Shown: piece after piece, positions 1 to 64,000 of the stretch
Numbering within the stretch: position 1 is the stretch's first letter
How the letters are laid out: each line of letters opens with the position of its first letter
From: Klenkia marina
GTDB taxonomy: Bacteria > Actinomycetota > Actinomycetes > Mycobacteriales > Geodermatophilaceae
Reading direction: 5' to 3'
Assembly (NCBI RefSeq): GCF_900101025.1
Contig: NZ_FMUH01000001.1
Coordinates: forward strand, 930,001 to 994,000
DNA: 64,000 nt
Program-made: the position numbers and the translations under genes
The notes under the pieces: model-generated
What the model was told of the DNA's origin: nothing
The model's database searches: none
Seen by the model: only the letters and a program-made list of their open reading frames with translations

Positions 1-291
1 CGGGTCACCCGAGGGTTCCCGGCCCACCCGTGCGAACACCTCCTCGCCGACCAGCCGGAGGGCCGCGGTCAGCGAGAACACCTTCACCACGCTCTGCACC
101 GGGAACCCGACGTCGGCGTCCCCGGCCACGTGCTCGGTCCCGTCGAGCTCGCACAGGGCCAAGCCGAAGTGCTCCGGACCGATCCCGGGTTCGTGCACCT
201 GGTCGTCCTCGGCGAGCGGGCGGGCCTCGGCGGCCACCCCCTCGAGGGTGTGGGTGAGGTCGTCGGGCAGGTCGTCGGGATGCGGGGGCAC
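1..291 (-). CDS. glsA: glutaminase, N-terminal part (gene runs off the window start)
   Basis: Beta-lactamase-fold glutaminase that hydrolyses L-glutamine to glutamate and ammonia in the cytoplasm. About 97 codons are visible. The translation contains the family signature around the nucleophile, FPVQSVVKVFSL (Ser-x-x-Lys), followed by GEEVFARVGREPSGDP, which lines up with the GlsA block before the substrate-binding loop. The C-terminal two thirds lie outside the window. The start is uncertain. A GTG at 289-291 is used here, but another in-frame GTG at 304-306 would add five residues, and neither has a clear Shine-Dalgarno sequence. The family call is secure from the SxxK block; physiological role is not visible from context. 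Confidence 0.85.
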   Translation of the reverse strand, partial: MPPHPDDLPDDLTHTLEGVAAEARPLAEDDQVHEPGIGPEHFGLALCELDGTEHVAGDADVGFPVQSVVKVFSLTAALRLVGEEVFARVGREPSGDP

Positions 292-420
292 ACCCGAGGC
301 TGTCACGGACGGGGGCCGTCAGCTGGTCGAGCTGGTGGTGACCGGGGCCCGTCCCCCCGACCCGGGGCGGGATCCGGTCCCGTAGCCGGGCCCCCGCACC
401 GTCGCGGCTACCGTCCGGGC

Positions 421-846
421 ATGGCCGCCACCGGGTTCCACACCGCCGACGAGCTCAACGACCTGCTGCCGGGCACCCTGCCCGGGCTGGTCGGGGTGGT
501 CGTGGACACCCACGAGACCGGCCGGCTCACCAGCCACCTCGACGTGCGGCCCGAGGTGCTCGCACCCAACGGCTACCTGCACGCCGCGACGGTGGTCGCA
601 CTGGCCGACACCTCGTGCGGGCTGGCGACCCGCGCGCTGCTGCCCGAGGGCGCGACCGGGTTCACCACGATCGAGCTGAAGAGCAACTTCCTCGGCACGG
701 CGCGCGAGGGGCGCATCGACTGCGTGGCCAGCAACGTGCACGCCGGCCGCACCACCCAGGTCTGGGACGCCGTCGTCACGAACGCGGCCACCGGCTCGAC
801 CACCGCGCTCTTCCGCTGCACGCAGCAGGTGCTCTGGCCCCGCTGA
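421..846 (+). CDS. PaaI-family hotdog-fold acyl-CoA thioesterase
   Basis: A 141-residue protein of the usual length for single-hotdog thioesterases that hydrolyse (hydroxy)aryl- or acyl-CoA. The central block HAATVVALADTSCGLATRAL, followed by TTIELKSNFLGTAREG, is the typical PaaI/YdiI pattern of hotdog helix plus strand. It lies 59 bp upstream of an acyl-CoA ligase in the same direction, so the pair probably forms an operon in which one enzyme makes and the other hydrolyses a CoA thioester. The ATG at 421 is the only start that begins at the domain edge. The reading frame is open further upstream, but that extension is low-complexity Arg/Gly/Pro sequence. The substrate cannot be told from sequence. 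Confidence 0.85.
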   Translation: MAATGFHTADELNDLLPGTLPGLVGVVVDTHETGRLTSHLDVRPEVLAPNGYLHAATVVALADTSCGLATRALLPEGATGFTTIELKSNFLGTAREGRIDCVASNVHAGRTTQVWDAVVTNAATGSTTALFRCTQQVLWPR

Positions 847-905
847 CGGCACCGGATCGGCGGGTGTGAGACTGGCGTCACGTCCACCCCCAGGAGGAGA
901 ACCCC

Positions 906-2510
906 GTGGTGCTCGCCAGCCGCTTCCCCGACGTCGAGATCCCCGACGTCGCCGTGCCCGCCTACGTGCTGGCCCGCTCGCGCGAGCTGGGTGACGCCCC
1001 GGCGCTGGTCGACGGCCTGACGGGCGAGACCATCACCCACGCCCAGCTGGTCGGGTACGTCGACCGGTTCGCCGCCGCCCTGCACGCCCGCGGCCTGGGC
1101 AAGGGCGACGTCGTCGCGGTCTTCTCCCCCAACACCATCTGGTTCCCGGTGGTCTTCCACGGCATCGCCGCGGCCGGCTGCGTGATGAGCCCGATCAACT
1201 CGCTCTACACGCCCGACGAGATCGCGTTCCAGCTCAGGGACTCGCGGGCGAAGCTGCTGGTCACCGTCTCGCCGTTCCTCGACCGCGCCCGCCCCGCGAT
1301 GGTGGCCGCCGGCGTCACCGACCTCGTGGTGCTCGACGGCGCCGAGGGGGCCGACAGCCTGCGCGACCTGCTCACCACGCAGGCGCCGTCGGTGGACCCC
1401 GACCTCGACCCGGCCACCGACCTGGTCACGTTGCCCTACTCCAGCGGCACCACCGGGCTGCCCAAGGGCGTCATGCTCACCCACCGCAACCTGGTGGCCA
1501 ACGTGGCGCAGACCCGGCCGCTCATCGACCTGGCCCCCGACGGCGAGCGGATCATCGCCGTCCTGCCGTTCTTCCACATCTACGGCCTCACCGTGCTGAT
1601 GAACCAGGGTCTGCAGTGGGGCGGCGCGGTCATCACGCTGCCGCGGTTCGACCTCGAGCAGTTCCTCCGGGCCATCCAGGACCACGAGGTGACCCGCGCG
1701 TTCGTGGCCCCGCCGATCCTGCTGGCGCTGGCCAAGCACCCGCTGGTCGAGCAGTTCGACCTCTCCAGCCTGCGGTCGATCAACTCCGGCGCCGCCCCGC
1801 TCGACGAGTCGTTGGCGCTGGCCGCCCAGAGCCGGCTGCGCGAGCTGGCCGGCACCGGCGACGAGGGCGTCACCGTCGCGCAGGGCTACGGCATGACCGA
1901 GCTGTCGCCGGTCAGCCACACCACGCCCGACCGCGGGCTCAGCCCGGTCGGCGACCCCGACGTCCCGAAGGGCTCGGTCGGCTACGCCCTCCCGGGCACC
2001 GAGTGCCGGCTGATCGACCCCGCGACCGGCGAGGACGCCGCCGCGGGCGAGCGCGGCGAGCTGTGGGTGCGCGGGCCGCAGGTGATGGCCGGGTACCTCA
2101 ACAACGAGCAGGCCACCAGCGACACCCTCGACGGCGAGGGCTGGCTGCACACCGGCGACGTGGCAGTGGTCGACGAGCTGGGCCGCTACACCGTGGTCGA
2201 CCGGGTCAAGGAGCTGATCAAGTACAAGGGCTACCAGGTGGCCCCGGCCGAGCTCGAGGCCGTGCTCATCGGCCACCCCGGCATCGCCGACGCCGCCGTG
2301 ATCGGGGTCAAGGACGAGGAGTCCGGCGAGGAGCTGCCCAAGGCCTTCCTGGTCCGGGCGCCCGGCTCGGAGATCACCGAGGACGAGGTCAAGGCCTACA
2401 TGGCCGAGAAGGTGGCCCCGCACAAGAAGATCCGCCTCGTCGAGTTCATCGAGCAGGTGCCCAAGAGCGCCGCCGGCAAGATCCTCCGCAAGGAGCTCCG
2501 CGCCCGCTGA
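906..2510 (+). CDS. 4-coumarate-CoA ligase-like acyl/aryl-CoA synthetase
   Basis: ANL-superfamily adenylating enzyme (534 aa) that activates a carboxylic acid with ATP and transfers it to CoA. Visible motifs are the P-loop YSSGTTGLPKGVMLTH, the A5 block GYGMTELSPVSH, the A7/A8 block GWLHTGDVAVVDELGRYTVV followed by DRVKELIKYKGYQVAP, and the C-terminal catalytic lysine in PKSAAGKILRKEL. The order and length match plant and bacterial 4CL enzymes. GTG at 906 follows a good ribosome site (AGGAGGAG at about 892-899). The gene follows a PaaI-type thioesterase and is closed by an inverted repeat at 2524-2578. Aryl versus medium-chain acyl substrate is undetermined; the 4CL-like GYGMTE and KELIKYKG blocks make an aromatic acid plausible. 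Confidence 0.92.
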   Translation: MVLASRFPDVEIPDVAVPAYVLARSRELGDAPALVDGLTGETITHAQLVGYVDRFAAALHARGLGKGDVVAVFSPNTIWFPVVFHGIAAAGCVMSPINSLYTPDEIAFQLRDSRAKLLVTVSPFLDRARPAMVAAGVTDLVVLDGAEGADSLRDLLTTQAPSVDPDLDPATDLVTLPYSSGTTGLPKGVMLTHRNLVANVAQTRPLIDLAPDGERIIAVLPFFHIYGLTVLMNQGLQWGGAVITLPRFDLEQFLRAIQDHEVTRAFVAPPILLALAKHPLVEQFDLSSLRSINSGAAPLDESLALAAQSRLRELAGTGDEGVTVAQGYGMTELSPVSHTTPDRGLSPVGDPDVPKGSVGYALPGTECRLIDPATGEDAAAGERGELWVRGPQVMAGYLNNEQATSDTLDGEGWLHTGDVAVVDELGRYTVVDRVKELIKYKGYQVAPAELEAVLIGHPGIADAAVIGVKDEESGEELPKAFLVRAPGSEITEDEVKAYMAEKVAPHKKIRLVEFIEQVPKSAAGKILRKELRAR

Positions 2511-2523
2511 GCGTCGTGACCTC

Positions 2524-2578
2524 GCAGAACCGCAACGCCGCCACACCGACCACCGGCGCGTCGCCGTTGCGGTTCTGC
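2524..2578. terminator. inverted repeat between convergent genes, probable bidirectional terminator
   Basis: Perfect 14-bp arms GCAGAACCGCAACG (2524-2537) and CGTTGCGGTTCTGC (2565-2578) with a 27-nt loop. It sits between the 3' end of the acyl-CoA ligase gene and the 3' end of the convergent photolyase-like gene (stop at 2583). There is no U-tract, as is usual for actinobacterial hairpins. It belongs to a set of similar long-armed repeats of unrelated sequence in this window. Confidence 0.6.
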
Positions 2579-2582
2579 ACGG

Positions 2583-3839
2583 TCAACGGCGGGGCAGGCC
2601 CTTGCGCCAGGCGCTGAAGCTGCTCACCGGGCCCGCCCCCGGACGGTGCAGCCACGGCCACGGGTGCAGCTCCACCGGGCGGACCTCGGCGGCGAGGCGG
2701 CGGAACCCCGGCACGGGGGCATGGGTGACGGCGACCTGCCGTCCGACGAGCACCTCGGCGGGGTCGCCGAGGTGCAGCTCCACCTCGCGGTCGAGCGCCA
2801 GCTCCGCCAGGGTCTCGGCGAGGAACACCAGCCGCTTCGACGCCAGTCGCAGCCGGGCGAGCAGCGGCTCGTCGAACACGAACACCACCGGCAGGTCGGG
2901 GTGCGCGGCCAGCGCGGGGTCCGCCGTCCCCAGGGACTCCGCGGTCAGCCAGACCGCGGCCGGCGCGCCCGTGGACTCGACCGCGGCCGGGCCGGCCGTG
3001 ACCTCAGGCGACGGGTCGGCGGCCAGCAACGGCTCGCGGGGCAGCCAGCGGGTGGGCTGGTCGTCCGGCCAGGCCTCGATCGGGCAGTCGGTGGCCAGCG
3101 GGCAGCGCTCGCACAGCCCGGGCGCACGCTTGCGCACCTGCCAGCGCGAGAACCCGTAGGCCTTGCCGTTGCCGGCGCCGACGGTCCACTGCCAGCCCAC
3201 CCGGTTGGCCGCCCGCGAGCCGTCGAGCAGCCGGGCGTACAGCTCGTCCTCACCCGCGGCCCAGTCGTGCCCGGCCCGCACGGTCCACTGGGAGGACACC
3301 CACATGCGGGTCTGGTTGACCAGCCAGCCGTCGTCGTCCAGCTCGCCGAGCACGGTGTCCAGGCAGAGCATGTCGCGGGGCCAGGGCTCCTGCCAGCGGG
3401 CGTGCGCCCGGGCCGGCTCGGCCCGCAGCGCCGAGCGGGTGCGGGTGCCCAGCCGGGCGTAGAGGTGCCGGCTGTACTCCTGCCAGAGCAGCTCGTCGCG
3501 GTACTTCGTGCGGTCCCTGGTGGGGGCGTCGGCGACGGCGTCCCAGACCTCGCCCAGCTGCAGCAGCCCGTGCCGGACGTACGGGCTCATCGCGCTCGCC
3601 CCGCGGCGCTCGGGTGGCAGCACCTGGCTGCGGCGACCGGCGTACCCGGCGACGTCGAGGGTGGCGAGCGCGGCGTCGGCGGCGGCCTGGCCCCCGCGGA
3701 ACCGGCCCGAGGGGCGCACGGCGTCGTCGCGGTGCAGGTGGCCGAGGTGCTCGCCCACCCAGGCGGGGACGGCGTCGACGGCGGGGACGGGGAGCTGGTG
3801 CACGCCCCACCCTGCGGGTTGCCGCCCGGGCGCGCTCAC
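2583..3839 (-). CDS. circularly permuted photolyase/cryptochrome-like FAD protein with Fe-S-type cysteines
   Basis: A 418-residue protein with the photolyase domains in reversed order. Residues about 40-265 resemble the helical FAD/DNA-binding domain: MSPYVRHGLLQLGEVW, ELLWQEYSRHLYARL, NQTRMWVSSQWTVRAGHDWA and NGKAYGFSRWQVRKRAPG. Residues about 293-415 resemble the alpha/beta antenna domain that is normally N-terminal: LPVVFVFDEPLLARLRLASK, then ELHLGDPAEVL, ending SSFSAWRKG. Four cysteines (C159, C243, C246, C252) are placed much like the four that hold the [4Fe-4S] cluster of FeS-type bacterial photolyases, although the last spacing is shorter. Start GTG 3839 is uncertain; it is divergent from the oxidoreductase at 3863. 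Photorepair or blue-light signalling is inferred only; an RNA or DNA target cannot be told. Confidence 0.75.
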   Translation of the reverse strand: MSAPGRQPAGWGVHQLPVPAVDAVPAWVGEHLGHLHRDDAVRPSGRFRGGQAAADAALATLDVAGYAGRRSQVLPPERRGASAMSPYVRHGLLQLGEVWDAVADAPTRDRTKYRDELLWQEYSRHLYARLGTRTRSALRAEPARAHARWQEPWPRDMLCLDTVLGELDDDGWLVNQTRMWVSSQWTVRAGHDWAAGEDELYARLLDGSRAANRVGWQWTVGAGNGKAYGFSRWQVRKRAPGLCERCPLATDCPIEAWPDDQPTRWLPREPLLAADPSPEVTAGPAAVESTGAPAAVWLTAESLGTADPALAAHPDLPVVFVFDEPLLARLRLASKRLVFLAETLAELALDREVELHLGDPAEVLVGRQVAVTHAPVPGFRRLAAEVRPVELHPWPWLHRPGAGPVSSFSAWRKGLPRR

Positions 3840-3862
3840 CGACCGGCCCCTACGGTCGGGGC

Positions 3863-4843
3863 ATGCGTGCGATCACCCAGGAGTCCCCCGGCGGCCCCGA
3901 CACCCTGGTGTGGGGCGAGGTCCCCGATCCGGTCGCCGGCGAGGGCGAGGTCGTGCTCGACGTCGTGGCGAGCGCCGTGAACCGGGCCGACCTGCTGCAG
4001 CGCGAGGGCAACTACCCGGTGCCGCCGGGCGCCAGCGAGGTGCTGGGCCTGGAGTGCAGCGGCATCGTCAGCGAGGTCGGCCCGGGCGTCGAGGGCTGGC
4101 GGGTCGGCGACGAGGTGTGCGCCCTGCTGGCCGGCGGCGGGTACGCCGAGCGCGTCGCCGTCCCCGCGGCGCAGCTGCTCCCCCGACCCGCCGGGGTCGA
4201 GCTGGCCGCGGCCGCCGCGTTGCCCGAGGTCGCCTGCACCGTGTGGTCCAACGTGTTCATGCAGGCCGGGCTGGCCGCGGGTGAGCTGCTGCTGGTGCAC
4301 GGCGGCGGCAGCGGCATCGGTACCATGGCCATCCAGCTGGCGAAGCGGGCCGGTGCCCGGGTGGCCACCACGGCCGGCAGCGCAGAGAAGCTGGCCTTCT
4401 GCCGCGAGCTGGGCGCCGACATCACGATCAACTACCGGGACGAGGACTTCGTCGAGGTGGTGCGGGCCGCCGGCGGGGCCGACGTCGTGCTGGACAACAT
4501 GGGCGCGGCCTACCTGGCCCGCAACGTCGCCGCCCTGGCCCCGGACGGCCGGATCACCGTCATCGGCATGCAGGGCGGTCGCAAGGGCGAGCTGGACATC
4601 GGCGCGCTGCTGGCCAAGCGGGGCAGCGTCTACGCCGCCGGGCTGCGCGGGCGACCGGTCGAGGGGCGCCACGGCAAGGGCGCGGTGGTCGCCGCCGTCC
4701 GGGCGCACGTGTGGCCCGACGTCGAGGCCGGCCGGGTGCGGCCGGTCGTGCACACCCGGCTGCCCATGGCCCGGGCCGCCGACGGGCACCGCATCCTCGA
4801 GGAGAGCTCGCACACCGGCAAGGTGCTGCTGGTCAACGACTGA
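3863..4843 (+). CDS. NAD(P)H:quinone oxidoreductase, zinc-free MDR family
   Basis: A 326-residue medium-chain reductase of the quinone oxidoreductase/PIG3 type. The N-terminal GroES-like domain carries SAVNRADLLQREGNYPVPPG, a PIG3/QOR hallmark. The Rossmann domain has LLVHGGGSGIGTMAIQLAKR for NADPH binding and DVVLDNMGAAYLARNV. The usual catalytic-zinc residues of alcohol dehydrogenases are not apparent. ATG 3863 is chosen because homology begins immediately (MRAITQESPGGPDTL). The neighbours do not suggest a pathway; it is divergent from the photolyase-like gene and convergent with the next gene, 12 bp apart. Confidence 0.9.
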   Translation: MRAITQESPGGPDTLVWGEVPDPVAGEGEVVLDVVASAVNRADLLQREGNYPVPPGASEVLGLECSGIVSEVGPGVEGWRVGDEVCALLAGGGYAERVAVPAAQLLPRPAGVELAAAAALPEVACTVWSNVFMQAGLAAGELLLVHGGGSGIGTMAIQLAKRAGARVATTAGSAEKLAFCRELGADITINYRDEDFVEVVRAAGGADVVLDNMGAAYLARNVAALAPDGRITVIGMQGGRKGELDIGALLAKRGSVYAAGLRGRPVEGRHGKGAVVAAVRAHVWPDVEAGRVRPVVHTRLPMARAADGHRILEESSHTGKVLLVND

Positions 4844-4855
4844 GGAAGGACCCGT

Positions 4856-6073
4856 TCAGGCGAGGGCGGCGACCGCGTCGACGACGCGGTCGACCTCCTC
4901 CATCGTGTTGTAGTGCAGCACCCCGAGCCGCACGGCCCCGCCCTGCTCGTTGACGCCCAGTGCGTCGAACAGCTCGCCGGACTGGTAGTCGCCGTCCCAG
5001 GCGCAGATGCTGCGGCGGGCGAGCTCGCGGGCCACCGCGCGCGGGGTCATGCGCGAGACGGTGAACGACAGCGTCGGGGTGCGGTACAGCGGCGACCCGA
5101 GCACCTGCACGTGCCGCATGCCCCGCAGTTCCCGGTCCAGCCGGTCGAACAGCGTGCCCTCGTAGCGCACCACCTCGGCCATCGAGGTGGCCAACCGCTC
5201 GCGGCGGGTGCCGGTGGCGTCCGGCGCGAGCGCAGCCAGGTGCTCCACGGCCGCCGAGACCCCGGCGAACAGCTCGAAGGCGGCCGTGCCGGTCTCGAAC
5301 CGCTCGGGCACCCGGTCCGAGGTGGGCACCCGCCGGTCGGGGTCCAGGGACTCCAGCAGGTCGGGGTCGGCCACGACGGCGCCGACGTGCGGGCCGCACC
5401 ACTTGTAGGCCGCCATCGACAGGAAGTCCGCGCCGCTGGCGGTGAGGTCGACCAGCCCGTGCGGCACGGCGTGCGCGCCGTCGACGAACACCAGGGCCCC
5501 GACCGCGTGCGCCCGGTCGGCGATCGCGCGGACGTCGGGGCGGGTGCCGATCGCGTTGCTGGCCATGGTGACCGCCACCAGCCGGGTGCGGTCGGTGAGC
5601 AGCTCGTCGTACTGCCACTCGGGCAGCTCGCCGGACTCGATGTCCACCTCGGCCCACTTGACCAGCAGCCCGGCCTCCTCGGCCAGCTGCACCCACGGAC
5701 GGATGTTGGCGTCGTGGTCGAGCCGGCTGACCACGATCTCGTCGCCGGGCCGCCAGGCCTTGGCCAGCGTGCGGGCGAACGTGTAGGTCAGCGAGGTCAG
5801 GTTCGGGCCGAGGACGACACCGCGCGGTTGACCACCCACCAGGTCCGCGATCGCCGACCGGGCCCCCGCGACCAGCTGCTCGGCCCGGGCGGACGACGGG
5901 AAGACCCCGCCCCGGTTGGCGATCGGCACGCGCATGGCCTGGGACACCGCCCGCAGCACGCTCTCGGGCACCAGCGACCCGGCCGGGCCGTCGGCGTGCA
6001 CCAGGCCGTCGGAGAGCCCGGGGAACAGCCCGCGCACGCGCGCCACGTCCAGCCGTGCGGCCCCCGGTCCCAT
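4856..6073 (-). CDS. cysteine desulfurase-like aminotransferase class V protein
   Basis: A PLP-dependent fold-type I enzyme of 405 residues, in the cysteine-desulfurase-like subfamily (VC1184 type). Visible are NRGGVFPSSARAEQLVAGAR, the LDHDANIRPW segment, the FVDGAHAVPHGLVDL PLP-aspartate block and the Schiff-base lysine in SMAAYKWCGPHVGA. The reactive-cysteine loop of true SufS/IscS enzymes is not obvious, so sulfur transfer is unproven. The open frame extends upstream to 6178, but homology starts at MGPGAARLDVARVRGLFPGL, supporting ATG 6073 with a purine-rich AGGGTGCGGGG before it. It is divergent from bpa. Confidence 0.85.
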   Translation of the reverse strand: MGPGAARLDVARVRGLFPGLSDGLVHADGPAGSLVPESVLRAVSQAMRVPIANRGGVFPSSARAEQLVAGARSAIADLVGGQPRGVVLGPNLTSLTYTFARTLAKAWRPGDEIVVSRLDHDANIRPWVQLAEEAGLLVKWAEVDIESGELPEWQYDELLTDRTRLVAVTMASNAIGTRPDVRAIADRAHAVGALVFVDGAHAVPHGLVDLTASGADFLSMAAYKWCGPHVGAVVADPDLLESLDPDRRVPTSDRVPERFETGTAAFELFAGVSAAVEHLAALAPDATGTRRERLATSMAEVVRYEGTLFDRLDRELRGMRHVQVLGSPLYRTPTLSFTVSRMTPRAVARELARRSICAWDGDYQSGELFDALGVNEQGGAVRLGVLHYNTMEEVDRVVDAVAALA

Positions 6074-6168
6074 GCCCCGCACCCTAACCGTGCGGCCGTC
6101 ACCGTGAGGGGCCGATCCGTCACAGGGGCCGCCGGGCCCGGCGCGGGCCGCCCGGGCAGGATGGGGGC

Positions 6169-6705
6169 ATGACTGCACCCGAAGCCCAGGGCCAGCCCGG
6201 CCGCCAGGTCGTCGTCGTCGGCCCCGACGGGCAACCGGTGGGCGCCGTGCCGATGCCCGGCGTCGGCGAGGGTGCCGAGGGGGCCGAGGGCCTCGACGGC
6301 ATGGTCGAGCAGCCCGCCAAGGTCATGCGCATCGGCACCATGATCAAGCAGCTGCTGGAGGAGGTGCGGGCCGCTCCGCTCGACGACGCCAGCCGCAACC
6401 GGCTCCGGGACATCCACGCCGCCTCGATCCGCGAGCTGGAGGACGGCCTGTCCCCCGAGCTGCGCGAGGAGCTCGAGCGCATCGCGCTCCCCTTCACCGC
6501 CGACGAGACCCCCAGCGACGCCGAGCTGCGCATCGCCCAGGCGCAGCTGGTCGGCTGGCTCGAGGGCGTGTTCCACGGCATCCAGACCGCGCTGTTCGCC
6601 CAGCAGATGGCCGCCCGGGCCCAGCTCGACGAGATGCGGCGCAAGGCGCTGCCCGGCGGCCCGCAGGGCGCGGCCCCGCAGCCCGGGGGCGGTCAGTACC
6701 TGTAG
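6169..6705 (+). CDS. bpa: bacterial proteasome activator Bpa/PafE
   Basis: A 178-residue member of the Bpa/PafE family, the ATP-independent ring activator that opens the 20S proteasome gate in actinobacteria. The helical core (RIGTMIKQLLEEVRAAPLDD, then RLRDIHAASIRELEDGLSPE) and a flexible Gly/Pro/Gln tail are present. The protein ends in GQYL, the C-terminal docking motif that inserts between 20S alpha subunits. Proteasome genes are not in the window. ATG 6169 lies 95 bp from the divergent class-V aminotransferase gene. A compound hairpin at 6718-6753 follows the stop. Confidence 0.93.
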   Translation: MTAPEAQGQPGRQVVVVGPDGQPVGAVPMPGVGEGAEGAEGLDGMVEQPAKVMRIGTMIKQLLEEVRAAPLDDASRNRLRDIHAASIRELEDGLSPELREELERIALPFTADETPSDAELRIAQAQLVGWLEGVFHGIQTALFAQQMAARAQLDEMRRKALPGGPQGAAPQPGGGQYL

Positions 6706-6717
6706 TCCGGGAACTCC

Positions 6718-6753
6718 CCGCCGTCCGGTGACGACTGATCACCGAGACGGCGG
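6718..6753 (+). terminator. compound hairpin after bpa, probable terminator
   Basis: Outer arms CCGCCGTC (6718-6725) and GACGGCGG (6746-6753) enclose inner arms GGTGA (6727-6731) and TCACC (6739-6743), separated by small bulges. It is placed 12 bp after the bpa stop and 33 bp before the next start. No U-tract. Confidence 0.5.
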
Positions 6754-6786
6754 CCCCCGGGGTCGGCGCCCGATCCCTGGAGACCC

Positions 6787-8178
6787 GTGTCGCTGGACAG
6801 CACCACCCGCCCCGCCCCACCCGTCGCCCGCCCGGGCACCTGGGCACTGCTGCGCCCGTTGCTGCTGCGGCTGCACTTCTGCGCGGGCGTGCTCATCGGG
6901 CCGTTCCTGCTCGTGGCTGCCCTCTCCGGTGCGGCCTACGCGCTGAGCCCCCAGGTCGAGCGGGTGGTGTACGCCGACCTGCTCACCGGCGGCGCGCCCG
7001 ACCCGACGGTCTCGCTGGCCGACCAGGTCGCCACCGCCGAGCAGGTCACCACGGTCGACGGCCTGGTCGCCGTCCGGCCGGCGCCCGAGGGCGGCACCAC
7101 CCGGGTGCTGTTCGACGACGGCACGCTGGCCGAGTCCACCCGGCACGCGGTCTTCCTCGACCCGGCCACCGGCGAGGTGCTCGGCCAGGAGGACGTCTAC
7201 GGGACGTCGGGTGCCCTGCCGGTGCGGGCCTGGGTCTCCGACCTGCACCGCACCCTGCACCTGGGGGACGTCGGACGGCTCTACAGCGAGCTGGCCGCCT
7301 CCTGGCTGTGGGTGGTGGCCCTGGGCGGGCTGGCGCTGTGGGTCGCCCGGGCGCGGGCCCGGCGCTCGGCCCGCGCCGCGCTGCTGCCCGACCGCGCCGC
7401 CACCGGCCGGTCCCGTACCCGCTCGTGGCACGCGGTGCTGGGCACCTGGTCGGTGCTGGGCTTCCTCATGCTCTCGGCCACCGGGCTCACCTGGTCGGCC
7501 TACGCCGGGGCGCACGTCACCGACCTGCGCGCGGCGCTGGGCTGGTCGAACCCGGCGCTGGCCACCAGCCACGAGGGCATGGCGGTGGACGAGCACGCCG
7601 GGCACGGCGGCGGCGCCGCCCCCCGACCCGTCGACGCCGCCGTGGACCCCGCCGACGTCGACCCGGTCTGGGCGGCGGCGGTCGGGGCGGGGATCACCAG
7701 CGACGAGGTGGAGATCGCGCTGCCGGCCGCCCCCGGGTCGTTCTGGACCGTGACCGAGGTGCACCGGGCCTTCCCGACCGCCGTCGACGCAGCCGCGGTC
7801 GACCCCGACGGCTTCCAGGTCGTGGACACGACCCGCTTCGCGGACCACCCGCTGATGGCCAAGCTGGCCCGCTGGGGCGTCGACCTGCACATGGGCGTGC
7901 TGTTCGGGGTGGCCAACCAGGTCGCCCTGGCCGGCCTCGCGCTCGGGTTGGCCGCGGTGGTGGTGCTGGGCTACCGCATGTGGTGGCAGCGCTCGCGCCG
8001 GTGGCCCGCCCCCGCCGGGCTGGGCCGGCTGCCCCGCCCGATGCTGGCCGGTCTCGCCGTCCTCACGGTGGCGGTCGGCTGGTTCCTGCCCCTGCTCGGG
8101 GTCAGCCTGGCCGCCTTCCTGGCGGTCGACGTCCTGCTGGCCCGCCGTCGGAGGACGGCGGGCCAGCAGTCCGCCTAG
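6787..8178 (+). CDS. PepSY-associated TM-helix membrane protein
   Basis: A 463-residue integral membrane protein of the PepSY/iron-regulated membrane protein family. TM1 is at about residues 27-53 ([20 protein letters not shown]). A first PepSY-like extracytoplasmic segment ends in [20 protein letters not shown], followed by TM helices near 173-190 and 215-235. A His/Gly-rich stretch (DEHAGHGGG) and a second PepSY segment come next, then [20 protein letters not shown] and C-terminal helices. Family members are often linked to iron or copper acquisition or reduction; here no metal box is visible. GTG 6787 is used. Its stop codon shares the tetranucleotide CTAG with the convergent chemoreceptor gene. 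Confidence 0.85.
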
Positions 8179-9785
8179 ATCCGGAAGCGGGCGACGGCGA
8201 GCTCGAGGTCCTGGCCCATGGTGGCCAGCTCGGCACTGGCCGCCCGGGTCGCGGCGACCCGCTCGCCGGCGGCGCGGGCGCCCTCGGCCAGCCCGGCGAT
8301 GGCGCCGGAGATCTCCTCGGTACCGGCGGCCGCGGCAGCCACGTTGCGGTTCATCTCGGTCGTGGTGGCGGTCTGCTCCTCGACGGCGGCCGCGATCGTC
8401 GCCTGGTAGTCGTTGATCTCGCCGATCACCGAGGAGATGCGCCCGATGGCCTCGACCGCGCCGGCGGTGTCGCCCTGGATGGTCTCGACCCGCCGGGCGA
8501 TGTCCTCGGTGGCCCGGGCGGTCTCCTGCGCCAGCTCCTTGACCTCGCTGGCCACGACCGCGAAGCCCTTGCCGGCCTCGCCGGCCCGCGCCGCCTCGAT
8601 GGTGGCGTTGAGCGCCAGCAGGTTGGTCTGCTCGGCGATCGCGGTGATCAGCTTGACCACCGAGGCGATCTCCTGGGACGACTCCCCGAGCGTGTGCACG
8701 GTGCGGGTGGTCTCCGCGGCGACGTCGACGGCCTGCGCGGCGACCTGCGAGGCCTGCTGGGCGTTGTGCGCGATCTCCCCGATCGCCGAGCGCATCTGCT
8801 CCGACCCGGCCGAGACGGTGGCCACGTTGCCCGAGACCTCGCCGGCGGAGGCCACCACGACCTCGGTGCGGCGGGCGGCCTGGGCGGAGTCCTGGGCGAC
8901 GACCTCGGCTCCGGCCGACAGCTCCGACGAGGCGGCCGACAGCCGGGTGGCCGACCCGGTGACGACGGCGAACACCTCGGCCAGGCCGTCCAGCGTCCGG
9001 TCCAGCGAGCGGGCGACGTCGCCGAGCTCGTCACGGCCGGCCGCGCCGACCCGCACCCGCAGGTCACCGTCGGCCACCTGGCCGAGGACCTCCTGGATGC
9101 GGCCCACGGGACGGGTGACGCTGCGGGCCACCAGCACGGCCAGCGCGATCGCCGCGACCAGCGCCGCGGCGGCGATGGCGACGGTGGTGGTGCGGGCGGA
9201 CTCGTAGTCGGCGCGGGCGCCCTCGGTGATGGCCGTCGCCGTCGCCGTCGCCGCCGCGGTGGCGTCGACCAACGCCTGGGCGAGGATCTGCTGCTGCTGG
9301 CCCATGGTGGCCAGCAGGGCCGGGGCCTGCGAGTCGTCGCCGCTGGTGCGGGTGCCGACGAGCGAGACCAGCGCCGTGTCGTAGGCCGCCTTCGCGGTGG
9401 TGAAGTCGGCGACGGCCGTACGCGCGGCGTCGTCCAGCGGGAGCGCGGTCAGGGCCTGCAGCTGCCGGCCCACCTCGGCGTTCAGGTCCTGGGCGTTCTT
9501 CTGCCAGCGCGCCGTGTCCGACGGGGGCAGACCCTGGATCGAGGAACGGGCCTCCTCGGTGGACTGCTGCCACCAGGTGGCCTGCAGGGTGCGCAGGGCG
9601 TCGAGCGGGACCATCCCCTCGGAGGCCACCCGCTGCGCCTCGGCGCTCAGCCCGGACATCCGGGCGACGGCGAACCCGGCGATGCCGGCGCACGCGGCGG
9701 CGACGACCAGGATGGCGGCCAGCAGCCGGGCGCGGAGGCCCCACGACGACGGGGCGAGACGGGACGGTGCGGCGCCGGTGGCCAT
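8175..9785 (-). CDS. methyl-accepting chemotaxis protein
   Basis: A 536-residue transmembrane chemoreceptor. The layout is a short cytoplasmic N-terminus, TM1 ([20 protein letters not shown]), a roughly 150-residue helical periplasmic sensor with conserved Trp/Gln rich in Ala, and TM2 at about 190-212. A HAMP domain follows ([20 protein letters not shown]), then the signalling hairpin. The tip block [20 protein letters not shown] continues into [21 protein letters not shown], the CheA/CheW-contact region. ATG 9785 has a good ribosome site (CCAGGAG). No che genes are nearby. It closely resembles the second receptor at 40796-42397 in its tip and HAMP. Confidence 0.95.
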
Positions 9786-9845
9786 GCAGGAGCTCCTGGG
9801 GGTGCGGACGGGGCGGTTCTCGATCCGCACGCACCTTCGGCAGCC

Positions 9846-9871
9846 GCGGCGGGGCCCTTGAGCCCCGCCGC
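9846..9871. repeat. 10-bp stem hairpin upstream of the chemoreceptor gene
   Basis: GCGGCGGGGC (9846-9855), a six-base loop, then GCCCCGCCGC (9862-9871), perfectly paired. It lies between the ilvD terminator hairpin and the chemoreceptor start. It may be a second terminator element for ilvD or part of the receptor leader; the sequence does not decide. Confidence 0.4.
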
Positions 9872-9886
9872 GAATCAGCGCGGTGA

Positions 9887-9927
9887 CCGTCCCCCCGGCG
9901 TCGACATGTCGGTCGCCGGGGGGACGG
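9887..9927 (-). terminator. ilvD terminator hairpin
   Basis: Perfect 14-bp arms CCGTCCCCCCGGCG (9887-9900) and CGCCGGGGGGACGG (9914-9927) around a 13-nt loop, beginning one base after the ilvD stop codon at 9929-9931. This is the strongest hairpin in the area and the natural end of the serS-HAD-HAD-ilvD operon. Confidence 0.75.
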
Positions 9928-9928
9928 A

Positions 9929-11770
9929 TCAGGGCAGCCGGCGGACGGCGCCGGTGTCGGCGCCCGAGGTCAGCGCGGCGTAGGCGCGCAGCGCACGGGA
10001 CACCGGACGGTCCCGCTCGGCCGGCTGCCACGGCCGCTCCGAGGCCTCCATCTTGGCCCGGCGGTCGGCCAGCTCGGCGTCGTCGACGGCCACCTCGAGC
10101 AGCCGGCGGTGCACGTCGATGGTGATGACGTCGCCGTCGCGCACCAGCCCGATCGCACCCCCCGCTGCGGCCTCGGGGGCCATGTGGCCGACCGAGATGC
10201 CGCTGGACCCGCCGGAGAACCGGCCGTCGGTGATCAGCGCGCACTTCTTGCCCATGCCGGTGCCCTTGAGGAAGGCCGTGGGGTGCAGCATCTCCTGCAT
10301 CCCGGGGCCGCCGGCCGGGCCCTCGTAACGGACGACCAGCACCTCGCCGGCCTGGATGGTCTTGGAGAGGATCACCTCGACCGCGGCCTCCTGGCTCTCG
10401 ACCACACGGGCCGGACCGGTGAAGACCCACAGCTCCTCGGGGATGCCGGCGGTCTTGATCACCGACCCCTGCGGGGCCAGGTTGCCGGTGAGCACGGCCA
10501 GGCCGCCGTCGACGGTGTGCGCGTGCGCGACGTCGTGGATGCAGCCCTCGGCGGCGTCGGTGTCGAGCGAGCTCCACCGGTTCGCGGTGGAGAACGCCTG
10601 CGTGGTGCGCACGCCGCCGGGGGCGGCGTGGAACAGCTCGATCGCCTCGTCCGACGCCGACCCGCCGCGGACGTCCCAGCGGTCCAGCCACTCGGCCAGC
10701 GACGACGCGTGGACGGCGTGCACGTCCTCGTCCAGCATCCCGCCGCGGCGCAGCTCGCCCAGGATGGCCGGGATGCCGCCGGCGCGGTGCACGTCCTCCA
10801 TGTGGAAGTCGGAGTTCGGCGACACCTTGGCCAGGCAGGGCACCCGCCGGGAGATGGCGTCGATGTCGGCCAGGGTGAAGTCGACCTCGCCCTCCGCGGC
10901 GGCGGCCAGCACGTGCAGCACGGTGTTGGTCGACCCGCCCATGGCGACGTCGAGGGCCATGGCGTTCTCGAAGGCGGCCTTCGTGGCGATCCCGCGGGGC
11001 AGCGCGCTCGCGTCGTCCTCGAAGTACCAGCGCTTCGCCAGGTCCATGACGGTGTGCCCGGCCTGCACGAAGAGCTGGCGGCGGGCCTCGTGGGTGGCCA
11101 GCGTCGACCCGTTGCCCGGGAGCGAGAGGCCCAGCGCCTCGGTCAGGCAGTTCATCGAGTTCGCGGTGAACATGCCCGAGCACGAGCCGCAGGTCGGGCA
11201 GGCCGACCGCTCGACCTCGCTGAGCCCGGCCTCGTCGACCGCCTCGGACGCCGACGCCGAGATCGCGGTGATCAGGTCGGTCGGCGCCTGCGCGACCCCG
11301 TTCACCACCACCGCCTTGCCGGCCTCCATCGGCCCGCCGGAGACGAACACGGTCGGGATGTTCAGCCGCATGGCCGCGTTCAGCATGCCCGGGGTGATCT
11401 TGTCGCAGTTGGAGATGCAGACCAGGGCGTCGGCGGCGTGCCCGTTGACCATGTACTCGACGGCGTCGGAGATGACCTCGCGGCTGGGCAGCGAGTAGAG
11501 CATCCCGCCGTGGCCCATCGCGATGCCGTCGTCCACGGCGATGGTGTGGAACTCCTTGGGCACCCCGCCGGCCGCACGCACCGCGTCGGCCACGATGTCG
11601 CCCATGTCCTTGAGGTGCACGTGCCCGGGCACGAACTGGGTGTAGGAGTTCGCGATCGCGACGATCGGCTTGCCGAAGTCGTCCTCGCCGGTGCCGGTCG
11701 CCCGCCACAGCGCACGGGCGCCGGCGGCGTTGCGGCCCTGGGTGGTGACGTCGGAACGCAGGTGGGGCAT
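9929..11770 (-). CDS. ilvD: dihydroxy-acid dehydratase
   Basis: Catalyses dehydration of 2,3-dihydroxy-isovalerate and -methylvalerate to the 2-oxo acids in valine and isoleucine synthesis. The 613-residue length and blocks match long-type Ilv[49 protein letters not shown] and [20 protein letters not shown], with Fe-S-ligand cysteines within CDK and CGSCSG. It begins nine bases after the HAD gene stop, with a GGAG ribosome site overlapping that stop, so it is the last gene of a translationally coupled operon that starts with serS. Followed by a strong hairpin. No other ilv or leu genes are nearby, which is unusual placement. Confidence 0.97.
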
Positions 11771-11779
11771 CGCGGTCTC

Positions 11780-12586
11780 CTAGCGAAGGGAGGCGAGGAA
11801 GCGGGCCACGCCGTCCTCGTCGTTGGTGTCGGTGATGTCGGTGGCGGCGGCCAGGACGTCGGGGTGCGCGTTGCCCATGGCGACCGCGCGGCCACCGCCC
11901 TCGCGCAGCCAGTGGAAGGCCGCGAGGTCGTTGGGCATGTCGCCGAAGAAGACGACGTCGGCCGCGGTGAGCCCCCGGGCGGCGCACACCTCGGCCAGCC
12001 CGGTGGCCTTGCTGATGCCCGGGGCCGAGATCTCGGCCATGGCGTCGGAGGAGGAGTTGGTGACGGTGGCCCGGTCGCCGACCACCTCGGCCACGAGCGC
12101 CAGGAACTCCTCGCGCGGCAGCTGCTCGTGCCGGGCCAGGAGCTTGGCCGCGGGCGCGGCGACCATCTCCTCCAGCGTGGCCTGCGCGACGCCGGGGGCG
12201 TCGACGTCCCAGCGGGGCTGGTACACCGGCTCGTGCCGGAACTCCAGGCCGTACTCGACCGCGAACCAGGTGTCGGGCTGGGCGGTCCGCAGCCGGCCGG
12301 TGACCTCGCGCAGCACCTCGGGGGCGACCGTGTGCTCGGCGAGCACCTCGAACCGCTCGAGGTCCAGCTGCACCGCGCCGTTGCAGCAGATCGCCGTCCC
12401 GGTCGTGATCACCTCGCGGATCGCGACCATCCAGCGCGGCGGACGGCCGGTGGCCAGCACGAACGGCACGCCGTCCTCGCCCCACAGCCGCAGCTGGTCC
12501 AGCGTGGCCGGGGCGACGGTCTCGTCGCTGCGCAGCAGCGTGCCGTCCATGTCGCTCGCGATGAGCTTCGGTCGCCAGTCGCTCAT
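11780..12586 (-). CDS. Cof-type HAD-superfamily hydrolase (first of a tandem pair)
   Basis: A 268-residue class IIB (Cof) HAD phosphatase. Motif I is ASDMDGTLL, motif II lies in [12 protein letters not shown], motif III is the Lys in SKATGLAEV, and motif IV is [13 protein letters not shown]. The C2-type cap sits between motifs II and III. Members dephosphorylate sugar phosphates, flavin precursors or similar metabolites; the substrate here is unknown. ATG 12586 overlaps the stop of the upstream HAD gene by ATGA, implying coupled translation. The two HAD proteins are recognisably paralogous (GDMPNDL, AVxNAHPxVLAAAT, DGVARxL), so the pair looks like an old tandem duplication. Confidence 0.9.
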
Positions 12587-13512
12587 GGGTGCAGGGCCTC
12601 CAGGTAGCGGGCGACGCCGTCGGCGTCGTGGCCGCTGGTGCGTGCGGTGGCCGCCGCCAGGACGGCGGGGTGGGCGTTGGCGACGGCGACCGAGCGGCCG
12701 CCGGCCGCGGTCACCGCGGTGATCATGGGCAGGTCGTTGGGCATGTCGCCGAACACCAGGACGTCGGGCAGGGCGACCCCGAACCGCTCGAGCGCCACCG
12801 CCAGACCCGAGGCCTTGGTGACGCCGGGGGGCAGCACCTCGATGAAGCCCAGGCCCGCGTGGGTGACCTCGGCGACCGCGGGGTCGGTGACCGAGCGGGC
12901 CAGCGACAGCAGCTCGTCCTGCCCGAGCGTCTCCGAGCGCAGGAACACCTTGAGCACGGGGCCGGCGGGCAGCACCTCGTGCCGCGGGAGGAGGTCGGCC
13001 GGCTCGGGGTAGGGCCACTCGAAGCCGTGCTGCACCCGCAGCGGGGAGAGCGCCTCGCTCTGGGTGGCCGCGTCCTCGACGGCCAGCACCAGCTCGCCGG
13101 TCACCGCCTCGATCGCGTCGATCACCGCCTGCGCCTCGTCCCGGGGCAGCCCGACCGTGCGCAGCACCTCGTCGTCGGCGGGGGTCTGCCCGAACGCGAC
13201 CACGAAGCCGCCCTGCGCCAGCACGCCGATGCCGCGCCCGCCGAGCGTCGTCCGCACGCTGTCCAGCAGCCGCGGCCCGCGGCCGGTGACGCCGACGACC
13301 GGCACCCCGGCCACCCAGCTGGCCTCCATCGCGGCGCGGGTGCGGTCGCTGACCGTGCCGTGCCGGGTGAGCAGCGTGCCGTCGAGGTCGGTGGCCACCA
13401 GCCGGGGGCGCCAGGGCCCGAGGTCACCGAGCTCGACGACCTCGTCGCTGCCGGCTCCCCCGCTGTGCTGGGGCAGCGTGTTCGCCGCCCGCGCCGGGAT
13501 GTGGGACGTCAC
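12583..13512 (-). CDS. Cof-type HAD-superfamily hydrolase (second of a tandem pair)
   Basis: A 309-residue paralogue of the downstream HAD protein, with about 40 extra N-terminal residues. Motifs are [14 protein letters not shown] (I), [12 protein letters not shown] (II), [15 protein letters not shown] (III) and [12 protein letters not shown] (IV). It starts at a GTG whose GTGA overlaps the serS stop, and ends with ATGA overlapping the next HAD start, so it is wedged inside the serS operon with no intergenic space. A metabolite-repair role for a housekeeping operon is possible but unproven; no substrate can be assigned. Confidence 0.88.
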
Positions 13513-14795
13513 GGGGTGGGCACGAGGGACATGCCCGGCCGGAGCTCCTCGAGGCCGCCCAGCCAGGGCCGCAGCGCGACCGGCACGTGCACCGAGCCGT
13601 CGGCGCGCTGGTGGAACTCCAGCAGGCAGGCGATGGTGCGGGCGATGGCGCAGGCGGTGCCGTTGAGGGTGGCCACGGTCTGCGGCTTGCCGTCGGCGTC
13701 GCGCGAGCGGATGCCCAGCCGGCGGGCCTGGAACGTGGTGCAGTCCGAGGTCGAGGTGAGCTCGCGGTAGGTGCCCTGGGTGGGGAACCACGCCTCGAGG
13801 TCGTACTTGCGCGAGGCGCTGGTGCCCAGGTCGCCGGCGGCGATGTCGACCACGCGGTAGGGCAGCTCGAGGGCCTGCAGGAACTCCTCCTCGAACTGCA
13901 GCAGCCGCAGGTGCTCGGCGGCGGCGTCCTCGGGGGCGCAGAAGCTGAACAGCTCGACCTTGTCGAACCAGTGCACGCGGATGATGCCCTTGGTGTCCTT
14001 GCCGTAGGAGCCGGCCTCGCGGCGGAAGCAGGCGCTCCACCCGGCGTAGCGCTTCGGCCCGGCGGAGAGGTCGAGCACCTCGTCGCCGTGCATGGCCGCG
14101 ATCGGGACCTCGGAGGTGCCCACCAGGTAGAGGTCGTCGCGCTCGACCCGGTAGACCTCCTCGTCGTGCTCGGTGAGGAAGCCGGTGGCGGCCATCGCCT
14201 CGGGGCGCACCAGCGCCGGGGCGACCACCGGGGTGAACCCGGCGGCGACGGCCCGGGTGATGGCCAGCTGGGCGAGGGCGAACTCGAGCAGCGCGCCCGG
14301 ACCGGTGAGGAAGTAGAAGCGCGACCCGGAGACCTTGGCGCCGCGCTCCATGTCGATCGCGCCCAGGGCGGTGCCGATCTCGAGGTGGTCGCGCACCTCG
14401 AAGTCGTAGGTGGGCACCTCGCCGACGTGGCGCAGGGTGACCGAGTCGTCCTCGCCGCCGGGGGGCACCTCGGGGGCCACGACGTTGGCGATCGACATGT
14501 GCGCCGCGCGCAGGGCCTCGTCGGCGACGCGGGCGGCCTCCTCGGCGGCCTTCACCTCAGCAGCCAGGGCCTTCGCCCGCTCCAGGACGGCGGGCCGCTC
14601 CTCGGGGGTGGCCTTCTTCACCGACTGGGAGGCGGCCTTCTGCTCGGCCCGCAGGTCGTCGGCGCGGTGCACGGCGGCGCGGCGCTCGGTGTCGGCGGTC
14701 AGCAGCCGGTCCACCGCGGACTCGTCGTCGCCGCGGGCCCGCTGGCTGGCGCGGACGAGGTCGGGGTTCTCACGCAGGAGCCGCAGGTCGATCAC
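13509..14795 (-). CDS. serS: seryl-tRNA synthetase
   Basis: Charges tRNA-Ser with serine. The 428-residue protein has the N-terminal coiled-coil arm that holds the long variable arm of tRNA-Ser (about residues 30-105, rich in Arg/Glu/Ala), then the class II catalytic core. Motif 2 is in [22 protein letters not shown], cut here as [14 protein letters not shown] and [11 protein letters not shown]. Motif 3 is in [22 protein letters not shown] 14795 is the start ([18 protein letters not shown]). It heads an operon serS-HAD-HAD-ilvD with four-base overlaps. I see no T-box leader in the 84 bases before it. Confidence 0.97.
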
Positions 14796-14879
14796 GTGTC
14801 GATGGTAGGTGGGTGGGCGTTTCCACCTCCGGCGCGTCGGGGCATGCCGCTGGTGGACGTCGACCGGAGGAGGACTGCC

Positions 14880-15308
14880 GTGGCCGAGCACACGACCGCC
14901 TGGCAGCAGCACCACCCACCGGAGGCCCGACCGCTGTGGCACTGGGCGCCCACCGGGCTGGCCGACCTGCCCCGCATCCGCCGGGACCTGCGCGACCGGA
15001 TCAGCGAGCACCGCACGGACGGCCGTCCCGCCGTGGCCGACCCCGACATGTTCGTGCTGGCCGTCGACGAGCTGATGTCCAACGCGCTGCGGCACGGCCG
15101 CACCCCCGTCGAGGTGGACATCGGCCGCACCGACGACGCCTGGCTGCTCACCGTCTGCGACCGGGCGGTCGAGGACCCGCCGCGCCCGGCGCTGGACCGC
15201 GACCCGGCCGAGGGCGGGATGGGGCTGGGGCTGGTCGCGCACGCCGCGCTCGGCGAGGGCTGGTACGCCAGCGACGCCGGCAAGCACGTGTGGGTGCTCC
15301 TCCCCTGA
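14880..15308 (+). CDS. ATP-binding protein of the anti-sigma/histidine-kinase-like ATPase family
   Basis: A 142-residue single-domain GHKL ATPase of the RsbW/SpoIIAB-like type common in actinobacteria. The N-box is [20 protein letters not shown] and the G-box region is [19 protein letters not shown]. Such proteins are usually serine kinases acting on STAS anti-anti-sigma factors; a STAS gene occurs at 54162, but nothing links the two here. GTG 14880 is chosen because a strong GGAGGAGGA lies seven bases upstream; an in-frame ATG at 14844 would lack it. It is divergent from serS. Confidence 0.85.
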
Positions 15309-15318
15309 ACGCACGGAA

Positions 15319-15344
15319 CCCCCACCGCCCGGAGGCGGTGGGGG
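15319..15344. terminator. 11-bp stem terminator between convergent genes
   Basis: CCCCCACCGCC (15319-15329), loop CGGA, GGCGGTGGGGG (15334-15344), 10 bases after the stop of the ATPase gene. Symmetric, so it could act in both directions. Confidence 0.75.
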
Positions 15345-15364
15345 AACGTGCCGTGCTGGAACGG

Positions 15365-15416
15365 CCCGGCTGCGGGGCCCCGCTACGCGCGGAGCGCGTC
15401 GTGGGGGGCAGCCGGG
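15365..15416 (-). terminator. lipoprotein-gene terminator, branched hairpin
   Basis: Outer arms CCCGGCTGC (15365-15373) and GCAGCCGGG (15408-15416) enclose a smaller GCGCG-rich stem near 15386-15398. It begins eight bases after the stop of the lipoprotein gene on the minus strand. Confidence 0.55.
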
Positions 15417-15423
15417 TCCTTCA

Positions 15424-16134
15424 TCAGGCGGTGGGGATCGTCAGGGTGGCGACACCGACCAGGAAGTTGTCCGGGACGGCGCCGGGGGCACCCAGGGTGG
15501 TGTTGAGGAACTCGGCGGCGGCCGGGGAGACCTCGACCTTGGTGCCGGTCAGGATCGCGTTGCCCGAGGAGTCCACGGTGACGGGCTCCAGGGTGGTGCC
15601 GTTCAGGTTGAACAGCGGGAACGACGGGGCGGCGAGCTCACCGTTCACCGAGACGTCGGCGAAGAGGATCGCCGGCTTGCTCGGGACGACGACGAAGTTC
15701 TCGAGCTGGATGACGTTCGCGCCGGCGGTCAGCGAGATACCCGAGCCCTGGTGGAAGATCGCGCCCTGGACGAACGGGCGGTAGCCCGAGTCCTTGTCGT
15801 AGACGGTGGCGGTGCCGCCGGTGATCGGGAAGTCGAGGGTGGTGCCCTCGAGGGTGGCCCCGCCGATGACGCCCGGGGTGACGCCCAGGCCGGTGATGGC
15901 GTCGAGGAAGCCCTGGTCCAGGGCCACGGCCGTGTCGCCGCCGGAGATCGCCGGGATGGTGGCGATCGGCTCGGGGTTGGTCACGGTCGACTCGGTGGCC
16001 GCGGCGGCGGAGGTGCTGGTGCCCGCGCTGGAGCTCGTGCCGGAGTCGGAGCTGCAGGCAGCCAGGCCGAGGGCGGCGCTCATGGCGACGGCGGCGACGG
16101 CGGTGCGCTTGGCGGTGGTCTTGTTCAGGTTCAC
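15424..16134 (-). CDS. secreted lipoprotein of unknown function
   Basis: A 236-residue protein with a type II signal peptide: Lys/Arg n-region, hydrophobic [15 protein letters not shown] and a lipobox cysteine at residue 27, followed by a Ser/Thr/Ala-rich linker to about residue 50. The remainder is beta-rich without cysteine, with repeated hydrophobic strands such as [36 protein letters not shown] and [14 protein letters not shown] do not recognise a characterised family; the pattern resembles small actinobacterial cell-surface proteins built from a beta-sandwich. GTG 16134 has a GAGGAG ribosome site. It is expected to be anchored to the outer face of the membrane. Confidence 0.8.
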
Positions 16135-16229
16135 GGTCGAGCTCCTCGTGTGTGTTCGACATCCGGGTCGTCCGGGGGGTCACGAGGAGTTCGGGCTCGG
16201 GTCAAGATCTGGATGTCACGGTTCGATAA

Positions 16230-18832
<2,603 letters not shown>

Positions 18833-18839
18833 TCTCGCA

Positions 18840-19163
18840 ATGACGGACGACGTGCGGTTGCCGATCAAGATGCTGCACGACCGGGTGCTCGTGTCGCTCC
18901 GGAAGGACGACGGCGACCGGCGCAGCACCGGCGGCATCCTCATCCCCGCCACCGCCCAGATCGCCAAGCGCCTGGTGTGGGGCGAGGCCCGCGGGGTCGG
19001 TGCGCACGTGCGGCAGATCAAGGTCGGCGACCAGGTGCTGTTCTCCCCCGACGACCAGCACGAGGTCGAGGTGCACGGCGAGGACCTGCTGATCCTGCGC
19101 GAGCGCGACGTCCACGCGGTGGCAGCGCAGCGCATCGAGGAGACCGGCGGCCTCTACCTCTGA
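18840..19163 (+). CDS. GroES-like (Cpn10-fold) protein
   Basis: A 107-residue protein with a GroES beta-barrel pattern: IKMLHDRVLVSLRKDDGDRR, a mobile-loop equivalent STGGILIPATAQ, KVGDQVLFSPDDQHEVEVHG and EDLLILRERDVHAV. It differs from the canonical 96-101-residue GroES in its N-terminus and C-terminal tail and is not next to groEL. Actinobacteria often carry such a stand-alone paralogue; whether it caps GroEL is unknown. Its position after guaB1 and the zincin suggests co-expression. Only four bases separate its stop from that of the convergent pheA. Confidence 0.85.
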   Translation: MTDDVRLPIKMLHDRVLVSLRKDDGDRRSTGGILIPATAQIAKRLVWGEARGVGAHVRQIKVGDQVLFSPDDQHEVEVHGEDLLILRERDVHAVAAQRIEETGGLYL

Positions 19164-19167
19164 CCGC

Positions 19168-20127
19168 TCAGCCGCCCGCGCCGGCCCGCAACCGGTCCAC
19201 CCACGCCTGGGCCGCACCGAACGCCCCGTCGGCCAGCGGCGCGGGCACCGGCGCGGCCGCCCGACCGTCGGCGCGGGGGTAGGAGCCCAGGAAGCGCACC
19301 TCGTCGCACAGCCGGTGCAGCGCCACCAGGGCGTCGCCGACCCGGGCGTCGGCCAGGTGGCCCTCGCAGTCGAAGGTGAACGAGTAGACGCCCAGCCGCT
19401 GCCGGGTGGGGCGGGAGTCCAGCCGCGTGAGGTTCAGCCCGCGCGAGGCGAGGACGGTCAGCAGGTCCAGCAGCGCGCCGGTGCGGTCGGGCACCGAGCA
19501 GGTCACCGTCGTGCGGTCGGCCCCGGTCGGGGCGGGCAGCCGGCCGGGCCGCTCGACCTGGACGAAGCGGGTGACCGCCCCGGGGGTGTCGGCCAGCCGG
19601 CGGGCGGTGACGTGGAGGCCGTAGCGCTCGGCGGCGAGCTCGGGGCACACGGCCGCGTCCGGTGCGCCGGGGGCCGCCTCGGCGACCAGCCGGGCGGCGT
19701 CCGCGGTCGACGCCGCGGCCACGACCTCGGCGCCCGGGAGGTGCTCGGCCACCCACCCGCGGGTCTGGGCCAGCGCGTGCGGGTGGCTGGCCACCCGGGT
19801 GACCTCCCCCGGGGCGAGCCCGGGGCGCACGCCGAGCACGAAGTCGACCTCGAGGAAGACCTCGCGGGTGATCAGCAGCGGCTCGCCGGCGGCCAGGCCG
19901 TCGACGGTCGGGGAGACCGAACCCTCGACCGAGTTCTCCAGCGGCACGACGGCGGCGTCGACCTCGCCGGCCCGCACGAGGGCCAGCGCGGCGGGCACGC
20001 TGGGGGCCGGCACCGAGCCCCCCTCGGAGGGGGTGCCGAGACTGTGGAGGGCCGCTTCGGTGAAGGTACCCTCGGGCCCCAGAAAGGCGAACCTCGTCGG
20101 GGTCGGCCGCACAGGTTGATCGTGCAT
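19168..20127 (-). CDS. pheA: prephenate dehydratase
   Basis: Converts prephenate to phenylpyruvate in phenylalanine synthesis. The 319-residue protein has the PDT domain (FAFLGPEGTFTEAALHSLGT, VVPLENSVEGSVSPTVDGLA, ARVAS-type block RVASHPHALAQTRGW, GAVTRFVQVERPG). A C-terminal ACT domain (VTCSVPDRTGALLDLLTVLA, then GLNLTRLDSRPTRQRLGVYS) would bind phenylalanine for feedback control; the ESRP-like motif reads DSRP here. ATG 20127 is used; the frame is open upstream but that extension is not conserved in character. Confidence 0.96.
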   Translation of the reverse strand: MHDQPVRPTPTRFAFLGPEGTFTEAALHSLGTPSEGGSVPAPSVPAALALVRAGEVDAAVVPLENSVEGSVSPTVDGLAAGEPLLITREVFLEVDFVLGVRPGLAPGEVTRVASHPHALAQTRGWVAEHLPGAEVVAAASTADAARLVAEAAPGAPDAAVCPELAAERYGLHVTARRLADTPGAVTRFVQVERPGRLPAPTGADRTTVTCSVPDRTGALLDLLTVLASRGLNLTRLDSRPTRQRLGVYSFTFDCEGHLADARVGDALVALHRLCDEVRFLGSYPRADGRAAAPVPAPLADGAFGAAQAWVDRLRAGAGG

Positions 20128-20242
20128 CCGGCGAGGGTAGTGCGGCCGGGTCGGGCGTGGTGTCCGCCCCGGGGGGAGCTGCCTCGCCACCCGTTCGACG
20201 ACGGCGCCGCGTGCCCGTCGTCCACCAGGTGAGGAGGACCGC

Positions 20243-22036
20243 GTGACCACCGGCAGCCCGGCTCTCCTCGACGAGGCTGCCCTCTCCCGTGCGCGCTGGG
20301 CCCTGCTCGACGCCAGCGACCGCGAGGACCCCCGCGCGTTCACCGACCGGCTCACCGCGGTCGAGGACGCCCTGGCGGCCGGCGAGGCACCGCGGTGGCT
20401 GGCCTGGTCGCACGCGTTCACCGCCCGCCGCCAGCTCATCGAGCACGACAGCACCGGCGCCGGCCACCACGTCACCGCCGCCCGGGCCGCCCTCGAGGAC
20501 GCCCCGGCCGACGCCGAGCGCGCCCTGCTGCTGGCCTACCTGGCCCACCTCGAGGCCACCGGCGACCGCTTCGAGGCCGCGCTGCACCTGGCCGTCGACG
20601 CCAGCCTGCTCACCGACCAGGTGCCGGCCGACGCCCCCAGCCGCGAGCTGCACCAGGCCCACCACTGGCTGTCCCTGGCCCTCACCCACCTCGACCTCGA
20701 GGAGCTGGCGGTCGCCCAGGCGCTGCGCGGGCACCGGGTCGCCGCCGAGCTCGACGACGACGCGGCCCGCTGGCAGCTGCTGCGGCTGTGCGCCCAGCAG
20801 CACGCCGAGCTGGCGCAGACCGTGCACCGGCGGGGCGACGACGTCCGCGCCGCCCGGCTGGCCGCGGTGGCGCTGCGGTGCTCGTTCACCGCGACCGACG
20901 CCGCCGCCGGCTGCGACTACGAGCCCCCCGACGACGAGGCCGACCTGCTCGCGGTGGTGCACGGCTGGGCGCTGACCCTGACCGGCGACGTCGAGGACAC
21001 GCTGCCGGCCCTGCGGCGGGTGCGCGACCGCATCGCCGCCGAGGGCAGCCCGTGGCTGCGCGGCTACGCCGACCTGGCGCTCTCGCGCCTGCTCTCGCGC
21101 ATCGCCGGCCCGCCCGACGCGCTGGGCGCCGAGGCCGACGAGGCCGCCGACCTGCTCTACGCCGCCGCGAACGCGTTCGCCGGCGCCGGTGACCGGCGCC
21201 GCTACCGCCAGTGCCTGCTCGAGCTGGGCCAGACCACGGCGGCCCTGGGCCGGGCGACGGAGGCGCTGCGGTGGCTCGAGGCCTACCGCACCGAGACCGC
21301 GCGCGCCCACCACGGCAGCCGCGAGCTGTGGGCCGAGATGTTCGTGCGGCGCAGCCGGCTGCGCGAGGCCGAGCGGCAGAACGCGCTCATGCGCCGGCAC
21401 GCCCTCGAGGACCCGCTCACCGGTCTGGGCAACCGCCGCAGCGCCGAGCGCCGGCTCGCCGAGCTCGACCCGGCGTCGAGCCCCGTGGCGTTGGCCGTCG
21501 TGGACATCGACCGGTTCAAGACCGTGAACGACGCCCACTCCCACCTGCACGGCGACGCGGTGCTGCGCCAGCTGGCCGACCTGCTGCGGCAGCACTGCCG
21601 CACCGGCGACGAGGTCTACCGCTGGGCCGGCGACGAGTTCGTGGTGGTGCTGCCCGGCGCACAGGAGGCCCAGGCGGTCGTGGCCATGGAGCGGGTGCGG
21701 GCCGCGGTCGTGGCCTGCGACTGGCCGGCCCTGGGGCTGCGCGCGGCGGTCACGGTCAGCATCGGCATCGCCGTCTCCTCCCCGGGGGCGCCGCGCACCT
21801 GGCGCCAGCTGTTCGACGACGCCGACCTCAACCTCTTCGCCGCCAAGCGGGCCGGCCGCGACACGGTGGCCACCGCGGCCGACGGCGGTCCGGCGGGCTC
21901 CCCGGCCGGACCGCACACCTCGGTCGACGACCTGGTCGTCGAACTGCTCGGGGCCCGGTCGGCGCGCACCCCGGGCTGGGCGTTCGAGCCCGAGGACGCC
22001 GATCCCGGCGACGAACCCGCGGGCGCCGACTCGTGA
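20243..22036 (+). CDS. diguanylate cyclase with helical-repeat sensor
   Basis: A 597-residue cytoplasmic protein. Residues about 1-375 are almost wholly alpha-helical with TPR-like repeats and no TM helix. Residues about 385-555 form a GGDEF domain: EDPLTGLGNRRSAERRLAEL, VVDIDRFKTVNDAHSHLHGD, signature RWAGDEFVVVLPG (A/GGDEF, active type) and SIGIAVSS. An I-site RTGD lies five residues before the signature, so product inhibition by c-di-GMP is expected. GTG 20243 follows a strong GAGGAGGA. The C-terminal tail of about 45 residues is acidic and disordered. It is followed by a paralogue of the same architecture. Confidence 0.93.
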   Translation: MTTGSPALLDEAALSRARWALLDASDREDPRAFTDRLTAVEDALAAGEAPRWLAWSHAFTARRQLIEHDSTGAGHHVTAARAALEDAPADAERALLLAYLAHLEATGDRFEAALHLAVDASLLTDQVPADAPSRELHQAHHWLSLALTHLDLEELAVAQALRGHRVAAELDDDAARWQLLRLCAQQHAELAQTVHRRGDDVRAARLAAVALRCSFTATDAAAGCDYEPPDDEADLLAVVHGWALTLTGDVEDTLPALRRVRDRIAAEGSPWLRGYADLALSRLLSRIAGPPDALGAEADEAADLLYAAANAFAGAGDRRRYRQCLLELGQTTAALGRATEALRWLEAYRTETARAHHGSRELWAEMFVRRSRLREAERQNALMRRHALEDPLTGLGNRRSAERRLAELDPASSPVALAVVDIDRFKTVNDAHSHLHGDAVLRQLADLLRQHCRTGDEVYRWAGDEFVVVLPGAQEAQAVVAMERVRAAVVACDWPALGLRAAVTVSIGIAVSSPGAPRTWRQLFDDADLNLFAAKRAGRDTVATAADGGPAGSPAGPHTSVDDLVVELLGARSARTPGWAFEPEDADPGDEPAGADS

Positions 22037-22160
22037 GGCCCGCGGGGCCACCGGGGCGCACGGGACCCGTGGGACACCCGTGACCCGGCGCAGCCCCCGC
22101 CCCCGGCGTGCCACCGACGGAACACGTGACAGAACGGGTCCACCCGGGCACAGTGCGCTC

Positions 22161-24938
22161 GTGCCACCGGGAATCCTGCACGAGCAGGTCAGCACCGCGC
22201 TGGCCAACTGGCACCTCGACGCCGCCGAGTCGCTGCTCGCCGACGTCGACGCCGACCCCACCCCGGGCGTCGCGCCCGGCGCTCCGCTCACCTCGCTGAG
22301 CCGGGCGTGGTCGGACACGCTGCGCGCCGAGCTGCTGGTGCGCCGGCTGCGCCAGGCGGGCCTCACGCTGCTCGGCGACCCGATCGACGAGTCCGGGGCC
22401 GCCGCGCAGCTGCAGACCACCGACGACGGCGCCCGCTCGGAGTCCGCCGCCCAGGCCGCCGCCGCGATCGCGCTGGTGCGGTCGGCCCGGGCCGCCTTCG
22501 ACGCCACCGACGACGAGCTGCAGCGGGCCGCGGGCCTGGCGCGGCACGCCCGCATCGAGCTGCTCTCCCGCCGGGTCGACGCCGCGATGGACGAGGCGGT
22601 CGAGGCCGCCAGCCTGCTCGACCCCGCCCTGGCGCCCAGCCCGCTGCTCGTGCACACCCTCGGCGCGCTCTCCGGGGTGCTGGCCGACCTCGAGCTGATG
22701 CCGCTGGCCCTGGACTACCAGCGCCGCGCCCACCACACCGCCCTGCGGCTGGCCGAGGACGACCCGGGCCGCGGCTCCCTCGGCCTGGTCGGCGACAGCG
22801 CCGCCCGGCTGGCCGCGCTGTGCGCCGAGGTCGGCGAGGGGCTGCTGGACGACGGCAGCAGCTCCGACGCCGACCCGCACTTCGCCGAGGCCCGGGCGCT
22901 GGCCGAGGAGACCCTCGCCGGACTGCCCGACGACGACCCGCACCGGCCCACCGCCGAGGTCGTGCTGGGCTCGGCGCAGGTCGGGCTGGGCGAGCACGCC
23001 GAGGCCGTCACCACCCTGACCCGGGTCGTCGGCTCGCTGCCGGCCGACCAGGACCGCGCCCTGCTGGCCTCGGCCGAGCTGGCCCTGGGCCGGGCACTGC
23101 GCCGGCAGGACCGCGGCACCGACGCCGACGACCACCTCGCCCGCGCCCTCGCACTGGCCACCGAGCACGGGCTCCCCCGCCTGCGCCGGGCGGCGCTGCG
23201 CGAGCTGTGCACGCTGCACGCCGACCTCGACGACGCCGTCCGGGCACTGCCCTACCTGCAGGCCTACCTGGCCGACGAGCTCGACCGGGTCGACGAGCGC
23301 CGCACCCGCTGGGTCGAGCTGTTCGGCCGGCGCAAGAGCCTGCTGGAGACCGAGCGGGCCGCCGGCCAGCTGCGCCGCCAGGCCTACGAGGACCCGCTGA
23401 CCCACCTGCCCAACAGGCGCTACGCCGAGGGCCGCCTCGACGGCCTGCTGGCCGCCGGCAGCGCCCCCGCCCTCGCCGTCGTGGACATCGACCACTTCAA
23501 GTCGATCAACGACCAGGCCGGCCACCCCGGCGGCGACGCCGTGCTGCGCGCGGTCGCCCAGCTGCTGGTCGACGGCGTGCGCGACACCGACGAGGTCTGC
23601 CGCTGGGCCGGCGACGAGTTCGTGATCCTGCTGCCGGACACCACCGCCGAGCAGGGCGAGCGGGCCATGGAGCGCATCCGGGCCTCCATCGCCACCAACG
23701 ACTGGTCGGCGCTGGGCGTCGACGTCCCCGTCACGATCAGCGTGGGCATCGCCTCCGCCGCCCGCGGCGACGACCGGCGCACCCTGTTCGCCGCGGCCGA
23801 CGGCGTCCTCTACGACGCCAAGCGCAGCGGCCGCGACCGGGTCGTGCGGCTGTCCGGGGTCACCCAGACCCGGGCCGAGGACGGCGGGGTGGACGACGCC
23901 CCCGCGCCCGTCGCCCCGGTGCTGGAGGGCGAGCTGCTCGACCTCGACACGGCCCCCGTCGGTGACACCTCGTCGCCGTCCGGTGCGGATACCGTCACCG
24001 ACGTGCACCCGCAGCGCTCCGTCGACGACCCCGCCGCCCGCACGGCTCGGCCGACCGACGTCCTGTTCGGCGGCCCGCGCGACGTGCCCGCCCCGCGTGT
24101 CGACGACGACCACCGCAGCTCCCGCGAGGGCGAGCGCGACGGGGTCGACGCCCCGGGTGCGGACGCCGCCGGTGGTTTCGGCCGCCTGCTCGTCGAGCCC
24201 GTGCCCGCGCCCGGTGGACCCCGTCCGCAGGGCGGCGGGCGGGTCGTCGGCCCGGCCACCCGCGACGACGGGGCCGGCGAGGGTGCTCTCGACGCCGAGG
24301 CCCAGCCGCCCGCCACCCGCACGGCCACGACCCCCGGGCCCGACGTCGTCCGGGGCGCCGGGCGCAGCACCGAGCAGGTGCTGGCCCTGGTCCGCGAGGC
24401 CCGTCGCGACCACCCGGACCGGCCCGCCGTCGTGGTCGGCGCCAGCGCCGACACCCTGGTGGCCCTGGCCAGCGAGCACGACGCCTACACGACGATGGAC
24501 CACGCGGCGATGGCCGCGGCGGTCGGCCCGGTGCCCGAGCCGCGCGGGCGGGTCGCGGTGCTGAGCGCCGGCGCCGCCGACGCCGCGGTGGCCGCCGAGG
24601 CCGCGTTCGTCGCCCGGGTCGGCGGCGCCGGCACCGTGCGGGTCGACGACGTCTCCGGGTCCCGGCTGCGCGGTCTGCTGGCCGACGGCTCGCTGCTGGC
24701 CGACGTCGACTGCGTGGTGGTCGTGGCCGGGCTCGACGCGGCGCTGGCCTCCACCGTCGCCGGGCTCACCGACGCCCCGGTCGTCGCCGTCCCGACCTCG
24801 ACCGGCCAGGCCGGCGGGTTCGGCGGCATGGGGGCCCTGCTCACGATGCTGAACTCCAGCACGGCCGGGGTCGTGGTCTCCCCCGTCGACGACGGCCACG
24901 CCGCCGGGGTGGTGGCGGCGCGCATCGCCCGCCGCTGA
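22161..24938 (+). CDS. diguanylate cyclase fused to a LarB-like domain
   Basis: A 925-residue single reading frame with three parts. Residues about 1-400 are TPR-like helices resembling the preceding cyclase. Residues about 405-570 are a GGDEF domain (EDPLTHLPNRRYAEGRLDGL, VVDIDHFKSINDQAGHPGGD, RWAGDEFVILLPD) with an I-site RDTD. After a disordered linker of about 150 residues, residues about 725-925 match LarB, the enzyme that carboxylates and hydrolyses NaAD for the nickel-pincer cofactor: DVVRGAGRSTEQVLALV, RVAVLSAGAADAAVAAEAAF, DCVVVVAGLDAALASTVAGL, APVVAVPTSTGQAGGFGGMG, ALLTMLNSSTAG. The LarB cysteine in NSC appears as serine. An in-frame GTG at 22080 is an alternative start; internal GTGs near 24003 could also give a separate LarB product. 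No larC or larE is present. Confidence 0.85.
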   Translation: MPPGILHEQVSTALANWHLDAAESLLADVDADPTPGVAPGAPLTSLSRAWSDTLRAELLVRRLRQAGLTLLGDPIDESGAAAQLQTTDDGARSESAAQAAAAIALVRSARAAFDATDDELQRAAGLARHARIELLSRRVDAAMDEAVEAASLLDPALAPSPLLVHTLGALSGVLADLELMPLALDYQRRAHHTALRLAEDDPGRGSLGLVGDSAARLAALCAEVGEGLLDDGSSSDADPHFAEARALAEETLAGLPDDDPHRPTAEVVLGSAQVGLGEHAEAVTTLTRVVGSLPADQDRALLASAELALGRALRRQDRGTDADDHLARALALATEHGLPRLRRAALRELCTLHADLDDAVRALPYLQAYLADELDRVDERRTRWVELFGRRKSLLETERAAGQLRRQAYEDPLTHLPNRRYAEGRLDGLLAAGSAPALAVVDIDHFKSINDQAGHPGGDAVLRAVAQLLVDGVRDTDEVCRWAGDEFVILLPDTTAEQGERAMERIRASIATNDWSALGVDVPVTISVGIASAARGDDRRTLFAAADGVLYDAKRSGRDRVVRLSGVTQTRAEDGGVDDAPAPVAPVLEGELLDLDTAPVGDTSSPSGADTVTDVHPQRSVDDPAARTARPTDVLFGGPRDVPAPRVDDDHRSSREGERDGVDAPGADAAGGFGRLLVEPVPAPGGPRPQGGGRVVGPATRDDGAGEGALDAEAQPPATRTATTPGPDVVRGAGRSTEQVLALVREARRDHPDRPAVVVGASADTLVALASEHDAYTTMDHAAMAAAVGPVPEPRGRVAVLSAGAADAAVAAEAAFVARVGGAGTVRVDDVSGSRLRGLLADGSLLADVDCVVVVAGLDAALASTVAGLTDAPVVAVPTSTGQAGGFGGMGALLTMLNSSTAGVVVSPVDDGHAAGVVAARIARR

Positions 24939-24969
24939 CCCCACCCTCCGGGGAGTCGGCTATCCTTCC

Positions 24970-25090
24970 CCGCGGAGAAGGGGAGTAGCCCCCCGTCCGC
25001 TGGTCGACATGCTGGTGCCGTGCGCACCCGGTCAGCGGGTCCGGCCCCGGCCGGATGGGCGAGACCTTCGACTGGAGCAGCCCATCCGTG
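24970..25090 (+). promoter_or_regulatory. yybP-ykoY manganese riboswitch
   Basis: The leader carries both conserved halves of the yybP-ykoY aptamer. GAGAAGGGGAGTAGCC (24976-24991) is the 5' loop L1, and GGGCGAGACCTTCG (25057-25070) the 3' loop L3, with GTCAGCGGGTCCGGCCCCGG (25031-25050) between. GAAGG (24977-24981) can pair with CCTTC (25065-25069) to form P1. This class binds Mn(II) and activates Mn exporters. The next gene encodes a GDT1/TMEM165-family transporter, the expected target. A TATCCT at 24961-24966 is a possible -10 element. The expression platform between 25090 and 25155 is GC-rich; its mechanism is not resolved. Confidence 0.85.
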
Positions 25091-25155
25091 GCGCTGCCGG
25101 TCGGAGGCTGCGCACGCCCACCGCCCGGCCGTGCCGAGCACAGAAGAGAGCCCCC

Positions 25156-25749
25156 GTGGTCCTGTCGGTCATCGCCGCCGCCTTCATCCTGATCCTCCCG
25201 GTCGAGCTGCCGGACAAGACGCTGTTCGCGACCCTCATCCTGGCCACCCGGTTCGCGCCGCTGCCGGTGTTCGTCGGCGTGGGCACCGCGTTCGCCGTCC
25301 AGTCGGCCATCGCGGTCACCGCCGGCTCGCTGCTGTCGCTGCTGCCCCCGGCGGTGGTCAGCGGCGTCGTCGCGGCGCTGTTCCTGGTCGGCGCCGTGCT
25401 GCTGTGGCGCAGCGCCACCGACGGGCCCGAGGACGGCGGCGAGGCGGCCGACGAGCGCGAGCAGGTGCCCTTCCTCAAGGCCGCCGCGATCTCGTTCGGC
25501 GTGCTCTTCGCCGCCGAGTGGGGCGACCTGTCGCAGCTGGCCACCGCCGGCCTGGCCGCCCGCTACGACGCCCCGCTCTCGGTGTTCCTCGGGTCGTGGG
25601 CCGCGCTGCTGGTCGTCTCGGGCCTGGCCGTCTTCCTGGGCAAGAAGCTCGCCGACCGGCTGCCCATCACCCTGATCCGGCGCGTGGCGGCCGGGTTGTT
25701 CCTGGTCTTCGCGGTCATCGCCGTGGTGGAGACGGTGCGGGCGCTCTGA
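25156..25749 (+). CDS. TMEM165/GDT1 (UPF0016) family cation transporter, probable Mn exporter
   Basis: A 197-residue membrane protein with six predicted helices in two repeats. Each repeat holds the family acidic motif, ELPDKTLFATL in the first and EWGDLSQLATAGL in the second (E-x-x-D). A charged loop rich in Asp/Glu (about residues 92-108) separates the halves. Bacterial members export Mn(II) or exchange cations for protons. The riboswitch upstream supports manganese efflux as the job, induced when Mn is high. GTG 25156 starts directly at the first helix. It converges on an SRPBCC gene 18 bp away. Confidence 0.92.
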   Translation: MVLSVIAAAFILILPVELPDKTLFATLILATRFAPLPVFVGVGTAFAVQSAIAVTAGSLLSLLPPAVVSGVVAALFLVGAVLLWRSATDGPEDGGEAADEREQVPFLKAAAISFGVLFAAEWGDLSQLATAGLAARYDAPLSVFLGSWAALLVVSGLAVFLGKKLADRLPITLIRRVAAGLFLVFAVIAVVETVRAL

Positions 25750-25767
25750 CCCCGGGCCACCCGGTGG

Positions 25768-26211
25768 CTACTGCGGGGCGGTGCGCCGCTCGACGACGGC
25801 GGCCAACCGGTTCAGCGCCTCGGTGTTGCGGTGCCGCAGCAGCGCCTCCGACACCGGGTTGTGCACCCACTTCCCGGGCCCGCTGACCGGCGTCTCGCTC
25901 ATGGTGACCCGGGTGCCGCCGTCCTCGCTGCGCAGGTCGAGCTCGACCCGGGCCGACCCCAGCGGCCGCCCCTTGGCCAGCAGCACCAGCCGGCTGGCCG
26001 GCTTCGAGACCTCGACGACGGCTTCGTCGTCGAGGGTGACCGGCCAGGTGCCCTGGCTGTGGTGCAGCTTCGCCCCGGCGGCCGGCCACGCTGCGTCGAC
26101 GGCGCGGACGGTGGCGGTGCTCACCACCCACTGGCTGTAGGTGAAGCCGTCGGCGAGGACGTCCCAGACGGCGGTGGGTGCGGCATCGACGTGCCGGGAG
26201 ACGGTGGCCAT
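25768..26211 (-). CDS. SRPBCC-family (START/Bet v 1-like) protein
   Basis: A 147-residue protein with the SRPBCC pattern: VSRHVDAAPTAVWDVLADGF, TVRAVDAAWPAAGAKLHHSQ, a central beta-sheet with GGTRVTMSETP and the long C-terminal helix SEALLRHRNTEALNRLAAVV. Such proteins bind hydrophobic ligands or act as polyketide-cyclase-like enzymes. ATG 26211 (MATVSRHVDAAP) is preferred over an ATG 36 bases upstream, because homology begins there. A second SRPBCC gene lies 57 bp upstream in the same direction. The ligand is unknown. Confidence 0.85.
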   Translation of the reverse strand: MATVSRHVDAAPTAVWDVLADGFTYSQWVVSTATVRAVDAAWPAAGAKLHHSQGTWPVTLDDEAVVEVSKPASRLVLLAKGRPLGSARVELDLRSEDGGTRVTMSETPVSGPGKWVHNPVSEALLRHRNTEALNRLAAVVERRTAPQ

Positions 26212-26268
26212 CCGCCCATCGTGCTCGGGCACCGGGGGGTACCGCATGGGCAGCGGCGCTTACGCGGG

Positions 26269-26793
26269 TCAGGGGGTCAGGCGTTCGCGCAGCCCCACGG
26301 CCAGCCCCTCGACGGTGAGCCGGTCGGCCGCGCCGCCGAGCACCCGGGCGGCCCTGCGGTGCCGCACCCCGGCCAGCCGCAGCCGCAGCCGCACCCGGGT
26401 GCCCGCGCCCTGCTCGTGCAGCACGATCGCCCACGTCAGGCGGACGTGACCGCGGGTCGAGCGGTGCACGAGCACGTGCGGCGGGGTCATCGTGTGCGCG
26501 GTGAAGGTGGCGTGCCGGCCGCCCCAGTCGGGGATGGTGTCGCCGACCGCCAACCCCAGGAGGGCGGGGTCGAGGTGCCGCAGGCCGCGCCGGGCGCGCG
26601 GCACCACGGCCTCGACCCAGCGGGGCAGGTAGTAGCCGCCGCGACGCTTGCCCAGCTGCACGAACCACGGCCACACCTGCGCCGGCGGTGCGGGCAGGTC
26701 GAAGGCGGTGTCCATGACGACGTCGGCGTCGGGCACGACGTCGTCCCCGGGCAGGACGGCGGCCCGCTCGGCCGCCGTCGGTCGCGCACTCAC
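26269..26793 (-). CDS. SRPBCC-like protein coupled to nadE
   Basis: A 174-residue protein of the SRPBCC type: DTAFDLPAPPAQVWPWFVQL, KRRGGYYLPRWVEAVVPR, GDTIPDWGGRHATFTAHTMT and a C-terminal helical part. The Trp/Tyr-rich WPWFVQLGKRRGGYY stretch is characteristic of an actinobacterial subgroup with no assigned function. GTG 26793 overlaps the nadE stop (GTGA), so it is translated with nadE, but a role in NAD metabolism is only guilt by association. Confidence 0.82.
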   Translation of the reverse strand: MSARPTAAERAAVLPGDDVVPDADVVMDTAFDLPAPPAQVWPWFVQLGKRRGGYYLPRWVEAVVPRARRGLRHLDPALLGLAVGDTIPDWGGRHATFTAHTMTPPHVLVHRSTRGHVRLTWAIVLHEQGAGTRVRLRLRLAGVRHRRAARVLGGAADRLTVEGLAVGLRERLTP

Positions 26794-28814
26794 CCCGGCA
26801 CGTTCGCGCGCAGCTCGGCCAGCCAGAGCGCGGCCGAGCCGTCCGACGGCGCCCGCCAGTCGCCGCGCGGGCTCAGCGAGCCGCCGGCGCTGACCTTCGG
26901 GCCGTTGGGCATCGCCGAGCGCTTGAACTGGCTGAACCCGAAGAAGCGCTGGCAGAAGACCTCGAGCCAGCGCTTGATCTCGGGCAGGTCGTAGGCGACC
27001 TTCTTGGCCTCCGGGTGGGCGTGCGGCCAGTCGCCGGCGGCGGCGTCGTGCCAGGCGTGCCACGCGAGGAAGGCGATCTTGCTCGGCCGGAAGCCGTAGC
27101 GCAGCACGTGGAAGAGCGTGAAGTCCTGCAGCGCGTAGGGGCCGACGCTGGCCTCGGTGGACTGCGCGGTCTCCCCCGGCACCAGCTCGGGGCTGATCTC
27201 GGTGTCGACGATCGACTGCAGGGTGGCGCCGACCTCGTCGTCGAACTGCTCGGTGGCGATGACCCAGCGGATGAGGTGCTGGATGAACGTCTTCGGGATG
27301 CCGCCGTTGACGTTGTAGTGGCTCATCTGGTCGCCCACGCCGTAGGTGGACCACCCCAGCGCGAGCTCGCTGAGGTCGCCGGTGCCCAGCACGATGCCGC
27401 CGCGCTGGTTGGCGATCCGGAACAGGTAGTCGGTGCGCAGGCCGGCCTGCACGTTCTCGAAGGTGACGTCGTAGACGGGCTCGCCCGACCCGGCGGGGTG
27501 GCCCATGTTCTGCAGCATCAGCGTCGCGGTGGGCTGGATGTCCAGCTCCGCGGCGGTCACGCCGAGGGCGCGCATGAGGTCCCAGGCGTTGCCCTTGGTG
27601 TGGTCGCTGGTGGCGAAGCCGGGCATGGTGAAGGCGAGGACGTCGCTGCGCGGCCGCCCCGCCTTGTCCATCACCTGGGCGGCGACGATCAGGGCGTGGG
27701 TGGAGTCCAGCCCGCCGCTCACGCCGATGACGATCTTCGGGTCGCCGATGGCCGACAGGCGCTGGGCCAGGCCGGCGACCTGGATGTTGTAGGCCTCGTA
27801 GCAGTCCTGCTCGAGACGGGCGTCGTCGCTGGGCACGAACGGGAACCGCTCGAGCTCGCGGCGCAGGCCGAGGTCGGCGTCCGGCGGGTCGAGGGTGAAC
27901 TCGACGGTGCGCACCTGCGGGTCGTGGTGGCGGCGGTTGTCGTCGAAGGTGCCCATCCGGGCCCGCTCCTGGCGGAGCAGGTCGAGGTCGACGTCGGCCA
28001 CCGCCCGGCGGTCGCCGTCGGGGAAGCGGTCGGTCTCGGCGAGCAGGACGCCGTTCTCGTAGACCAGCGTCTGGCCGTCCCAGGACAGGTCGGTGGTCGA
28101 CTCGCCCTCGCCGGCGGCGGCGTAGACGTAGGCGGCCAGGCAGCGGCTGGACGCCGACCGGACGAGCAGGCGACGGTCCTCGGCCCGGCCCACGGTGATC
28201 GGCGACCCGGACAGGTTGACCAGCACGGTCGCGCCGGCGAGCGCGGCCTCGGCGGACGGCGGGATCGGCACCCACATGTCCTCGCAGACCTCGGCGTGCA
28301 GCACGAGCCCCGGGACGTCGGTGGCGGCGAAGAGCAGGTCGGGGCCGAACGGGACCTTCTGGCCGCCGACGGTGATCTCCCCGCCGGCCTGGTCGTCGCC
28401 GGGGGCGAGCTGGCGGCGCTCGTAGAACTCGCGGTAGGTGGGCAGGTAGGACTTGGGCGCGACGCCGAGCACCCGCCCCCGGTGGACCACGACCGCGCAG
28501 TTGTAGATGCGGTTGCGGTGCCGGAGGGGGGCGCCGACGACGAGCACCGGGAGCAGGTCCCGCGACCCCTCGACCAGCGTCTGCAGCGCGGTCTCGACGG
28601 CGTCCAGCAAGGGGTCCTGGAGCAGCAGGTCGTCGATCGAGTAGCCCGACAGCGTGAGCTCCGGGAACACCGCGACGGCGACGCCCTCGTCGGAGCAGGC
28701 CCGGGCCTGGCGCAGCACGGACTCGGCGTTCGCCGCCGGGTCGGCCAGGGCGGTGCGCTGCGTGCACGCGGCCACCCGCGCGAACCCGTGCCGGTAGAGC
28801 GAGGTGAACCCCAT
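26790..28814 (-). CDS. nadE: glutamine-dependent NAD+ synthetase
   Basis: Last step of NAD synthesis, amidating deamido-NAD with glutamine and ATP. The 674-residue protein has an N-terminal nitrilase-type glutaminase domain: FPELTLSGYSIDDLLLQD with the catalytic Glu, APKSYLPTYREFYERRQ with the Lys, and HAEVCEDMWVPIPP with the Cys. The C-terminal synthetase domain has the PP-loop IGVSGGLDSTHALIVAA, NMGHPAGSGEPVYDVTFENV and GTGDLSELALGWSTYGVGDQ. Length and order match the mycobacterial NadE. ATG 28814. It is the first gene of a pair with the SRPBCC protein. Confidence 0.96.
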   Translation of the reverse strand: MGFTSLYRHGFARVAACTQRTALADPAANAESVLRQARACSDEGVAVAVFPELTLSGYSIDDLLLQDPLLDAVETALQTLVEGSRDLLPVLVVGAPLRHRNRIYNCAVVVHRGRVLGVAPKSYLPTYREFYERRQLAPGDDQAGGEITVGGQKVPFGPDLLFAATDVPGLVLHAEVCEDMWVPIPPSAEAALAGATVLVNLSGSPITVGRAEDRRLLVRSASSRCLAAYVYAAAGEGESTTDLSWDGQTLVYENGVLLAETDRFPDGDRRAVADVDLDLLRQERARMGTFDDNRRHHDPQVRTVEFTLDPPDADLGLRRELERFPFVPSDDARLEQDCYEAYNIQVAGLAQRLSAIGDPKIVIGVSGGLDSTHALIVAAQVMDKAGRPRSDVLAFTMPGFATSDHTKGNAWDLMRALGVTAAELDIQPTATLMLQNMGHPAGSGEPVYDVTFENVQAGLRTDYLFRIANQRGGIVLGTGDLSELALGWSTYGVGDQMSHYNVNGGIPKTFIQHLIRWVIATEQFDDEVGATLQSIVDTEISPELVPGETAQSTEASVGPYALQDFTLFHVLRYGFRPSKIAFLAWHAWHDAAAGDWPHAHPEAKKVAYDLPEIKRWLEVFCQRFFGFSQFKRSAMPNGPKVSAGGSLSPRGDWRAPSDGSAALWLAELRANVPG

Positions 28815-28892
28815 GGTGATCAGTGTCCCGCGCCCGCCGCCCGCCGTCCTGCCGCCCTCCCCCGGCGGGGTGGCGCAGCGATGATCAGGGGG

Positions 28893-29021
28893 GGTGCACC
28901 ATCGTCCGTCCCGGAGGCGACCTGGTGCACGTCGGTTGCGGGGTTCTTGCCCCCTCCCTGGGTCCGCAGGGGACGAGAAGCCCGCAACCGGCATGCATCG
29001 ACGTGCACTCGCCTGGTGCAC
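28893..29021. promoter_or_regulatory. repeat-rich putative control region upstream of kynA
   Basis: The 216-bp divergent region between nadE and kynA holds four GTGCAC hexamers (28894-28899, 28925-28930, 29003-29008, 29016-29021), the first inside the palindrome GGTGCACC. It also has an inverted repeat CGGTTGCGGG (28933-28942) with CCCGCAACCG (28981-28990), flanked by TGCACGT and ACGTGCA. The last hexamer ends nine bases before the kynA ATG. This could be an operator array or a stem in the leader; no regulator is identified. Confidence 0.4.
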
Positions 29022-29030
29022 GATGCGGGC

Positions 29031-29906
29031 ATGAGCGAGCACGCGGGCGAGCGGCCCATCGAGGCGGGGATCCGGACCGATCTGCGGGACACGATGAGCT
29101 ACGGGGGCTACCTCGACCTCGACCGGCTGCTCTCGGCACAGCACCCGGTCAGCGTCCCCGAGCACCACGACGAGCTGCTGTTCATCATCCAGCACCAGAC
29201 CACCGAGCTCTGGTTCAAGCTGGTGCTGCACGAGCTGCGGGCGGTGCGCGCGAACCTCGACGCCGACGACCCCGCACGTGCACGCAAGGGCCTGGCCCGG
29301 GTCAAGCACATCTTCCGCACCCTGGCCGAGCAGTGGTCGGTGCTGGCCACCCTCACCCCCAGCGAGTACGCCGAGTTCCGCGGGTCGCTGGGCAGCTCGT
29401 CGGGCTTCCAGTCGCACCAGTACCGCGCCGTCGAGTTCATCCTCGGCAACAAGAACGCCGGCATGCTGACGGTCTTCGACGCCGACCCCGCCGCCCGCGC
29501 CGTGCTCGCCGAGCTGCTGGACTCCCCCACCGTCTACGACGCGTTCCTGCGCCACCTCGCCCGCCAGGGCCACGCCGTCCCCGACGAGGTGCTGCACCGC
29601 GACGTCCGGCAGGCCTGGACGATGCACGAGCACCTGGTCCCTGTGGTCCGCCGCATCTACGACGACACCGAGACGCACTGGGCCGACTACGCCACCTGCG
29701 AGGACCTCGTCGACATCGAGGACGCCTTCCAGTTCTGGCGGTTCCGGCACCTGCGCACCGTGCAGCGCACCATCGGCTTCACCACCGGCACCGGGGGCTC
29801 GTCCGGCGCGTCCTTCCTCCGCCGCGCCCTGGACCTCACCTTCTTCCCCGAGCTCTACGAGGTCCGCACCGGCATCGGCGCCTCCGCCACCCCTCCTCGC
29901 AGGTGA
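29031..29906 (+). CDS. kynA: tryptophan 2,3-dioxygenase
   Basis: Haem enzyme that opens the indole ring of L-tryptophan to N-formylkynurenine. The 291-residue protein shows the TDO blocks MSYGGYLDLDRLLSAQHPVS, HHDELLFIIQHQTTELWFKL (distal substrate contacts), GSSSGFQSHQYRAVEFILGN, and WRFRHLRTVQRTIGFTTGTG with the proximal haem histidine in FRHLRTVQR. ATG 29031 fits the family start but lacks a good Shine-Dalgarno. No formamidase or kynureninase gene lies nearby, so the rest of the pathway must be elsewhere. Its stop codon is inside a 16-bp inverted repeat. Confidence 0.96.
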   Translation: MSEHAGERPIEAGIRTDLRDTMSYGGYLDLDRLLSAQHPVSVPEHHDELLFIIQHQTTELWFKLVLHELRAVRANLDADDPARARKGLARVKHIFRTLAEQWSVLATLTPSEYAEFRGSLGSSSGFQSHQYRAVEFILGNKNAGMLTVFDADPAARAVLAELLDSPTVYDAFLRHLARQGHAVPDEVLHRDVRQAWTMHEHLVPVVRRIYDDTETHWADYATCEDLVDIEDAFQFWRFRHLRTVQRTIGFTTGTGGSSGASFLRRALDLTFFPELYEVRTGIGASATPPRR

Positions 29907-29970
29907 TCATGGGGTTGTGCACACCGGACACGCACTGGTCGGCGCGGCGACGGCCACAACCCCATGATCA
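29904..29970. terminator. 16-bp inverted repeat between kynA and helD
   Basis: TGATCATGGGGTTGTG (29904-29919) and CACAACCCCATGATCA (29955-29970) are perfectly complementary around a 35-nt loop. The left arm starts with the kynA stop codon; the right arm ends 25 bp before the helD stop on the other strand. Confidence 0.65.
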
Positions 29971-29994
29971 TCGGGGCAGGAGGCGGCGAGGGCC

Positions 29995-32286
29995 TCAGTC
30001 GGTGAGGCGGCGCAGGCTGTCCGGGAGGTCCTCGGTGTGCAGCACGGCCAGGCGCTGGGTCGCACGGGTCAGCGCGACGTAGAGGTCCGAATCGCCACGC
30101 ACGCCCTCGCTCAGCACCGCGGCCGGCTCCACCAGCACCACCGAGTCGAACTCCAGGCCCTTCGCCTCGGCCGGGCGCAGCAGCACCGGGCCGGCCGAGG
30201 AGTCCGCGTCCGCCCCCGCGGTCGCGTCGGGCAGAGCGGCCACCGCGCCGTCGAACAGCGACGGCGGCACGATCACCGCCGTCGTCCCGCCCTTGCCGGC
30301 GAGGTCGGCGGTGACCTCGGCGACCCGGTCCAGCAGGTCGGACGCCGCCACCCGCTCCGCACGGGGCTGCTCGCCGCTGCTGCGCACCGACCGCGGCGCC
30401 TCCAGCGACGACCCGGACGCCGCCAGCACGTCGGCGGCGACCTCCATGATCTCGGTCGGGGTGCGGTAGTTCACCGTCAGCACCGCCTGCCGCCACTGCG
30501 TGCGGGCGTGCGGGGTCAGCACCTCGCTCCAGCTCATGGCCCCGCCGAGGGTCCCGGTCTGCGCCAGGTCGCCCACCACGGTCATCGACAGCGTCGGGCA
30601 CTTGCGGGCCAGCACCCGCCACGCCATCGCCGACAGCTCCTGCGCCTCGTCGACCACCACGTGCCCGAACGTCCAGGTGCGGTCGGCGGCGGCCCGCTCG
30701 GCGGTGGAGCGGTAGTCGGCCTCGTCGGTGCGCGCGGCCAGGCCCTCGGCGTCCAGGAGGTCGCCGGCCATCAGCTCCTCGGACTCCTCGTCGTCGTCCG
30801 CGTCGTGCGAGCGCGAGCCGTGCAGCAGGTCCAGCACCCGCTGGGCCTCGTCGACCCCGGCCTGGCGCCGGCGCGCCGCGGCGGCCCGGTCGGCGGAGTC
30901 GTCGACGCCGAGCAGCTCGTCGGCCTCCTCCAGCAGCGGGACGTCGGAGACCGTCCACGGCGCATCGGCGTCGCGCAGCAGCAGGGCACGGTCGGCCTCT
31001 GAGAGCGCGCGCCCGGCCCGGGCCAGCCGGTCGGGTGAGCTGAACAGGTCGCGCAGCAGCTCCTCGGGGGTGAGCAGCGGCCACAGCTCCTCGACCAGGT
31101 CGACCACCGCGGGCTCGCCGGCGATCTCGCGGCGCAGGGCACGCCGGTCCTCGGCGTCGAGCAGGTTCTCCCCGCCGCGGACGTCGGAGCCCAGCCGGTC
31201 GGCCAGCCGCTGCGCGATCAGGTCGACCAGGCCGCGGTAGAACGCGGGCCGGGCCAGGTTGTGCAGCCGCGACGCCCGCCGCGCCTGGGTGCGCACCCGG
31301 GCGATGTCGCCGGCCCGCAGCCGGATGCGCTCGCGGTCCACCACGATCTCCCGGGTGCCGCGCAGGAAGGCCTGCCGGTCCTTCACGGCGTTCGCGACCA
31401 CCTCGGCCATGGCCAACCGGCCCTTGACCTCGGCGGTGGCCGGGTCGTCGGTGACCGTCGTCGACAGGCCCGGGCGCAGCTGCCCCAGCCCGGCCATGAC
31501 CACGCCGGTCTCGCCGAGGGCGGGCAGCACGTCGGCGATGTAGCGCAGGAACGTCGGGGTGGGCCCGACGACGAGCAGGCCGCTGCGGGCCAGCCGGTCG
31601 CGGTGCGTGTAGAGCAGGTAGGCCGCGCGGTGCAGCGCGACCGCGGTCTTGCCGGTGCCCGGCCCGCCCTGCACGACGAGGATGCCGCGGGCGTCGGAGC
31701 GGATGATCGCGTCCTGCTCGGCCTGGATGGTGCGCACGATGTCGGTCATGCGGCCGGTGCGCTCGGCGGTCAGCGCACGCAGCAGCGCAGCCTCGCCGGT
31801 CAGACCGCGGTCGTCGACCTCCTCGCCCTCGGCGAGCACCAGCACCTCGTCGTCGACGCCGGTCACCCGCCGGCCCAGGGTGCGGATGTGCCGGCGCCGG
31901 GCGATGCCCTCGGGCCGGAACGGCGTGGCCGTGTAGAACGGCCGGCTGGCCGGTGCCCGCCAGTCCACCAGCGCCGGGTCGCCGCCGGGGTCGTCGGCGG
32001 GCAGCCCGGTGCGCCCCACGTACAGCGGCTGCGGGTTCTCCTCCCGGTCGAGGCGGCCCAGCACCAGCCCGGCCTCGGCGGCGTCGAGCTGGACGATGCG
32101 GGTGCCGTGGAACCGGACCGCGGCCTCCTTCTCCCCCATCGCCTGCGGGTTGTCCACCAACGGCGCCGAGATGGCCTGCTGGCGGCGGGTCACGGCCAGC
32201 TCGCGGGCGGCGTCGAGGCGGGCGTACAGCCCGGTGACGTGCTCCTGCTCCTCGTGGATCGCCTGCTCGGTGGTGCTGCTCGACAC
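29995..32286 (-). CDS. helD: HelD-type RNA polymerase-associated UvrD-like helicase
   Basis: A 763-residue superfamily I NTPase of the actinobacterial HelD class, which binds RNA polymerase, pries it off nucleic acid and recycles it. The N-terminal coiled-coil arm (EEQEHVTGLYARLDAARELA) is followed by LVDWRAPASRPFYTATPFRP, a HelD-specific stretch. Walker A is VVQGGPGTGKTAVALHRAAY and Walker B is HVVVDEAQELSAMAWRVLAR. Motif III is VGDLAQTG, motif IV lies near TVNYRTPTEIMEVAADVL and motif VI near LYVALTRATQRLAVLHT. An acidic insertion (HDADDDEESEELMAGD) lies mid-protein. Some HelD/HelR proteins give rifamycin tolerance; that is not inferable here. GTG 32286 follows a GAGGAG. Confidence 0.92.
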   Translation of the reverse strand: MSSSTTEQAIHEEQEHVTGLYARLDAARELAVTRRQQAISAPLVDNPQAMGEKEAAVRFHGTRIVQLDAAEAGLVLGRLDREENPQPLYVGRTGLPADDPGGDPALVDWRAPASRPFYTATPFRPEGIARRRHIRTLGRRVTGVDDEVLVLAEGEEVDDRGLTGEAALLRALTAERTGRMTDIVRTIQAEQDAIIRSDARGILVVQGGPGTGKTAVALHRAAYLLYTHRDRLARSGLLVVGPTPTFLRYIADVLPALGETGVVMAGLGQLRPGLSTTVTDDPATAEVKGRLAMAEVVANAVKDRQAFLRGTREIVVDRERIRLRAGDIARVRTQARRASRLHNLARPAFYRGLVDLIAQRLADRLGSDVRGGENLLDAEDRRALRREIAGEPAVVDLVEELWPLLTPEELLRDLFSSPDRLARAGRALSEADRALLLRDADAPWTVSDVPLLEEADELLGVDDSADRAAAARRRQAGVDEAQRVLDLLHGSRSHDADDDEESEELMAGDLLDAEGLAARTDEADYRSTAERAAADRTWTFGHVVVDEAQELSAMAWRVLARKCPTLSMTVVGDLAQTGTLGGAMSWSEVLTPHARTQWRQAVLTVNYRTPTEIMEVAADVLAASGSSLEAPRSVRSSGEQPRAERVAASDLLDRVAEVTADLAGKGGTTAVIVPPSLFDGAVAALPDATAGADADSSAGPVLLRPAEAKGLEFDSVVLVEPAAVLSEGVRGDSDLYVALTRATQRLAVLHTEDLPDSLRRLTD

Positions 32287-32381
32287 GTACGGGGCTCCTC
32301 GGGTGGGGCGGGCCCGACAACGGTAGTCGCCGAACCTCCCGATCGGTGATCACCGCGCGCCGAGAGCGCCAGCACCTCGCC

Positions 32382-32444
32382 GAGGCAGGGGATCCCTTCC
32401 ACCACGACCAGCGGCCCCCAGTGGTGGAAGGGATCCCTTGCCTC
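32382..32444 (-). terminator. 24-bp inverted repeat after the FAD monooxygenase gene
   Basis: Arms 32382-32405 and 32421-32444 pair over 24 bases with a single G-U wobble and a 15-nt loop; the core is GGGATCCCTTCCACCAC in one arm orientation. It starts six bases after the monooxygenase stop (minus strand) and ends 96 bp upstream of the helD start. It is the longest stem in the window. Confidence 0.7.
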
Positions 32445-32449
32445 GGGCG

Positions 32450-34210
32450 TCAGGAGGCGCGCGCCCGGCCGAGGACGGCGTCCAGCGCGCCGGCCAGCCA
32501 CGCCCGGGCGTCCGGCCCGGGGGCCTCGAGGTGGCGGGCGGCGACGTAGCAGTCGGGGCGGACCAGCAGCACGCCGCCGTCGGCGATCTCGCGCAGGTCG
32601 GCCCAGGTGCCGTACGGGTCGTCGACCGGCAGCCCCGGCCCGATGGCGACCGGCGTGATCTCGAGACCCCGCTCGGCGCCCAGCGCGGCGGCGGCCTCCA
32701 GCCACGCCTCGCCGCCCACGCCGGTGACGACGGCGAAGCGCCCGTGCCCGACCAGGTCGAGCGTGGACACCTCGCGCCCGCCGTCGCGGGTCACCCAGGC
32801 GTGCGGCAGCTTGGCACCGGGCCAGGTGGTGGGCCGGGCGTAGAGCTGGTGGTCGCGCTCGTAGGGCGGCATCGGCGTGCCGTCGGGCACCACGGCGCCC
32901 GAGGCGTAGCGCTGGTTGTGCTCGACGCCGTGCGCGTCGAACTCGTAGGCCTTGTAGGCGATGGCCTCCCGGACGGCGGCACGCACCTTGTCGCCCTCGG
33001 GCCCCGGGGCACGGCGCAGCGCGAGCTGGCGCTCGAGGGCCTCGGTGTCGGTGGTGTCGGTGAGCTCGAGCGCGGCCATGATCCGGCCGGTGTCCGCGAT
33101 CGACTGGTTCGCCCGCTCGACCACCTGCCGGGCGATCGGGGCCCGCTCGGCGTCGTAGGACTCCAGCAGCGCCGGGTCCGCCGTCCCGGCGATGACGTGG
33201 GCGAGCTTCCAGGCCAGGTTGTAGCTGTCCTGGATGGAGGTGTTGGAGCCCAGGCCGTTGGTCGGCGGGTGCCGGTGCACGGCGTCGCCGGCGCAGAGCA
33301 CGCGACCCTTCGCGATCGTGGTGGCGAAGTGGTGGTTGACCGTCCACGGCGAGCCCGAGAGGACCTCCATCTCGAAGTCGTCGCTGCCCACCAGCCCGAC
33401 GGCCAGCTCGCGGACGAACTCGTCGGACAGCTCGGGCGGGCCGTCGGCGACCGCGTAGCCCCACATGATCATCCACTCGGTCCAGGGCTTGATCATGCGG
33501 AGCACGCCCAGGCCGACGCCCTCCTTCTCGGCCCCCGGCTGCAGCATCCAGTAGAGGACCGAGGGCCGGTGCGCGACCAGGTGGGTGAGGTCGGCCCTGA
33601 ACACGATGCCCAGCGCGCCGCCCACCGCGCCGGGGCCCTCGTAGGGCAGCTCGAGGTCAGCGGCGACCTTCGAGCGGGCGCCGTCGGCGCCGACCAGGTA
33701 GCGCGAGCGGATCTCGTACTCCAGGCCGCTGAGCCGGTCGCGCACGGTGGTGGTGACGCCCTCGTCGTCCTGCACGTGCCGCAGGTACTCGGTGTCGAAC
33801 CGCACGGTGGCGCCGCGGTCCTGGGCGGCCTTCACCATGACCGGTTCGGTGATGGTCTGCGGGGCGTCGAGCATCGTGCACGGGCTGGCCAGCTGGTAGT
33901 CGGCGTGCCGGGCGGGGTCGGTGCCCCACGACGGGATGCGACCCAGCTCCTCACCGGCCAGCGAGGTGCAGAAGGTCGTCGTCCCCATGAGCTCCCACGG
34001 GGTGGCCAGCGCCATGAGGGTGTCCTCGACGCCCATGTCGCGCAGGGTCTCCAGCGCCCGCTGGTTGGTGATGTGCGCCCGCGGGTCCTGGGAGAGCTTC
34101 GAGTACTTGGTGACGACGACGACGCGGGTGCCGTAGCTGGCCAGGAACAGGGCGGCGGAGGCGCCGGCGGGGCCGGTCCCCACCACCAGGACGTCGGTCT
34201 CCACGGGCAC
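32450..34210 (-). CDS. FAD-dependent aromatic ring hydroxylase (phenol/chlorophenol monooxygenase-like)
   Basis: A 586-residue class A flavoprotein monooxygenase resembling TfdB-type 2,4-dichlorophenol hydroxylases. The FAD Rossmann motif is VVGTGPAGASAALFLASYG, the DG motif is LVGADGARSKVA, and the GD motif is CAGDAVHRHPPTNGLGSNTS followed by IQDSYNLAWKLA. A thioredoxin-like C-terminal domain (about residues 440-586) completes the family layout. The substrate is presumably a phenol or other activated aromatic. GTG 34210 lies behind a GAGGAG; a second GTG is at 34204. Two palindromes lie upstream at 34234-34281, but no regulator or ring-cleavage gene is adjacent. Confidence 0.9.
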   Translation of the reverse strand: MPVETDVLVVGTGPAGASAALFLASYGTRVVVVTKYSKLSQDPRAHITNQRALETLRDMGVEDTLMALATPWELMGTTTFCTSLAGEELGRIPSWGTDPARHADYQLASPCTMLDAPQTITEPVMVKAAQDRGATVRFDTEYLRHVQDDEGVTTTVRDRLSGLEYEIRSRYLVGADGARSKVAADLELPYEGPGAVGGALGIVFRADLTHLVAHRPSVLYWMLQPGAEKEGVGLGVLRMIKPWTEWMIMWGYAVADGPPELSDEFVRELAVGLVGSDDFEMEVLSGSPWTVNHHFATTIAKGRVLCAGDAVHRHPPTNGLGSNTSIQDSYNLAWKLAHVIAGTADPALLESYDAERAPIARQVVERANQSIADTGRIMAALELTDTTDTEALERQLALRRAPGPEGDKVRAAVREAIAYKAYEFDAHGVEHNQRYASGAVVPDGTPMPPYERDHQLYARPTTWPGAKLPHAWVTRDGGREVSTLDLVGHGRFAVVTGVGGEAWLEAAAALGAERGLEITPVAIGPGLPVDDPYGTWADLREIADGGVLLVRPDCYVAARHLEAPGPDARAWLAGALDAVLGRARAS

Positions 34211-34233
34211 GGGGCACTCCTCGTCGGGGGCTG

Positions 34234-34281
34234 GTGACCGCGGTCACGGTCTGCAGCCGACACTGGTTGAACGTTCGACCA
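34234..34281. promoter_or_regulatory. two palindromes upstream of the aromatic hydroxylase gene
   Basis: GTGACCGCGGTCAC (34234-34247) is a perfect 14-bp palindrome. TGGTTGAACGTTCGACCA (34264-34281) is an 18-bp palindrome with one mismatched pair, of a type often bound by TetR- or MarR-family repressors. Both lie in the 98-bp divergent region between the hydroxylase gene and the gene at 34309. Confidence 0.5.
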
Positions 34282-34308
34282 CTGTCAAGGCGGACCTAGG
34301 CTGGGCCG

Positions 34309-35190
34309 GTGACCGTGCTCGACCCCGCCGACGCCGCCGCCCGCGCGGCCGCGCACCGCGACCGGCTGCTGACCTGGGTGGGGCCGCACCTCGAGCGCCG
34401 GCAGCGGCACGAGGCGCACCCGGTGCTCGACTTCCTGTTCACCTACTACTCCGAACAGCCGGCCCGCCTGCTGCGGTGGCACGCCGGCGTCGGGCAATCG
34501 GTCACCGGCGAGCTCGCGGAGGAGCGGCTGGGCTGGCCGCTGTACGCACGGCTGCCCGACGGCTCGGTCGGGCTCGACGTCGACGCGTTCCGCGCCAAGC
34601 GGGGGACGTCGGCCGGCTGGGTCGCCGGGTTGCTGGGCGCCACCGCCGGGCGGGCCGGGCAGTTCGGCTGCTTCGGGCTGCACGAGTGGGCGATGGTGCA
34701 CCGAGCGGCGCCGCGGCACGACGCCGTCCCGCTGCGGCTGGGTTCGGTGGGTACCGACGCCGTCGTCGAGTCGCACCGGCTGCAGTGCACGCACATCGAC
34801 GCCTACCGGTTCTTCACCCCCACCGCGGCGCCGCGCAACGCGCTCACCCCCACCCGCGACACCCAGGCCGAGCTCGAGCAGCCGGGCTGCCTGCACGCCG
34901 GCATGGACCTCTACAAGTGGGCCTACAAGCTGGCCCCCGCGGTGCCCGGCGAACTGCTGGCCGACTGCTTCGAGCTGGCGGTGGACATCCGGGTGCTCGA
35001 CATGCGCGCCAGCCCCTACGACCTCGCCGACCACGGCTACGACCCCGTGCCGATCGAGACGGCGGCGGGCAAGGCCGAGTACGCGTCGGCCCAGCGGGCG
35101 TTCGCGGCGCGCGGCCAGGCGCTGCGCGCACGCCTGCTCGCCGTCTGCGACGCCGTCCTGGCCCCCGCGGGAGCACCTGCCCCCGGTTGA
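34309..35190 (+). CDS. conserved actinobacterial protein, commonly labelled 3-methyladenine DNA glycosylase
   Basis: A 293-residue soluble protein. It carries blocks typical of an actinobacterial family usually annotated as 3-methyladenine DNA glycosylase: HPVLDFLFTYYSEQPARLLR, LRWHAGVG, GCFGLHEWAMVHR, LQCTHIDAYRFFTPTAAPRN and HAGMDLYKWAYKLAPAVPGE. I see no helix-hairpin-helix or AlkA/Tag signature, so the database name should be treated as unproven. Conserved His, Trp and Tyr residues suggest an enzyme. GTG 34309. It is divergent from the aromatic hydroxylase gene and ends within a 20-bp inverted repeat. Confidence 0.7.
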   Translation: MTVLDPADAAARAAAHRDRLLTWVGPHLERRQRHEAHPVLDFLFTYYSEQPARLLRWHAGVGQSVTGELAEERLGWPLYARLPDGSVGLDVDAFRAKRGTSAGWVAGLLGATAGRAGQFGCFGLHEWAMVHRAAPRHDAVPLRLGSVGTDAVVESHRLQCTHIDAYRFFTPTAAPRNALTPTRDTQAELEQPGCLHAGMDLYKWAYKLAPAVPGELLADCFELAVDIRVLDMRASPYDLADHGYDPVPIETAAGKAEYASAQRAFAARGQALRARLLAVCDAVLAPAGAPAPG

Positions 35191-35249
35191 TCATCGGCAG
35201 GTGGCTGCCCGCCACGCCGTCGGTGACGACCACCCGCCGATGATCGACC
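35185..35249. terminator. 20-bp inverted repeat between convergent genes
   Basis: GGTTGATCATCGGCAGGTGG (35185-35204) pairs with CCACCCGCCGATGATCGACC (35230-35249) with one wobble and one mismatch. A small GTGG...CCAC stem can form at the loop boundary. It includes the stop codon of the upstream gene and ends 27 bp from the haloalkane dehalogenase stop. Confidence 0.6.
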
Positions 35250-35276
35250 CACGGGGCGGGGCGGGGCACCCGTGGG

Positions 35277-36158
35277 TCAGGTCAGGCCGCGCAGCCAGCC
35301 GGCGATCGCCGTCCCCAGCTCGTCGGGGCTGTCCTCGGGGACGAAGTGGTTGCCCGGCACCTGGACCTCGGTCAGGTTCGGCCAGCGGCGCACCAGGTTG
35401 CGCTGGCGGCCGACCAGGATCGAGCCCGGGTCGGCGTCGACGAACAGCTTCGGGACGTCGGAGGACGCCAGCCACTCGCCGTAGGCGTCGACGGCGGTGT
35501 GCACGTCCGGCGGCACGTGCTCGATCGGGATGTTGCGCGGCCACTCCAGCGTCGGCCAGCGGCTCTCGGGCGTCGGGTAGGGCGCCCGGTAGCGGTCGTG
35601 CGCCTCCGGGGTCAGCCCGCGTAGCGTGGACGCCGGGAGGATCCGCTCGACGAAGGTGTTGCGCTCGAGCACCAGCTCCTCGCCGCGGTCCGAGCGCATG
35701 CCCTGGAACACGCCCTTGGCCGCGCGCGGCCAGTCGGCCCACAGCAGCGGCGTCACGATGGTCTCGGTGAACGCGATCGCCCGCACCCGGTCGGGGTTCT
35801 TGCGGGCCCAGTCGAAGCCCAGCGCGCCGCCCCAGTCGTGCAGCACCAGGGTCACCCGCTCGGTGGCCTGCACCTCGTCGAGCAGGTCGGCGAGGAACTC
35901 GGCGTGGGTGGCGAAGGAGTAGGTGCCGCGCTGCGGGTCGGGCAGCTTGTCGGACTCGCCCATGCCGATGAGGTCCGGCGCGATGCACCGGCCCAGGCCG
36001 GCCAGGTGCGGGATGACGTTGCGCCACAGGTAGGACGACGTCGGGTTGCCGTGCAGGAACACGACCGGATCGCCCTCGCCGGTGTCGACGTAGGCCATCT
36101 CGTGCCCGCGGATGCGCACCCGCGAGCGGGGGTACCGGTCCTCCGGCGACACCGTCAT
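35277..36158 (-). CDS. haloalkane dehalogenase
   Basis: An alpha/beta-hydrolase of 293 residues that replaces halogen in haloalkanes by hydroxyl. The catalytic set of HLD-II (DhaA-like) enzymes is visible. The nucleophile Asp and halide-binding Trp are in LVLHDWGGALGFDWA, the halide-binding Asn in FLHGNPTSSYLWRN, the catalytic acid Glu in AIAFTETIVTPLLW and the base His in VPGNHFVPEDSP. The cap domain follows residue 140. ATG 36158 begins at the homology edge. Many soil actinomycetes carry such genes without known haloalkane use, so the natural substrate is open. Confidence 0.93.
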   Translation of the reverse strand: MTVSPEDRYPRSRVRIRGHEMAYVDTGEGDPVVFLHGNPTSSYLWRNVIPHLAGLGRCIAPDLIGMGESDKLPDPQRGTYSFATHAEFLADLLDEVQATERVTLVLHDWGGALGFDWARKNPDRVRAIAFTETIVTPLLWADWPRAAKGVFQGMRSDRGEELVLERNTFVERILPASTLRGLTPEAHDRYRAPYPTPESRWPTLEWPRNIPIEHVPPDVHTAVDAYGEWLASSDVPKLFVDADPGSILVGRQRNLVRRWPNLTEVQVPGNHFVPEDSPDELGTAIAGWLRGLT

Positions 36159-36218
36159 CACCCGATCCTGCTCCGCACCGGCCCCGGTCCGCGACTCGGC
36201 TGTGCCAGGGTGCTGCTC

Positions 36219-37241
36219 GTGACCGAGCAGACCCGCGGGACCGCCGCCCGCCGCACCCCGCGTCGCCGCGTCCTCGTGCTGGCCGGGGTGGTCGTCGTCG
36301 CGCTCGCCCTGGGCGGGTGGGTCCTGGGCCAGCGGGCTGACCCCCGGGACCTCGTCGTCGACTACCTCGACGCGATCGCCGCCGGCGACGTCGAGGCGGC
36401 GAACGCGCTGGCCACCGACGGCGTCTTCACCGGCACCGGCCTGCCCGAGCCCGGTACGACCGACGACGCGGACCTGATCAGCGGTGTCCGGGTCGGGGAC
36501 GACGGCCGCGACACCCACGTCTCCCCCTACTCGGGCCCGGACTACGACGCGCTGGGCTACGAGGTCACCTACGAGCTCGCCGGGGAACGGGTGTCGGACA
36601 CCGTCTACGTCGAACGGACCGGCGGCTCGTGGCTGCGGCCGGAGTGGCGGATCCGGGGGTCGCTCGCCCAACCGGCCCGCCTGTCGGTGCTCCAGCCCCT
36701 GCAGGAGGTCGACGTGGTGGTGGGGTCGACCGCCATCACCACGAGCGCCGGCACCACCGTGACCGAGGTGCCCCTGTACCCCGGCACCTACCGGGTGGTG
36801 CCCGACCCCGAGGCGCCCGTCGTCCTGGACACCCAGGAGGTGACCGTCGACGAGGACGGGCCGTTCCTGCTCCTGGAGGCCTCGCCCGAGCAGCTCCGCG
36901 CCGGGGCGGAGGCGGACCTGCTCGCGGCCGCCGCCGAGGACCTCGACCTGTGCACCGTCCTGGCCGACGACGACCTCGTCTGCGACGACGGCGCGTTCGC
37001 CTCCCCCGACGGCACCGCGGGCCGGGTCACCTGGCGGGTCGAGGGCGACGTCGTGCTGGACCAGGAGCCGCGCTCCGGCCAGACCTGGCGCACCACCGCG
37101 ACAGTCGTCGCGAGCTGGACCGATCCCGACGGCAGCGCCCGCGAGCAGCGGTTCGACCTCGAGGGCCAGGCCTCCGTCCGCGCGGTCACCCCCGACGGCG
37201 TCCAGGTCGTCGCGGGCTGGACCGACTCCACCGACACCTGA
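36219..37241 (+). CDS. membrane-anchored protein with NTF2-like domain
   Basis: A roughly 340-residue protein with an Arg-rich cytoplasmic start (RRTPRRR), one TM helix (VLVLAGVVVVALALGGWVLG) and a long extracytoplasmic part. Residues about 40-155 resemble an NTF2-like or DUF4878-like fold (DPRDLVVDYLDAIAAGDVEA). Residues about 155-340 are acidic beta-rich repeats (VDVVVGSTAITTSAGTTVTE, VTWRVEGDVVLDQEPRSGQT). Such architecture resembles the N-terminal region of some penicillin-binding proteins, but no transpeptidase domain follows. GTG 36219 is used, with AGGG eight bases upstream; GTG 36210 is possible. The function is unknown. Confidence 0.7.
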   Translation: MTEQTRGTAARRTPRRRVLVLAGVVVVALALGGWVLGQRADPRDLVVDYLDAIAAGDVEAANALATDGVFTGTGLPEPGTTDDADLISGVRVGDDGRDTHVSPYSGPDYDALGYEVTYELAGERVSDTVYVERTGGSWLRPEWRIRGSLAQPARLSVLQPLQEVDVVVGSTAITTSAGTTVTEVPLYPGTYRVVPDPEAPVVLDTQEVTVDEDGPFLLLEASPEQLRAGAEADLLAAAAEDLDLCTVLADDDLVCDDGAFASPDGTAGRVTWRVEGDVVLDQEPRSGQTWRTTATVVASWTDPDGSAREQRFDLEGQASVRAVTPDGVQVVAGWTDSTDT

Positions 37242-37254
37242 TCGGGGAAAGCCC

Positions 37255-37285
37255 TTGACCCTGACGCGACGTCAGGCACTTCCAT
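37255..37285 (+). promoter_or_regulatory. MerR-type promoter and operator of the TipA-like regulator
   Basis: A -35-like TTGACC (37255-37260) is followed by the perfect dyad CCTGACG-CGA-CGTCAGG (37260-37276) and a poor -10 (TTCCAT, 37280-37285). The 19-bp spacing with the dyad inside it is the hallmark of promoters activated by MerR-family proteins through DNA twisting. It lies 25 bp before the ATG of the MerR gene, implying autoregulation. Confidence 0.7.
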
Positions 37286-37310
37286 CGGTCTCGTCGAGGA
37301 GGCAGAAGGC

Positions 37311-38072
37311 ATGAGCCACACGGTGGGGGAACTGGCCGCGCTGGCCGGGGTGACGGTGCGCACGCTGCACCACTACGACCGGATCGGGTTGCTGACCCCG
37401 TCCGGCCGCACCTCGGCCGGCTACCGCGTCTACGAGCTGTCCGACGTGGACCGGCTGCAGCAGGTGCTGGTCTACCGCGGGCTCGGCTTCGGCCTCGAGG
37501 AGATCGGATCGCTGCTGGACGACCCGGACGTCGACGCGGGTGAGCACCTGCGCCGGCAGCACCAGCTGCTCCTGGAGCAGCGGGACCGGACCGACCGCAT
37601 GGTGGCGGCCGTCGAGAAGGAGATGGAGGCACTGGACATGGGCACACCCATGACCCCGCAGGAGAAGCTCGAGGTGTTCGGCGACTGGCTGCCCGAGGAG
37701 TACGCCGACGAGGCGGAGCAGCGCTGGGGCGACACCACCGAGTGGTCGCAGTCCCAGGCCCGCACCGCGGCCTACTCCAAGCAGGACTGGCTGGACATCA
37801 AGGCCGAGACCGACGACCTCGAGCGGCGGCTGGCGGCCGCGCTGGCCGAGGGGGCGCCGGCCGACGGCGAGCGCGCGATGGACCTGGCCGAGGAGCACCG
37901 GCAGCACATCAGCCGCCGGTTCTACGACTGCAGCCACGAGCTGCACGCCTGCCTGGGCCGGATGTACACCGACGACGAGCGGTTCACCGCGTACTACGAG
38001 GGCATCGCGCCCGGTCTCGCGGCGTACCTGTCGACGGCCTGCCAGGCCAACGCCGCCCGCCACGCCGCCTAG
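37311..38072 (+). CDS. TipA-type MerR-family transcriptional regulator
   Basis: A 253-residue regulator. The winged-helix MerR DNA-binding domain is at residues 1-70 (TVGELAALAGVTVRTLHHYD, SAGYRVYELSDVDRLQQVLV), then a coiled coil (LLLEQRDRTDRMVAAVEKEM). A TipAS-like antibiotic-recognition domain follows at about residues 115-250, with KLEVFGDWLPEEYADEAEQR and FYDCSHELHACLGRMYTDDE. In Streptomyces the homologue TipAL binds thiopeptides and turns on its own promoter. The MerR-type dyad directly upstream supports autoregulation; other targets and the ligand are unknown. A ribosome site GAGGAGGC precedes ATG 37311. Confidence 0.92.
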   Translation: MSHTVGELAALAGVTVRTLHHYDRIGLLTPSGRTSAGYRVYELSDVDRLQQVLVYRGLGFGLEEIGSLLDDPDVDAGEHLRRQHQLLLEQRDRTDRMVAAVEKEMEALDMGTPMTPQEKLEVFGDWLPEEYADEAEQRWGDTTEWSQSQARTAAYSKQDWLDIKAETDDLERRLAAALAEGAPADGERAMDLAEEHRQHISRRFYDCSHELHACLGRMYTDDERFTAYYEGIAPGLAAYLSTACQANAARHAA

Positions 38073-38149
38073 CGACGCCCGGTCGTCCTCCCCCGTGCGG
38101 GGTGGAACGGCACGGTACCGGTCAGGTCGGGCCGGCGGGCCGCCGAGAA

Positions 38150-38187
38150 CGGTCGGACGAGCGGCACCCCCGCCGCTCGTCCGACCG
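38150..38187 (+). terminator. 16-bp perfect hairpin between the MerR gene and the GGDEF-EAL gene
   Basis: CGGTCGGACGAGCGGC (38150-38165) and GCCGCTCGTCCGACCG (38172-38187) pair perfectly around a six-base loop. It lies 77 bp after the MerR stop but only 13 bp before the next ATG. It may terminate the MerR transcript or, if the downstream promoter is further up, act in the leader close to the ribosome site. Confidence 0.65.
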
Positions 38188-38200
38188 CTGACAGGTGACG

Positions 38201-40489
38201 ATGAGCCGGCTCCCCCGTCACGACCCGGTGCTGGCCGCCCTGGGCGCGGCCGCGGGGGTGCTCGCCGCGTGGTTCGTGCTCGCCGTCGGCACCACGGGCG
38301 CCGGCACCTGGCGCGTCGTGGTCGACGTCCTGGTGCTGGCCGTCGTGCACGGGGTCGCCGTCGTGGTGACCCTGACCCGGCGGCGCCCCGACCTCCCGGG
38401 CGGGCGCACCCGGGTGGTGCTGGCCGGTGGGCTGGTCGCCCTGGGCGTCGCCGCGGTCGGCGCGCGGCTGCTGCCGGTCGGCGGGCCCAGCACCCTCGGC
38501 TGGCTGCTCCCGGCCGGCCACCTGCTGGGCCAGCTCTGCCTCGCCGCCGTCCTGGTCTGGCTGGTGCGGCGCGTGCACGGCCGGCTGCTGGGGTCGGCGC
38601 TGGCCCTCGACGCGGCGAGCGCCGCCCTGGCCATCGCCGCCGTCGCCGGCACCGTGGTGTGGATCGGGCTCGACGAGCGGCAGCCCGTGGCCACCGTCGT
38701 CGCCGTCCTGCTGCTCACGGCGTGCGACGTCGCGCTCGTGGCCGGCTCCGCGGCCCTGTTCTCCGCGCTGCGGCCCGGTCGCACGGGCGGGGTCGCCCTG
38801 CTCCTGGTCGGCACCGTGCTGGTGCTGGCGGCCGACCTGGTCAACGGCTACACCCTGCACCGCGACGGCAGGATCGCCACCCCGCCCGCCGCCGCGCTGA
38901 GCGCGGCGGCCTGCCTGGCGCTGGCCTGGGCCACCGACCGGTCGGTGCGCACCCGCGACCGGCTGCTGACCACCGCCGACCGGCTCGACGCCCGGTCGCA
39001 CCTCATCCCGTTCTCCAGCGGTGGCGCCATCCTGCTCGCCGTGTACGTCGCCGACACCCGGCTCGACGTGCAGCAGTGGCTCGTCCCCGCCCTGCTCGGG
39101 GGCTGCGGCAGCCTCGCCCTCGTGGGCATCCGGTTCCACCTCGTCCTCCAGGTGGCCCGCGACGCGCTCGCCCAGCTCGCCGACGCCCGCACCGATCCGC
39201 TCACCGGGCTGCTGAACCGGCGCGGGCTCGGTGCGGCGCTGGACCGCTGGTCGGCCGCGGGTGACCCGGTGACCTTGCTGGCGCTGGACCTCGACGGGTT
39301 CCGCCGGGTCAACGAGGAGGCCGGCCACGAGACCGGCGACGAGGTGCTGCGCCGGGTGGCCACGCGCCTGGCCCGGCTGGCCGGGCCGGGCACCGTGGCC
39401 GCCCGCATCGACGGCGACGACTTCGCCCTGGCCTTCCCGGGCACCGACCCCACCCGCGCCGACCTGCTGGCCAGCGAGGCGCGTGCGCAGCTCGGTCGCC
39501 CGTTCGACGTCGGCCAGCACCGGTTGCACCTCACGGTCAACGTCGGGACGGCGGTGAGCCACGGGGTGGCCGACGAGCCCGGCATGACCGACGGCCTGCT
39601 GCGCTGCGCGGACCAGGCGCTGGCCCAGGCGCAGGCCAGCACGAGCGGCCGCGCCGTGCACGACCCCGCCCGCTGCGGCCGCACCCAGGACGCCGGCCTG
39701 CTCACCGGGGTCGCCGACCTGCACGCCGCCCTGGCAGCCGAGGACCAGCTGCTGCTGCACTTCCAGCCCCAGCACCGCATCGTCGGGCACGGCACCGGCT
39801 CGACCGCGACCGTGGTGGGCTGCGAGGCCCTGCTGCGGTGGGCCCACCCCACCCGCGGCCTGCTCGGCCCGGCCGAGGTGCTGCGGGCCGCCGAGCACGG
39901 GCACCTCAGCGCTGCCGTCGCCGAGCGGGTGCTCGACCTCGCCCTCGGTGCCGTGGCGAGCTGGTGGGACTCCCGCGAGGTCCCCGTCGCGGTCAACCTC
40001 AGCCCGGTCGACCTGGACGACGAACTGCTGCCGCACCGCATCACCGGTGCCCTGGACCGGCACGGGCTGCCGGCCCGGGCGCTCACCGTGGAGGTCGTCG
40101 AGGACACCCTCATGCTCGACCCCGACCGGGCGCTGCAGACGCTCACCGCGCTGCGGTCGATCGGCGTGCGCATCGCGGTCGACGACTACGGCACCGGCTA
40201 CAGCTCGCTCGCCTACCTGCACCGGCTGCCCATCGACGAGGTCAAGTTCGACCGCTCGCTCACCGCGGGGATCTCGAAGGACGCCGCGGCCGCCGTGATC
40301 GTGGGGCACAGCATCCGGCTGGCGCACGACCTGGGGCTCTCGGCGCTGGCCGAGGGCATCGAGGAACCGGCCGACCTCGAGCTGCTGGCCCGGCTGGGCT
40401 GCGACGCCGTGCAGGGCTGGTTGACCGGCTACCCGCTGCCCGTGCAGGGCTGGGTCACCACGCTCGACCTCGGCGCAGCCACCCGCTGA
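38201..40489 (+). CDS. membrane GGDEF-EAL protein, predicted c-di-GMP phosphodiesterase
   Basis: A 762-residue protein with about eight to ten TM helices in residues 1-310, a GGDEF-like domain (about 325-485) and an EAL domain (about 505-750). The GGDEF signature reads RIDGDDFALAFPG and lacks the usual G-G-D/E-E-F and I-site, so cyclase activity is unlikely. The EAL domain looks complete: GCEALLRWAHPTRG, VAVNLSPVDL, TVEVVEDTLM, IAVDDYGTGYSSLAYLHRLP, EVKFDRSL, ALAEGIEE and DAVQGWLTGYPLP. Hydrolysis of c-di-GMP to pGpG is predicted. Start ATG 38201; an in-frame GTG at 38195 is an alternative. A strong hairpin lies just upstream. Confidence 0.92.
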   Translation: MSRLPRHDPVLAALGAAAGVLAAWFVLAVGTTGAGTWRVVVDVLVLAVVHGVAVVVTLTRRRPDLPGGRTRVVLAGGLVALGVAAVGARLLPVGGPSTLGWLLPAGHLLGQLCLAAVLVWLVRRVHGRLLGSALALDAASAALAIAAVAGTVVWIGLDERQPVATVVAVLLLTACDVALVAGSAALFSALRPGRTGGVALLLVGTVLVLAADLVNGYTLHRDGRIATPPAAALSAAACLALAWATDRSVRTRDRLLTTADRLDARSHLIPFSSGGAILLAVYVADTRLDVQQWLVPALLGGCGSLALVGIRFHLVLQVARDALAQLADARTDPLTGLLNRRGLGAALDRWSAAGDPVTLLALDLDGFRRVNEEAGHETGDEVLRRVATRLARLAGPGTVAARIDGDDFALAFPGTDPTRADLLASEARAQLGRPFDVGQHRLHLTVNVGTAVSHGVADEPGMTDGLLRCADQALAQAQASTSGRAVHDPARCGRTQDAGLLTGVADLHAALAAEDQLLLHFQPQHRIVGHGTGSTATVVGCEALLRWAHPTRGLLGPAEVLRAAEHGHLSAAVAERVLDLALGAVASWWDSREVPVAVNLSPVDLDDELLPHRITGALDRHGLPARALTVEVVEDTLMLDPDRALQTLTALRSIGVRIAVDDYGTGYSSLAYLHRLPIDEVKFDRSLTAGISKDAAAAVIVGHSIRLAHDLGLSALAEGIEEPADLELLARLGCDAVQGWLTGYPLPVQGWVTTLDLGAATR

Positions 40490-40795
40490 CCTCATCGGGG
40501 CGCGGTCACCCGACCCGGCCGTGTCGTCAGGTCGACATCCCGGCCGTGGCCCCACCGGTCGGAGGGAGCTGACCACAGCCGGCACCCGACGGCATACGGC
40601 CAGCTCAGCAGTTCACACATCGGGAACACGTCCGTCACGCGCCCACCATCGGCGTTCCGATCCCGGACGGCTCGGATCCGGCACCGGAGGGAGACGCAAC
40701 GCTTTCTCGGCGCTGAGCTACAGGTTGTGGCGCAGTCGGCCGTTGTGGGCGGCAACGAGCGCTCCGGCTCAGAACGACGACGATTGGTCATCCCT
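40490..40795. other. 306-bp intergenic region before the second chemoreceptor
   Basis: No coding sequence supported. It contains a direct repeat CCCGGCCGTG near 40515 and 40550, and GGAAC/GTTCC half-sites 26 bases apart (40623-40627, 40654-40658). I find no convincing -35/-10 pair, flagellar sigma promoter or known riboswitch. The chemoreceptor frame is open back to 40727. Confidence 0.5.
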
Positions 40796-42397
40796 GTGCG
40801 CAACCCCGTGAACACCTGGTCGGTCCCCGTGCGCCTGGGGGTCGGGTTCGGCACCGCCGCCCTCGCCCTCGGCACCATCGGGCTCTCCAGCGCCGTCATG
40901 TTCGGCCACGTCGGCACCACGACGGTGCAGAGCAACCACACCCGCGAACTGGCCTCGCTGGCCGCCGAGGCCAAGTACGCCGCCGCCGACTGGAACGGCT
41001 GGCAGACCGCCTACGCCCTCGACGCCAACCTCGGCCGCGACCTCGCCTCGTCCGACAGCTCGCACCAGCACTTCGTGGACGCCGCCGACACCCTCGACGG
41101 GTTGCTGGGCCGGCTCGCCGCCGCGGACGGGCTGACCGCCGACGAGACGGCCCAGGTCGCCTCCGCACAGGCTGCCTTCGCCGACTTCATGGACACCGAC
41201 CAGCGGGTCTACGCGGCCTACCAGCTGGGCACCCCCGAGGGCGTCGAGCAGGCGAACGGGCTCGTCCTGGGCGAGGAGATCCAGCACTACTCCGCGGTGG
41301 CCGCAGCGACCGCCTCGGTCGCGGGGAGCATCGACGCCCGCAGCGCCTCGACGGTGGCCGCGGCGGCCGACACCGGCCGGGCCGTGGCCATCACCGTCGC
41401 ACTGGTCGCCTTCGTGGTGCTGGCCGTGGTCGGCGTGGTGGTCACCCGCAGCATCACCCGCCCCCTGACCCGGGTGGTCCAGGCGCTGGAGGCGGTCGCC
41501 GGCGGTGACCTCACCACCCGGGTGCCGTACACCTCCGGCGGCGAGCTCGGGCGCCTGGAGTCCTCGCTGAACGAGTCGGCCGCGGCCGTGGGCTCCGTCA
41601 TCGCGACCGTCGCCACCTCGGCCGACGCGGTGGCGGCCTCCAGCGAGGAGCTGTCGGCCTCGGCGGCGCAGATCTCGGCGTCCTCGGAGGAGACCAGCGT
41701 GCAGTCCACGGTCGTCTCCGGCGCCGCGGACGAGGTGTCCCGGTCGGTCGCGACGGTCGCGGCCGGGGCCGAGGAGATGTCGGCGTCGATCCGGGAGATC
41801 GCGCAGAACGCCAACGAGGCCGCCCGGGTCGCCGCCGACGCGGTCAGCGAGGCGGAGGCGACGAACCAAACGATCCAGAAGCTGGGGTTGAGCTCGAAGG
41901 AGATCGGTGACGTGGTCAAGGTGATCACGAGCATCGCCGAGCAGACCAACCTGCTGGCGCTCAACGCGACCATCGAGGCCGCCCGTGCCGGTGAGGCGGG
42001 CAAGGGCTTCGCGGTCGTCGCGAACGAGGTCAAGGAGCTGGCCCAGGAGACCGCCCGGGCCACCGAGGACATCGCCCGCCGCGTCGAGGCCATCCAGGCC
42101 GACACCACCGGCGCGGTCGAGGCCATCGGCCGGATCGGCACCGTGATCGGGCAGATCAACGACTACCAGCTCACCATCGCCTCCGCGGTCGAGGAGCAGA
42201 CGGCCACCACCAACGAGATGTCCCGGTCGGTGGCCGAGGCCGCCGGCGGCACCACCGAGATCGCCGCCAACATCACCGGCGTCTCCGGCGCCGCGGACGC
42301 CACCACCCAGGCCCTGTCCCAGACCAGGGTGGCCGTGGACGAGCTGTCCCGGATGGCCACCGACCTGCGCACCACGGTCGGCCGCTTCACCTGCTGA
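40796..42397 (+). CDS. methyl-accepting chemotaxis protein
   Basis: A 533-residue chemoreceptor. TM1 is at about residues 12-37 ([20 protein letters not shown]), followed by a four-helix sensor of about 150 residues with [16 protein letters not shown]2 is [16 protein letters not shown], then HAMP ([20 protein letters not shown]) and the signalling domain with tip [20 protein letters not shown] plus [20 protein letters not shown]. It is a paralogue of the receptor at 8175-9785: the tips are nearly identical while the sensors differ. GTG 40796 is chosen because TM1 would be too far inside a longer protein; a GTG at 40727 is possible. No che operon is adjacent. Confidence 0.93.
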
Positions 42398-42410
42398 GCA
42401 GGATGGGGCC

Positions 42411-42734
42411 GTGGCCTACGACGAGGACCTGGCCGGGCGGGTGCGGGAGTCGCTGGGCGGCGTGCCGGACGTGACCGAGAAGCGCATGTTCGGTGGGCTG
42501 GCGTTCCTCGTCGGCGGGGCGATGGCGGTGGCCGTCAGCGGCAGCGGGGGTCTGATGGTCCGCTGCGCGCCTGCGGTGGCCGACCAGCTCGTCGAGCGCG
42601 ACGGGGTCGCCCGCATGGTCATGCAGGGCCGCGAGCTGGCCGGCTGGGTGCTGGTCGACCCCGCCGTCCTCCACGACGAGCCCGGCATGGACGAGTACGT
42701 CGCCGCCGGCCTCGCCGCCGCCCGGGCCGCCTGA
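42411..42734 (+). CDS. TfoX/Sxy N-terminal-domain protein
   Basis: A 107-residue protein consisting of the TfoX N-terminal domain only: DLAGRVRESLGGVPDVTEKR, KRMFGGLAFLVGGAMAVAVS, LMVRCAPAVADQLVERDGVA and GRELAGWVLVDPAVL. In gamma-proteobacteria TfoX/Sxy regulates competence, but these short actinobacterial homologues lack the C-terminal helix-hairpin-helix part and have no established role. GTG 42411 follows AGGATGGGG. It begins 13 bp after the chemoreceptor stop, so co-transcription is possible. Confidence 0.88.
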   Translation: MAYDEDLAGRVRESLGGVPDVTEKRMFGGLAFLVGGAMAVAVSGSGGLMVRCAPAVADQLVERDGVARMVMQGRELAGWVLVDPAVLHDEPGMDEYVAAGLAAARAA

Positions 42735-42778
42735 CCCGGCCCACCGGGGCACGGACCGGGTCGGGTGCGGCAGCCGGA

Positions 42779-43190
42779 TCAGGTCAGCGCGGGCCGGACG
42801 GCGGCCGGCGCCGGGGCGGGCAGGCCCAGCAGGAAGCCCTGGCCCAGCCGGACCCCGCACGACTGCAGGGCAGCGAGCTCGTCCTCGGTCTCCACGCCGC
42901 TGGCGACGACCTCGCAGTCCCGGGCGAGCGCGAAGGGCACCAGGGCCGCCAGCAGGGCGCGGCGGGCCGGGTCGGCTGCCAGCCCCACCGTGGTCTCGCG
43001 GCCGAGCTCGAGGAACGCGGGTCGCTGCTGCTCGACCCGGCTGCAGCTGTCCTAGCCCACCAGCGGGTCCTCCAGCGCGACCCGGACACCCCGGGGCACG
43101 TCGTCCTGGGTGAGGTCGCGGGCGCCGACCAGGCCGCCGGACTCCAGCACGACCGGGACCGCGGCGAACCGCTGGAGGACGCCGACCTGT
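42779..43190 (-). pseudogene. decayed EAL-domain gene, C-terminal half
   Basis: The minus strand reads as the last part of an EAL domain: GVRVALEDPLVG, then an in-frame TAG at 43052-43054 where homologues have Tyr of GYSS, then RPAFLELGRETTVGLAADPA, ALLAALVPFALARDCEVVAS, GVETEDELAALQSCGVRLGQ and GFLLGLP. The catalytic DD pair appears as ED and the usual AEG is ASG. The N-terminal half, including the EALxR motif, is absent. The remnant abuts a chitinase tail on the plus strand at about 43180-43190. Boundaries are approximate. Confidence 0.75.
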
Positions 43191-43702
43191 GGGCCCGCCC
43201 GGGCGCGACGCCGATGATCGGCCAGAACGACGTCGACGGCGAGGTCTTCACCGTCGAGGACGCGACTGCCCTGACCGCGTTCGCCCGTGACCGCGGCCTC
43301 GGCCGGCTGTCGATGTGGTCGATCAACCGCGACCAGCCCTGCGGCGCCGGCTTCACCGACGTCGCCGTGCACTCCAACACCTGCAGCGGCGTGGCCCAGG
43401 AACCCCTCGCGTTCACCACCGCGTTCAGCCGCATCGGCAGCGCGGGTGCCGCGGGCACCGTCACCGAGGTGGTGCGCACCGACTCCCGCCAGCCCGTGCT
43501 CGACGACCCGGCCACCAGCCCCTACCCCGTCTGGCGCGCCGATGCCCAGTACCCGGCCGGCTACGAGGTGGTCCGGCACGGTCAGGTCCACGAGGCCCGC
43601 TGGACCGTGCAGGCGACCTCGCCGGGCGTGCAGTTCCCCATCGGGCCCGACGAGCCGTGGGCCCCGCTGTTCACCATCCCGGGCGAGCCCGCCGGGAGCT
43701 GA
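43178..43702 (+). pseudogene. 5'-truncated GH18 chitinase gene, C-terminal part
   Basis: The plus strand encodes the end of a family 18 glycosyl hydrolase: DADLWARPGATPMIGQNDVD, GEVFTVEDATALTAFARDRG, LGRLSMWSINRDQPCG and SNTCSGVAQEPLAF, then a short C-terminal region (RHGQVHEARWTVQATSPGVQ) resembling a carbohydrate-binding chitinase tail (AxxW-type). The signal peptide, barrel strands 1-6 and the DxxDxDxE catalytic motif are missing. An ATG at 43214 could still give a 162-residue product, but it cannot be an active chitinase. Homology begins close to where the EAL remnant on the other strand stops. Confidence 0.75.
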
Positions 43703-43719
43703 GGAGGCACGCTTCCGGC

Positions 43720-44793
43720 GTGAGGGAGCTCGTCGAGGTGCTGCGTCGGCCGTGGGTGCAGCGGGGGGTCCGGGCCTCGGTGGCCGCCGGCCTGGCCTGG
43801 CAGATCGCGGTGCTGCTGCCGCCGACGCTGTCGGACTACGCCTACTACGCCCCGCTGGGCGCGGTCATCGCCGTCCACCCCACGGTGGCCGACTCGGCCG
43901 GCGCCGCCTGGCGCACGGTGGCCGCGATGTTCCTGGGCTTCGGGCTGGCCGCCGGGGTCTACGAGCTCACCCGCGAGGTGCCGAACGCGTTCACGATCGC
44001 GCTCATCGTGGCGCTGGCGATCGTCGTCGAGCAGTGGCGGCTGCTGCGCGAGCAGGCCAGCTGGGTCAGCTTCGCCGCCGTCCTCATGATCACCGTCGGC
44101 ACCGACGACCCGGGCGCCTACGTGCTGCGCTACGGCGGGCTCACCCTGCTCGGCGCGGCCGTCGGGGTCGCGGTGACCACCGTGCTGTTCCCGCCGATGA
44201 TGCTCACCGTCGCGGTCGACCGCATCGCCGTGACGCGCGGGCTCGTCGCCGCCCACCTGGTGGACATGGCCGACGCCGTGCGCGGGGGCACCGTCCCCGA
44301 CCCGCACGACTGGGCCCGCCGCGGTGCAGCGCTCTCGGTCGCCCTGGACCGCATGCGCACCGCGGAGACCCAGGTCGAGCGGGCCCGGCGGGCCAACCCC
44401 CGGGCGGCCCGGTGGCAGGGCGCCGCCGACCGGGTCCGCGAGCAGTCGCGCGCGCTCGACCGGGTCGCCGTCCTCATCGACGACCTCACCGACCTGGTCG
44501 CGGAGTTCCAGCCGCACCGGCGCGGCCTGGACCGGGTCGACGACGGCACCGGCTGGGTGCTGGCCGACGCGCTGTCCTCGCTGGCGCTGGTGGTGCGCAT
44601 CCCGTACCACCACGGCCCCGGCCGGGACGCCCGCGACGACGCCGTCGACGCGGCGGTCGGCTCGCTGGACCGGCTGACCCAGCTGCTGCGCAGCTCGGAG
44701 GTGCCCGACGACGAGGGGTTCTTCGCCCTGGGCGCGGTCACCGTCGGCGTCCGCCGCTCCCTGCACGCCCTCGAGGCCCACCCGCGTCACTGA
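43720..44793 (+). CDS. FUSC-family membrane protein (aromatic-acid exporter-like)
   Basis: A 357-residue protein with about five TM helices in residues 15-165 (ASVAAGLAWQIAVLLPPTLS, YYAPLGAVIAVHPTVADSAG, MFLGFGLAAGVYELT, FTIALIVALAIVVEQW, LLGAAVGVAVTTVLFPPMML) followed by a cytoplasmic helical domain. PLGAVIAVHPTV resembles the FUSC/DUF939 repeat. Proteins of this family are associated with export of aromatic acids. GTG 43720 has GAGGAGG about 13 bases upstream. It is the gene downstream of the chitinase remnant. Confidence 0.85.
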   Translation: MRELVEVLRRPWVQRGVRASVAAGLAWQIAVLLPPTLSDYAYYAPLGAVIAVHPTVADSAGAAWRTVAAMFLGFGLAAGVYELTREVPNAFTIALIVALAIVVEQWRLLREQASWVSFAAVLMITVGTDDPGAYVLRYGGLTLLGAAVGVAVTTVLFPPMMLTVAVDRIAVTRGLVAAHLVDMADAVRGGTVPDPHDWARRGAALSVALDRMRTAETQVERARRANPRAARWQGAADRVREQSRALDRVAVLIDDLTDLVAEFQPHRRGLDRVDDGTGWVLADALSSLALVVRIPYHHGPGRDARDDAVDAAVGSLDRLTQLLRSSEVPDDEGFFALGAVTVGVRRSLHALEAHPRH

Positions 44794-44820
44794 GCCGGCC
44801 GGTACCGGGCTCAGTGACGC
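44784..44820. terminator. 13-bp perfect hairpin at the end of the FUSC gene
   Basis: GCGTCACTGAGCC (44784-44796) and GGCTCAGTGACGC (44808-44820) around an 11-nt loop that itself contains the palindrome CGGTACCG. The left arm includes the stop codon. It lies between convergent genes. Confidence 0.7.
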
Positions 44821-44851
44821 CGTCGCAGGAGGTGATCGGCGCATCCGACGG

Positions 44852-45658
44852 TCAGCTTGAGCGAGGGATCCGCACGAGCAGCTCCCCGTGCAGCATGCCC
44901 AGCCAGCCGTCGTCCGCCGCGGCCCAGCGCTGCCAGGCCGCGGCCACCTCGGCCAGCTCGTCGGCCGTCGCCAGGCCGTAGGCCACCGCCTGCTCGGCGA
45001 ACGACGACGCGGTGGCCCGGCCGGCCCACGAGTCACCCCACCAGCGGCGCTCGGCGTCCGAGGCGTAGCAGTAGGTGGAGGCCGACGCGGTCTCCTCGCG
45101 CAGCCCGGCCGCGTGCGCCCAGGCCCGCAACCGGCGCCCGGCGTCGGGCTCGGCGTCGTTGCGCCGCGCCACCCGGCGGTAGAGGTCCAGCCAACGGTCC
45201 AGGCCGTCGTCGGCGGGGAACCAGGTGGTGGCGGCGTAGTCGACGTCGCGGACGGCGACCAGCCCGCCCGGCCGGCAGACCCGGGCCATCTCGCGCAGCG
45301 CGGCCACCGGGTCGGTCAGGTGCTGCAGCACCTGGTGGGCGTGCACGACGTCGAACGAGTCGTCGGGCAGGTCGAGGGCGTAGACGTCGTCGACCGCGAA
45401 CTCGACCGGGACGCCCTCGCGGTCGGCCAGGTCGCGGGCCTCCCCCAGCGGTGCCGGGGCGGCGTCCAGGCCCAGCACGCGCCCCGGGGCCACCCGGCGG
45501 GCCAGGTCGACGGTGATCGTGCCCGGCCCGCACCCCACGTCGAGCACGTCGAGCCCGGCCCGCAGGTGCGGCAGCAGGTACGCCGCGGAGTTCTCCGCGG
45601 TGCGCCACCGGTGGGACTGCAGGACGGCGTCGCCGTGCCCGTGCGTGTAGGTGTCCAT
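44852..45658 (-). CDS. class I SAM-dependent methyltransferase
   Basis: A 268-residue methyltransferase of the UbiE/MenG-like type. SAM motif I is VLDVGCGPGTITVDLARRV, motif post-I ends GLDAAPAPLGEARDLA, motif II is SFDVVHAHQVLQHL and motif III is RVCRPGGLVAVRDVDYAATT. The start of the protein, HGHGDAVLQSHRWRTAENSA, is a frequent pattern in this actinobacterial subgroup. ATG 45658 is preferred over an upstream start because homology begins at MDTYTHGHG. The substrate is unknown; the neighbours give no quinone or lipid pathway. Confidence 0.9.
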   Translation of the reverse strand: MDTYTHGHGDAVLQSHRWRTAENSAAYLLPHLRAGLDVLDVGCGPGTITVDLARRVAPGRVLGLDAAPAPLGEARDLADREGVPVEFAVDDVYALDLPDDSFDVVHAHQVLQHLTDPVAALREMARVCRPGGLVAVRDVDYAATTWFPADDGLDRWLDLYRRVARRNDAEPDAGRRLRAWAHAAGLREETASASTYCYASDAERRWWGDSWAGRATASSFAEQAVAYGLATADELAEVAAAWQRWAAADDGWLGMLHGELLVRIPRSS

Positions 45659-45765
45659 GCGGGCATCGTGCACCTCACCGTCCCAATCAGTGAACCGCCG
45701 TCCCATTCAACGGGACGACAGCAGCGGTCCTGCCGGGCGGCGGTCCGGGCCGGCCGCCGGCCCGG

Positions 45766-46686
45766 TCACCGGGCCAGGGCCCAGCCGCCGCCGTCCCGCA
45801 CGACCTCGCCGCGGCGCAGCAGGTCCTCCAGGTAGGCGCGCTGGCCGTCCTCGCCCTTGCCGGCGAAGAACGGCATCAGCGTGGGCAGCAGGTTCGGGAC
45901 GGCCATCGCCAGCCGCACCAGTCGCGACTCGGCCGGCTTGGGGTAGACCTCCAGACGCGGCCGGTCCAGCAGCGAGAGCACGGCGTCGACGACGTCCTCG
46001 GCCCGCTGCGGCGGGCCGCTCTGGAACTGCAGCGCGTTGCCGCCCTCGACCGCCTCGCGGCGCAGCATCGGGGTGTCGGTCGCCGAGGGCAGCACGCTGC
46101 CCACCCGGATGCCCTCGGCGTGCAGGTCCAGCGCGATCGACAGCATCGCCCCGCGCAGCCCGAACTTCGACGCGCAGTAGATGGGTGTCTCGGCCTGCGG
46201 GAAGATCCCGGCCAGCGAGACGGTGGTGACCACCCGCGGGTCGCTCGAGCGGCGCAGCAGCGGCAACGCCAGCCGAGTCACGTGCAGCGGCGAGAGCGTG
46301 TTGACGGCGATCTCGCGGTCGATCGAGGCCAGCGACCGCTCGCCGAAGCGCTCGGCGCTGGTCATGCCGGTGTTGTTGACCAGCACGTCGATCCGCCCCG
46401 CGCGGCGCTCGACCTCGGCCAGGACGGCCTCGATGCGGGCCGGGTCGGTGAGGTCGCCGTCCAGCGCCGCGTGCCGCCCCGGCCCGGGCAGTCCGGCCGC
46501 CACGGCCGCCGCCCGCTCGCCGTCCCGGTCGACGACGACGACCGACGCGCCCCGGCCGGCCAGCCGGTGGCACAGCACGCTGCCGATGCCCCCGGCCCCG
46601 CCGGTGACCACGACGACCCGGCCGGTGCCCGACCAGGTACGGTGGGTCAGCAACCGGCGCAGCTCGCCGAGCGCCTCGCCGATCAC
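45766..46686 (-). CDS. short-chain dehydrogenase/reductase
   Basis: A 306-residue SDR oxidoreductase. The cofactor motif is VVVTGGAGGIGSVLCHRLAG, with VVDRDGE favouring NAD(H). The NNAG block reads NNTG (DVLVNNTGMTSAERFG), and the catalytic Ser-Tyr-Lys are in TTVSLAGIFPQAETPIYCAS followed by Lys. The C-terminal extension of about 50 residues is like the DltE-type SDRs that accompany flavin monooxygenases. GTG 46686 overlaps the FMO stop (GTGA). The two form an operon, likely under the divergent TetR regulator. Confidence 0.9.
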   Translation of the reverse strand: MIGEALGELRRLLTHRTWSGTGRVVVVTGGAGGIGSVLCHRLAGRGASVVVVDRDGERAAAVAAGLPGPGRHAALDGDLTDPARIEAVLAEVERRAGRIDVLVNNTGMTSAERFGERSLASIDREIAVNTLSPLHVTRLALPLLRRSSDPRVVTTVSLAGIFPQAETPIYCASKFGLRGAMLSIALDLHAEGIRVGSVLPSATDTPMLRREAVEGGNALQFQSGPPQRAEDVVDAVLSLLDRPRLEVYPKPAESRLVRLAMAVPNLLPTLMPFFAGKGEDGQRAYLEDLLRRGEVVRDGGGWALAR

Positions 46687-48029
46687 GCCGGCACCGCGGC
46701 CGGCGCCGGGGCGGGGGTCCCGTGCTCGGCCCGCCAGGACATGCGTCCCATCACCTCGCGGCGGAACGCGGTCAGCGCGTCGGCGTCGACGTAGCCGGCG
46801 TGCCGGGGCGAGTCGTCGAACCGGATGCCCCCGGAGAGGTCGGGGCGCTCGTGCCGCACCATCGAGCGGAACCTCGCGTAGGCCGCCGGGTCGTCGCGGC
46901 GGTCGGCCAGGTGCGCGGCGACCAGCTGGGCCAGGCCGTCGAAGTGGCCGTAGGCGCCGGAGTTGGTCTCGGTGAACCCGATGCCGAACAGTCCCTCGTG
47001 CTCGCGGGAGAACGCGGTCAGGTAGAGGTCGGGGTGCTCCTCGCCGGTGAACAGACCCTCGGCGTACGGGATGGTGTGCCGGTAGCCGGTGGCGGCGATG
47101 ACCAGGTCGACGTCCTCGGTGCTGCCGTCGGTGAAGGTGACCGTCGTGCCGGCCATGTCGGCGATGCCCGGCCGGGGGACGACGTCGCCGTGCTGCAGGG
47201 CCAGGAACAGGTTGCTGTTGAGCACCGGGTGGGTCTCGAACACCCGGTGGTCGGGCTTGGGCAGGCCGAGGCGCTCGGGCCTGCCGTAGAGCTTGTTCAG
47301 CACGAACCCGAACACGGCCTGCTCGATGCGCTTGGGCAGGTGCGGGCCGCGGGCGGCGAAGACGTCGGACGGGACGCCGAACACGTGCTTGGGGATGAAC
47401 CAGTAGCCCCGCCGCATGCTGATCACGGCGCGCTCGGCGGCCCGGGCGGCGTCCACGGCGATGTCGCAGGCGGAGTTGCCGCCGCCGATGACCAGCACCC
47501 GGCGGCCGCGCAGCTGGTCGAGGTCGCGGTACTCCTTGCTGTGCCGCACCTCGCCGGTGAAGGCCGCCGGGACCTCGGGCATGCGCGGGGTCCACTGCGC
47601 GCCGCTGCAGCACACCACCGCGGCGTACCGGCGCTGCTCGCCGCCGCCCAGGGTGACCAGGTAGCCGTCGCCGTCGCGCTCGACCGCCGACACCGAGCGG
47701 CCGGTCTCCACCTGCTCGGCGAGGCGGTACGCGGCGGCGAAGTCGCGCAGGTAGGCCAGCACCTGCCGGTGGTCGGGGTAGTCGGGGAGGTCCTCGGCCA
47801 TCGGGAAGCCCGGGAAGCCCGAGAGGGTGCGGCTGGAGATGAAGTGCGCGGCCTCGTACATGGGGCTGCCGGGCGCGTCGATGTCCCAGATGCCGCCGAC
47901 GCCCTCGTGCCGCTCGACGTGGTCGTAGGGCAGCCCGCGGGCGGCCAGGGCGCGGGCGGTGGCCAGACCGGCGGGCCCGGCGCCGATGACGAGGGTGGCG
48001 TCGCCGCGGTCGGTGGGGGTGCTGCTCAT
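46683..48029 (-). CDS. flavin-containing monooxygenase
   Basis: A 448-residue class B flavoprotein monooxygenase. The FAD motif is VIGAGPAGLATARALAARG and the NADPH motif is VLVIGGGNSACDIAVDAARA. The FMO fingerprint FTGEVRHSKEYRD (FxGxxxHxxxY) is present, as is the ATG-type motif LVIAATGYRH. Such enzymes insert oxygen at N, S or a ketone carbon. ATG 48029 follows GGAGGAG. It heads an operon with an SDR, divergent from a TetR gene across an 11-bp-armed palindrome. A TTGACC (minus strand, 48084-48089) is a possible -35. The substrate is unknown. Confidence 0.92.
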   Translation of the reverse strand: MSSTPTDRGDATLVIGAGPAGLATARALAARGLPYDHVERHEGVGGIWDIDAPGSPMYEAAHFISSRTLSGFPGFPMAEDLPDYPDHRQVLAYLRDFAAAYRLAEQVETGRSVSAVERDGDGYLVTLGGGEQRRYAAVVCCSGAQWTPRMPEVPAAFTGEVRHSKEYRDLDQLRGRRVLVIGGGNSACDIAVDAARAAERAVISMRRGYWFIPKHVFGVPSDVFAARGPHLPKRIEQAVFGFVLNKLYGRPERLGLPKPDHRVFETHPVLNSNLFLALQHGDVVPRPGIADMAGTTVTFTDGSTEDVDLVIAATGYRHTIPYAEGLFTGEEHPDLYLTAFSREHEGLFGIGFTETNSGAYGHFDGLAQLVAAHLADRRDDPAAYARFRSMVRHERPDLSGGIRFDDSPRHAGYVDADALTAFRREVMGRMSWRAEHGTPAPAPAAVPA

Positions 48030-48090
48030 CGGGGTCTCCTCCGTGCTCGGGTGCTGGGGAGTGTGCGCTGGGTCGCACGTCCAGGTCAAG

Positions 48091-48114
48091 TGTCTGGGTC
48101 AGATGACCCACACA
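48091..48114. promoter_or_regulatory. TetR-type operator between the FMO and TetR genes
   Basis: TGTCTGGGTCA and TGACCCACACA, two bases apart, form an 11-bp-armed inverted repeat with one mismatched pair. It lies in the 131-bp divergent region, next to a TTGACC at 48084-48089 on the minus strand, so a bound repressor would cover the FMO promoter. Confidence 0.65.
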
Positions 48115-48160
48115 GCTGTCCCGTGGTGCCGGGGGCCGCTGGCGTGCGACGATCCGGGGC

Positions 48161-48799
48161 ATGCCACCCGCGACCCGACGCAGCCCCGCGCGGCGTGCGC
48201 CGGTGGTGCGCAAGGCGCTGGCCGACCGCCGCGAGGACCTCGTCGAGGCTGCCCTGCGGGTGCTCGTGCGCGACGGCGTCGCCGCAGCCACCACACGGGC
48301 CGTCGTGGCCGAGGCCGGCGCCAGCCTCAGCGCCTTCCACTACTGCTTCGACTCGCGCGAGGAGCTGCTCGTGCTCGCCGCCGAGCGGATCACCGACCGC
48401 ACGCTGGACCACGTGCGCGCCGGCTTCTCGGTCGAGGGCGACCTGCGCACCGTCGTCGTCGGGTCGCTCACCGCGCTGTGGGAGCGGCTCGAGGCCGACC
48501 CGCACCGCGAGCTCATCGGCTACGAGCTCTCCCAGTACGCCCGCAGCCACCCCGAGCTGCGGCCCGCGGTGGCCCGGTTGTTCCGGCACTACCTCGACGT
48601 CCACGAGCAGTTCCTCACCGAGAGCGCCGCCGCGGCCGGCTTCACCTGGGCCACCCCGGTGCCGGTGCTGGCCCGGCTGATCAACTCCACGCTCGACGGC
48701 CTGGCGCTCACCTGGCTGGTCGACCACGACGGCGACGCGGCGCGCGAGGTGCTGTCGACCCTGGCCGACGTCCTGCTGGCCGCGGCCCGGCCGTCGTGA
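48161..48799 (+). CDS. TetR-family transcriptional regulator
   Basis: A 212-residue TetR-type repressor. The N-terminal helix-turn-helix is ALRVLVRDGVAAATTRAVVA, then EAGASLSAFHYCFDSREELL. The rest is an all-helical ligand and dimer domain with SQYARSHPELRPAVARLF and a C-terminal WLVDHDG region typical of the C-terminal TetR_C_6-like domain. It is divergent from the FMO/SDR operon with a palindromic operator between, and its stop overlaps the next start by GTGA. It probably controls both operons; the ligand is unknown. Confidence 0.93.
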   Translation: MPPATRRSPARRAPVVRKALADRREDLVEAALRVLVRDGVAAATTRAVVAEAGASLSAFHYCFDSREELLVLAAERITDRTLDHVRAGFSVEGDLRTVVVGSLTALWERLEADPHRELIGYELSQYARSHPELRPAVARLFRHYLDVHEQFLTESAAAAGFTWATPVPVLARLINSTLDGLALTWLVDHDGDAAREVLSTLADVLLAAARPS

Positions 48800-49989
48800 G
48801 CACCGACCGGCTCGCCGCGCTCCGCTCGGCCACCGCCGGGCTGCAACCGCCCTTCGCCGTCGTCGACCTCGACGCCTTCGACGCCAACGCCGCAGCGCTC
48901 ACCGCCCGCGCCGCGCCGGGCACCACCATCCGGCTGGCCAGCAAGTCCGTCCGCTGCCGGGTGCTGTCCGACCGTGCGCTGGCCCGGCCCGGGTTCGCCG
49001 GCGTCCTCGCGCTGACCCTGCCCGAGGCCCTCTGGCTCGCCGCCGACCACGACGACGTCGTCGTCGGCTACCCCAGCGTCGACACCGACGCGGTCGCCGC
49101 GCTGGCCACCGACCCCGCCCTGGCCGCCCGGGTCACGCTCATGGTCGACTCGGTCGAGTCCCTCGACGTGGTCGAGGCCGCCGTGGGCCGCTCCCCCGCC
49201 GCCCCGGTCAAGGTCTGCCTCGACCTCGACGCCGCGCTCGAGCTGCTCGGCGGCCGGGTGCACCTGGGCCCGCTGCGCTCGCCGGTGCGCACCCCCGCGC
49301 AGGCGGTCGCGCTGGCCCGGGCGGTGCTGGCCCGGCCGTGGCTGCACCTCGACGGACTCATGGCCTACGAGGGCCAGATCGCCGGCACCGCCGACGCCGC
49401 CGGGCCCCGCCTGCGCCAGGCCGCCGTCCGGGCGGTGCAGCGGGCATCGGCCCGCGAGCTGGCCGAGCGGCGGGCCGCCGTGGTCGAGGCCGTGTCGGCG
49501 CTGGCCCCGCTGCGGTTCGTCAACGGCGGGGGCACCGGCTCGGTCGAGCAGACCTCCGCCGAGCCCGTGGTCACCGAGGTCGCCGCCGGGTCGGGGCTGT
49601 ACGCGCCGGCGCTGTTCGACTCCTACCGGCGCTTCCGGGCCCGGCCCGCCGCGTTCTTCGTGCAGCCCGTGGTGCGCCGCCCGTCGCCGCGGGTGGCCAC
49701 CGCGCTCGGCGGTGGCTGGATCGCCTCGGGGCCGCCCGGGCCCGACCGCCAGCCGGTGATCACCTGGCCACGCGGCCTGCGCTACAGCCCGCTCGAGGGC
49801 GCCGGCGAGGCCCAGACCCCGCTGCTGGGCCCCCGCGCCGGCGAGCTGCGGCTGGGTGACCGCGTCTGGTTCCGGCACGCCAAGGCCGGTGAGCTGTGCG
49901 AGCGGGTGGGCGAGCTGCACCTGGTCTCCGGTCACGAGCTGGTCGGCGCGGTACCCACCTACCGGGGCGAGGGGAAGGCGTTCCTGTGA
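48796..49989 (+). CDS. PLP-dependent D-amino-acid deaminase/alanine-racemase-like enzyme
   Basis: A 397-residue fold-type III PLP enzyme like D-threonine aldolase, D-serine dehydratase and related amino acid deaminases. The Schiff-base lysine is in TTIRLASKSVRC, and the barrel continues VKVCLDLDAALELL, HLDGLMAYEGQIAG and RFVNGGGTGSVEQT (phosphate loop). The C-terminal beta domain contains DRVWFRHAKAGELCERVGEL, where His and Cys resemble the metal site of D-threonine aldolases and eukaryotic D-serine dehydratase. It lies between TetR and an amidohydrolase, joined by GTGA overlaps on both sides. The substrate is unknown. Confidence 0.85.
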   Translation: MSTDRLAALRSATAGLQPPFAVVDLDAFDANAAALTARAAPGTTIRLASKSVRCRVLSDRALARPGFAGVLALTLPEALWLAADHDDVVVGYPSVDTDAVAALATDPALAARVTLMVDSVESLDVVEAAVGRSPAAPVKVCLDLDAALELLGGRVHLGPLRSPVRTPAQAVALARAVLARPWLHLDGLMAYEGQIAGTADAAGPRLRQAAVRAVQRASARELAERRAAVVEAVSALAPLRFVNGGGTGSVEQTSAEPVVTEVAAGSGLYAPALFDSYRRFRARPAAFFVQPVVRRPSPRVATALGGGWIASGPPGPDRQPVITWPRGLRYSPLEGAGEAQTPLLGPRAGELRLGDRVWFRHAKAGELCERVGELHLVSGHELVGAVPTYRGEGKAFL

Positions 49990-50735
49990 GGCTGTTCGAC
50001 GCCCACCTCCACGTGGTCGACCCCGCCTTCCCGCTCGTGCCCAACCAGGGCTTCGTGCCCGAGCCGTTCACCGTGGCCGACTACCGGGCCCGGGTCGCCG
50101 GCCTCGACGTGGTCGGCGGCGCGGTCGTCTCCGGGTCGTTCCAGGCCTTCGACCAGACCTACCTGCTGGCCGCGCTGGAGCGCCTGGGACCCGGGTTCGT
50201 CGGGGTCACCCAGCTGCCGGCCGACGTCCCCGACGCCGAGGTGCTGCGGCTGGACGCCGCCGGCGTGCGGGCGGTGCGGGTCAACCTGCGCCGCGGCGGG
50301 TCGGCCCCGGCCGCCGACCTCGACCGGCTGGCCCGCCGCGTGCACGAGCTGGCCGGCTGGCACACCGAGCTCTACGTCGACGCCCGCGACCTGGCCGAGC
50401 TGGCCCCGGTGCTGCACGCGCTGCCGCAGGTGTCGGTGGACCACCTCGGCCTGCACGCCCACGGCCTGCCCGACCTGCTGCGGCTGGTCGAGACCGGCGC
50501 GGTCGTCAAGGCGACGGGGTTCGGCCGGGTCGAGCTCGACGTCGCCGACACCGTGCGGCAGGTGCTCGCGGTCGACCCGCGGGCCCTGGTCACCGGCACC
50601 GACCTGCCCAGCACGCGGGCCCGCCGCCCCTTCACCGACGCCGACCTCGACCTGCTGGTCGCCGCGGTCCCGGAGGAGCACCGGGACGCGGTCCTCGAGC
50701 TGAACGCCCGACGCCTCTACCGCCTCCCCGCCTGA
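49986..50735 (+). CDS. amidohydrolase-family (TIM-barrel) hydrolase
   Basis: A 249-residue amidohydrolase of the 2-pyrone-4,6-dicarboxylate lactonase/ACMSD-like group. The HxH metal motif is LFDAHLHVVDP, a third His is in SVDHLGLHAHG, and the metal Asp is in VTGTDLPSTRARRPF. The C-terminal block LELNARRLYRLP is the typical NARRLY ending. GTG 49986 overlaps the preceding stop by GTGA. It forms an operon with TetR and the PLP enzyme, so a three-step catabolic unit is plausible, but no pathway can be named. Confidence 0.87.
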   Translation: MRLFDAHLHVVDPAFPLVPNQGFVPEPFTVADYRARVAGLDVVGGAVVSGSFQAFDQTYLLAALERLGPGFVGVTQLPADVPDAEVLRLDAAGVRAVRVNLRRGGSAPAADLDRLARRVHELAGWHTELYVDARDLAELAPVLHALPQVSVDHLGLHAHGLPDLLRLVETGAVVKATGFGRVELDVADTVRQVLAVDPRALVTGTDLPSTRARRPFTDADLDLLVAAVPEEHRDAVLELNARRLYRLPA

Positions 50736-50766
50736 CTCCCCCGCTGCTCCACCTCCGCTGCGGTGA

Positions 50767-52281
50767 TCAGCCGGCGACGGCGGGCTCGGCGAGGACGGCC
50801 TCGGCCCGGTCCACCGCGGCCAGCCGGTCGGCGGCCACCAGGCCGATCCTCGTGCGGCGGTCCAGCAGGTCGGCCACGCTGCGCGCGCCCTCGACCCGGA
50901 CGGCGAAGCGCAGCTCACCCACCGTCTCGGGCCGGCCGGCCACCACCGGTTCGGCGCCCAGCCCGTGGACCCGGGCGGCCTCGGTGCCGTAGCGGGCGAC
51001 CAGGCGCGGCGGGGCGTCGACCCGGTCGAGCACCCGGCGCGGGGCCGCACCGACCAGCGGCAACCGGGCCGTCGGCGAGCGCCGCGCACCCCGGCCGAGC
51101 AGCTGCACCGCGGCGTCCACCGTCTCCTCGGCCATCGCCCGGTAGGTGGTCAGCTTCCCGCCGACCACCGTCAGCACCGCTCCCGACCGGTGCAGCAGGT
51201 GCTTGCGCGAGAGGTCCGCCGTCGCGTCCCCCGGTCCGGCCCCGGCGGCGGCCGGCAGCACGAGCGGGCGCAGGCCGGCGTAGGCGCCCACCACGTCGGC
51301 GCTGGTCAACGGGTCGACCAGCACCCGGTTCACGGTCGCCAAGAGCTGCTCGACCTCGGCGGCCGAGGGCTGCGGGTCGTCGTCGGGGACCGGACCGTCG
51401 ACCGGCTCGTCGGTGATGCCCAGGAACACCAGCCCGGTGTCCTGCGGCAGCGCGAAGACGTACCGCGACCGCGACCCGGGCAGCGGCACGGTGAGCGCCG
51501 CGGTCGGGTGGCCCAGCCGCTCGGACCGGACCACCAGGTGCGAGCCCCGCGAGGGCACGAGCCTGACGGCCTCGTCCAGGGCGGCCGACCAGACCCCGGC
51601 GGCGTTGACCACCACCCCGGCCTCCACCTCGACCCGCCGCCCCTCGACCTGCACCGTGGCGGTGCGCCCGTCGACGCCGACCACCGAGGCACCCGTGAGC
51701 ACCGCGGCCCCGTACCCGGCGGCCGTGCGGGCCAGCGCGACGACCAGCCGGGCGTCGTCGGTGAGCTGGCCGTCCCAGAACGCTGCGCCCCCGCCGCCCG
51801 GGCGCACCGCCGGCAGCCAGGCGGCCACCTCCGCGGCCGACACCCGCCGGGCCCGCGGGAGCGAACCCCGGCCGCCGCGCACCGACGTCCGCACCCCGTC
51901 GCCGAGCGCGCCGCCGAGGCCGGCGACGGCGGCGACGTCCCACCCGGCCGCACCCGGTACGCAGAACGGCAGCGGGCGCACCAGGTGCGGCGCGGTGGTG
52001 CCCATGAGGACGGCGCGCTCACGGGCGGACTCGCGGGCCAGCCCGACCTCCCCGTGCGCCAGGTACCGCAGCCCGCCGTGCACGAGCTTGGAGGACCACC
52101 GGCTGGTGCCCGCGGCCAGGTCGGCGCGCTCGCACAGCAGCACCGACAACCCGCGGGCGGCGGCGTCGAGGGCCACACCCGCGCCGGTCACCCCGCCGCC
52201 CACCACCAGGACGTCGACCCCCGAGCCCAGCCGGTCGAGGTCGCGTGCCCGTCGGGCGGCGTCCAGCCGCGTCCCGTCCAC
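50767..52281 (-). CDS. glpD: FAD-dependent glycerol-3-phosphate dehydrogenase
   Basis: Membrane-associated flavoprotein oxidising sn-glycerol-3-phosphate to dihydroxyacetone phosphate and feeding electrons to quinone. The 504-residue protein has the FAD motif VLVVGGGVTGAGVALDAAAR, the GlpD block TSRWSSKLVHGGLRYLAHGE, SRGSHLVVRSERLG, and VVGGKLTTYRAMAEETVDAA before the C-terminal DAO_C domain. GTG 52281. It is divergent from an alkyl-DHAP-synthase-like flavoprotein gene, which would use a DHAP derivative, so a link through DHAP and ether lipids is possible. Confidence 0.93.
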   Translation of the reverse strand: MDGTRLDAARRARDLDRLGSGVDVLVVGGGVTGAGVALDAAARGLSVLLCERADLAAGTSRWSSKLVHGGLRYLAHGEVGLARESARERAVLMGTTAPHLVRPLPFCVPGAAGWDVAAVAGLGGALGDGVRTSVRGGRGSLPRARRVSAAEVAAWLPAVRPGGGGAAFWDGQLTDDARLVVALARTAAGYGAAVLTGASVVGVDGRTATVQVEGRRVEVEAGVVVNAAGVWSAALDEAVRLVPSRGSHLVVRSERLGHPTAALTVPLPGSRSRYVFALPQDTGLVFLGITDEPVDGPVPDDDPQPSAAEVEQLLATVNRVLVDPLTSADVVGAYAGLRPLVLPAAAGAGPGDATADLSRKHLLHRSGAVLTVVGGKLTTYRAMAEETVDAAVQLLGRGARRSPTARLPLVGAAPRRVLDRVDAPPRLVARYGTEAARVHGLGAEPVVAGRPETVGELRFAVRVEGARSVADLLDRRTRIGLVAADRLAAVDRAEAVLAEPAVAG

Positions 52282-52306
52282 GCCCCCACCCTGCCCGCCG
52301 CCCCGG

Positions 52307-52366
52307 GGTATCGGAAGCTCCACCCCGCCGGACGGGGTCGATGGACGGGGTAGAGCTTCCGATACC
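52307..52366. repeat. inverted repeat in the glpD/alkyl-DHAP-synthase-like divergent region
   Basis: GGTATCGGAAGCTC (52307-52320) and GAGCTTCCGATACC (52353-52366) are perfect 14-bp arms. Inside them, CCCCG (52323-52327) and CGGGG (52346-52350) can extend the stem after a two-base mismatch. It lies in the 152-bp region between two divergent starts, so a terminator role is unlikely for genes reading outward. It may be a pair of half-sites for a shared regulator or a leader structure. Confidence 0.55.
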
Positions 52367-52433
52367 TGGGCGATCGGGGTGCGGGCGAGGTACGGGAGCC
52401 CGGCCAGCGGGGTCGGGCGGGCAGACTGGGGCG

Positions 52434-54122
52434 GTGGCCGAGCAACCGGAACTGACCGTCCAGGGCTGGGGTCCCCCGGGGACCCGCGTCGCGCACGTCG
52501 CCGAGGGCGGCTCCCTCGAGCTGACCGCCGACGCCGCGCTCCGGCGGGCGCTGCCCAAGCCCGCCCGCAAGCACCTGGCCCGCGAGCTGGGCTGGACCCC
52601 GCGGCACACCCCACCGGTGCCGGTCGAGCAGATCGAGCTGCCGCCCGGCCGCTTGCCGGTGCCCGTGCGCGCCGAGCTGGTGACGCTCCTGGGGGTCGAG
52701 AACGTGCACGACGACCGGGAGTCGCGGCTGCGGCGCACCGGCGGGAAGAGCTACCTGGACCTGCTGCGCCGCCGCTCGGGCGACGCCTCCGACGCCCCCG
52801 ACGCCGTGCTGACCCCGGCCGACACCGAGCAGACCGCCGCGCTGCTGGAGCTGTGCAGCCGGCACGGGGTGGTCGTCGTCCCCTTCGGCGGCGGCACCAG
52901 CGTGGTCGGCGGGCTGTCGGGCACCGACGTCGACGACCGCCCGGTCGTGGTGGTCGACCTGTCCCGCATGGCCGGGTTGGTGTCGGTCGACGTGCCGAGC
53001 TCGCTGGTCACCGCCGGTCCGGGCATGCGCGGCCCGGCCCTGGAGGACGCCCTCGCCGAGCACGACCTCACCCTCGGCCACCTCCCGCAGAGCTGGGAGT
53101 TCGCCACCCTGGGCGGCTACGCGGCCACCCGCAGCGCCGGTCAGGCCTCGACCGGGGTGGGTCGGTTCGACGAGCTGGTCGAGGGGCTGACCCTGGCCAC
53201 GCCCACCGGTGTGCTCCAGCTCGGGCACGCGCCGGCCTCGGCGGCGGGCCCGGACCTGCTGGGCCTGGCCGTGGGCTCGGAGGGCACCCTCGGGGTGATC
53301 ACGGAGGTCACGCTGCGGGTGCGGCCCCGACCGCGCACCGAGGGGTACGAAGGCTGGTCGTTCCGCAGCTGGGCGGCGGGTCTGGCGGCGCTGCAGCGGC
53401 TGGCCCGGCACGACCTGCTGCCCGACGTCGTGCGGCTCAGCGACCCCGACGAGACCCGGGCCAACCTGCTGCTCTCGGGTGGTGCTGGCGCCCGGGCGCT
53501 GCGCGGGGCCCTGCGCAGCCGCGGGCACGGCGCGGGGTGCCTGCTGGTGGTGGGCTGGCAGGGGCTGCCCACGATCGTGCGCGCCCGGCAGCGGGCGGCC
53601 ACCTCGCTGCTGCGCGAGGACGGCGGCAAGCGCGCCGGCGCCCGGGTGGGCGAGGCCTGGGAGCGGCACCGCTTCGAGGGGCCCTACCTGCGCGACCGGC
53701 TGCTCGACCACGGTCTGCTGGTCGAGACGCTGGAGACGGCGGCCACCTGGTCGGCGCTGCCCGCGGTGTACGACGCCGCCCGCCGGGCGCTGCGCGAGTC
53801 GCTCAGCGCACCGGGCAAGAAGCCGCTGGTCATGACGCACGTGTCGCACGGCTACGCCACCGGCGCCTCGCTCTACCTCACCGTCCTCGCCGACCGCGAC
53901 GACGACCTCCCGCTGCAGCAGTGGCTGACCGCCAAGCGGGCGGCCACCGACGCGGTGCTGGCTGCCGGCGGCACGCTGACCCACCACCACGCCGTGGGCG
54001 CCGACCACCGCCCGTGGCTGGACCGGGAGATCGGCGCCCGCGGGGTCGACGTGCTGCGCGCGGTCAAGGCCACGCTGGACCCGGAAGGCATCTGCAACCC
54101 CGGGGTGCTGCTGCCCTCCTGA
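52434..54122 (+). CDS. alkyldihydroxyacetonephosphate synthase-like FAD-linked oxidase
   Basis: A 562-residue VAO-family flavoprotein. The PP-loop FAD domain shows VVVPFGGGTSVVGGLSG, MRGPALEDALAEHDLTLGHL, PQSWEFATLGGYAATRSAGQ and VGSEGTLGVITEVTLRVRPR. Near the C-terminus lies LTHHHAVGADHRPWL, with the HHH motif of alkyl-DHAP synthases, and CNPGVLLP. The N-terminal region (GWTPRHTPPVPVEQIELPPG) is also typical. Eukaryotic homologues replace the acyl of acyl-DHAP by an alkyl group to start ether lipid synthesis; bacterial members have unclear roles. GTG 52434. The divergent glpD would produce DHAP. Confidence 0.85.
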   Translation: MAEQPELTVQGWGPPGTRVAHVAEGGSLELTADAALRRALPKPARKHLARELGWTPRHTPPVPVEQIELPPGRLPVPVRAELVTLLGVENVHDDRESRLRRTGGKSYLDLLRRRSGDASDAPDAVLTPADTEQTAALLELCSRHGVVVVPFGGGTSVVGGLSGTDVDDRPVVVVDLSRMAGLVSVDVPSSLVTAGPGMRGPALEDALAEHDLTLGHLPQSWEFATLGGYAATRSAGQASTGVGRFDELVEGLTLATPTGVLQLGHAPASAAGPDLLGLAVGSEGTLGVITEVTLRVRPRPRTEGYEGWSFRSWAAGLAALQRLARHDLLPDVVRLSDPDETRANLLLSGGAGARALRGALRSRGHGAGCLLVVGWQGLPTIVRARQRAATSLLREDGGKRAGARVGEAWERHRFEGPYLRDRLLDHGLLVETLETAATWSALPAVYDAARRALRESLSAPGKKPLVMTHVSHGYATGASLYLTVLADRDDDLPLQQWLTAKRAATDAVLAAGGTLTHHHAVGADHRPWLDREIGARGVDVLRAVKATLDPEGICNPGVLLPS

Positions 54123-54161
54123 ACGAGCACGTGTCGGGTTTGCCGATCAGCTCCTGCGGAC

Positions 54162-54506
54162 ATGCAGCCCGGCATGACCCAGGACGTTGAGACCGCAGCG
54201 CCCGAGCACGGTTCCGTCGAGCTGACCGAGGGGGGCTCCCTCCTCGTCCTCAGCGGCGAGATTGACAAGGAGGTCGTGCGGCACTTCCGCCTGACCGTGC
54301 GCCCGGCCGACTGGCCGGCCCGGGTCGACGCGCGCGGGGTGACGTTCATGAGCTCGGCCGGTCTCGAGCTGCTGGTGCACCTGGCCCGCAAGCAGAAGCG
54401 GGCCGGCGGTGAGCTCGAGGTGGTCGAGCCGCCGGCGTCGCTGCGCATGCTGCTGACCCAGACCGGGCTCAGCCGGGTGTTCCGGTCGGTGCCGGCGCCC
54501 GCCTGA
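54162..54506 (+). CDS. STAS-domain anti-anti-sigma factor-like protein
   Basis: A 114-residue single STAS domain as in SpoIIAA/RsbV. The core is LVLSGEIDKEVVRHFRLTVR, WPARVDARGVTFMSSAGLEL and LLVHLARKQKRAGGELEVVE. The conserved phosphorylatable serine is in TFMSSAGLE. When unphosphorylated, such proteins release a sigma factor from its anti-sigma kinase. A compatible GHKL kinase occurs at 14880 but is not linked. ATG 54162 or the in-frame ATG 54174 may be the start; neither has a clear Shine-Dalgarno. Its 3' end overlaps the convergent LysR gene by 38 bp. Confidence 0.88.
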   Translation: MQPGMTQDVETAAPEHGSVELTEGGSLLVLSGEIDKEVVRHFRLTVRPADWPARVDARGVTFMSSAGLELLVHLARKQKRAGGELEVVEPPASLRMLLTQTGLSRVFRSVPAPA

Positions 54507-55395
54507 TCCCGTCCGCCACCGCCGCCAGCTCCTCGAGCACCACCGCGACCACCCGCCGCTGGGCGACGTCGGGCCGCACGAGCGCGTCCACCTGCCGGCC
54601 GGCCCGCACCCCGGTCAGCGGGACGAGCCGCACGCCGGGGTGCCCGCCGGAGCTGTAGCGGGGCAGCAGCGCGACGCCGTGCCCCGCGGCGACCAGGGCC
54701 TCCACGACGTGGAAGTCGTTGATCCGCTGCACCACCCGGGGCGTGGCACCCGACCGGGCAGCGACGTCGGCGAGGACCCGTGCGACCGGGAAGCCCTCCT
54801 TGACCGCGATCCAGTCGACGCCGGCGAGGTCACCCGGCTCGAGCGCGGCTCGACCGGCGAGGGCGGAGGACACCGGGACGGCGACGTCCAGCGGTTCGCG
54901 CAGCAGGGGGACGGCGACGACGCCCTCGCCCCAACCCGGGTCGCCCTCGGCGGGCCGGTGGGCCACCACCACGTCGTGCCGGTCGGTCAGCGCGGCGAAG
55001 GCGTCCTGGGCGACGTCCTCGTCGGCGCACTCGACCGCGATGCCGCCGATGGCCGCGACCCGGGTGAGCAGCACGGGCAGCAGCAGGCGGGCCGCGCTCT
55101 GGAAGGCCGACACCCGCACCGACCCGGTGGGCGAGCCCGCCCAGGCGGCGCACGCGGCCCGCGCCCGCTCGAGGGCCACCGCGACGTCGACGGCGGCGTC
55201 GGCGAGCGCGTCGCCGGCCGCGGTGAGCCGCAGCCCCCGGCCGACGCGCTCGGTGAGCGGCACCCCGGCGTCGCGGGCGAGGGCGGCCAGCTGCTGGGAC
55301 ACCGCCGAGGGCGTGAGGTGCAGGACGGCGGCCGCGGCGGTCACCCCGCCCTGGCTGCGCACGGCCCGGAGCGTCTCCAGCGCACGCACGTCCAT
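54469..55395 (-). CDS. LysR-family transcriptional regulator
   Basis: A 308-residue LysR-type regulator. The winged HTH is at residues 1-65 (MDVRALETLRAVRSQGGVTA, AVLHLTPSAVSQQLAALARD), followed by the helical linker and a periplasmic-binding-protein-like effector domain (SVRVSAFQSAARLLLPVLLT, VVQRINDFHVVEALVAAGHG, VALLPRYSSGGHPGVRLVPL). ATG 55395. It is divergent from the EamA transporter, the usual arrangement for a LysR protein controlling its neighbour. The C-terminus overlaps the STAS gene end by 38 bp on the opposite strand. Confidence 0.93.
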   Translation of the reverse strand: MDVRALETLRAVRSQGGVTAAAAVLHLTPSAVSQQLAALARDAGVPLTERVGRGLRLTAAGDALADAAVDVAVALERARAACAAWAGSPTGSVRVSAFQSAARLLLPVLLTRVAAIGGIAVECADEDVAQDAFAALTDRHDVVVAHRPAEGDPGWGEGVVAVPLLREPLDVAVPVSSALAGRAALEPGDLAGVDWIAVKEGFPVARVLADVAARSGATPRVVQRINDFHVVEALVAAGHGVALLPRYSSGGHPGVRLVPLTGVRAGRQVDALVRPDVAQRRVVAVVLEELAAVADGIRRAPAPTGTPG

Positions 55396-55418
55396 GCAGT
55401 GACGCTACAACGACGGTC

Positions 55419-55436
55419 CACCAATCGGAGATGGTG
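55419..55436. promoter_or_regulatory. candidate LysR binding site
   Basis: CACCA (55419-55423) and TGGTG (55432-55436) form an interrupted dyad in the 72-bp region between the LysR start and the EamA start. The size and position fit a LysR site, but the arms are short. Confidence 0.35.
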
Positions 55437-55467
55437 CTGAACGGACGCAGCGCCCAGAGTGGACGGC

Positions 55468-56460
55468 GTGAGCACCCGTGACCGCCTGCTGGCCTGCCTC
55501 GTCGCCGTCTGCTGGGGGCTCAACTTCATCGCGATCCACCTGTCGCTGGAGCAGTTCCCGCCGTTCTTCCTGGTGGCGCTGCGGTTCGCGGTGATCGCCG
55601 TCCCCACCGTGCTGCTGGTGCCGCGGCCGGGCGTGCCGTGGCGGTGGGTGCTCGGCTACGGGGTCGGCTTCGGCGTCCTGCAGTTCCTGTTCCTCTACCT
55701 GGCCATGGCGGTCGGGATGCCCACCGGCCTCGCCTCGCTGGTGCTGCAGTCCTCGGCGCCGTTCACCGTGCTGCTGGCCGGGGTGCTGCTGCGCGAGCGG
55801 ATCTCGGCCCGGCAGGGCTTGGGTGTGGCGGTGGCGATCACCGGGCTGGCCGGCATCGCCGTCCACCGGGCCGACGTCGACGGCGGGGCGCTGCTGCTGC
55901 CGGTGCTGCTGACCCTCTGCGGCGGCCTGGGCTGGGCGCTGGGCAACCTGGCCACCCGCCAGGCCCGTGCGCCGCACCCGCTGCGGCTCACGCTGTGGAT
56001 GTCGGTGGTGCCGCCGCTGCCGATGCTGGCGGTCTCGCTGGTGGTGGAGGGCCCCGCCCGCATCGGGGACGGGTTCACCGGCCTGGGGACGACGACCGGC
56101 CTGCTGGCCCTCGGCGGCCTGGCCTACACCGTGCTGGTGGGCACCCTGCTCGGCTCGGGGCTGTGGGCGGCGTTGATGAGCCGCAACCCGTCGTCGTCGG
56201 TGGCGCCGTTCTCGATGCTGGTGCCGGTCGTGGGCATCGCGGCGGCCTGGGTGCTGCTGGGCGAGCCCACGTCGGGCACCGAGCTGGCCTGGGGCGCGCT
56301 GGTGGTGGCCGGGGTGCTGGTCGGGTCAGCGCGGCCCGCGGCCCACCGGCGGCAGCTTCGCGGCGGCGCTGCGGGCCAGGAACCCGCCGATCACCGCGGC
56401 CAGCAGGCCGACGACGACGACGATGCCGGCGCCCACCTGCTCGGCGCCCAGCGCGGCTAG
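55468..56460 (+). CDS. EamA/DMT-family transporter
   Basis: A ten-helix drug/metabolite transporter. The first EamA repeat starts LLACLVAVCWGLNFIAIHLS and includes FFLVALRFAVIAVPTVLLV, MAVGMPTGLASLVLQSSAPF and ERISARQGLGVAVAITGLAG. The second includes GGLGWALGNLATRQA, NPSSSVAPFSMLVPVVGIAA and WVLLGEPTSGTELAWGALVV. The pattern resembles YdcZ/YedA-type amino-acid or metabolite exporters. GTG 55468 is used; GTG 55459 is possible. The domain ends near residue 290, but the frame continues to 56460 as a charged tail antisense to the next gene. It is probably regulated by the divergent LysR. Confidence 0.85.
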   Translation: MSTRDRLLACLVAVCWGLNFIAIHLSLEQFPPFFLVALRFAVIAVPTVLLVPRPGVPWRWVLGYGVGFGVLQFLFLYLAMAVGMPTGLASLVLQSSAPFTVLLAGVLLRERISARQGLGVAVAITGLAGIAVHRADVDGGALLLPVLLTLCGGLGWALGNLATRQARAPHPLRLTLWMSVVPPLPMLAVSLVVEGPARIGDGFTGLGTTTGLLALGGLAYTVLVGTLLGSGLWAALMSRNPSSSVAPFSMLVPVVGIAAAWVLLGEPTSGTELAWGALVVAGVLVGSARPAAHRRQLRGGAAGQEPADHRGQQADDDDDAGAHLLGAQRG

Positions 56461-56571
56461 CGCGAAGAAGCACAGGGCCGCGACGGCCACCGCGAGGCCG
56501 AGACCGAGCACGACCACGAACCAGGCGGGCTGGGCGGGCGCGGGTTGCTGATCATCCTGGTGCACCGGCAC
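56326..56571 (-). CDS. small two-helix membrane protein of unknown function
   Basis: An 81-residue (or 79-residue from GTG 56565) protein: a Gln/Pro-rich cytoplasmic start (HQDDQQPAPAQPA), two TM helices (WFVVVLGLGLAVAVAALCFF and VGAGIVVVVGLLAAVIGGFL) and a basic C-terminus. It is antisense to the last 135 bp of the EamA frame, where this reading is the more protein-like. The start lies only nine bases from the arcA start on the other strand. I do not recognise a family. Confidence 0.6.
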   Translation of the reverse strand: MPVHQDDQQPAPAQPAWFVVVLGLGLAVAVAALCFFALAALGAEQVGAGIVVVVGLLAAVIGGFLARSAAAKLPPVGRGPR

Positions 56572-56580
56572 AGTCTGCCC

Positions 56581-57783
56581 ATGATCTCCCCCCTGGTCAC
56601 CAGCGAGGTCGGCCGGCTGCGCACGGTGGTGCTGCACCGCCCGGGCGCCGAGCTGCGCCGGCTGACCCCGCGCAACAACGACGAGCTGCTGTTCGACGGC
56701 GTCCCCTGGGTCGCCAAGGCGCAGGAGGAGCACGACGCGTTCGCCGCGGCGCTCACCGACCGGGGTGTCGAGGTGCTGCACGTCGACCGGCTGCTGGCCG
56801 AGGTGCTCGAGGTCCCGGCCGCGCGCGAGCAGCTGGTGGCCGCCGCCGTCGACGACCCCCGGATCGGCGAGACCCTGCAGCGCACCTGCGTCGAGCACCT
56901 GTCGGGGCTGGCCTCGACCGACCTGGCGGCGGCGCTCATCGGCGGGGTGGCGCACGACGAGCTGCCCGGTGCCCGGGGGTTGGCGTTCGAGCTGATGGGC
57001 CCGGGCGACTTCGTGGTGCGGCCGCTGCCCAACCTGCTGTTCACCCGTGACTCCAGCGTGTGGGTCGGCGACCAGGTGGCGGTCACGTCGCTGGCGATGC
57101 CGGCCCGGCACCGCGAGTCGACCATCACCGGTGCGATCTACGACCACCACCCGCGGTTCGGCGGACCGCAGCGGCTGTACGACCCGTCGCTGGAGCACCT
57201 CGAGGGCGGCGACGTGCTGGCCCTGGCGCCGGGCGTGCTGGCGGTCGGGGTGGGCGAGCGCACCACGGCGGGCGGGGCCGAGCGGCTGGCCCGGCGGGTG
57301 TTCGCCCGCGGCCTGGCGCACACGGTGCTGGTGGTGCCGATCGCCCAGGAGCGGGCGACCATGCACCTGGACACCATCGCCACGATGGTCGACGTCGACG
57401 CGATGGTCATGTACCCCGCGGTCGCCGACACCCTCGCCGCGTGGACGGTGCGCTCGGGCGAGGACCCCGACACCGGCGACCTGCGGATCACGGGCCCGGA
57501 GCCGTTCCTCACCGCCGCCGCGTCGGCCATGGGCATCGACCGGCTGCGGATCGTCGACACCGGCCTCGACCCGGTCACCGCCGAGCGCGAGCAGTGGGAC
57601 GACGGCAACAACACCCTGTGCATCGGGCCGCGGTTGGCGGTGGCCTACGAGCGCAACACCGTCACGAACAAGGCGCTGGAGGCCGCCGGCATCGAGGTGG
57701 TGGCCATCGCCGGTGACCAGCTGGGCAGCGGTCGGGGCGGCCCGCGGTGCATGAGCTGCCCCGTGGTCCGGGATGCCCCCTAG
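56581..57783 (+). CDS. arcA: arginine deiminase
   Basis: Hydrolyses L-arginine to citrulline and ammonia, first step of the ADI pathway. The 400-residue protein shows RTVVLHRPGAELRRLTPRNN, LLFDGVPWVAKAQEEHD, PNLLFTRDSSVWVGDQVAVT, HLEGGDVLALAPGVLAVGVG, MHLDTIATMVD and the nucleophile loop GRGGPRCMSCPV with the catalytic cysteine. ATG 56581 begins at homology, but no Shine-Dalgarno is evident and the divergent gene starts nine bases away, so initiation may be leaderless. No arcB, arcC or arcD is adjacent. Its stop shares CTAG with the convergent gene. Confidence 0.95.
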   Translation: MISPLVTSEVGRLRTVVLHRPGAELRRLTPRNNDELLFDGVPWVAKAQEEHDAFAAALTDRGVEVLHVDRLLAEVLEVPAAREQLVAAAVDDPRIGETLQRTCVEHLSGLASTDLAAALIGGVAHDELPGARGLAFELMGPGDFVVRPLPNLLFTRDSSVWVGDQVAVTSLAMPARHRESTITGAIYDHHPRFGGPQRLYDPSLEHLEGGDVLALAPGVLAVGVGERTTAGGAERLARRVFARGLAHTVLVVPIAQERATMHLDTIATMVDVDAMVMYPAVADTLAAWTVRSGEDPDTGDLRITGPEPFLTAAASAMGIDRLRIVDTGLDPVTAEREQWDDGNNTLCIGPRLAVAYERNTVTNKALEAAGIEVVAIAGDQLGSGRGGPRCMSCPVVRDAP

Positions 57784-58991
57784 CTGCTCGAGCGCACGCC
57801 GAGCGCGACCAGCCGGGGCGAGCTGAACACGCCGGCCGGGTCCAGGGAGTCGAACAGCTCGCGGGCCTGCGCCAGCCGGGGCACGACGGCGGGCAGGTCG
57901 TGCACGGTGTGCGCCTTGCCCCAGTGCGGGCGGGCGCCGAAGGGGGCCAGCGCCTCCTGCACCGCCGGGATCGCCACCTCGTGCGTCCCGGCCGCACGAC
58001 GCCAGGTGAAGTGGACGGCGAGCGAGTCGCGACCGTGGGCCATCGACAGCCAGAGGTCGTCGGCGGCCACCGTGCGCAGCTCCCCCACCACCAGGTGGTC
58101 CCGGATGCGGTCACCGACGGCGGCCACCGCCGCGATCGCCGCCGCCGCGTCGGCCCGGTCCACGAAGAACTCCGACTGCACCTCGTCGCCGTTGCTGGGG
58201 GTGCTGTCGTGCCGGAAGTGCGGCAGCCGTTCGTGCCACGGCCCCGGCTCCCCGCCCTGCGGGGTCACGTTGCCGACGATCTCGTCGGTGATCCGGTCGC
58301 GGCTCTCGGGGTCCCGGGGGGCTCCGGCCACCGCGTCGGGCACCCGGGCCGGCAGCCGGGTCTTCACCCAGAGGTCGGCGACGCCGTCCCAGCGGGTGAA
58401 GGCGCTGACGCTGTCGCCGGCCCCGAAGGCGTCGGCCACGTCGGCGGTGGCCAGCCCGCGGTACACGTCCTGGCGCACGTCGTAGGTGGGTTCGGTGGCC
58501 AGCACCAGCTCGGTCACGACACCGAGGGCCCCGAGGGACACCGCCTGGGCCGCGACGTCGGCGCCCTGCACGGTGCGCAGCTCGCCGTCCGGGCCCACGA
58601 CGGTGAACGCGCGCACGGCCGTGGCCAGGGCACCGGCCCGGTCGCCGGAGCCGTGGGTGCCGGTGGCCACCGCACCGCCCACCGAGATGTGCGGCAGCGA
58701 GCCCAGGTTGTGCAGCGCCCGGCCCTGCCGGTGCAGCTCGCGGGCCAGTGCGCCGAACGTCGTCCCGGCCGTGACCGCGACCGTGCCGTCGGGGCGGACG
58801 TCGACCCGGTCGGGCAGCGCGGTGAGGTCGACCAGCACGCCGGGTGAGTCGGCCAGTCCGTTGAAGGTGTGCCTCGTGCCCAGGGCGCGCACCGCCGTCG
58901 CACCGCGCACGACCTCCTGCAGGTGCGCGACGTCCCGCGGGCGCACCACGGGTGCGGTGTAGGTGTACGTGCCTGCCCAGTCCTGCTCCAC
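57780..58991 (-). CDS. FAD-linked aldonolactone/alditol oxidase-like protein
   Basis: A 403-residue VAO-family flavoprotein of the D-arabinono-1,4-lactone oxidase/alditol oxidase group. The N-terminal PP-loop region shows VRALGTRHTFNGLADSPGVL and SLPHISVGGAVATGTHGSGD, where the His in this motif can bear FAD in alditol oxidases, then GALGVVTELVLATEPTYDVR. The C-terminal ALO domain ends with HFTWRRAAG, PFGARPHWGKAHTVHDLP and LDPAGVFSSPRLVALGV; the GKAH motif is typical. Likely acts on a sugar alcohol or aldonolactone. GTG 58991. It is divergent from the SMR operon. Confidence 0.88.
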   Translation of the reverse strand: MEQDWAGTYTYTAPVVRPRDVAHLQEVVRGATAVRALGTRHTFNGLADSPGVLVDLTALPDRVDVRPDGTVAVTAGTTFGALARELHRQGRALHNLGSLPHISVGGAVATGTHGSGDRAGALATAVRAFTVVGPDGELRTVQGADVAAQAVSLGALGVVTELVLATEPTYDVRQDVYRGLATADVADAFGAGDSVSAFTRWDGVADLWVKTRLPARVPDAVAGAPRDPESRDRITDEIVGNVTPQGGEPGPWHERLPHFRHDSTPSNGDEVQSEFFVDRADAAAAIAAVAAVGDRIRDHLVVGELRTVAADDLWLSMAHGRDSLAVHFTWRRAAGTHEVAIPAVQEALAPFGARPHWGKAHTVHDLPAVVPRLAQARELFDSLDPAGVFSSPRLVALGVRSSS

Positions 58992-59018
58992 GCCCCCACG
59001 GTAACCGGGAGGCTCTCC

Positions 59019-59054
59019 GGTACGGACGTACCGGTATTCAGGTACGGTCGTACC
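59019..59054 (+). promoter_or_regulatory. two tandem identical operators for the SMR/TetR operon
   Basis: GGTACGGACGTACC (59019-59032) and GGTACGGTCGTACC (59041-59054) are two copies of the perfect dyad GGTACG-N2-CGTACC, 22 bp apart centre to centre, two DNA turns. TATTCA (59035-59040), a plausible -10, sits between them. They lie just before the SMR start at 59079. The obvious ligand is the TetR protein encoded by the second gene of the operon. Confidence 0.8.
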
Positions 59055-59078
59055 GATCCGCATCGAGAGGAGGCCGCC

Positions 59079-59405
59079 GTGGCCTGGGTCCTGGTGGTCG
59101 TCGCCGGCCTGTTCGAGACCGCGTTCGCCGTCTCGCTGAAGAACTCCGAGGGGTTCAGCCGGCACTGGTGGACGGCCTCGTTCATCGTCTGCGCCGCCGT
59201 CAGCTTCACTCTGCTCAGCATCGCCCTGCGTGACCTGCCGGTGGGCACCGCCTACGCGGTCTGGACCGGCATCGGTGCCGCGGGCACGGCGATCGTGGGC
59301 ATGTGGCTGCTCGGCGACCCGGTGGGCACGGCGCGCATCCTGTCCATCCTGCTGATCGTGGCCGGCGTGGTCGGGCTGAACCTGGCGCCGTCCTCGGCGC
59401 ACTGA
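59079..59405 (+). CDS. small multidrug resistance (SugE/Gdx-like) exporter
   Basis: A 108-residue four-helix SMR transporter. The essential membrane glutamate is in VAGLFETAFAVSLKNSEGFS. The NSEGFSRHW stretch after helix 1 resembles SugE/Gdx guanidinium exporters (K-x-S-E-G-F-T/S-R) more than EmrE. Helices continue through GTAYAVWTGIGAAGTAIVG and ILSILLIVAGVVGLNLA. GTG 59079 follows GAGAGGAGG. It is co-transcribed with a TetR gene (overlap TGATG) and preceded by two operators rather than a guanidine riboswitch, so a different inducer, such as a quaternary amine, is possible. Confidence 0.92.
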   Translation: MAWVLVVVAGLFETAFAVSLKNSEGFSRHWWTASFIVCAAVSFTLLSIALRDLPVGTAYAVWTGIGAAGTAIVGMWLLGDPVGTARILSILLIVAGVVGLNLAPSSAH

Positions 59406-59983
59406 TGGGCACGCCCAAGGGAGAGGCACGGCGCGAGGTCCTCGTGGCGGCCGCGGCCGGGCTCGTGGTGGAGGCCGGTCCCGCCGCCGTCTCCCACCGG
59501 GCCGTCGCCGCAGCGGCCGGCCTGCCGCTGGCAGCCACCACCTACTACTTCCGCGACCTCGCCGAGCTTCGGGTGGCCGCCGTCGCCCGGGTCGGCGAGC
59601 AGGACACCGCAGCCGCCCGCGCGGTGGTGGAGGCGCTGCCCGCCGCCCGGCGCAGCTCGCGGGAGACCGCGGCCCGCCTGGCCGACGTGCTGCTGGGCGT
59701 CGACCGGCACACCGACGAGCAGGTGCAGGCGTTCTACGAGCGCTGGCTGGCCGGCGGCCGCCACCCCGAGCTGCGCGAGACCCTGCGCGAGACCCGCGCC
59801 CGGCTCGACGAGCTGGTCGTCGCGGTGGTCGCACGGGGCGGCCACCGCCCCGTGCCCGCGCACCGCCTGGTCGCCCTCGCCGACGGCAGCGCCCTGGCCG
59901 CCCTCGTCGAGGGCGGCGGGCAGGCCCGCGCGGCGATGGAGGCCGCGGTGGCCGACGCGCTCAGCCGGCGCCGCCGGTGGTGA
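59405..59983 (+). CDS. TetR-family regulator of the SMR operon
   Basis: A 192-residue TetR-type repressor. The HTH is AAAGLVVEAGPAAVSHRAVA and AAAGLPLAATTYYFRDLAEL, the latter the typical recognition-helix block with YYFRD. The C-terminal helices include ADVLLGVDRHTDEQVQAFYE and a final DALSRRRRW. Its ATG overlaps the SMR stop by one base (TGATG). The tandem GGTACG-N2-CGTACC sites upstream of the operon are its probable operators, giving negative autoregulation and drug-inducible export. Confidence 0.92.
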   Translation: MGTPKGEARREVLVAAAAGLVVEAGPAAVSHRAVAAAAGLPLAATTYYFRDLAELRVAAVARVGEQDTAAARAVVEALPAARRSSRETAARLADVLLGVDRHTDEQVQAFYERWLAGGRHPELRETLRETRARLDELVVAVVARGGHRPVPAHRLVALADGSALAALVEGGGQARAAMEAAVADALSRRRRW

Positions 59984-60005
59984 TCGCCCCAGCGGCGTAA
60001 ATCGT

Positions 60006-60030
60006 GGTTACTCCCCGCGGAGCCGGGTAC
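60006..60030 (+). promoter_or_regulatory. possible SigB/SigF-type promoter
   Basis: GGTT (60006-60009), a 15-base spacer and GGGTAC (60025-60030) resemble the actinobacterial general-stress consensus GTTT-N14-16-GGGTAT. It lies 42 bp upstream of the ATG of the membrane protein at 60072. Confidence 0.45.
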
Positions 60031-60071
60031 CTCGGGTGCTGTCGTTCAGCCACGAGCGCCAGGAGGCAGCC

Positions 60072-60767
60072 ATGAGCATCGCACCATCCCCGGCCCGTCG
60101 GGCGCAGCCGCGGGTCCACGAGGACGTCGTCTCGACCCCCACCGCCCGCCGCGTCGTGCGCGTGCACCGCGCCGGTGCGTTCACCGTCGCCGCCGTGCTC
60201 GCCGTCTTCGGACTGCTGGGCTTCATCGGCGGCCTGGACTACTTCGACACCGGGGGCCAGGTCGTCGGCCTGTCCTCCAACGGTCTGCTGTCCACGATCT
60301 CGCTGGCCACGGCAGCCCTGCTGGTGGCGGCCGCGGTGAAGGGCGGGCGCATCTCCGGGTTGGTGATGACCGGGGTCGGCACGGCCTTCCTGCTGTCGGC
60401 GTTCTGGCACCTGGTCGTGCTCAACACCGGGCTGAACGTGCTCGGCTTCGGCATGTCCAACGTCGTGTTCTCGATCGTCGTGGGCATCCTGCTGCTCACC
60501 CTGGGCCTGTACGGCCGGGTCAGCGGGAACCTGCCCGAGGACAACCCCTACCGGGCCAACCTGGTCACCGGCTCACCGCAGCTCGAGGAGGAGCCGGAGC
60601 TGCCGCCCCGCACCGCCGCCGAGCGCCGAGCCGAGGCCGAGATCCGCGCGGCGGAGATCGCCGTCGCCGAGCACCGCGCCACCCCCGAGCAGGCCGCCCG
60701 CGTGGAGGCCATGCGCAGCGAGCGCACCAAGGCCGGGCGTCGCCGCGTCTGGATGCAGCACAGCTGA
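60072..60767 (+). CDS. DUF4383-like four-helix membrane protein
   Basis: A 231-residue protein with about 45 basic cytoplasmic residues and four TM helices (GAFTVAAVLAVFGLLGFIGG, TISLATAALLVAAAVKG, SGLVMTGVGTAFLLSAFWHL, VFSIVVGILLLTLGLYGRVS). A charged helical C-terminus (AERRAEAEIRAAEIAVAEHR) follows. The region GLNVLGFGMSNVVFSIVVG matches the DUF4383 pattern. ATG 60072 follows AGGAGG. A stress-sigma-like promoter lies upstream and a strong terminator downstream, so it is a single-gene unit. The function is unknown. Confidence 0.8.
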   Translation: MSIAPSPARRAQPRVHEDVVSTPTARRVVRVHRAGAFTVAAVLAVFGLLGFIGGLDYFDTGGQVVGLSSNGLLSTISLATAALLVAAAVKGGRISGLVMTGVGTAFLLSAFWHLVVLNTGLNVLGFGMSNVVFSIVVGILLLTLGLYGRVSGNLPEDNPYRANLVTGSPQLEEEPELPPRTAAERRAEAEIRAAEIAVAEHRATPEQAARVEAMRSERTKAGRRRVWMQHS

Positions 60768-60772
60768 GCCAC

Positions 60773-60803
60773 CGGGGGTGGGCCGGCGCACGGCCCACCC
60801 CCG
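60773..60803. terminator. 12-bp perfect hairpin between convergent genes
   Basis: CGGGGGTGGGCC (60773-60784) and GGCCCACCCCCG (60792-60803) around a seven-base loop, six bases after the DUF4383-like stop and nine bases after the araA stop on the other strand. Symmetric, so bidirectional. Confidence 0.75.
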
Positions 60804-60812
60804 GGAGGTCCC

Positions 60813-62339
60813 TCAGAGCCCCTGGGCGAGGCGGTGGTAGGCCGCCGACCAGCGCAGCTCCTTGGCCAGGCTGCGCCGGGTGGAGTCGGCGTCGATGACC
60901 ACGAGCTCGGTGCGGAACACGTCGGCCAGGTCGGTCAGCTCGGCCGTGGTGAGCTGGGTGGTCAGCACCGTGTGGTGCGGGCCGCCGGCGGTGAGCCAGC
61001 CCTCGGTCGAGGTCGCGAAGTCCGGCCGGGGCTCCCAGACCGCGCGCGCGACCGGCAGGTTGGGCAGCGGCTCGGACGGCGGGACGACGTCGATCTCGTT
61101 GGCCACCCAGCGGAACCGCTCGCCCAGGTCGGCCCAGCCGATCACGACGCCCTCGGCGGGGGCGGCGGAGAAGACCAGGCGGGCCGGGTCCTCCTTGCCG
61201 CCGATGCCCAGCGGGTGCACCTCGAGCGAGGGCTGCTCGCCGGCGATGGTGGGGCAGACCTCGAGCATGTGCGCGCCGAGGATCTTCGGCGTCTCGCTGG
61301 AGAGGTCGTAGGTGTAGTCCTCCATGAACGAGGTGCCACCCGGCAGCCCGCGACCGGCGGTCTTGAGCACCCGCAGCAGGGCCGAGGTCTTCCAGTCGCC
61401 CTCGCCGCCGAAGCCGTAGCCGTCGGCCATGAGCCGCTGCACGGCGAGGCCGGGCAGCTGGCGCAGCGCGCCGAGGTCCTCGAAGTTGGTGGTGAAGGCG
61501 CCGAAGCCGCCCTCGGTGAGGAACCGGCGCAGCGCGACCTCGAGGCGGGCCTGGTAGCGCACCGACTCGTGCCGGTCACCACCCGGGCGGAGGTCGTCGG
61601 CGATCGAGTACAGGTCGAGGTACTCGCCGATGACCGCGTCGACCTCGGCGTCGGTGACGGTCTCGACCACGGCCGCGAGGTCGTTCACGCCGTAGGTGTT
61701 GACCGACACGCCGAAGCGCAGCTGCGCCTCGACCTTGTCGCCCTCGGTCACCGCGACGTTGCGCATGTTGTCGCCGAACCGGGCGAGCTTGAGCGAGCGG
61801 GCCTCGGCGGCGGCGACGGCGGCGCGGGCCCAGCCGCCCACCCGGGCCTGCACGGCGGGGTTGCCCGCGTGCCCGGCGACGGTGGTGCGGGGCACCCGCA
61901 GGCGGGTCAGCGCGTAGCCGTACTCCCGATCGCCGTGGGCGGCCTGGTTGAGGTTCATGAAGTCCATGTCGATCGTCGCCCACGGCAGGGCGGCGTCGGC
62001 CTGGGTGTGCAGGTGCAGCAGCGGCTTGCGCAGCGCGTCGAGGCCGGCGATCCACATCTTGGCCGGGCTGAACGTGTGCATCCAGGTGATGACGCCGACG
62101 CAGGCCTCGGTCTCGTTGGCCTCGCCCATCGCCCGGCGGATGGCGCCGGGCTCCTTGAGCACGGGCTTCCAGACGATGCGCACGGGCACCCCGGCCGCCG
62201 CGTCCAGGGTCTCGGCGACCCGGCGCGACTGGTCGGCGACCTGCTGCAGGGTCTCCTCGCCGTAGAGCTCCTGGCTGCCGGTGAGGAACCAGACCTCCTG
62301 GCCGGGGAACGGGGACTCGCTGGTCATCTCGCTGCTCAC
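60813..62339 (-). CDS. araA: L-arabinose isomerase
   Basis: Interconverts L-arabinose and L-ribulose; manganese-dependent. The 508-residue protein shows [100 protein letters not shown] and [20 protein letters not shown], matching AraA along its whole length, with metal-ligand glutamates in the last two blocks. GTG 62339 overlaps the araD stop by GTGA; ATG 62327 is an alternative. It is the last gene of araB-araD-araA. Confidence 0.97.
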
Positions 62340-63052
62340 TTCTGTCCGTAGACGTTCTGGTAGCGCTCGTACAGCGCGTCGATGTCGGCCTGGGCGATCG
62401 GGACCGGCTCGCCCAGCTGCCGGGAGACGTGCACCGTGCGGGCGACGTCCTCGGCCATGACGGCGGCCTTGACGGCGGCCTTGGCGCTCTTCCCGATGGT
62501 GAAGACGCCGTGGTTCTGCATGAACACCGCCGGCGAGCGGTGGCCGGTGAGCGTCTCGACGATGCCGCGGCCGATCGAGTCGTCGCCGATGAGGGCGAAC
62601 GGGCCGATCGGGATGGGCCCGCCGAACTCGTCGGCCATCGCGGTCAGCACGCAGGGCACCGGCTCAGCCCGGGCGGCCCAGGCCGCGGCGTAGGTGCTGT
62701 GGGTGTGCACCTGACCGTTGACCTCGGGCATGTTCCGGTAGACGTAGGCGTGCGCGTCGGTGTCGCTCGAGGGGGCCCGGACGCCGTCGACGGCCTTGCC
62801 GTCGAGGTCGCAGACGGTGATGCCCTCCCAGGTCATGCCGTCGTACTCGACGCCGCTGCCCTTGATGACGAAGAGGTCCTCGCCGGGCACGCGCTCGCTC
62901 ACGTTGCCGGCGGTCCAGGTGACCAGGGCGTTGGTCACCAGCAACGCGTGCAGCGCGGCGACGTGCTCGCGCTGCTCGCGGTGGGTGCCGCGCTCCTCGG
63001 TGGCGGCCTGCCGCACCGTCAACCGGGTGGGGGTGTCACATCCCGAGCACAT
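62336..63052 (-). CDS. araD: L-ribulose-5-phosphate 4-epimerase
   Basis: Class II aldolase-fold zinc enzyme converting L-ribulose-5-phosphate to D-xylulose-5-phosphate. The 238-residue protein shows [40 protein letters not shown] with the zinc His pair, [20 protein letters not shown] with the third His, and [12 protein letters not shown] at the C-terminus. ATG 63052 overlaps the end of araB by 17 bp and has GAGGAG seven bases upstream. The N-terminus ([11 protein letters not shown]) carries two extra cysteines before the fold. Confidence 0.96.
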
Positions 63053-64000
63053 CGGACTGCTCCTCGATCGCAGGGGCCTCGACCTCGGGGGCGACCGGGG
63101 TCGACGTGGTGGGCGCACCGCCGGCCCGGCGGGCGGCGGCGTCGCGGCGCAGGGCGCGCAGCCGGTGCAGGACGTCGTTGCCGCCCCCCGGCTGCCCTTC
63201 GCCCCGCCCGAAGAAGTCGTGCAGACGCTTGTACTCCGCGAACAGCACGTCGTAGCGGTCGGCGCGCTCGTCGTCGGGGGTGTAGACCCCGCGCAGCACC
63301 TTGCCCATGGCCCGCGAGGCGGCCGGGACGTCGGCGTGGGCACCCGCGGCGACGGCCGCGTGGATCGCCGAGCCCAGCGCCGGCCCCTGCTCGGAGTCGA
63401 TCGTCGACAGCGGTCGGCGGCAGATGTCGGAGTACAGCTGCATGAGGAACTGGTTCTTCAGCAGCCCGCCGGCCACCACCAGCTCGGTCACCGGCACGCC
63501 CGAGCCCTCGAAGGCCTCGATGATCGTGCGGGTGCCGAAGGCGGTGGCCTCGAGCAGGGCCCGGTAGGTGTCCTCGGGGCGGGTGGCCAGCGTCTGGCCC
63601 AGCACGACACCCGAGAGCTCGGCGTCGACCAGCACGGAGCGGTTGCCGTTGTGCCAGTCGAGTGCAACGAGGCCGTGCTCGCCGACCTCATGCTGGGCGG
63701 CGAGCTCGGTGAGCAGCTGGTGCACGCTGATGCCGCGCTCGCCGGCGGCCTGCACGTAGGCCGGGGGCACGGAGGTGTCGACGAACCAGCCGAAGATGTC
63801 GCCGACGCCGCTCTGCCCGGCCTCGTAGCCGTAGCGCCCGGCGGTGATGCCGCCCTCGACGACGCCGCACATGCCCGGGACCTCGGCGAGGGTCTCGCCG
63901 TTCATGACGTGGCAGGTCGAGGTGCCCATGATGGCGACCATCTGGCCCGGCTCGATGGCCTGCGCGGCGGGGGCGGTGACGTGCGCGTCGACGTTGCCGA
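63036..64000 (-). CDS. araB: ribulokinase, C-terminal part (gene runs off the window end)
   Basis: ATP-dependent kinase phosphorylating L-ribulose. About 321 codons are visible. The FGGY-kinase C-terminal domain shows MVAIMGTSTCHVMNGETLAE, GMCGVVEGGITAGRYGYEAG, QSGVGDIFGWFVDTSVPPAY, ALDWHNGNRSVLVDAELSGV, LLEATAFGTRTIIEAFEGSG and VVAGGLLKNQFLMQLYSDIC. The TSTCHVM and GGITAGRYGYEAGQ blocks are specific to ribulokinase among FGGY enzymes. A C-terminal tail of about 60 residues (from GEGQPGGGNDVLH) goes beyond the usual end and looks disordered. It is the first visible gene of araBDA. Confidence 0.96.
   Translation of the reverse strand, partial: GNVDAHVTAPAAQAIEPGQMVAIMGTSTCHVMNGETLAEVPGMCGVVEGGITAGRYGYEAGQSGVGDIFGWFVDTSVPPAYVQAAGERGISVHQLLTELAAQHEVGEHGLVALDWHNGNRSVLVDAELSGVVLGQTLATRPEDTYRALLEATAFGTRTIIEAFEGSGVPVTELVVAGGLLKNQFLMQLYSDICRRPLSTIDSEQGPALGSAIHAAVAAGAHADVPAASRAMGKVLRGVYTPDDERADRYDVLFAEYKRLHDFFGRGEGQPGGGNDVLHRLRALRRDAAARRAGGAPTTSTPVAPEVEAPAIEEQSDVLGM

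Follow-up and report, generated by a model that had tools for sequence, protein, structure and literature searches.

A diguanylate cyclase fused to a LarB-like domain without the LarB cysteine in the Geodermatophilaceae

A gene of Klenkia marina joins, in one reading frame, a TPR-like helical region, a GGDEF diguanylate cyclase domain, a linker and a domain homologous to LarB. The cysteine of LarB is replaced in this domain, and the same fusion is found across the family Geodermatophilaceae. We consider it likely that the protein is a cyclase with a retired LarB as a non-catalytic regulatory module, setting the activity or the assembly of the cyclase. That the fused LarB is kept in species without the rest of the pathway suggests that it now regulates signalling.

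The gene lies in a stretch of 64,000 nucleotides of the 4.2 Mb Klenkia marina genome. This whole stretch is called the window below.

Gene and domain architecture

The gene is a single open frame of 925 codons, encoding 925 amino acids with a calculated mass of 95.5 kDa. The start at 22161 is favoured by a V-P-P-G-x-L motif that is kept in each aligned row that extends to this end (seven of nine rows, the window included). An in-frame GTG at 22080 is an alternative possible start. The features of the gene and its neighbours are the following.

19168-20115, minus strand: pheA, prephenate dehydratase, divergent (PF00800, E=1.5e-47)
20243-22036, plus strand: upstream tandem TPR-GGDEF gene without LarB, a conserved companion (PF00990, E=1.8e-34)
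22161-24938, plus strand: whole fusion gene, TPR, GGDEF, linker and LarB-like domain (open frame, domain matches, conserved VPPGxL)
22161-23360, plus strand: N-terminal TPR-like helical region, residues 1-400, whose final long helix runs into the GGDEF domain
23382-23840, plus strand: GGDEF domain, residues 408-560 (PF00990)
23856-24320, plus strand: Pro/Ala-rich linker of 155 residues (no Pfam match)
24318-24935, plus strand: LarB-like domain without the catalytic cysteine (NF033503, alignment to PDB LarB, structure model)
25156-25749, plus strand: downstream gene of a GDT1-type divalent cation antiporter (PF01169, E=8.6e-41)

A preliminary description of this DNA, made from the sequence alone, had proposed a one-frame fusion of these four parts with an intact GGDEF signature and I-site. 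Both proposals are borne out by the frame and the domain matches. The GGDEF domain is recognised by PF00990 with E=4.9e-39 and 134.1 bits. Its active-site signature, AGDEF, is at residue 483 (23607), and the I-site, RDTD, an RxxD motif five residues ahead of the signature, is at residue 474 (23580). Across 79 fusions the signature is AGDEF in 75 and AGDEY in the other four, and the RxxD I-site is present in all 75 of the 79 that were caught by the pattern. In these two motifs the protein resembles other diguanylate cyclases with sensory domains, but it differs from them by its LarB-derived C-terminal module. A LarB-type domain is not known as a partner of GGDEF cyclases.

In the N-terminal region all Pfam matches fall under their cut-offs, TPR_MalT with E=1.4e-5. 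The AlphaFold model of this region (mean pLDDT 72) is almost entirely helical, with residues 78-139 poorly predicted, and its top PDB matches are TPR proteins with E about 1e-5 and a TM-score below 0.5 by query length. The region is thus predicted, with moderate confidence, to be a helical solenoid.

The linker gave no match in the Pfam profile search, and its length varies from 66 to 171 residues across the 79 fusions. It contains the sequence GGFGRLLVEP at 24171, and a GFxxL-type motif is present in the linker of 76 of the 79 fusions. The motif is similar to the segment LGFAxLD with which stand-alone LarB begins and, judged by this likeness, may be a remnant of it.

The LarB-like domain has lost its cysteine

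The LarB equivalog profile NF033503 matches residues 720-924 with E=1.8e-38, at 132.3 bits for the whole protein and 137.6 for the domain alone, which is below the curated cut-off of 175 bits. Two stand-alone LarBs (L164 and L161) score 255 and 250, and two LarBs of the fused type exceed the cut-off slightly (G093 with 178.7 and G090 with 177.3). Pfam AIRC (PF00731) matches residues 848-923 with 31.9 bits, over its cut-off of 30, and the sequence matches in the PDB are LarB structures (8soq, E=3e-29; 7mj0, E=6e-29). According to the Foldseek alignments to LarB in the PDB (7mj0, 7mj1, 8soq, 8std), the similarity covers the full-length fold at 35-37% identity. The AlphaFold model of the domain, with a pLDDT of 86.6, is closest to the LarB structure 8std (TM-score 0.82). 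The homology to LarB, first read directly from the sequence, therefore holds in the profile search and in the predicted structure, and it spans the whole fold.

PurE was considered as an alternative identity. The domain shares the core fold and the AIRC match with PurE/AIR carboxylase (PF00731), but it obtains only 24.9 bits with TIGR01162 against a cut-off of 149.6, and its TM-score to PurE structures is 0.4-0.5. A PurE-type enzyme was therefore rejected.

To compare individual residues, the domains were aligned with the PDB sequence of LarB from L. plantarum, whose numbering is used here. The cysteine of its LNSC motif is Cys221, which we take to be the catalytic residue that forms the cysteinyl-pyridine intermediate. 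In the largest alignment its column holds Cys in 51 of 51 stand-alone LarBs that extend this far, where it is the sole cysteine shared by all, and in none of the 89 fused sequences (none of 86 after removal of three duplicates; stand-alone L179 and fused L132 stop short of the site). The fusion of the window has Ser900 (24858) at this position, and Ala806 (24576) at the position of Ser127.

Other positions have changed as well. Among 82 uncut fused rows, Ser127 is replaced by Ala or Gly in 75, Lys57 by Arg in 81 and Tyr204 by Gln in 64, and Arg159 is also among the residues lost. Glu134 is kept in all 82 rows and Asp128 in 80, and the Thr200-Ser201 pair is retained in nearly all. Among 67 sites conserved in the stand-alone proteins, 31 are kept in at least 90% of the fused ones, five are fixed for another residue, ten have lost the old residue and settled on no other, and the remainder are intermediate. 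Compared with LarB the fusion therefore has the same fold, but no Cys221, no Ser127, no intact LGFAxLD segment, and a cyclase attached.

The fusion is a recurrent feature of the family

The open frame alone is weak evidence for a fusion, because, given the GC content, the linker has only 0 and 1 stop codons in its two other frames. Its recurrence across loci is strong evidence that the fusion is real. We fetched 102 loci with both domains, 85 of them distinct, and in 83 of these 85 the two domains are in one frame (the exceptions are L070 and L185). The loci were picked by their LarB match, so that cyclase genes that have lost LarB cannot appear among them. In a scan of named genomes, the best 80 of 207 loci comprise 72 in which one frame holds both GGDEF and LarB, six that start at a contig end and two stand-alone LarBs, both from Marmoricola. 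The survey of related genomes thus finds the same fusion in dozens of them, and a sequencing or assembly artefact, which had been named as a possible source of the fusion, is rejected.

The fusion occurs across the Geodermatophilaceae, whose members are soil and stone bacteria. The nine genomes of three genera of the family (g6, g7 and g8), five of them less than 90% complete, gave no match to the fusion gene and have a stand-alone LarB instead. Outside the family we scanned the order (348 genomes, 119 with a match) and the class (394 genomes, 86 with a match), two partly overlapping sets. Among the 33 non-family cases read from these scans (16 genomes of the order scan, 13 long-frame loci of both scans and four further loci of the class scan), no GGDEF match was found in the LarB frame.

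The LarB part could also, or only, be made as a separate protein from an internal start. The frames of GGDEF and LarB differ in L070 and L185, and in the window a GTG at 23889 has a GAGG shortly upstream, which would fit such a start. From 23850 to 24420 there are six GTG codons in frame, and this is the only one with a GAGG at a fitting distance by eye; the remaining five have no evident ribosome site by the same inspection. However, none of the four other Klenkia compared has a start codon at the site of 23889, the GAGG-GTG pair being specific to the window among the five, and the one-frame fusion recurs as described. Two separate proteins, the outcome that would have undone the proposed fusion, are therefore not favoured, and we regard them as very improbable. 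A different kind of break, between TPR and GGDEF, is seen in L186.

Neighbourhood and origin

The fused loci have a conserved order: divergent pheA, the tandem TPR-GGDEF gene, the fusion gene, in some cases larC, and mostly then GDT1. The upstream TPR-GGDEF gene is present at 82 of the 85 distinct fused loci, and the other three (L087, L089 and L091) start inside the fusion gene. Likewise pheA is found at 82 of the 85, and GDT1 at 73; the latter was not seen in two Klenkia loci (L187 and L188). NadE was tried as a conserved partner and is a weak candidate: within the fetched flanks it occurs nearby in Klenkia-type and Goekera loci alone.

In other families of the order, divergent pheA is followed by a stand-alone larB and larC (L161-L166, L168 and L169). 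The same is seen at one g8 locus of the Geodermatophilaceae (L194), where a stand-alone LarB sits between divergent pheA and larC. These loci share site and gene order with the fused ones except for the cyclase genes, but their LarBs stand alone and carry Cys221, which the fused LarB lacks. From this gene order, pheA-larB-larC would be the ancestral arrangement, with pheA as the anchor of the locus.

In a tree of 139 rows all 87 fused rows fall on one side of a branch of length 0.48 with support 100/100, in a bootstrap that was not fully settled. The fused LarBs form one clade. We propose that an ancestor of most Geodermatophilaceae had a larB-larC operon linked to pheA, and that the larB of this operon became fused in frame to a TPR-GGDEF gene. 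The LarB part would then have lost its catalytic cysteine and would no longer take part in making nickel-pincer cofactor.

Nickel-pincer genes in Klenkia marina and in the family

LarB works with LarC and LarE, whereas the Klenkia marina genome has no match to LarC (E<=1e-3) or LarE (E<=1e-30), nor to LarA (E<=1e-10). It has no second LarB either, its two AIRC matches being a strong PurE-like one and the fusion gene. The preliminary description had suggested that a nucleotide-binding LarB fold might be placed under cyclase control. The corresponding protein, an active NaAD carboxylase/hydrolase governed by the cyclase, would be in keeping with the retention of the entire fold, of Asp128 and Glu134 and of the Thr200-Ser201 pair in nearly all fused rows. 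It is contradicted by the replacement of Cys221 in every fused LarB that reaches the site, by Ser127 being mostly Ala or Gly, and by the lack of LarC, LarE and LarA matches in this genome at the thresholds used. We find it hardly credible.

Among 112 genomes of the family, a LarB-type match (E<=1e-20) is present in 111, LarC in 82, LarE in 72 and LarA in 35. After exclusion of 16 genomes less than 90% complete, 96 remain. Of these, 60 carry a stand-alone LarB as well as LarE and LarC, another 29 lack all three, six have LarC only and in one LarE alone is missing. This table was compiled by hand, a stand-alone LarB being counted where a match scores above 175 bits and begins with the first or second position of the profile; the class includes G043, which is cut by a contig end, and excludes G090 and G093, which are over the cut-off yet of the fused type.

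In 28 of the 29 near-complete genomes without the pathway a divergent LarB of the fused type is kept; 13 of these 28 were inspected as loci, and the other 15 were counted from the match and its bit score, a few of them from the table of genomes only. In the 29th (G005) the contig ends 70 bases past the matched stretch, inside the linker, so that the LarB part falls off the contig. The divergent LarB is therefore kept without detectable cofactor synthesis.

At 45 of the 85 distinct fused loci the fusion gene is followed on its own strand by LarC, in 30 of them within 300 bp, and a tie to the cofactor pathway may therefore persist there. Many genomes with LarC at the fused locus have a stand-alone LarB and LarE elsewhere, either at a great distance or on a different contig. 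Both observations agree with a pseudo-LarB that joins an active LarB or LarC and so couples cofactor synthesis to c-di-GMP where the pathway is kept. This explanation is inapplicable to Klenkia marina or to the 28 near-complete pathway-free genomes, and we judge it quite unlikely.

The domain is under purifying selection

We calculated dN/dS by the pairwise Nei-Gojobori method in four sets of fused loci, whose labels for several named species rest on LarC at the locus only. For the LarB domain, dN/dS in the two Modestobacter sets is 0.16 (seven loci with LarC) and 0.07 (three lacking it). The set of five Klenkia, which have no pathway, gives 0.32, and that of ten Geodermatophilus-type loci lacking LarC gives 0.25. 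A control set of stand-alone Geodermatophilus LarB gave 0.17. Across the four sets the range is 0.06-0.13 for GGDEF, 0.20-0.33 for TPR and 0.57-0.68 for the linker. In the five Klenkia, GGDEF has 0.06 and TPR 0.32, about equal to the LarB domain. The LarB domain of the fusion is under purifying selection.

These values bear on the alternative that the LarB part, left behind when the genes were joined, has no function and stays as a foldable and harmless passenger. The loss of the catalytic residues is in line with it. So is the weaker constraint on LarB in Klenkia than in Modestobacter with LarC, a difference that also counts against a regulatory role. However, in all four sets dN/dS of the LarB domain is far under that of the linker and similar to, or lower than, that of TPR, almost half of the conserved sites (31 of 67) are kept and five more are re-fixed, and the domain is retained in the 28 near-complete genomes without the pathway. 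We therefore think a passenger unlikely.

A retired LarB as a probable regulatory module

If the fused LarB is a regulatory module, the cyclase would be active, the TPR part would receive one input and the LarB part would provide a second. The latter could act by self-association of its PurE-like core, by binding of an adenine dinucleotide (NaAD, NAD), or both. GGDEF enzymes are active as dimers. Folds of the PurE type self-associate, and a LarB core on a flexible tether could therefore bring the cyclase together. Plain oligomerisation of this kind is possible, if somewhat short of an even chance within the regulatory explanation.

Sensing of a dinucleotide is possible to a similar degree. According to two publications LarB acts on NaAD (PMC11796402, PMC9283937), and the titles of PDB entries report LarB structures with NAD and with AMP; a dead LarB could thus still bind such a ligand. 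The idea that the domain may sense NaAD/NAD status, the other suggestion of the preliminary description, is compatible with the data. If Ser127, Tyr204, Arg159 and Lys57 hold the dinucleotide, its binding may have been lost too. A LarB-derived pseudoenzyme that acts as NaAD/NAD receptor and gates a diguanylate cyclase in most of the family is a doubtful proposal, which we put forward tentatively. The c-di-GMP made would feed known effectors such as RsiG. PMC8325347 reports twin-motif RsiG, a c-di-GMP effector, in 16 of 16 Geodermatophilaceae species.

We found no earlier description of a GGDEF-LarB fusion in the open-access literature that we searched, including PMC11796402, PMC9283937, PMC8325347 and PMC11770544. 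Diguanylate cyclases are characterised by the sensory domains to which they are joined, and a dead cofactor-synthesis enzyme would be a new partner. For annotation, AIRC or LarB matches of such fusion genes do not alone indicate synthesis of the nickel-pincer cofactor. The family offers a natural test of the conversion of an enzyme to a regulator. It has a single fused clade, relatives in the ancestral place that stand alone and bear the cysteine, and dozens of genomes in which the module is retained, some with the old pathway and some without it. If the module is indeed a NaAD/NAD receptor, most of this family of desert and stone actinobacteria would couple pyridine-nucleotide status to c-di-GMP.

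The fused gene and its LarB-like domain

The LarB-like domains of the fused proteins form one clade. In the numbering of L. plantarum LarB, a cysteine at position 172 is near-invariant in the fused sequences (86/87), and one at position 123 is frequent (65/87), while both are rarer in the stand-alone LarBs (15/51 and 4/51, respectively). Locus L123, whose record bears the name Bacillus sp. AZ43 (UNVERIFIED_ORG), has a LarB that groups with the fused LarBs of Blastococcus; this name is probably wrong.

At the 5' end of the gene, the residues HSAL (window 22149-22160), directly upstream of the GTG start, recur in Klenkia relatives and in the Geodermatophilus locus L111. Judged from this shared sequence, the stretch may be either a conserved DNA element or an earlier start. 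The fusion gene is interrupted by frame breaks in three genomes, G091 (locus L070), G055 (L185) and G040 (L186), whose assemblies consist of one or two contigs each; these breaks may be real or may be sequencing errors.

Downstream of the fusion gene lie:
26790-29906, NAD synthase gene (NadE-type) and tryptophan 2,3-dioxygenase

The NadE-type NAD synthase uses NaAD. Among the neighbour genes within the fetched flanks, NadE is close to the fusion gene only in Klenkia-type and Goekera loci.

The nickel-pincer pathway in the family

Four LarB-type matches and three LarE matches occur together in one genome, G091 (loci L179 and L180), and one of these LarB matches stops short of the cysteine.

In five genomes of genus g2, G010, G019, G021 (locus L058), G023 and G026, LarC is present but stand-alone LarB and LarE are both absent. 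Their LarC match scores are low, 312-362 bits compared with about 400-446 in most others, and LarC may here be decaying or have been reused. Among the near-complete family genomes (at least 90% complete) with a stand-alone LarB, 30 out of 61 have a LarA match (E<=1e-10); in the remaining ones, the cofactor may be used in another protein.
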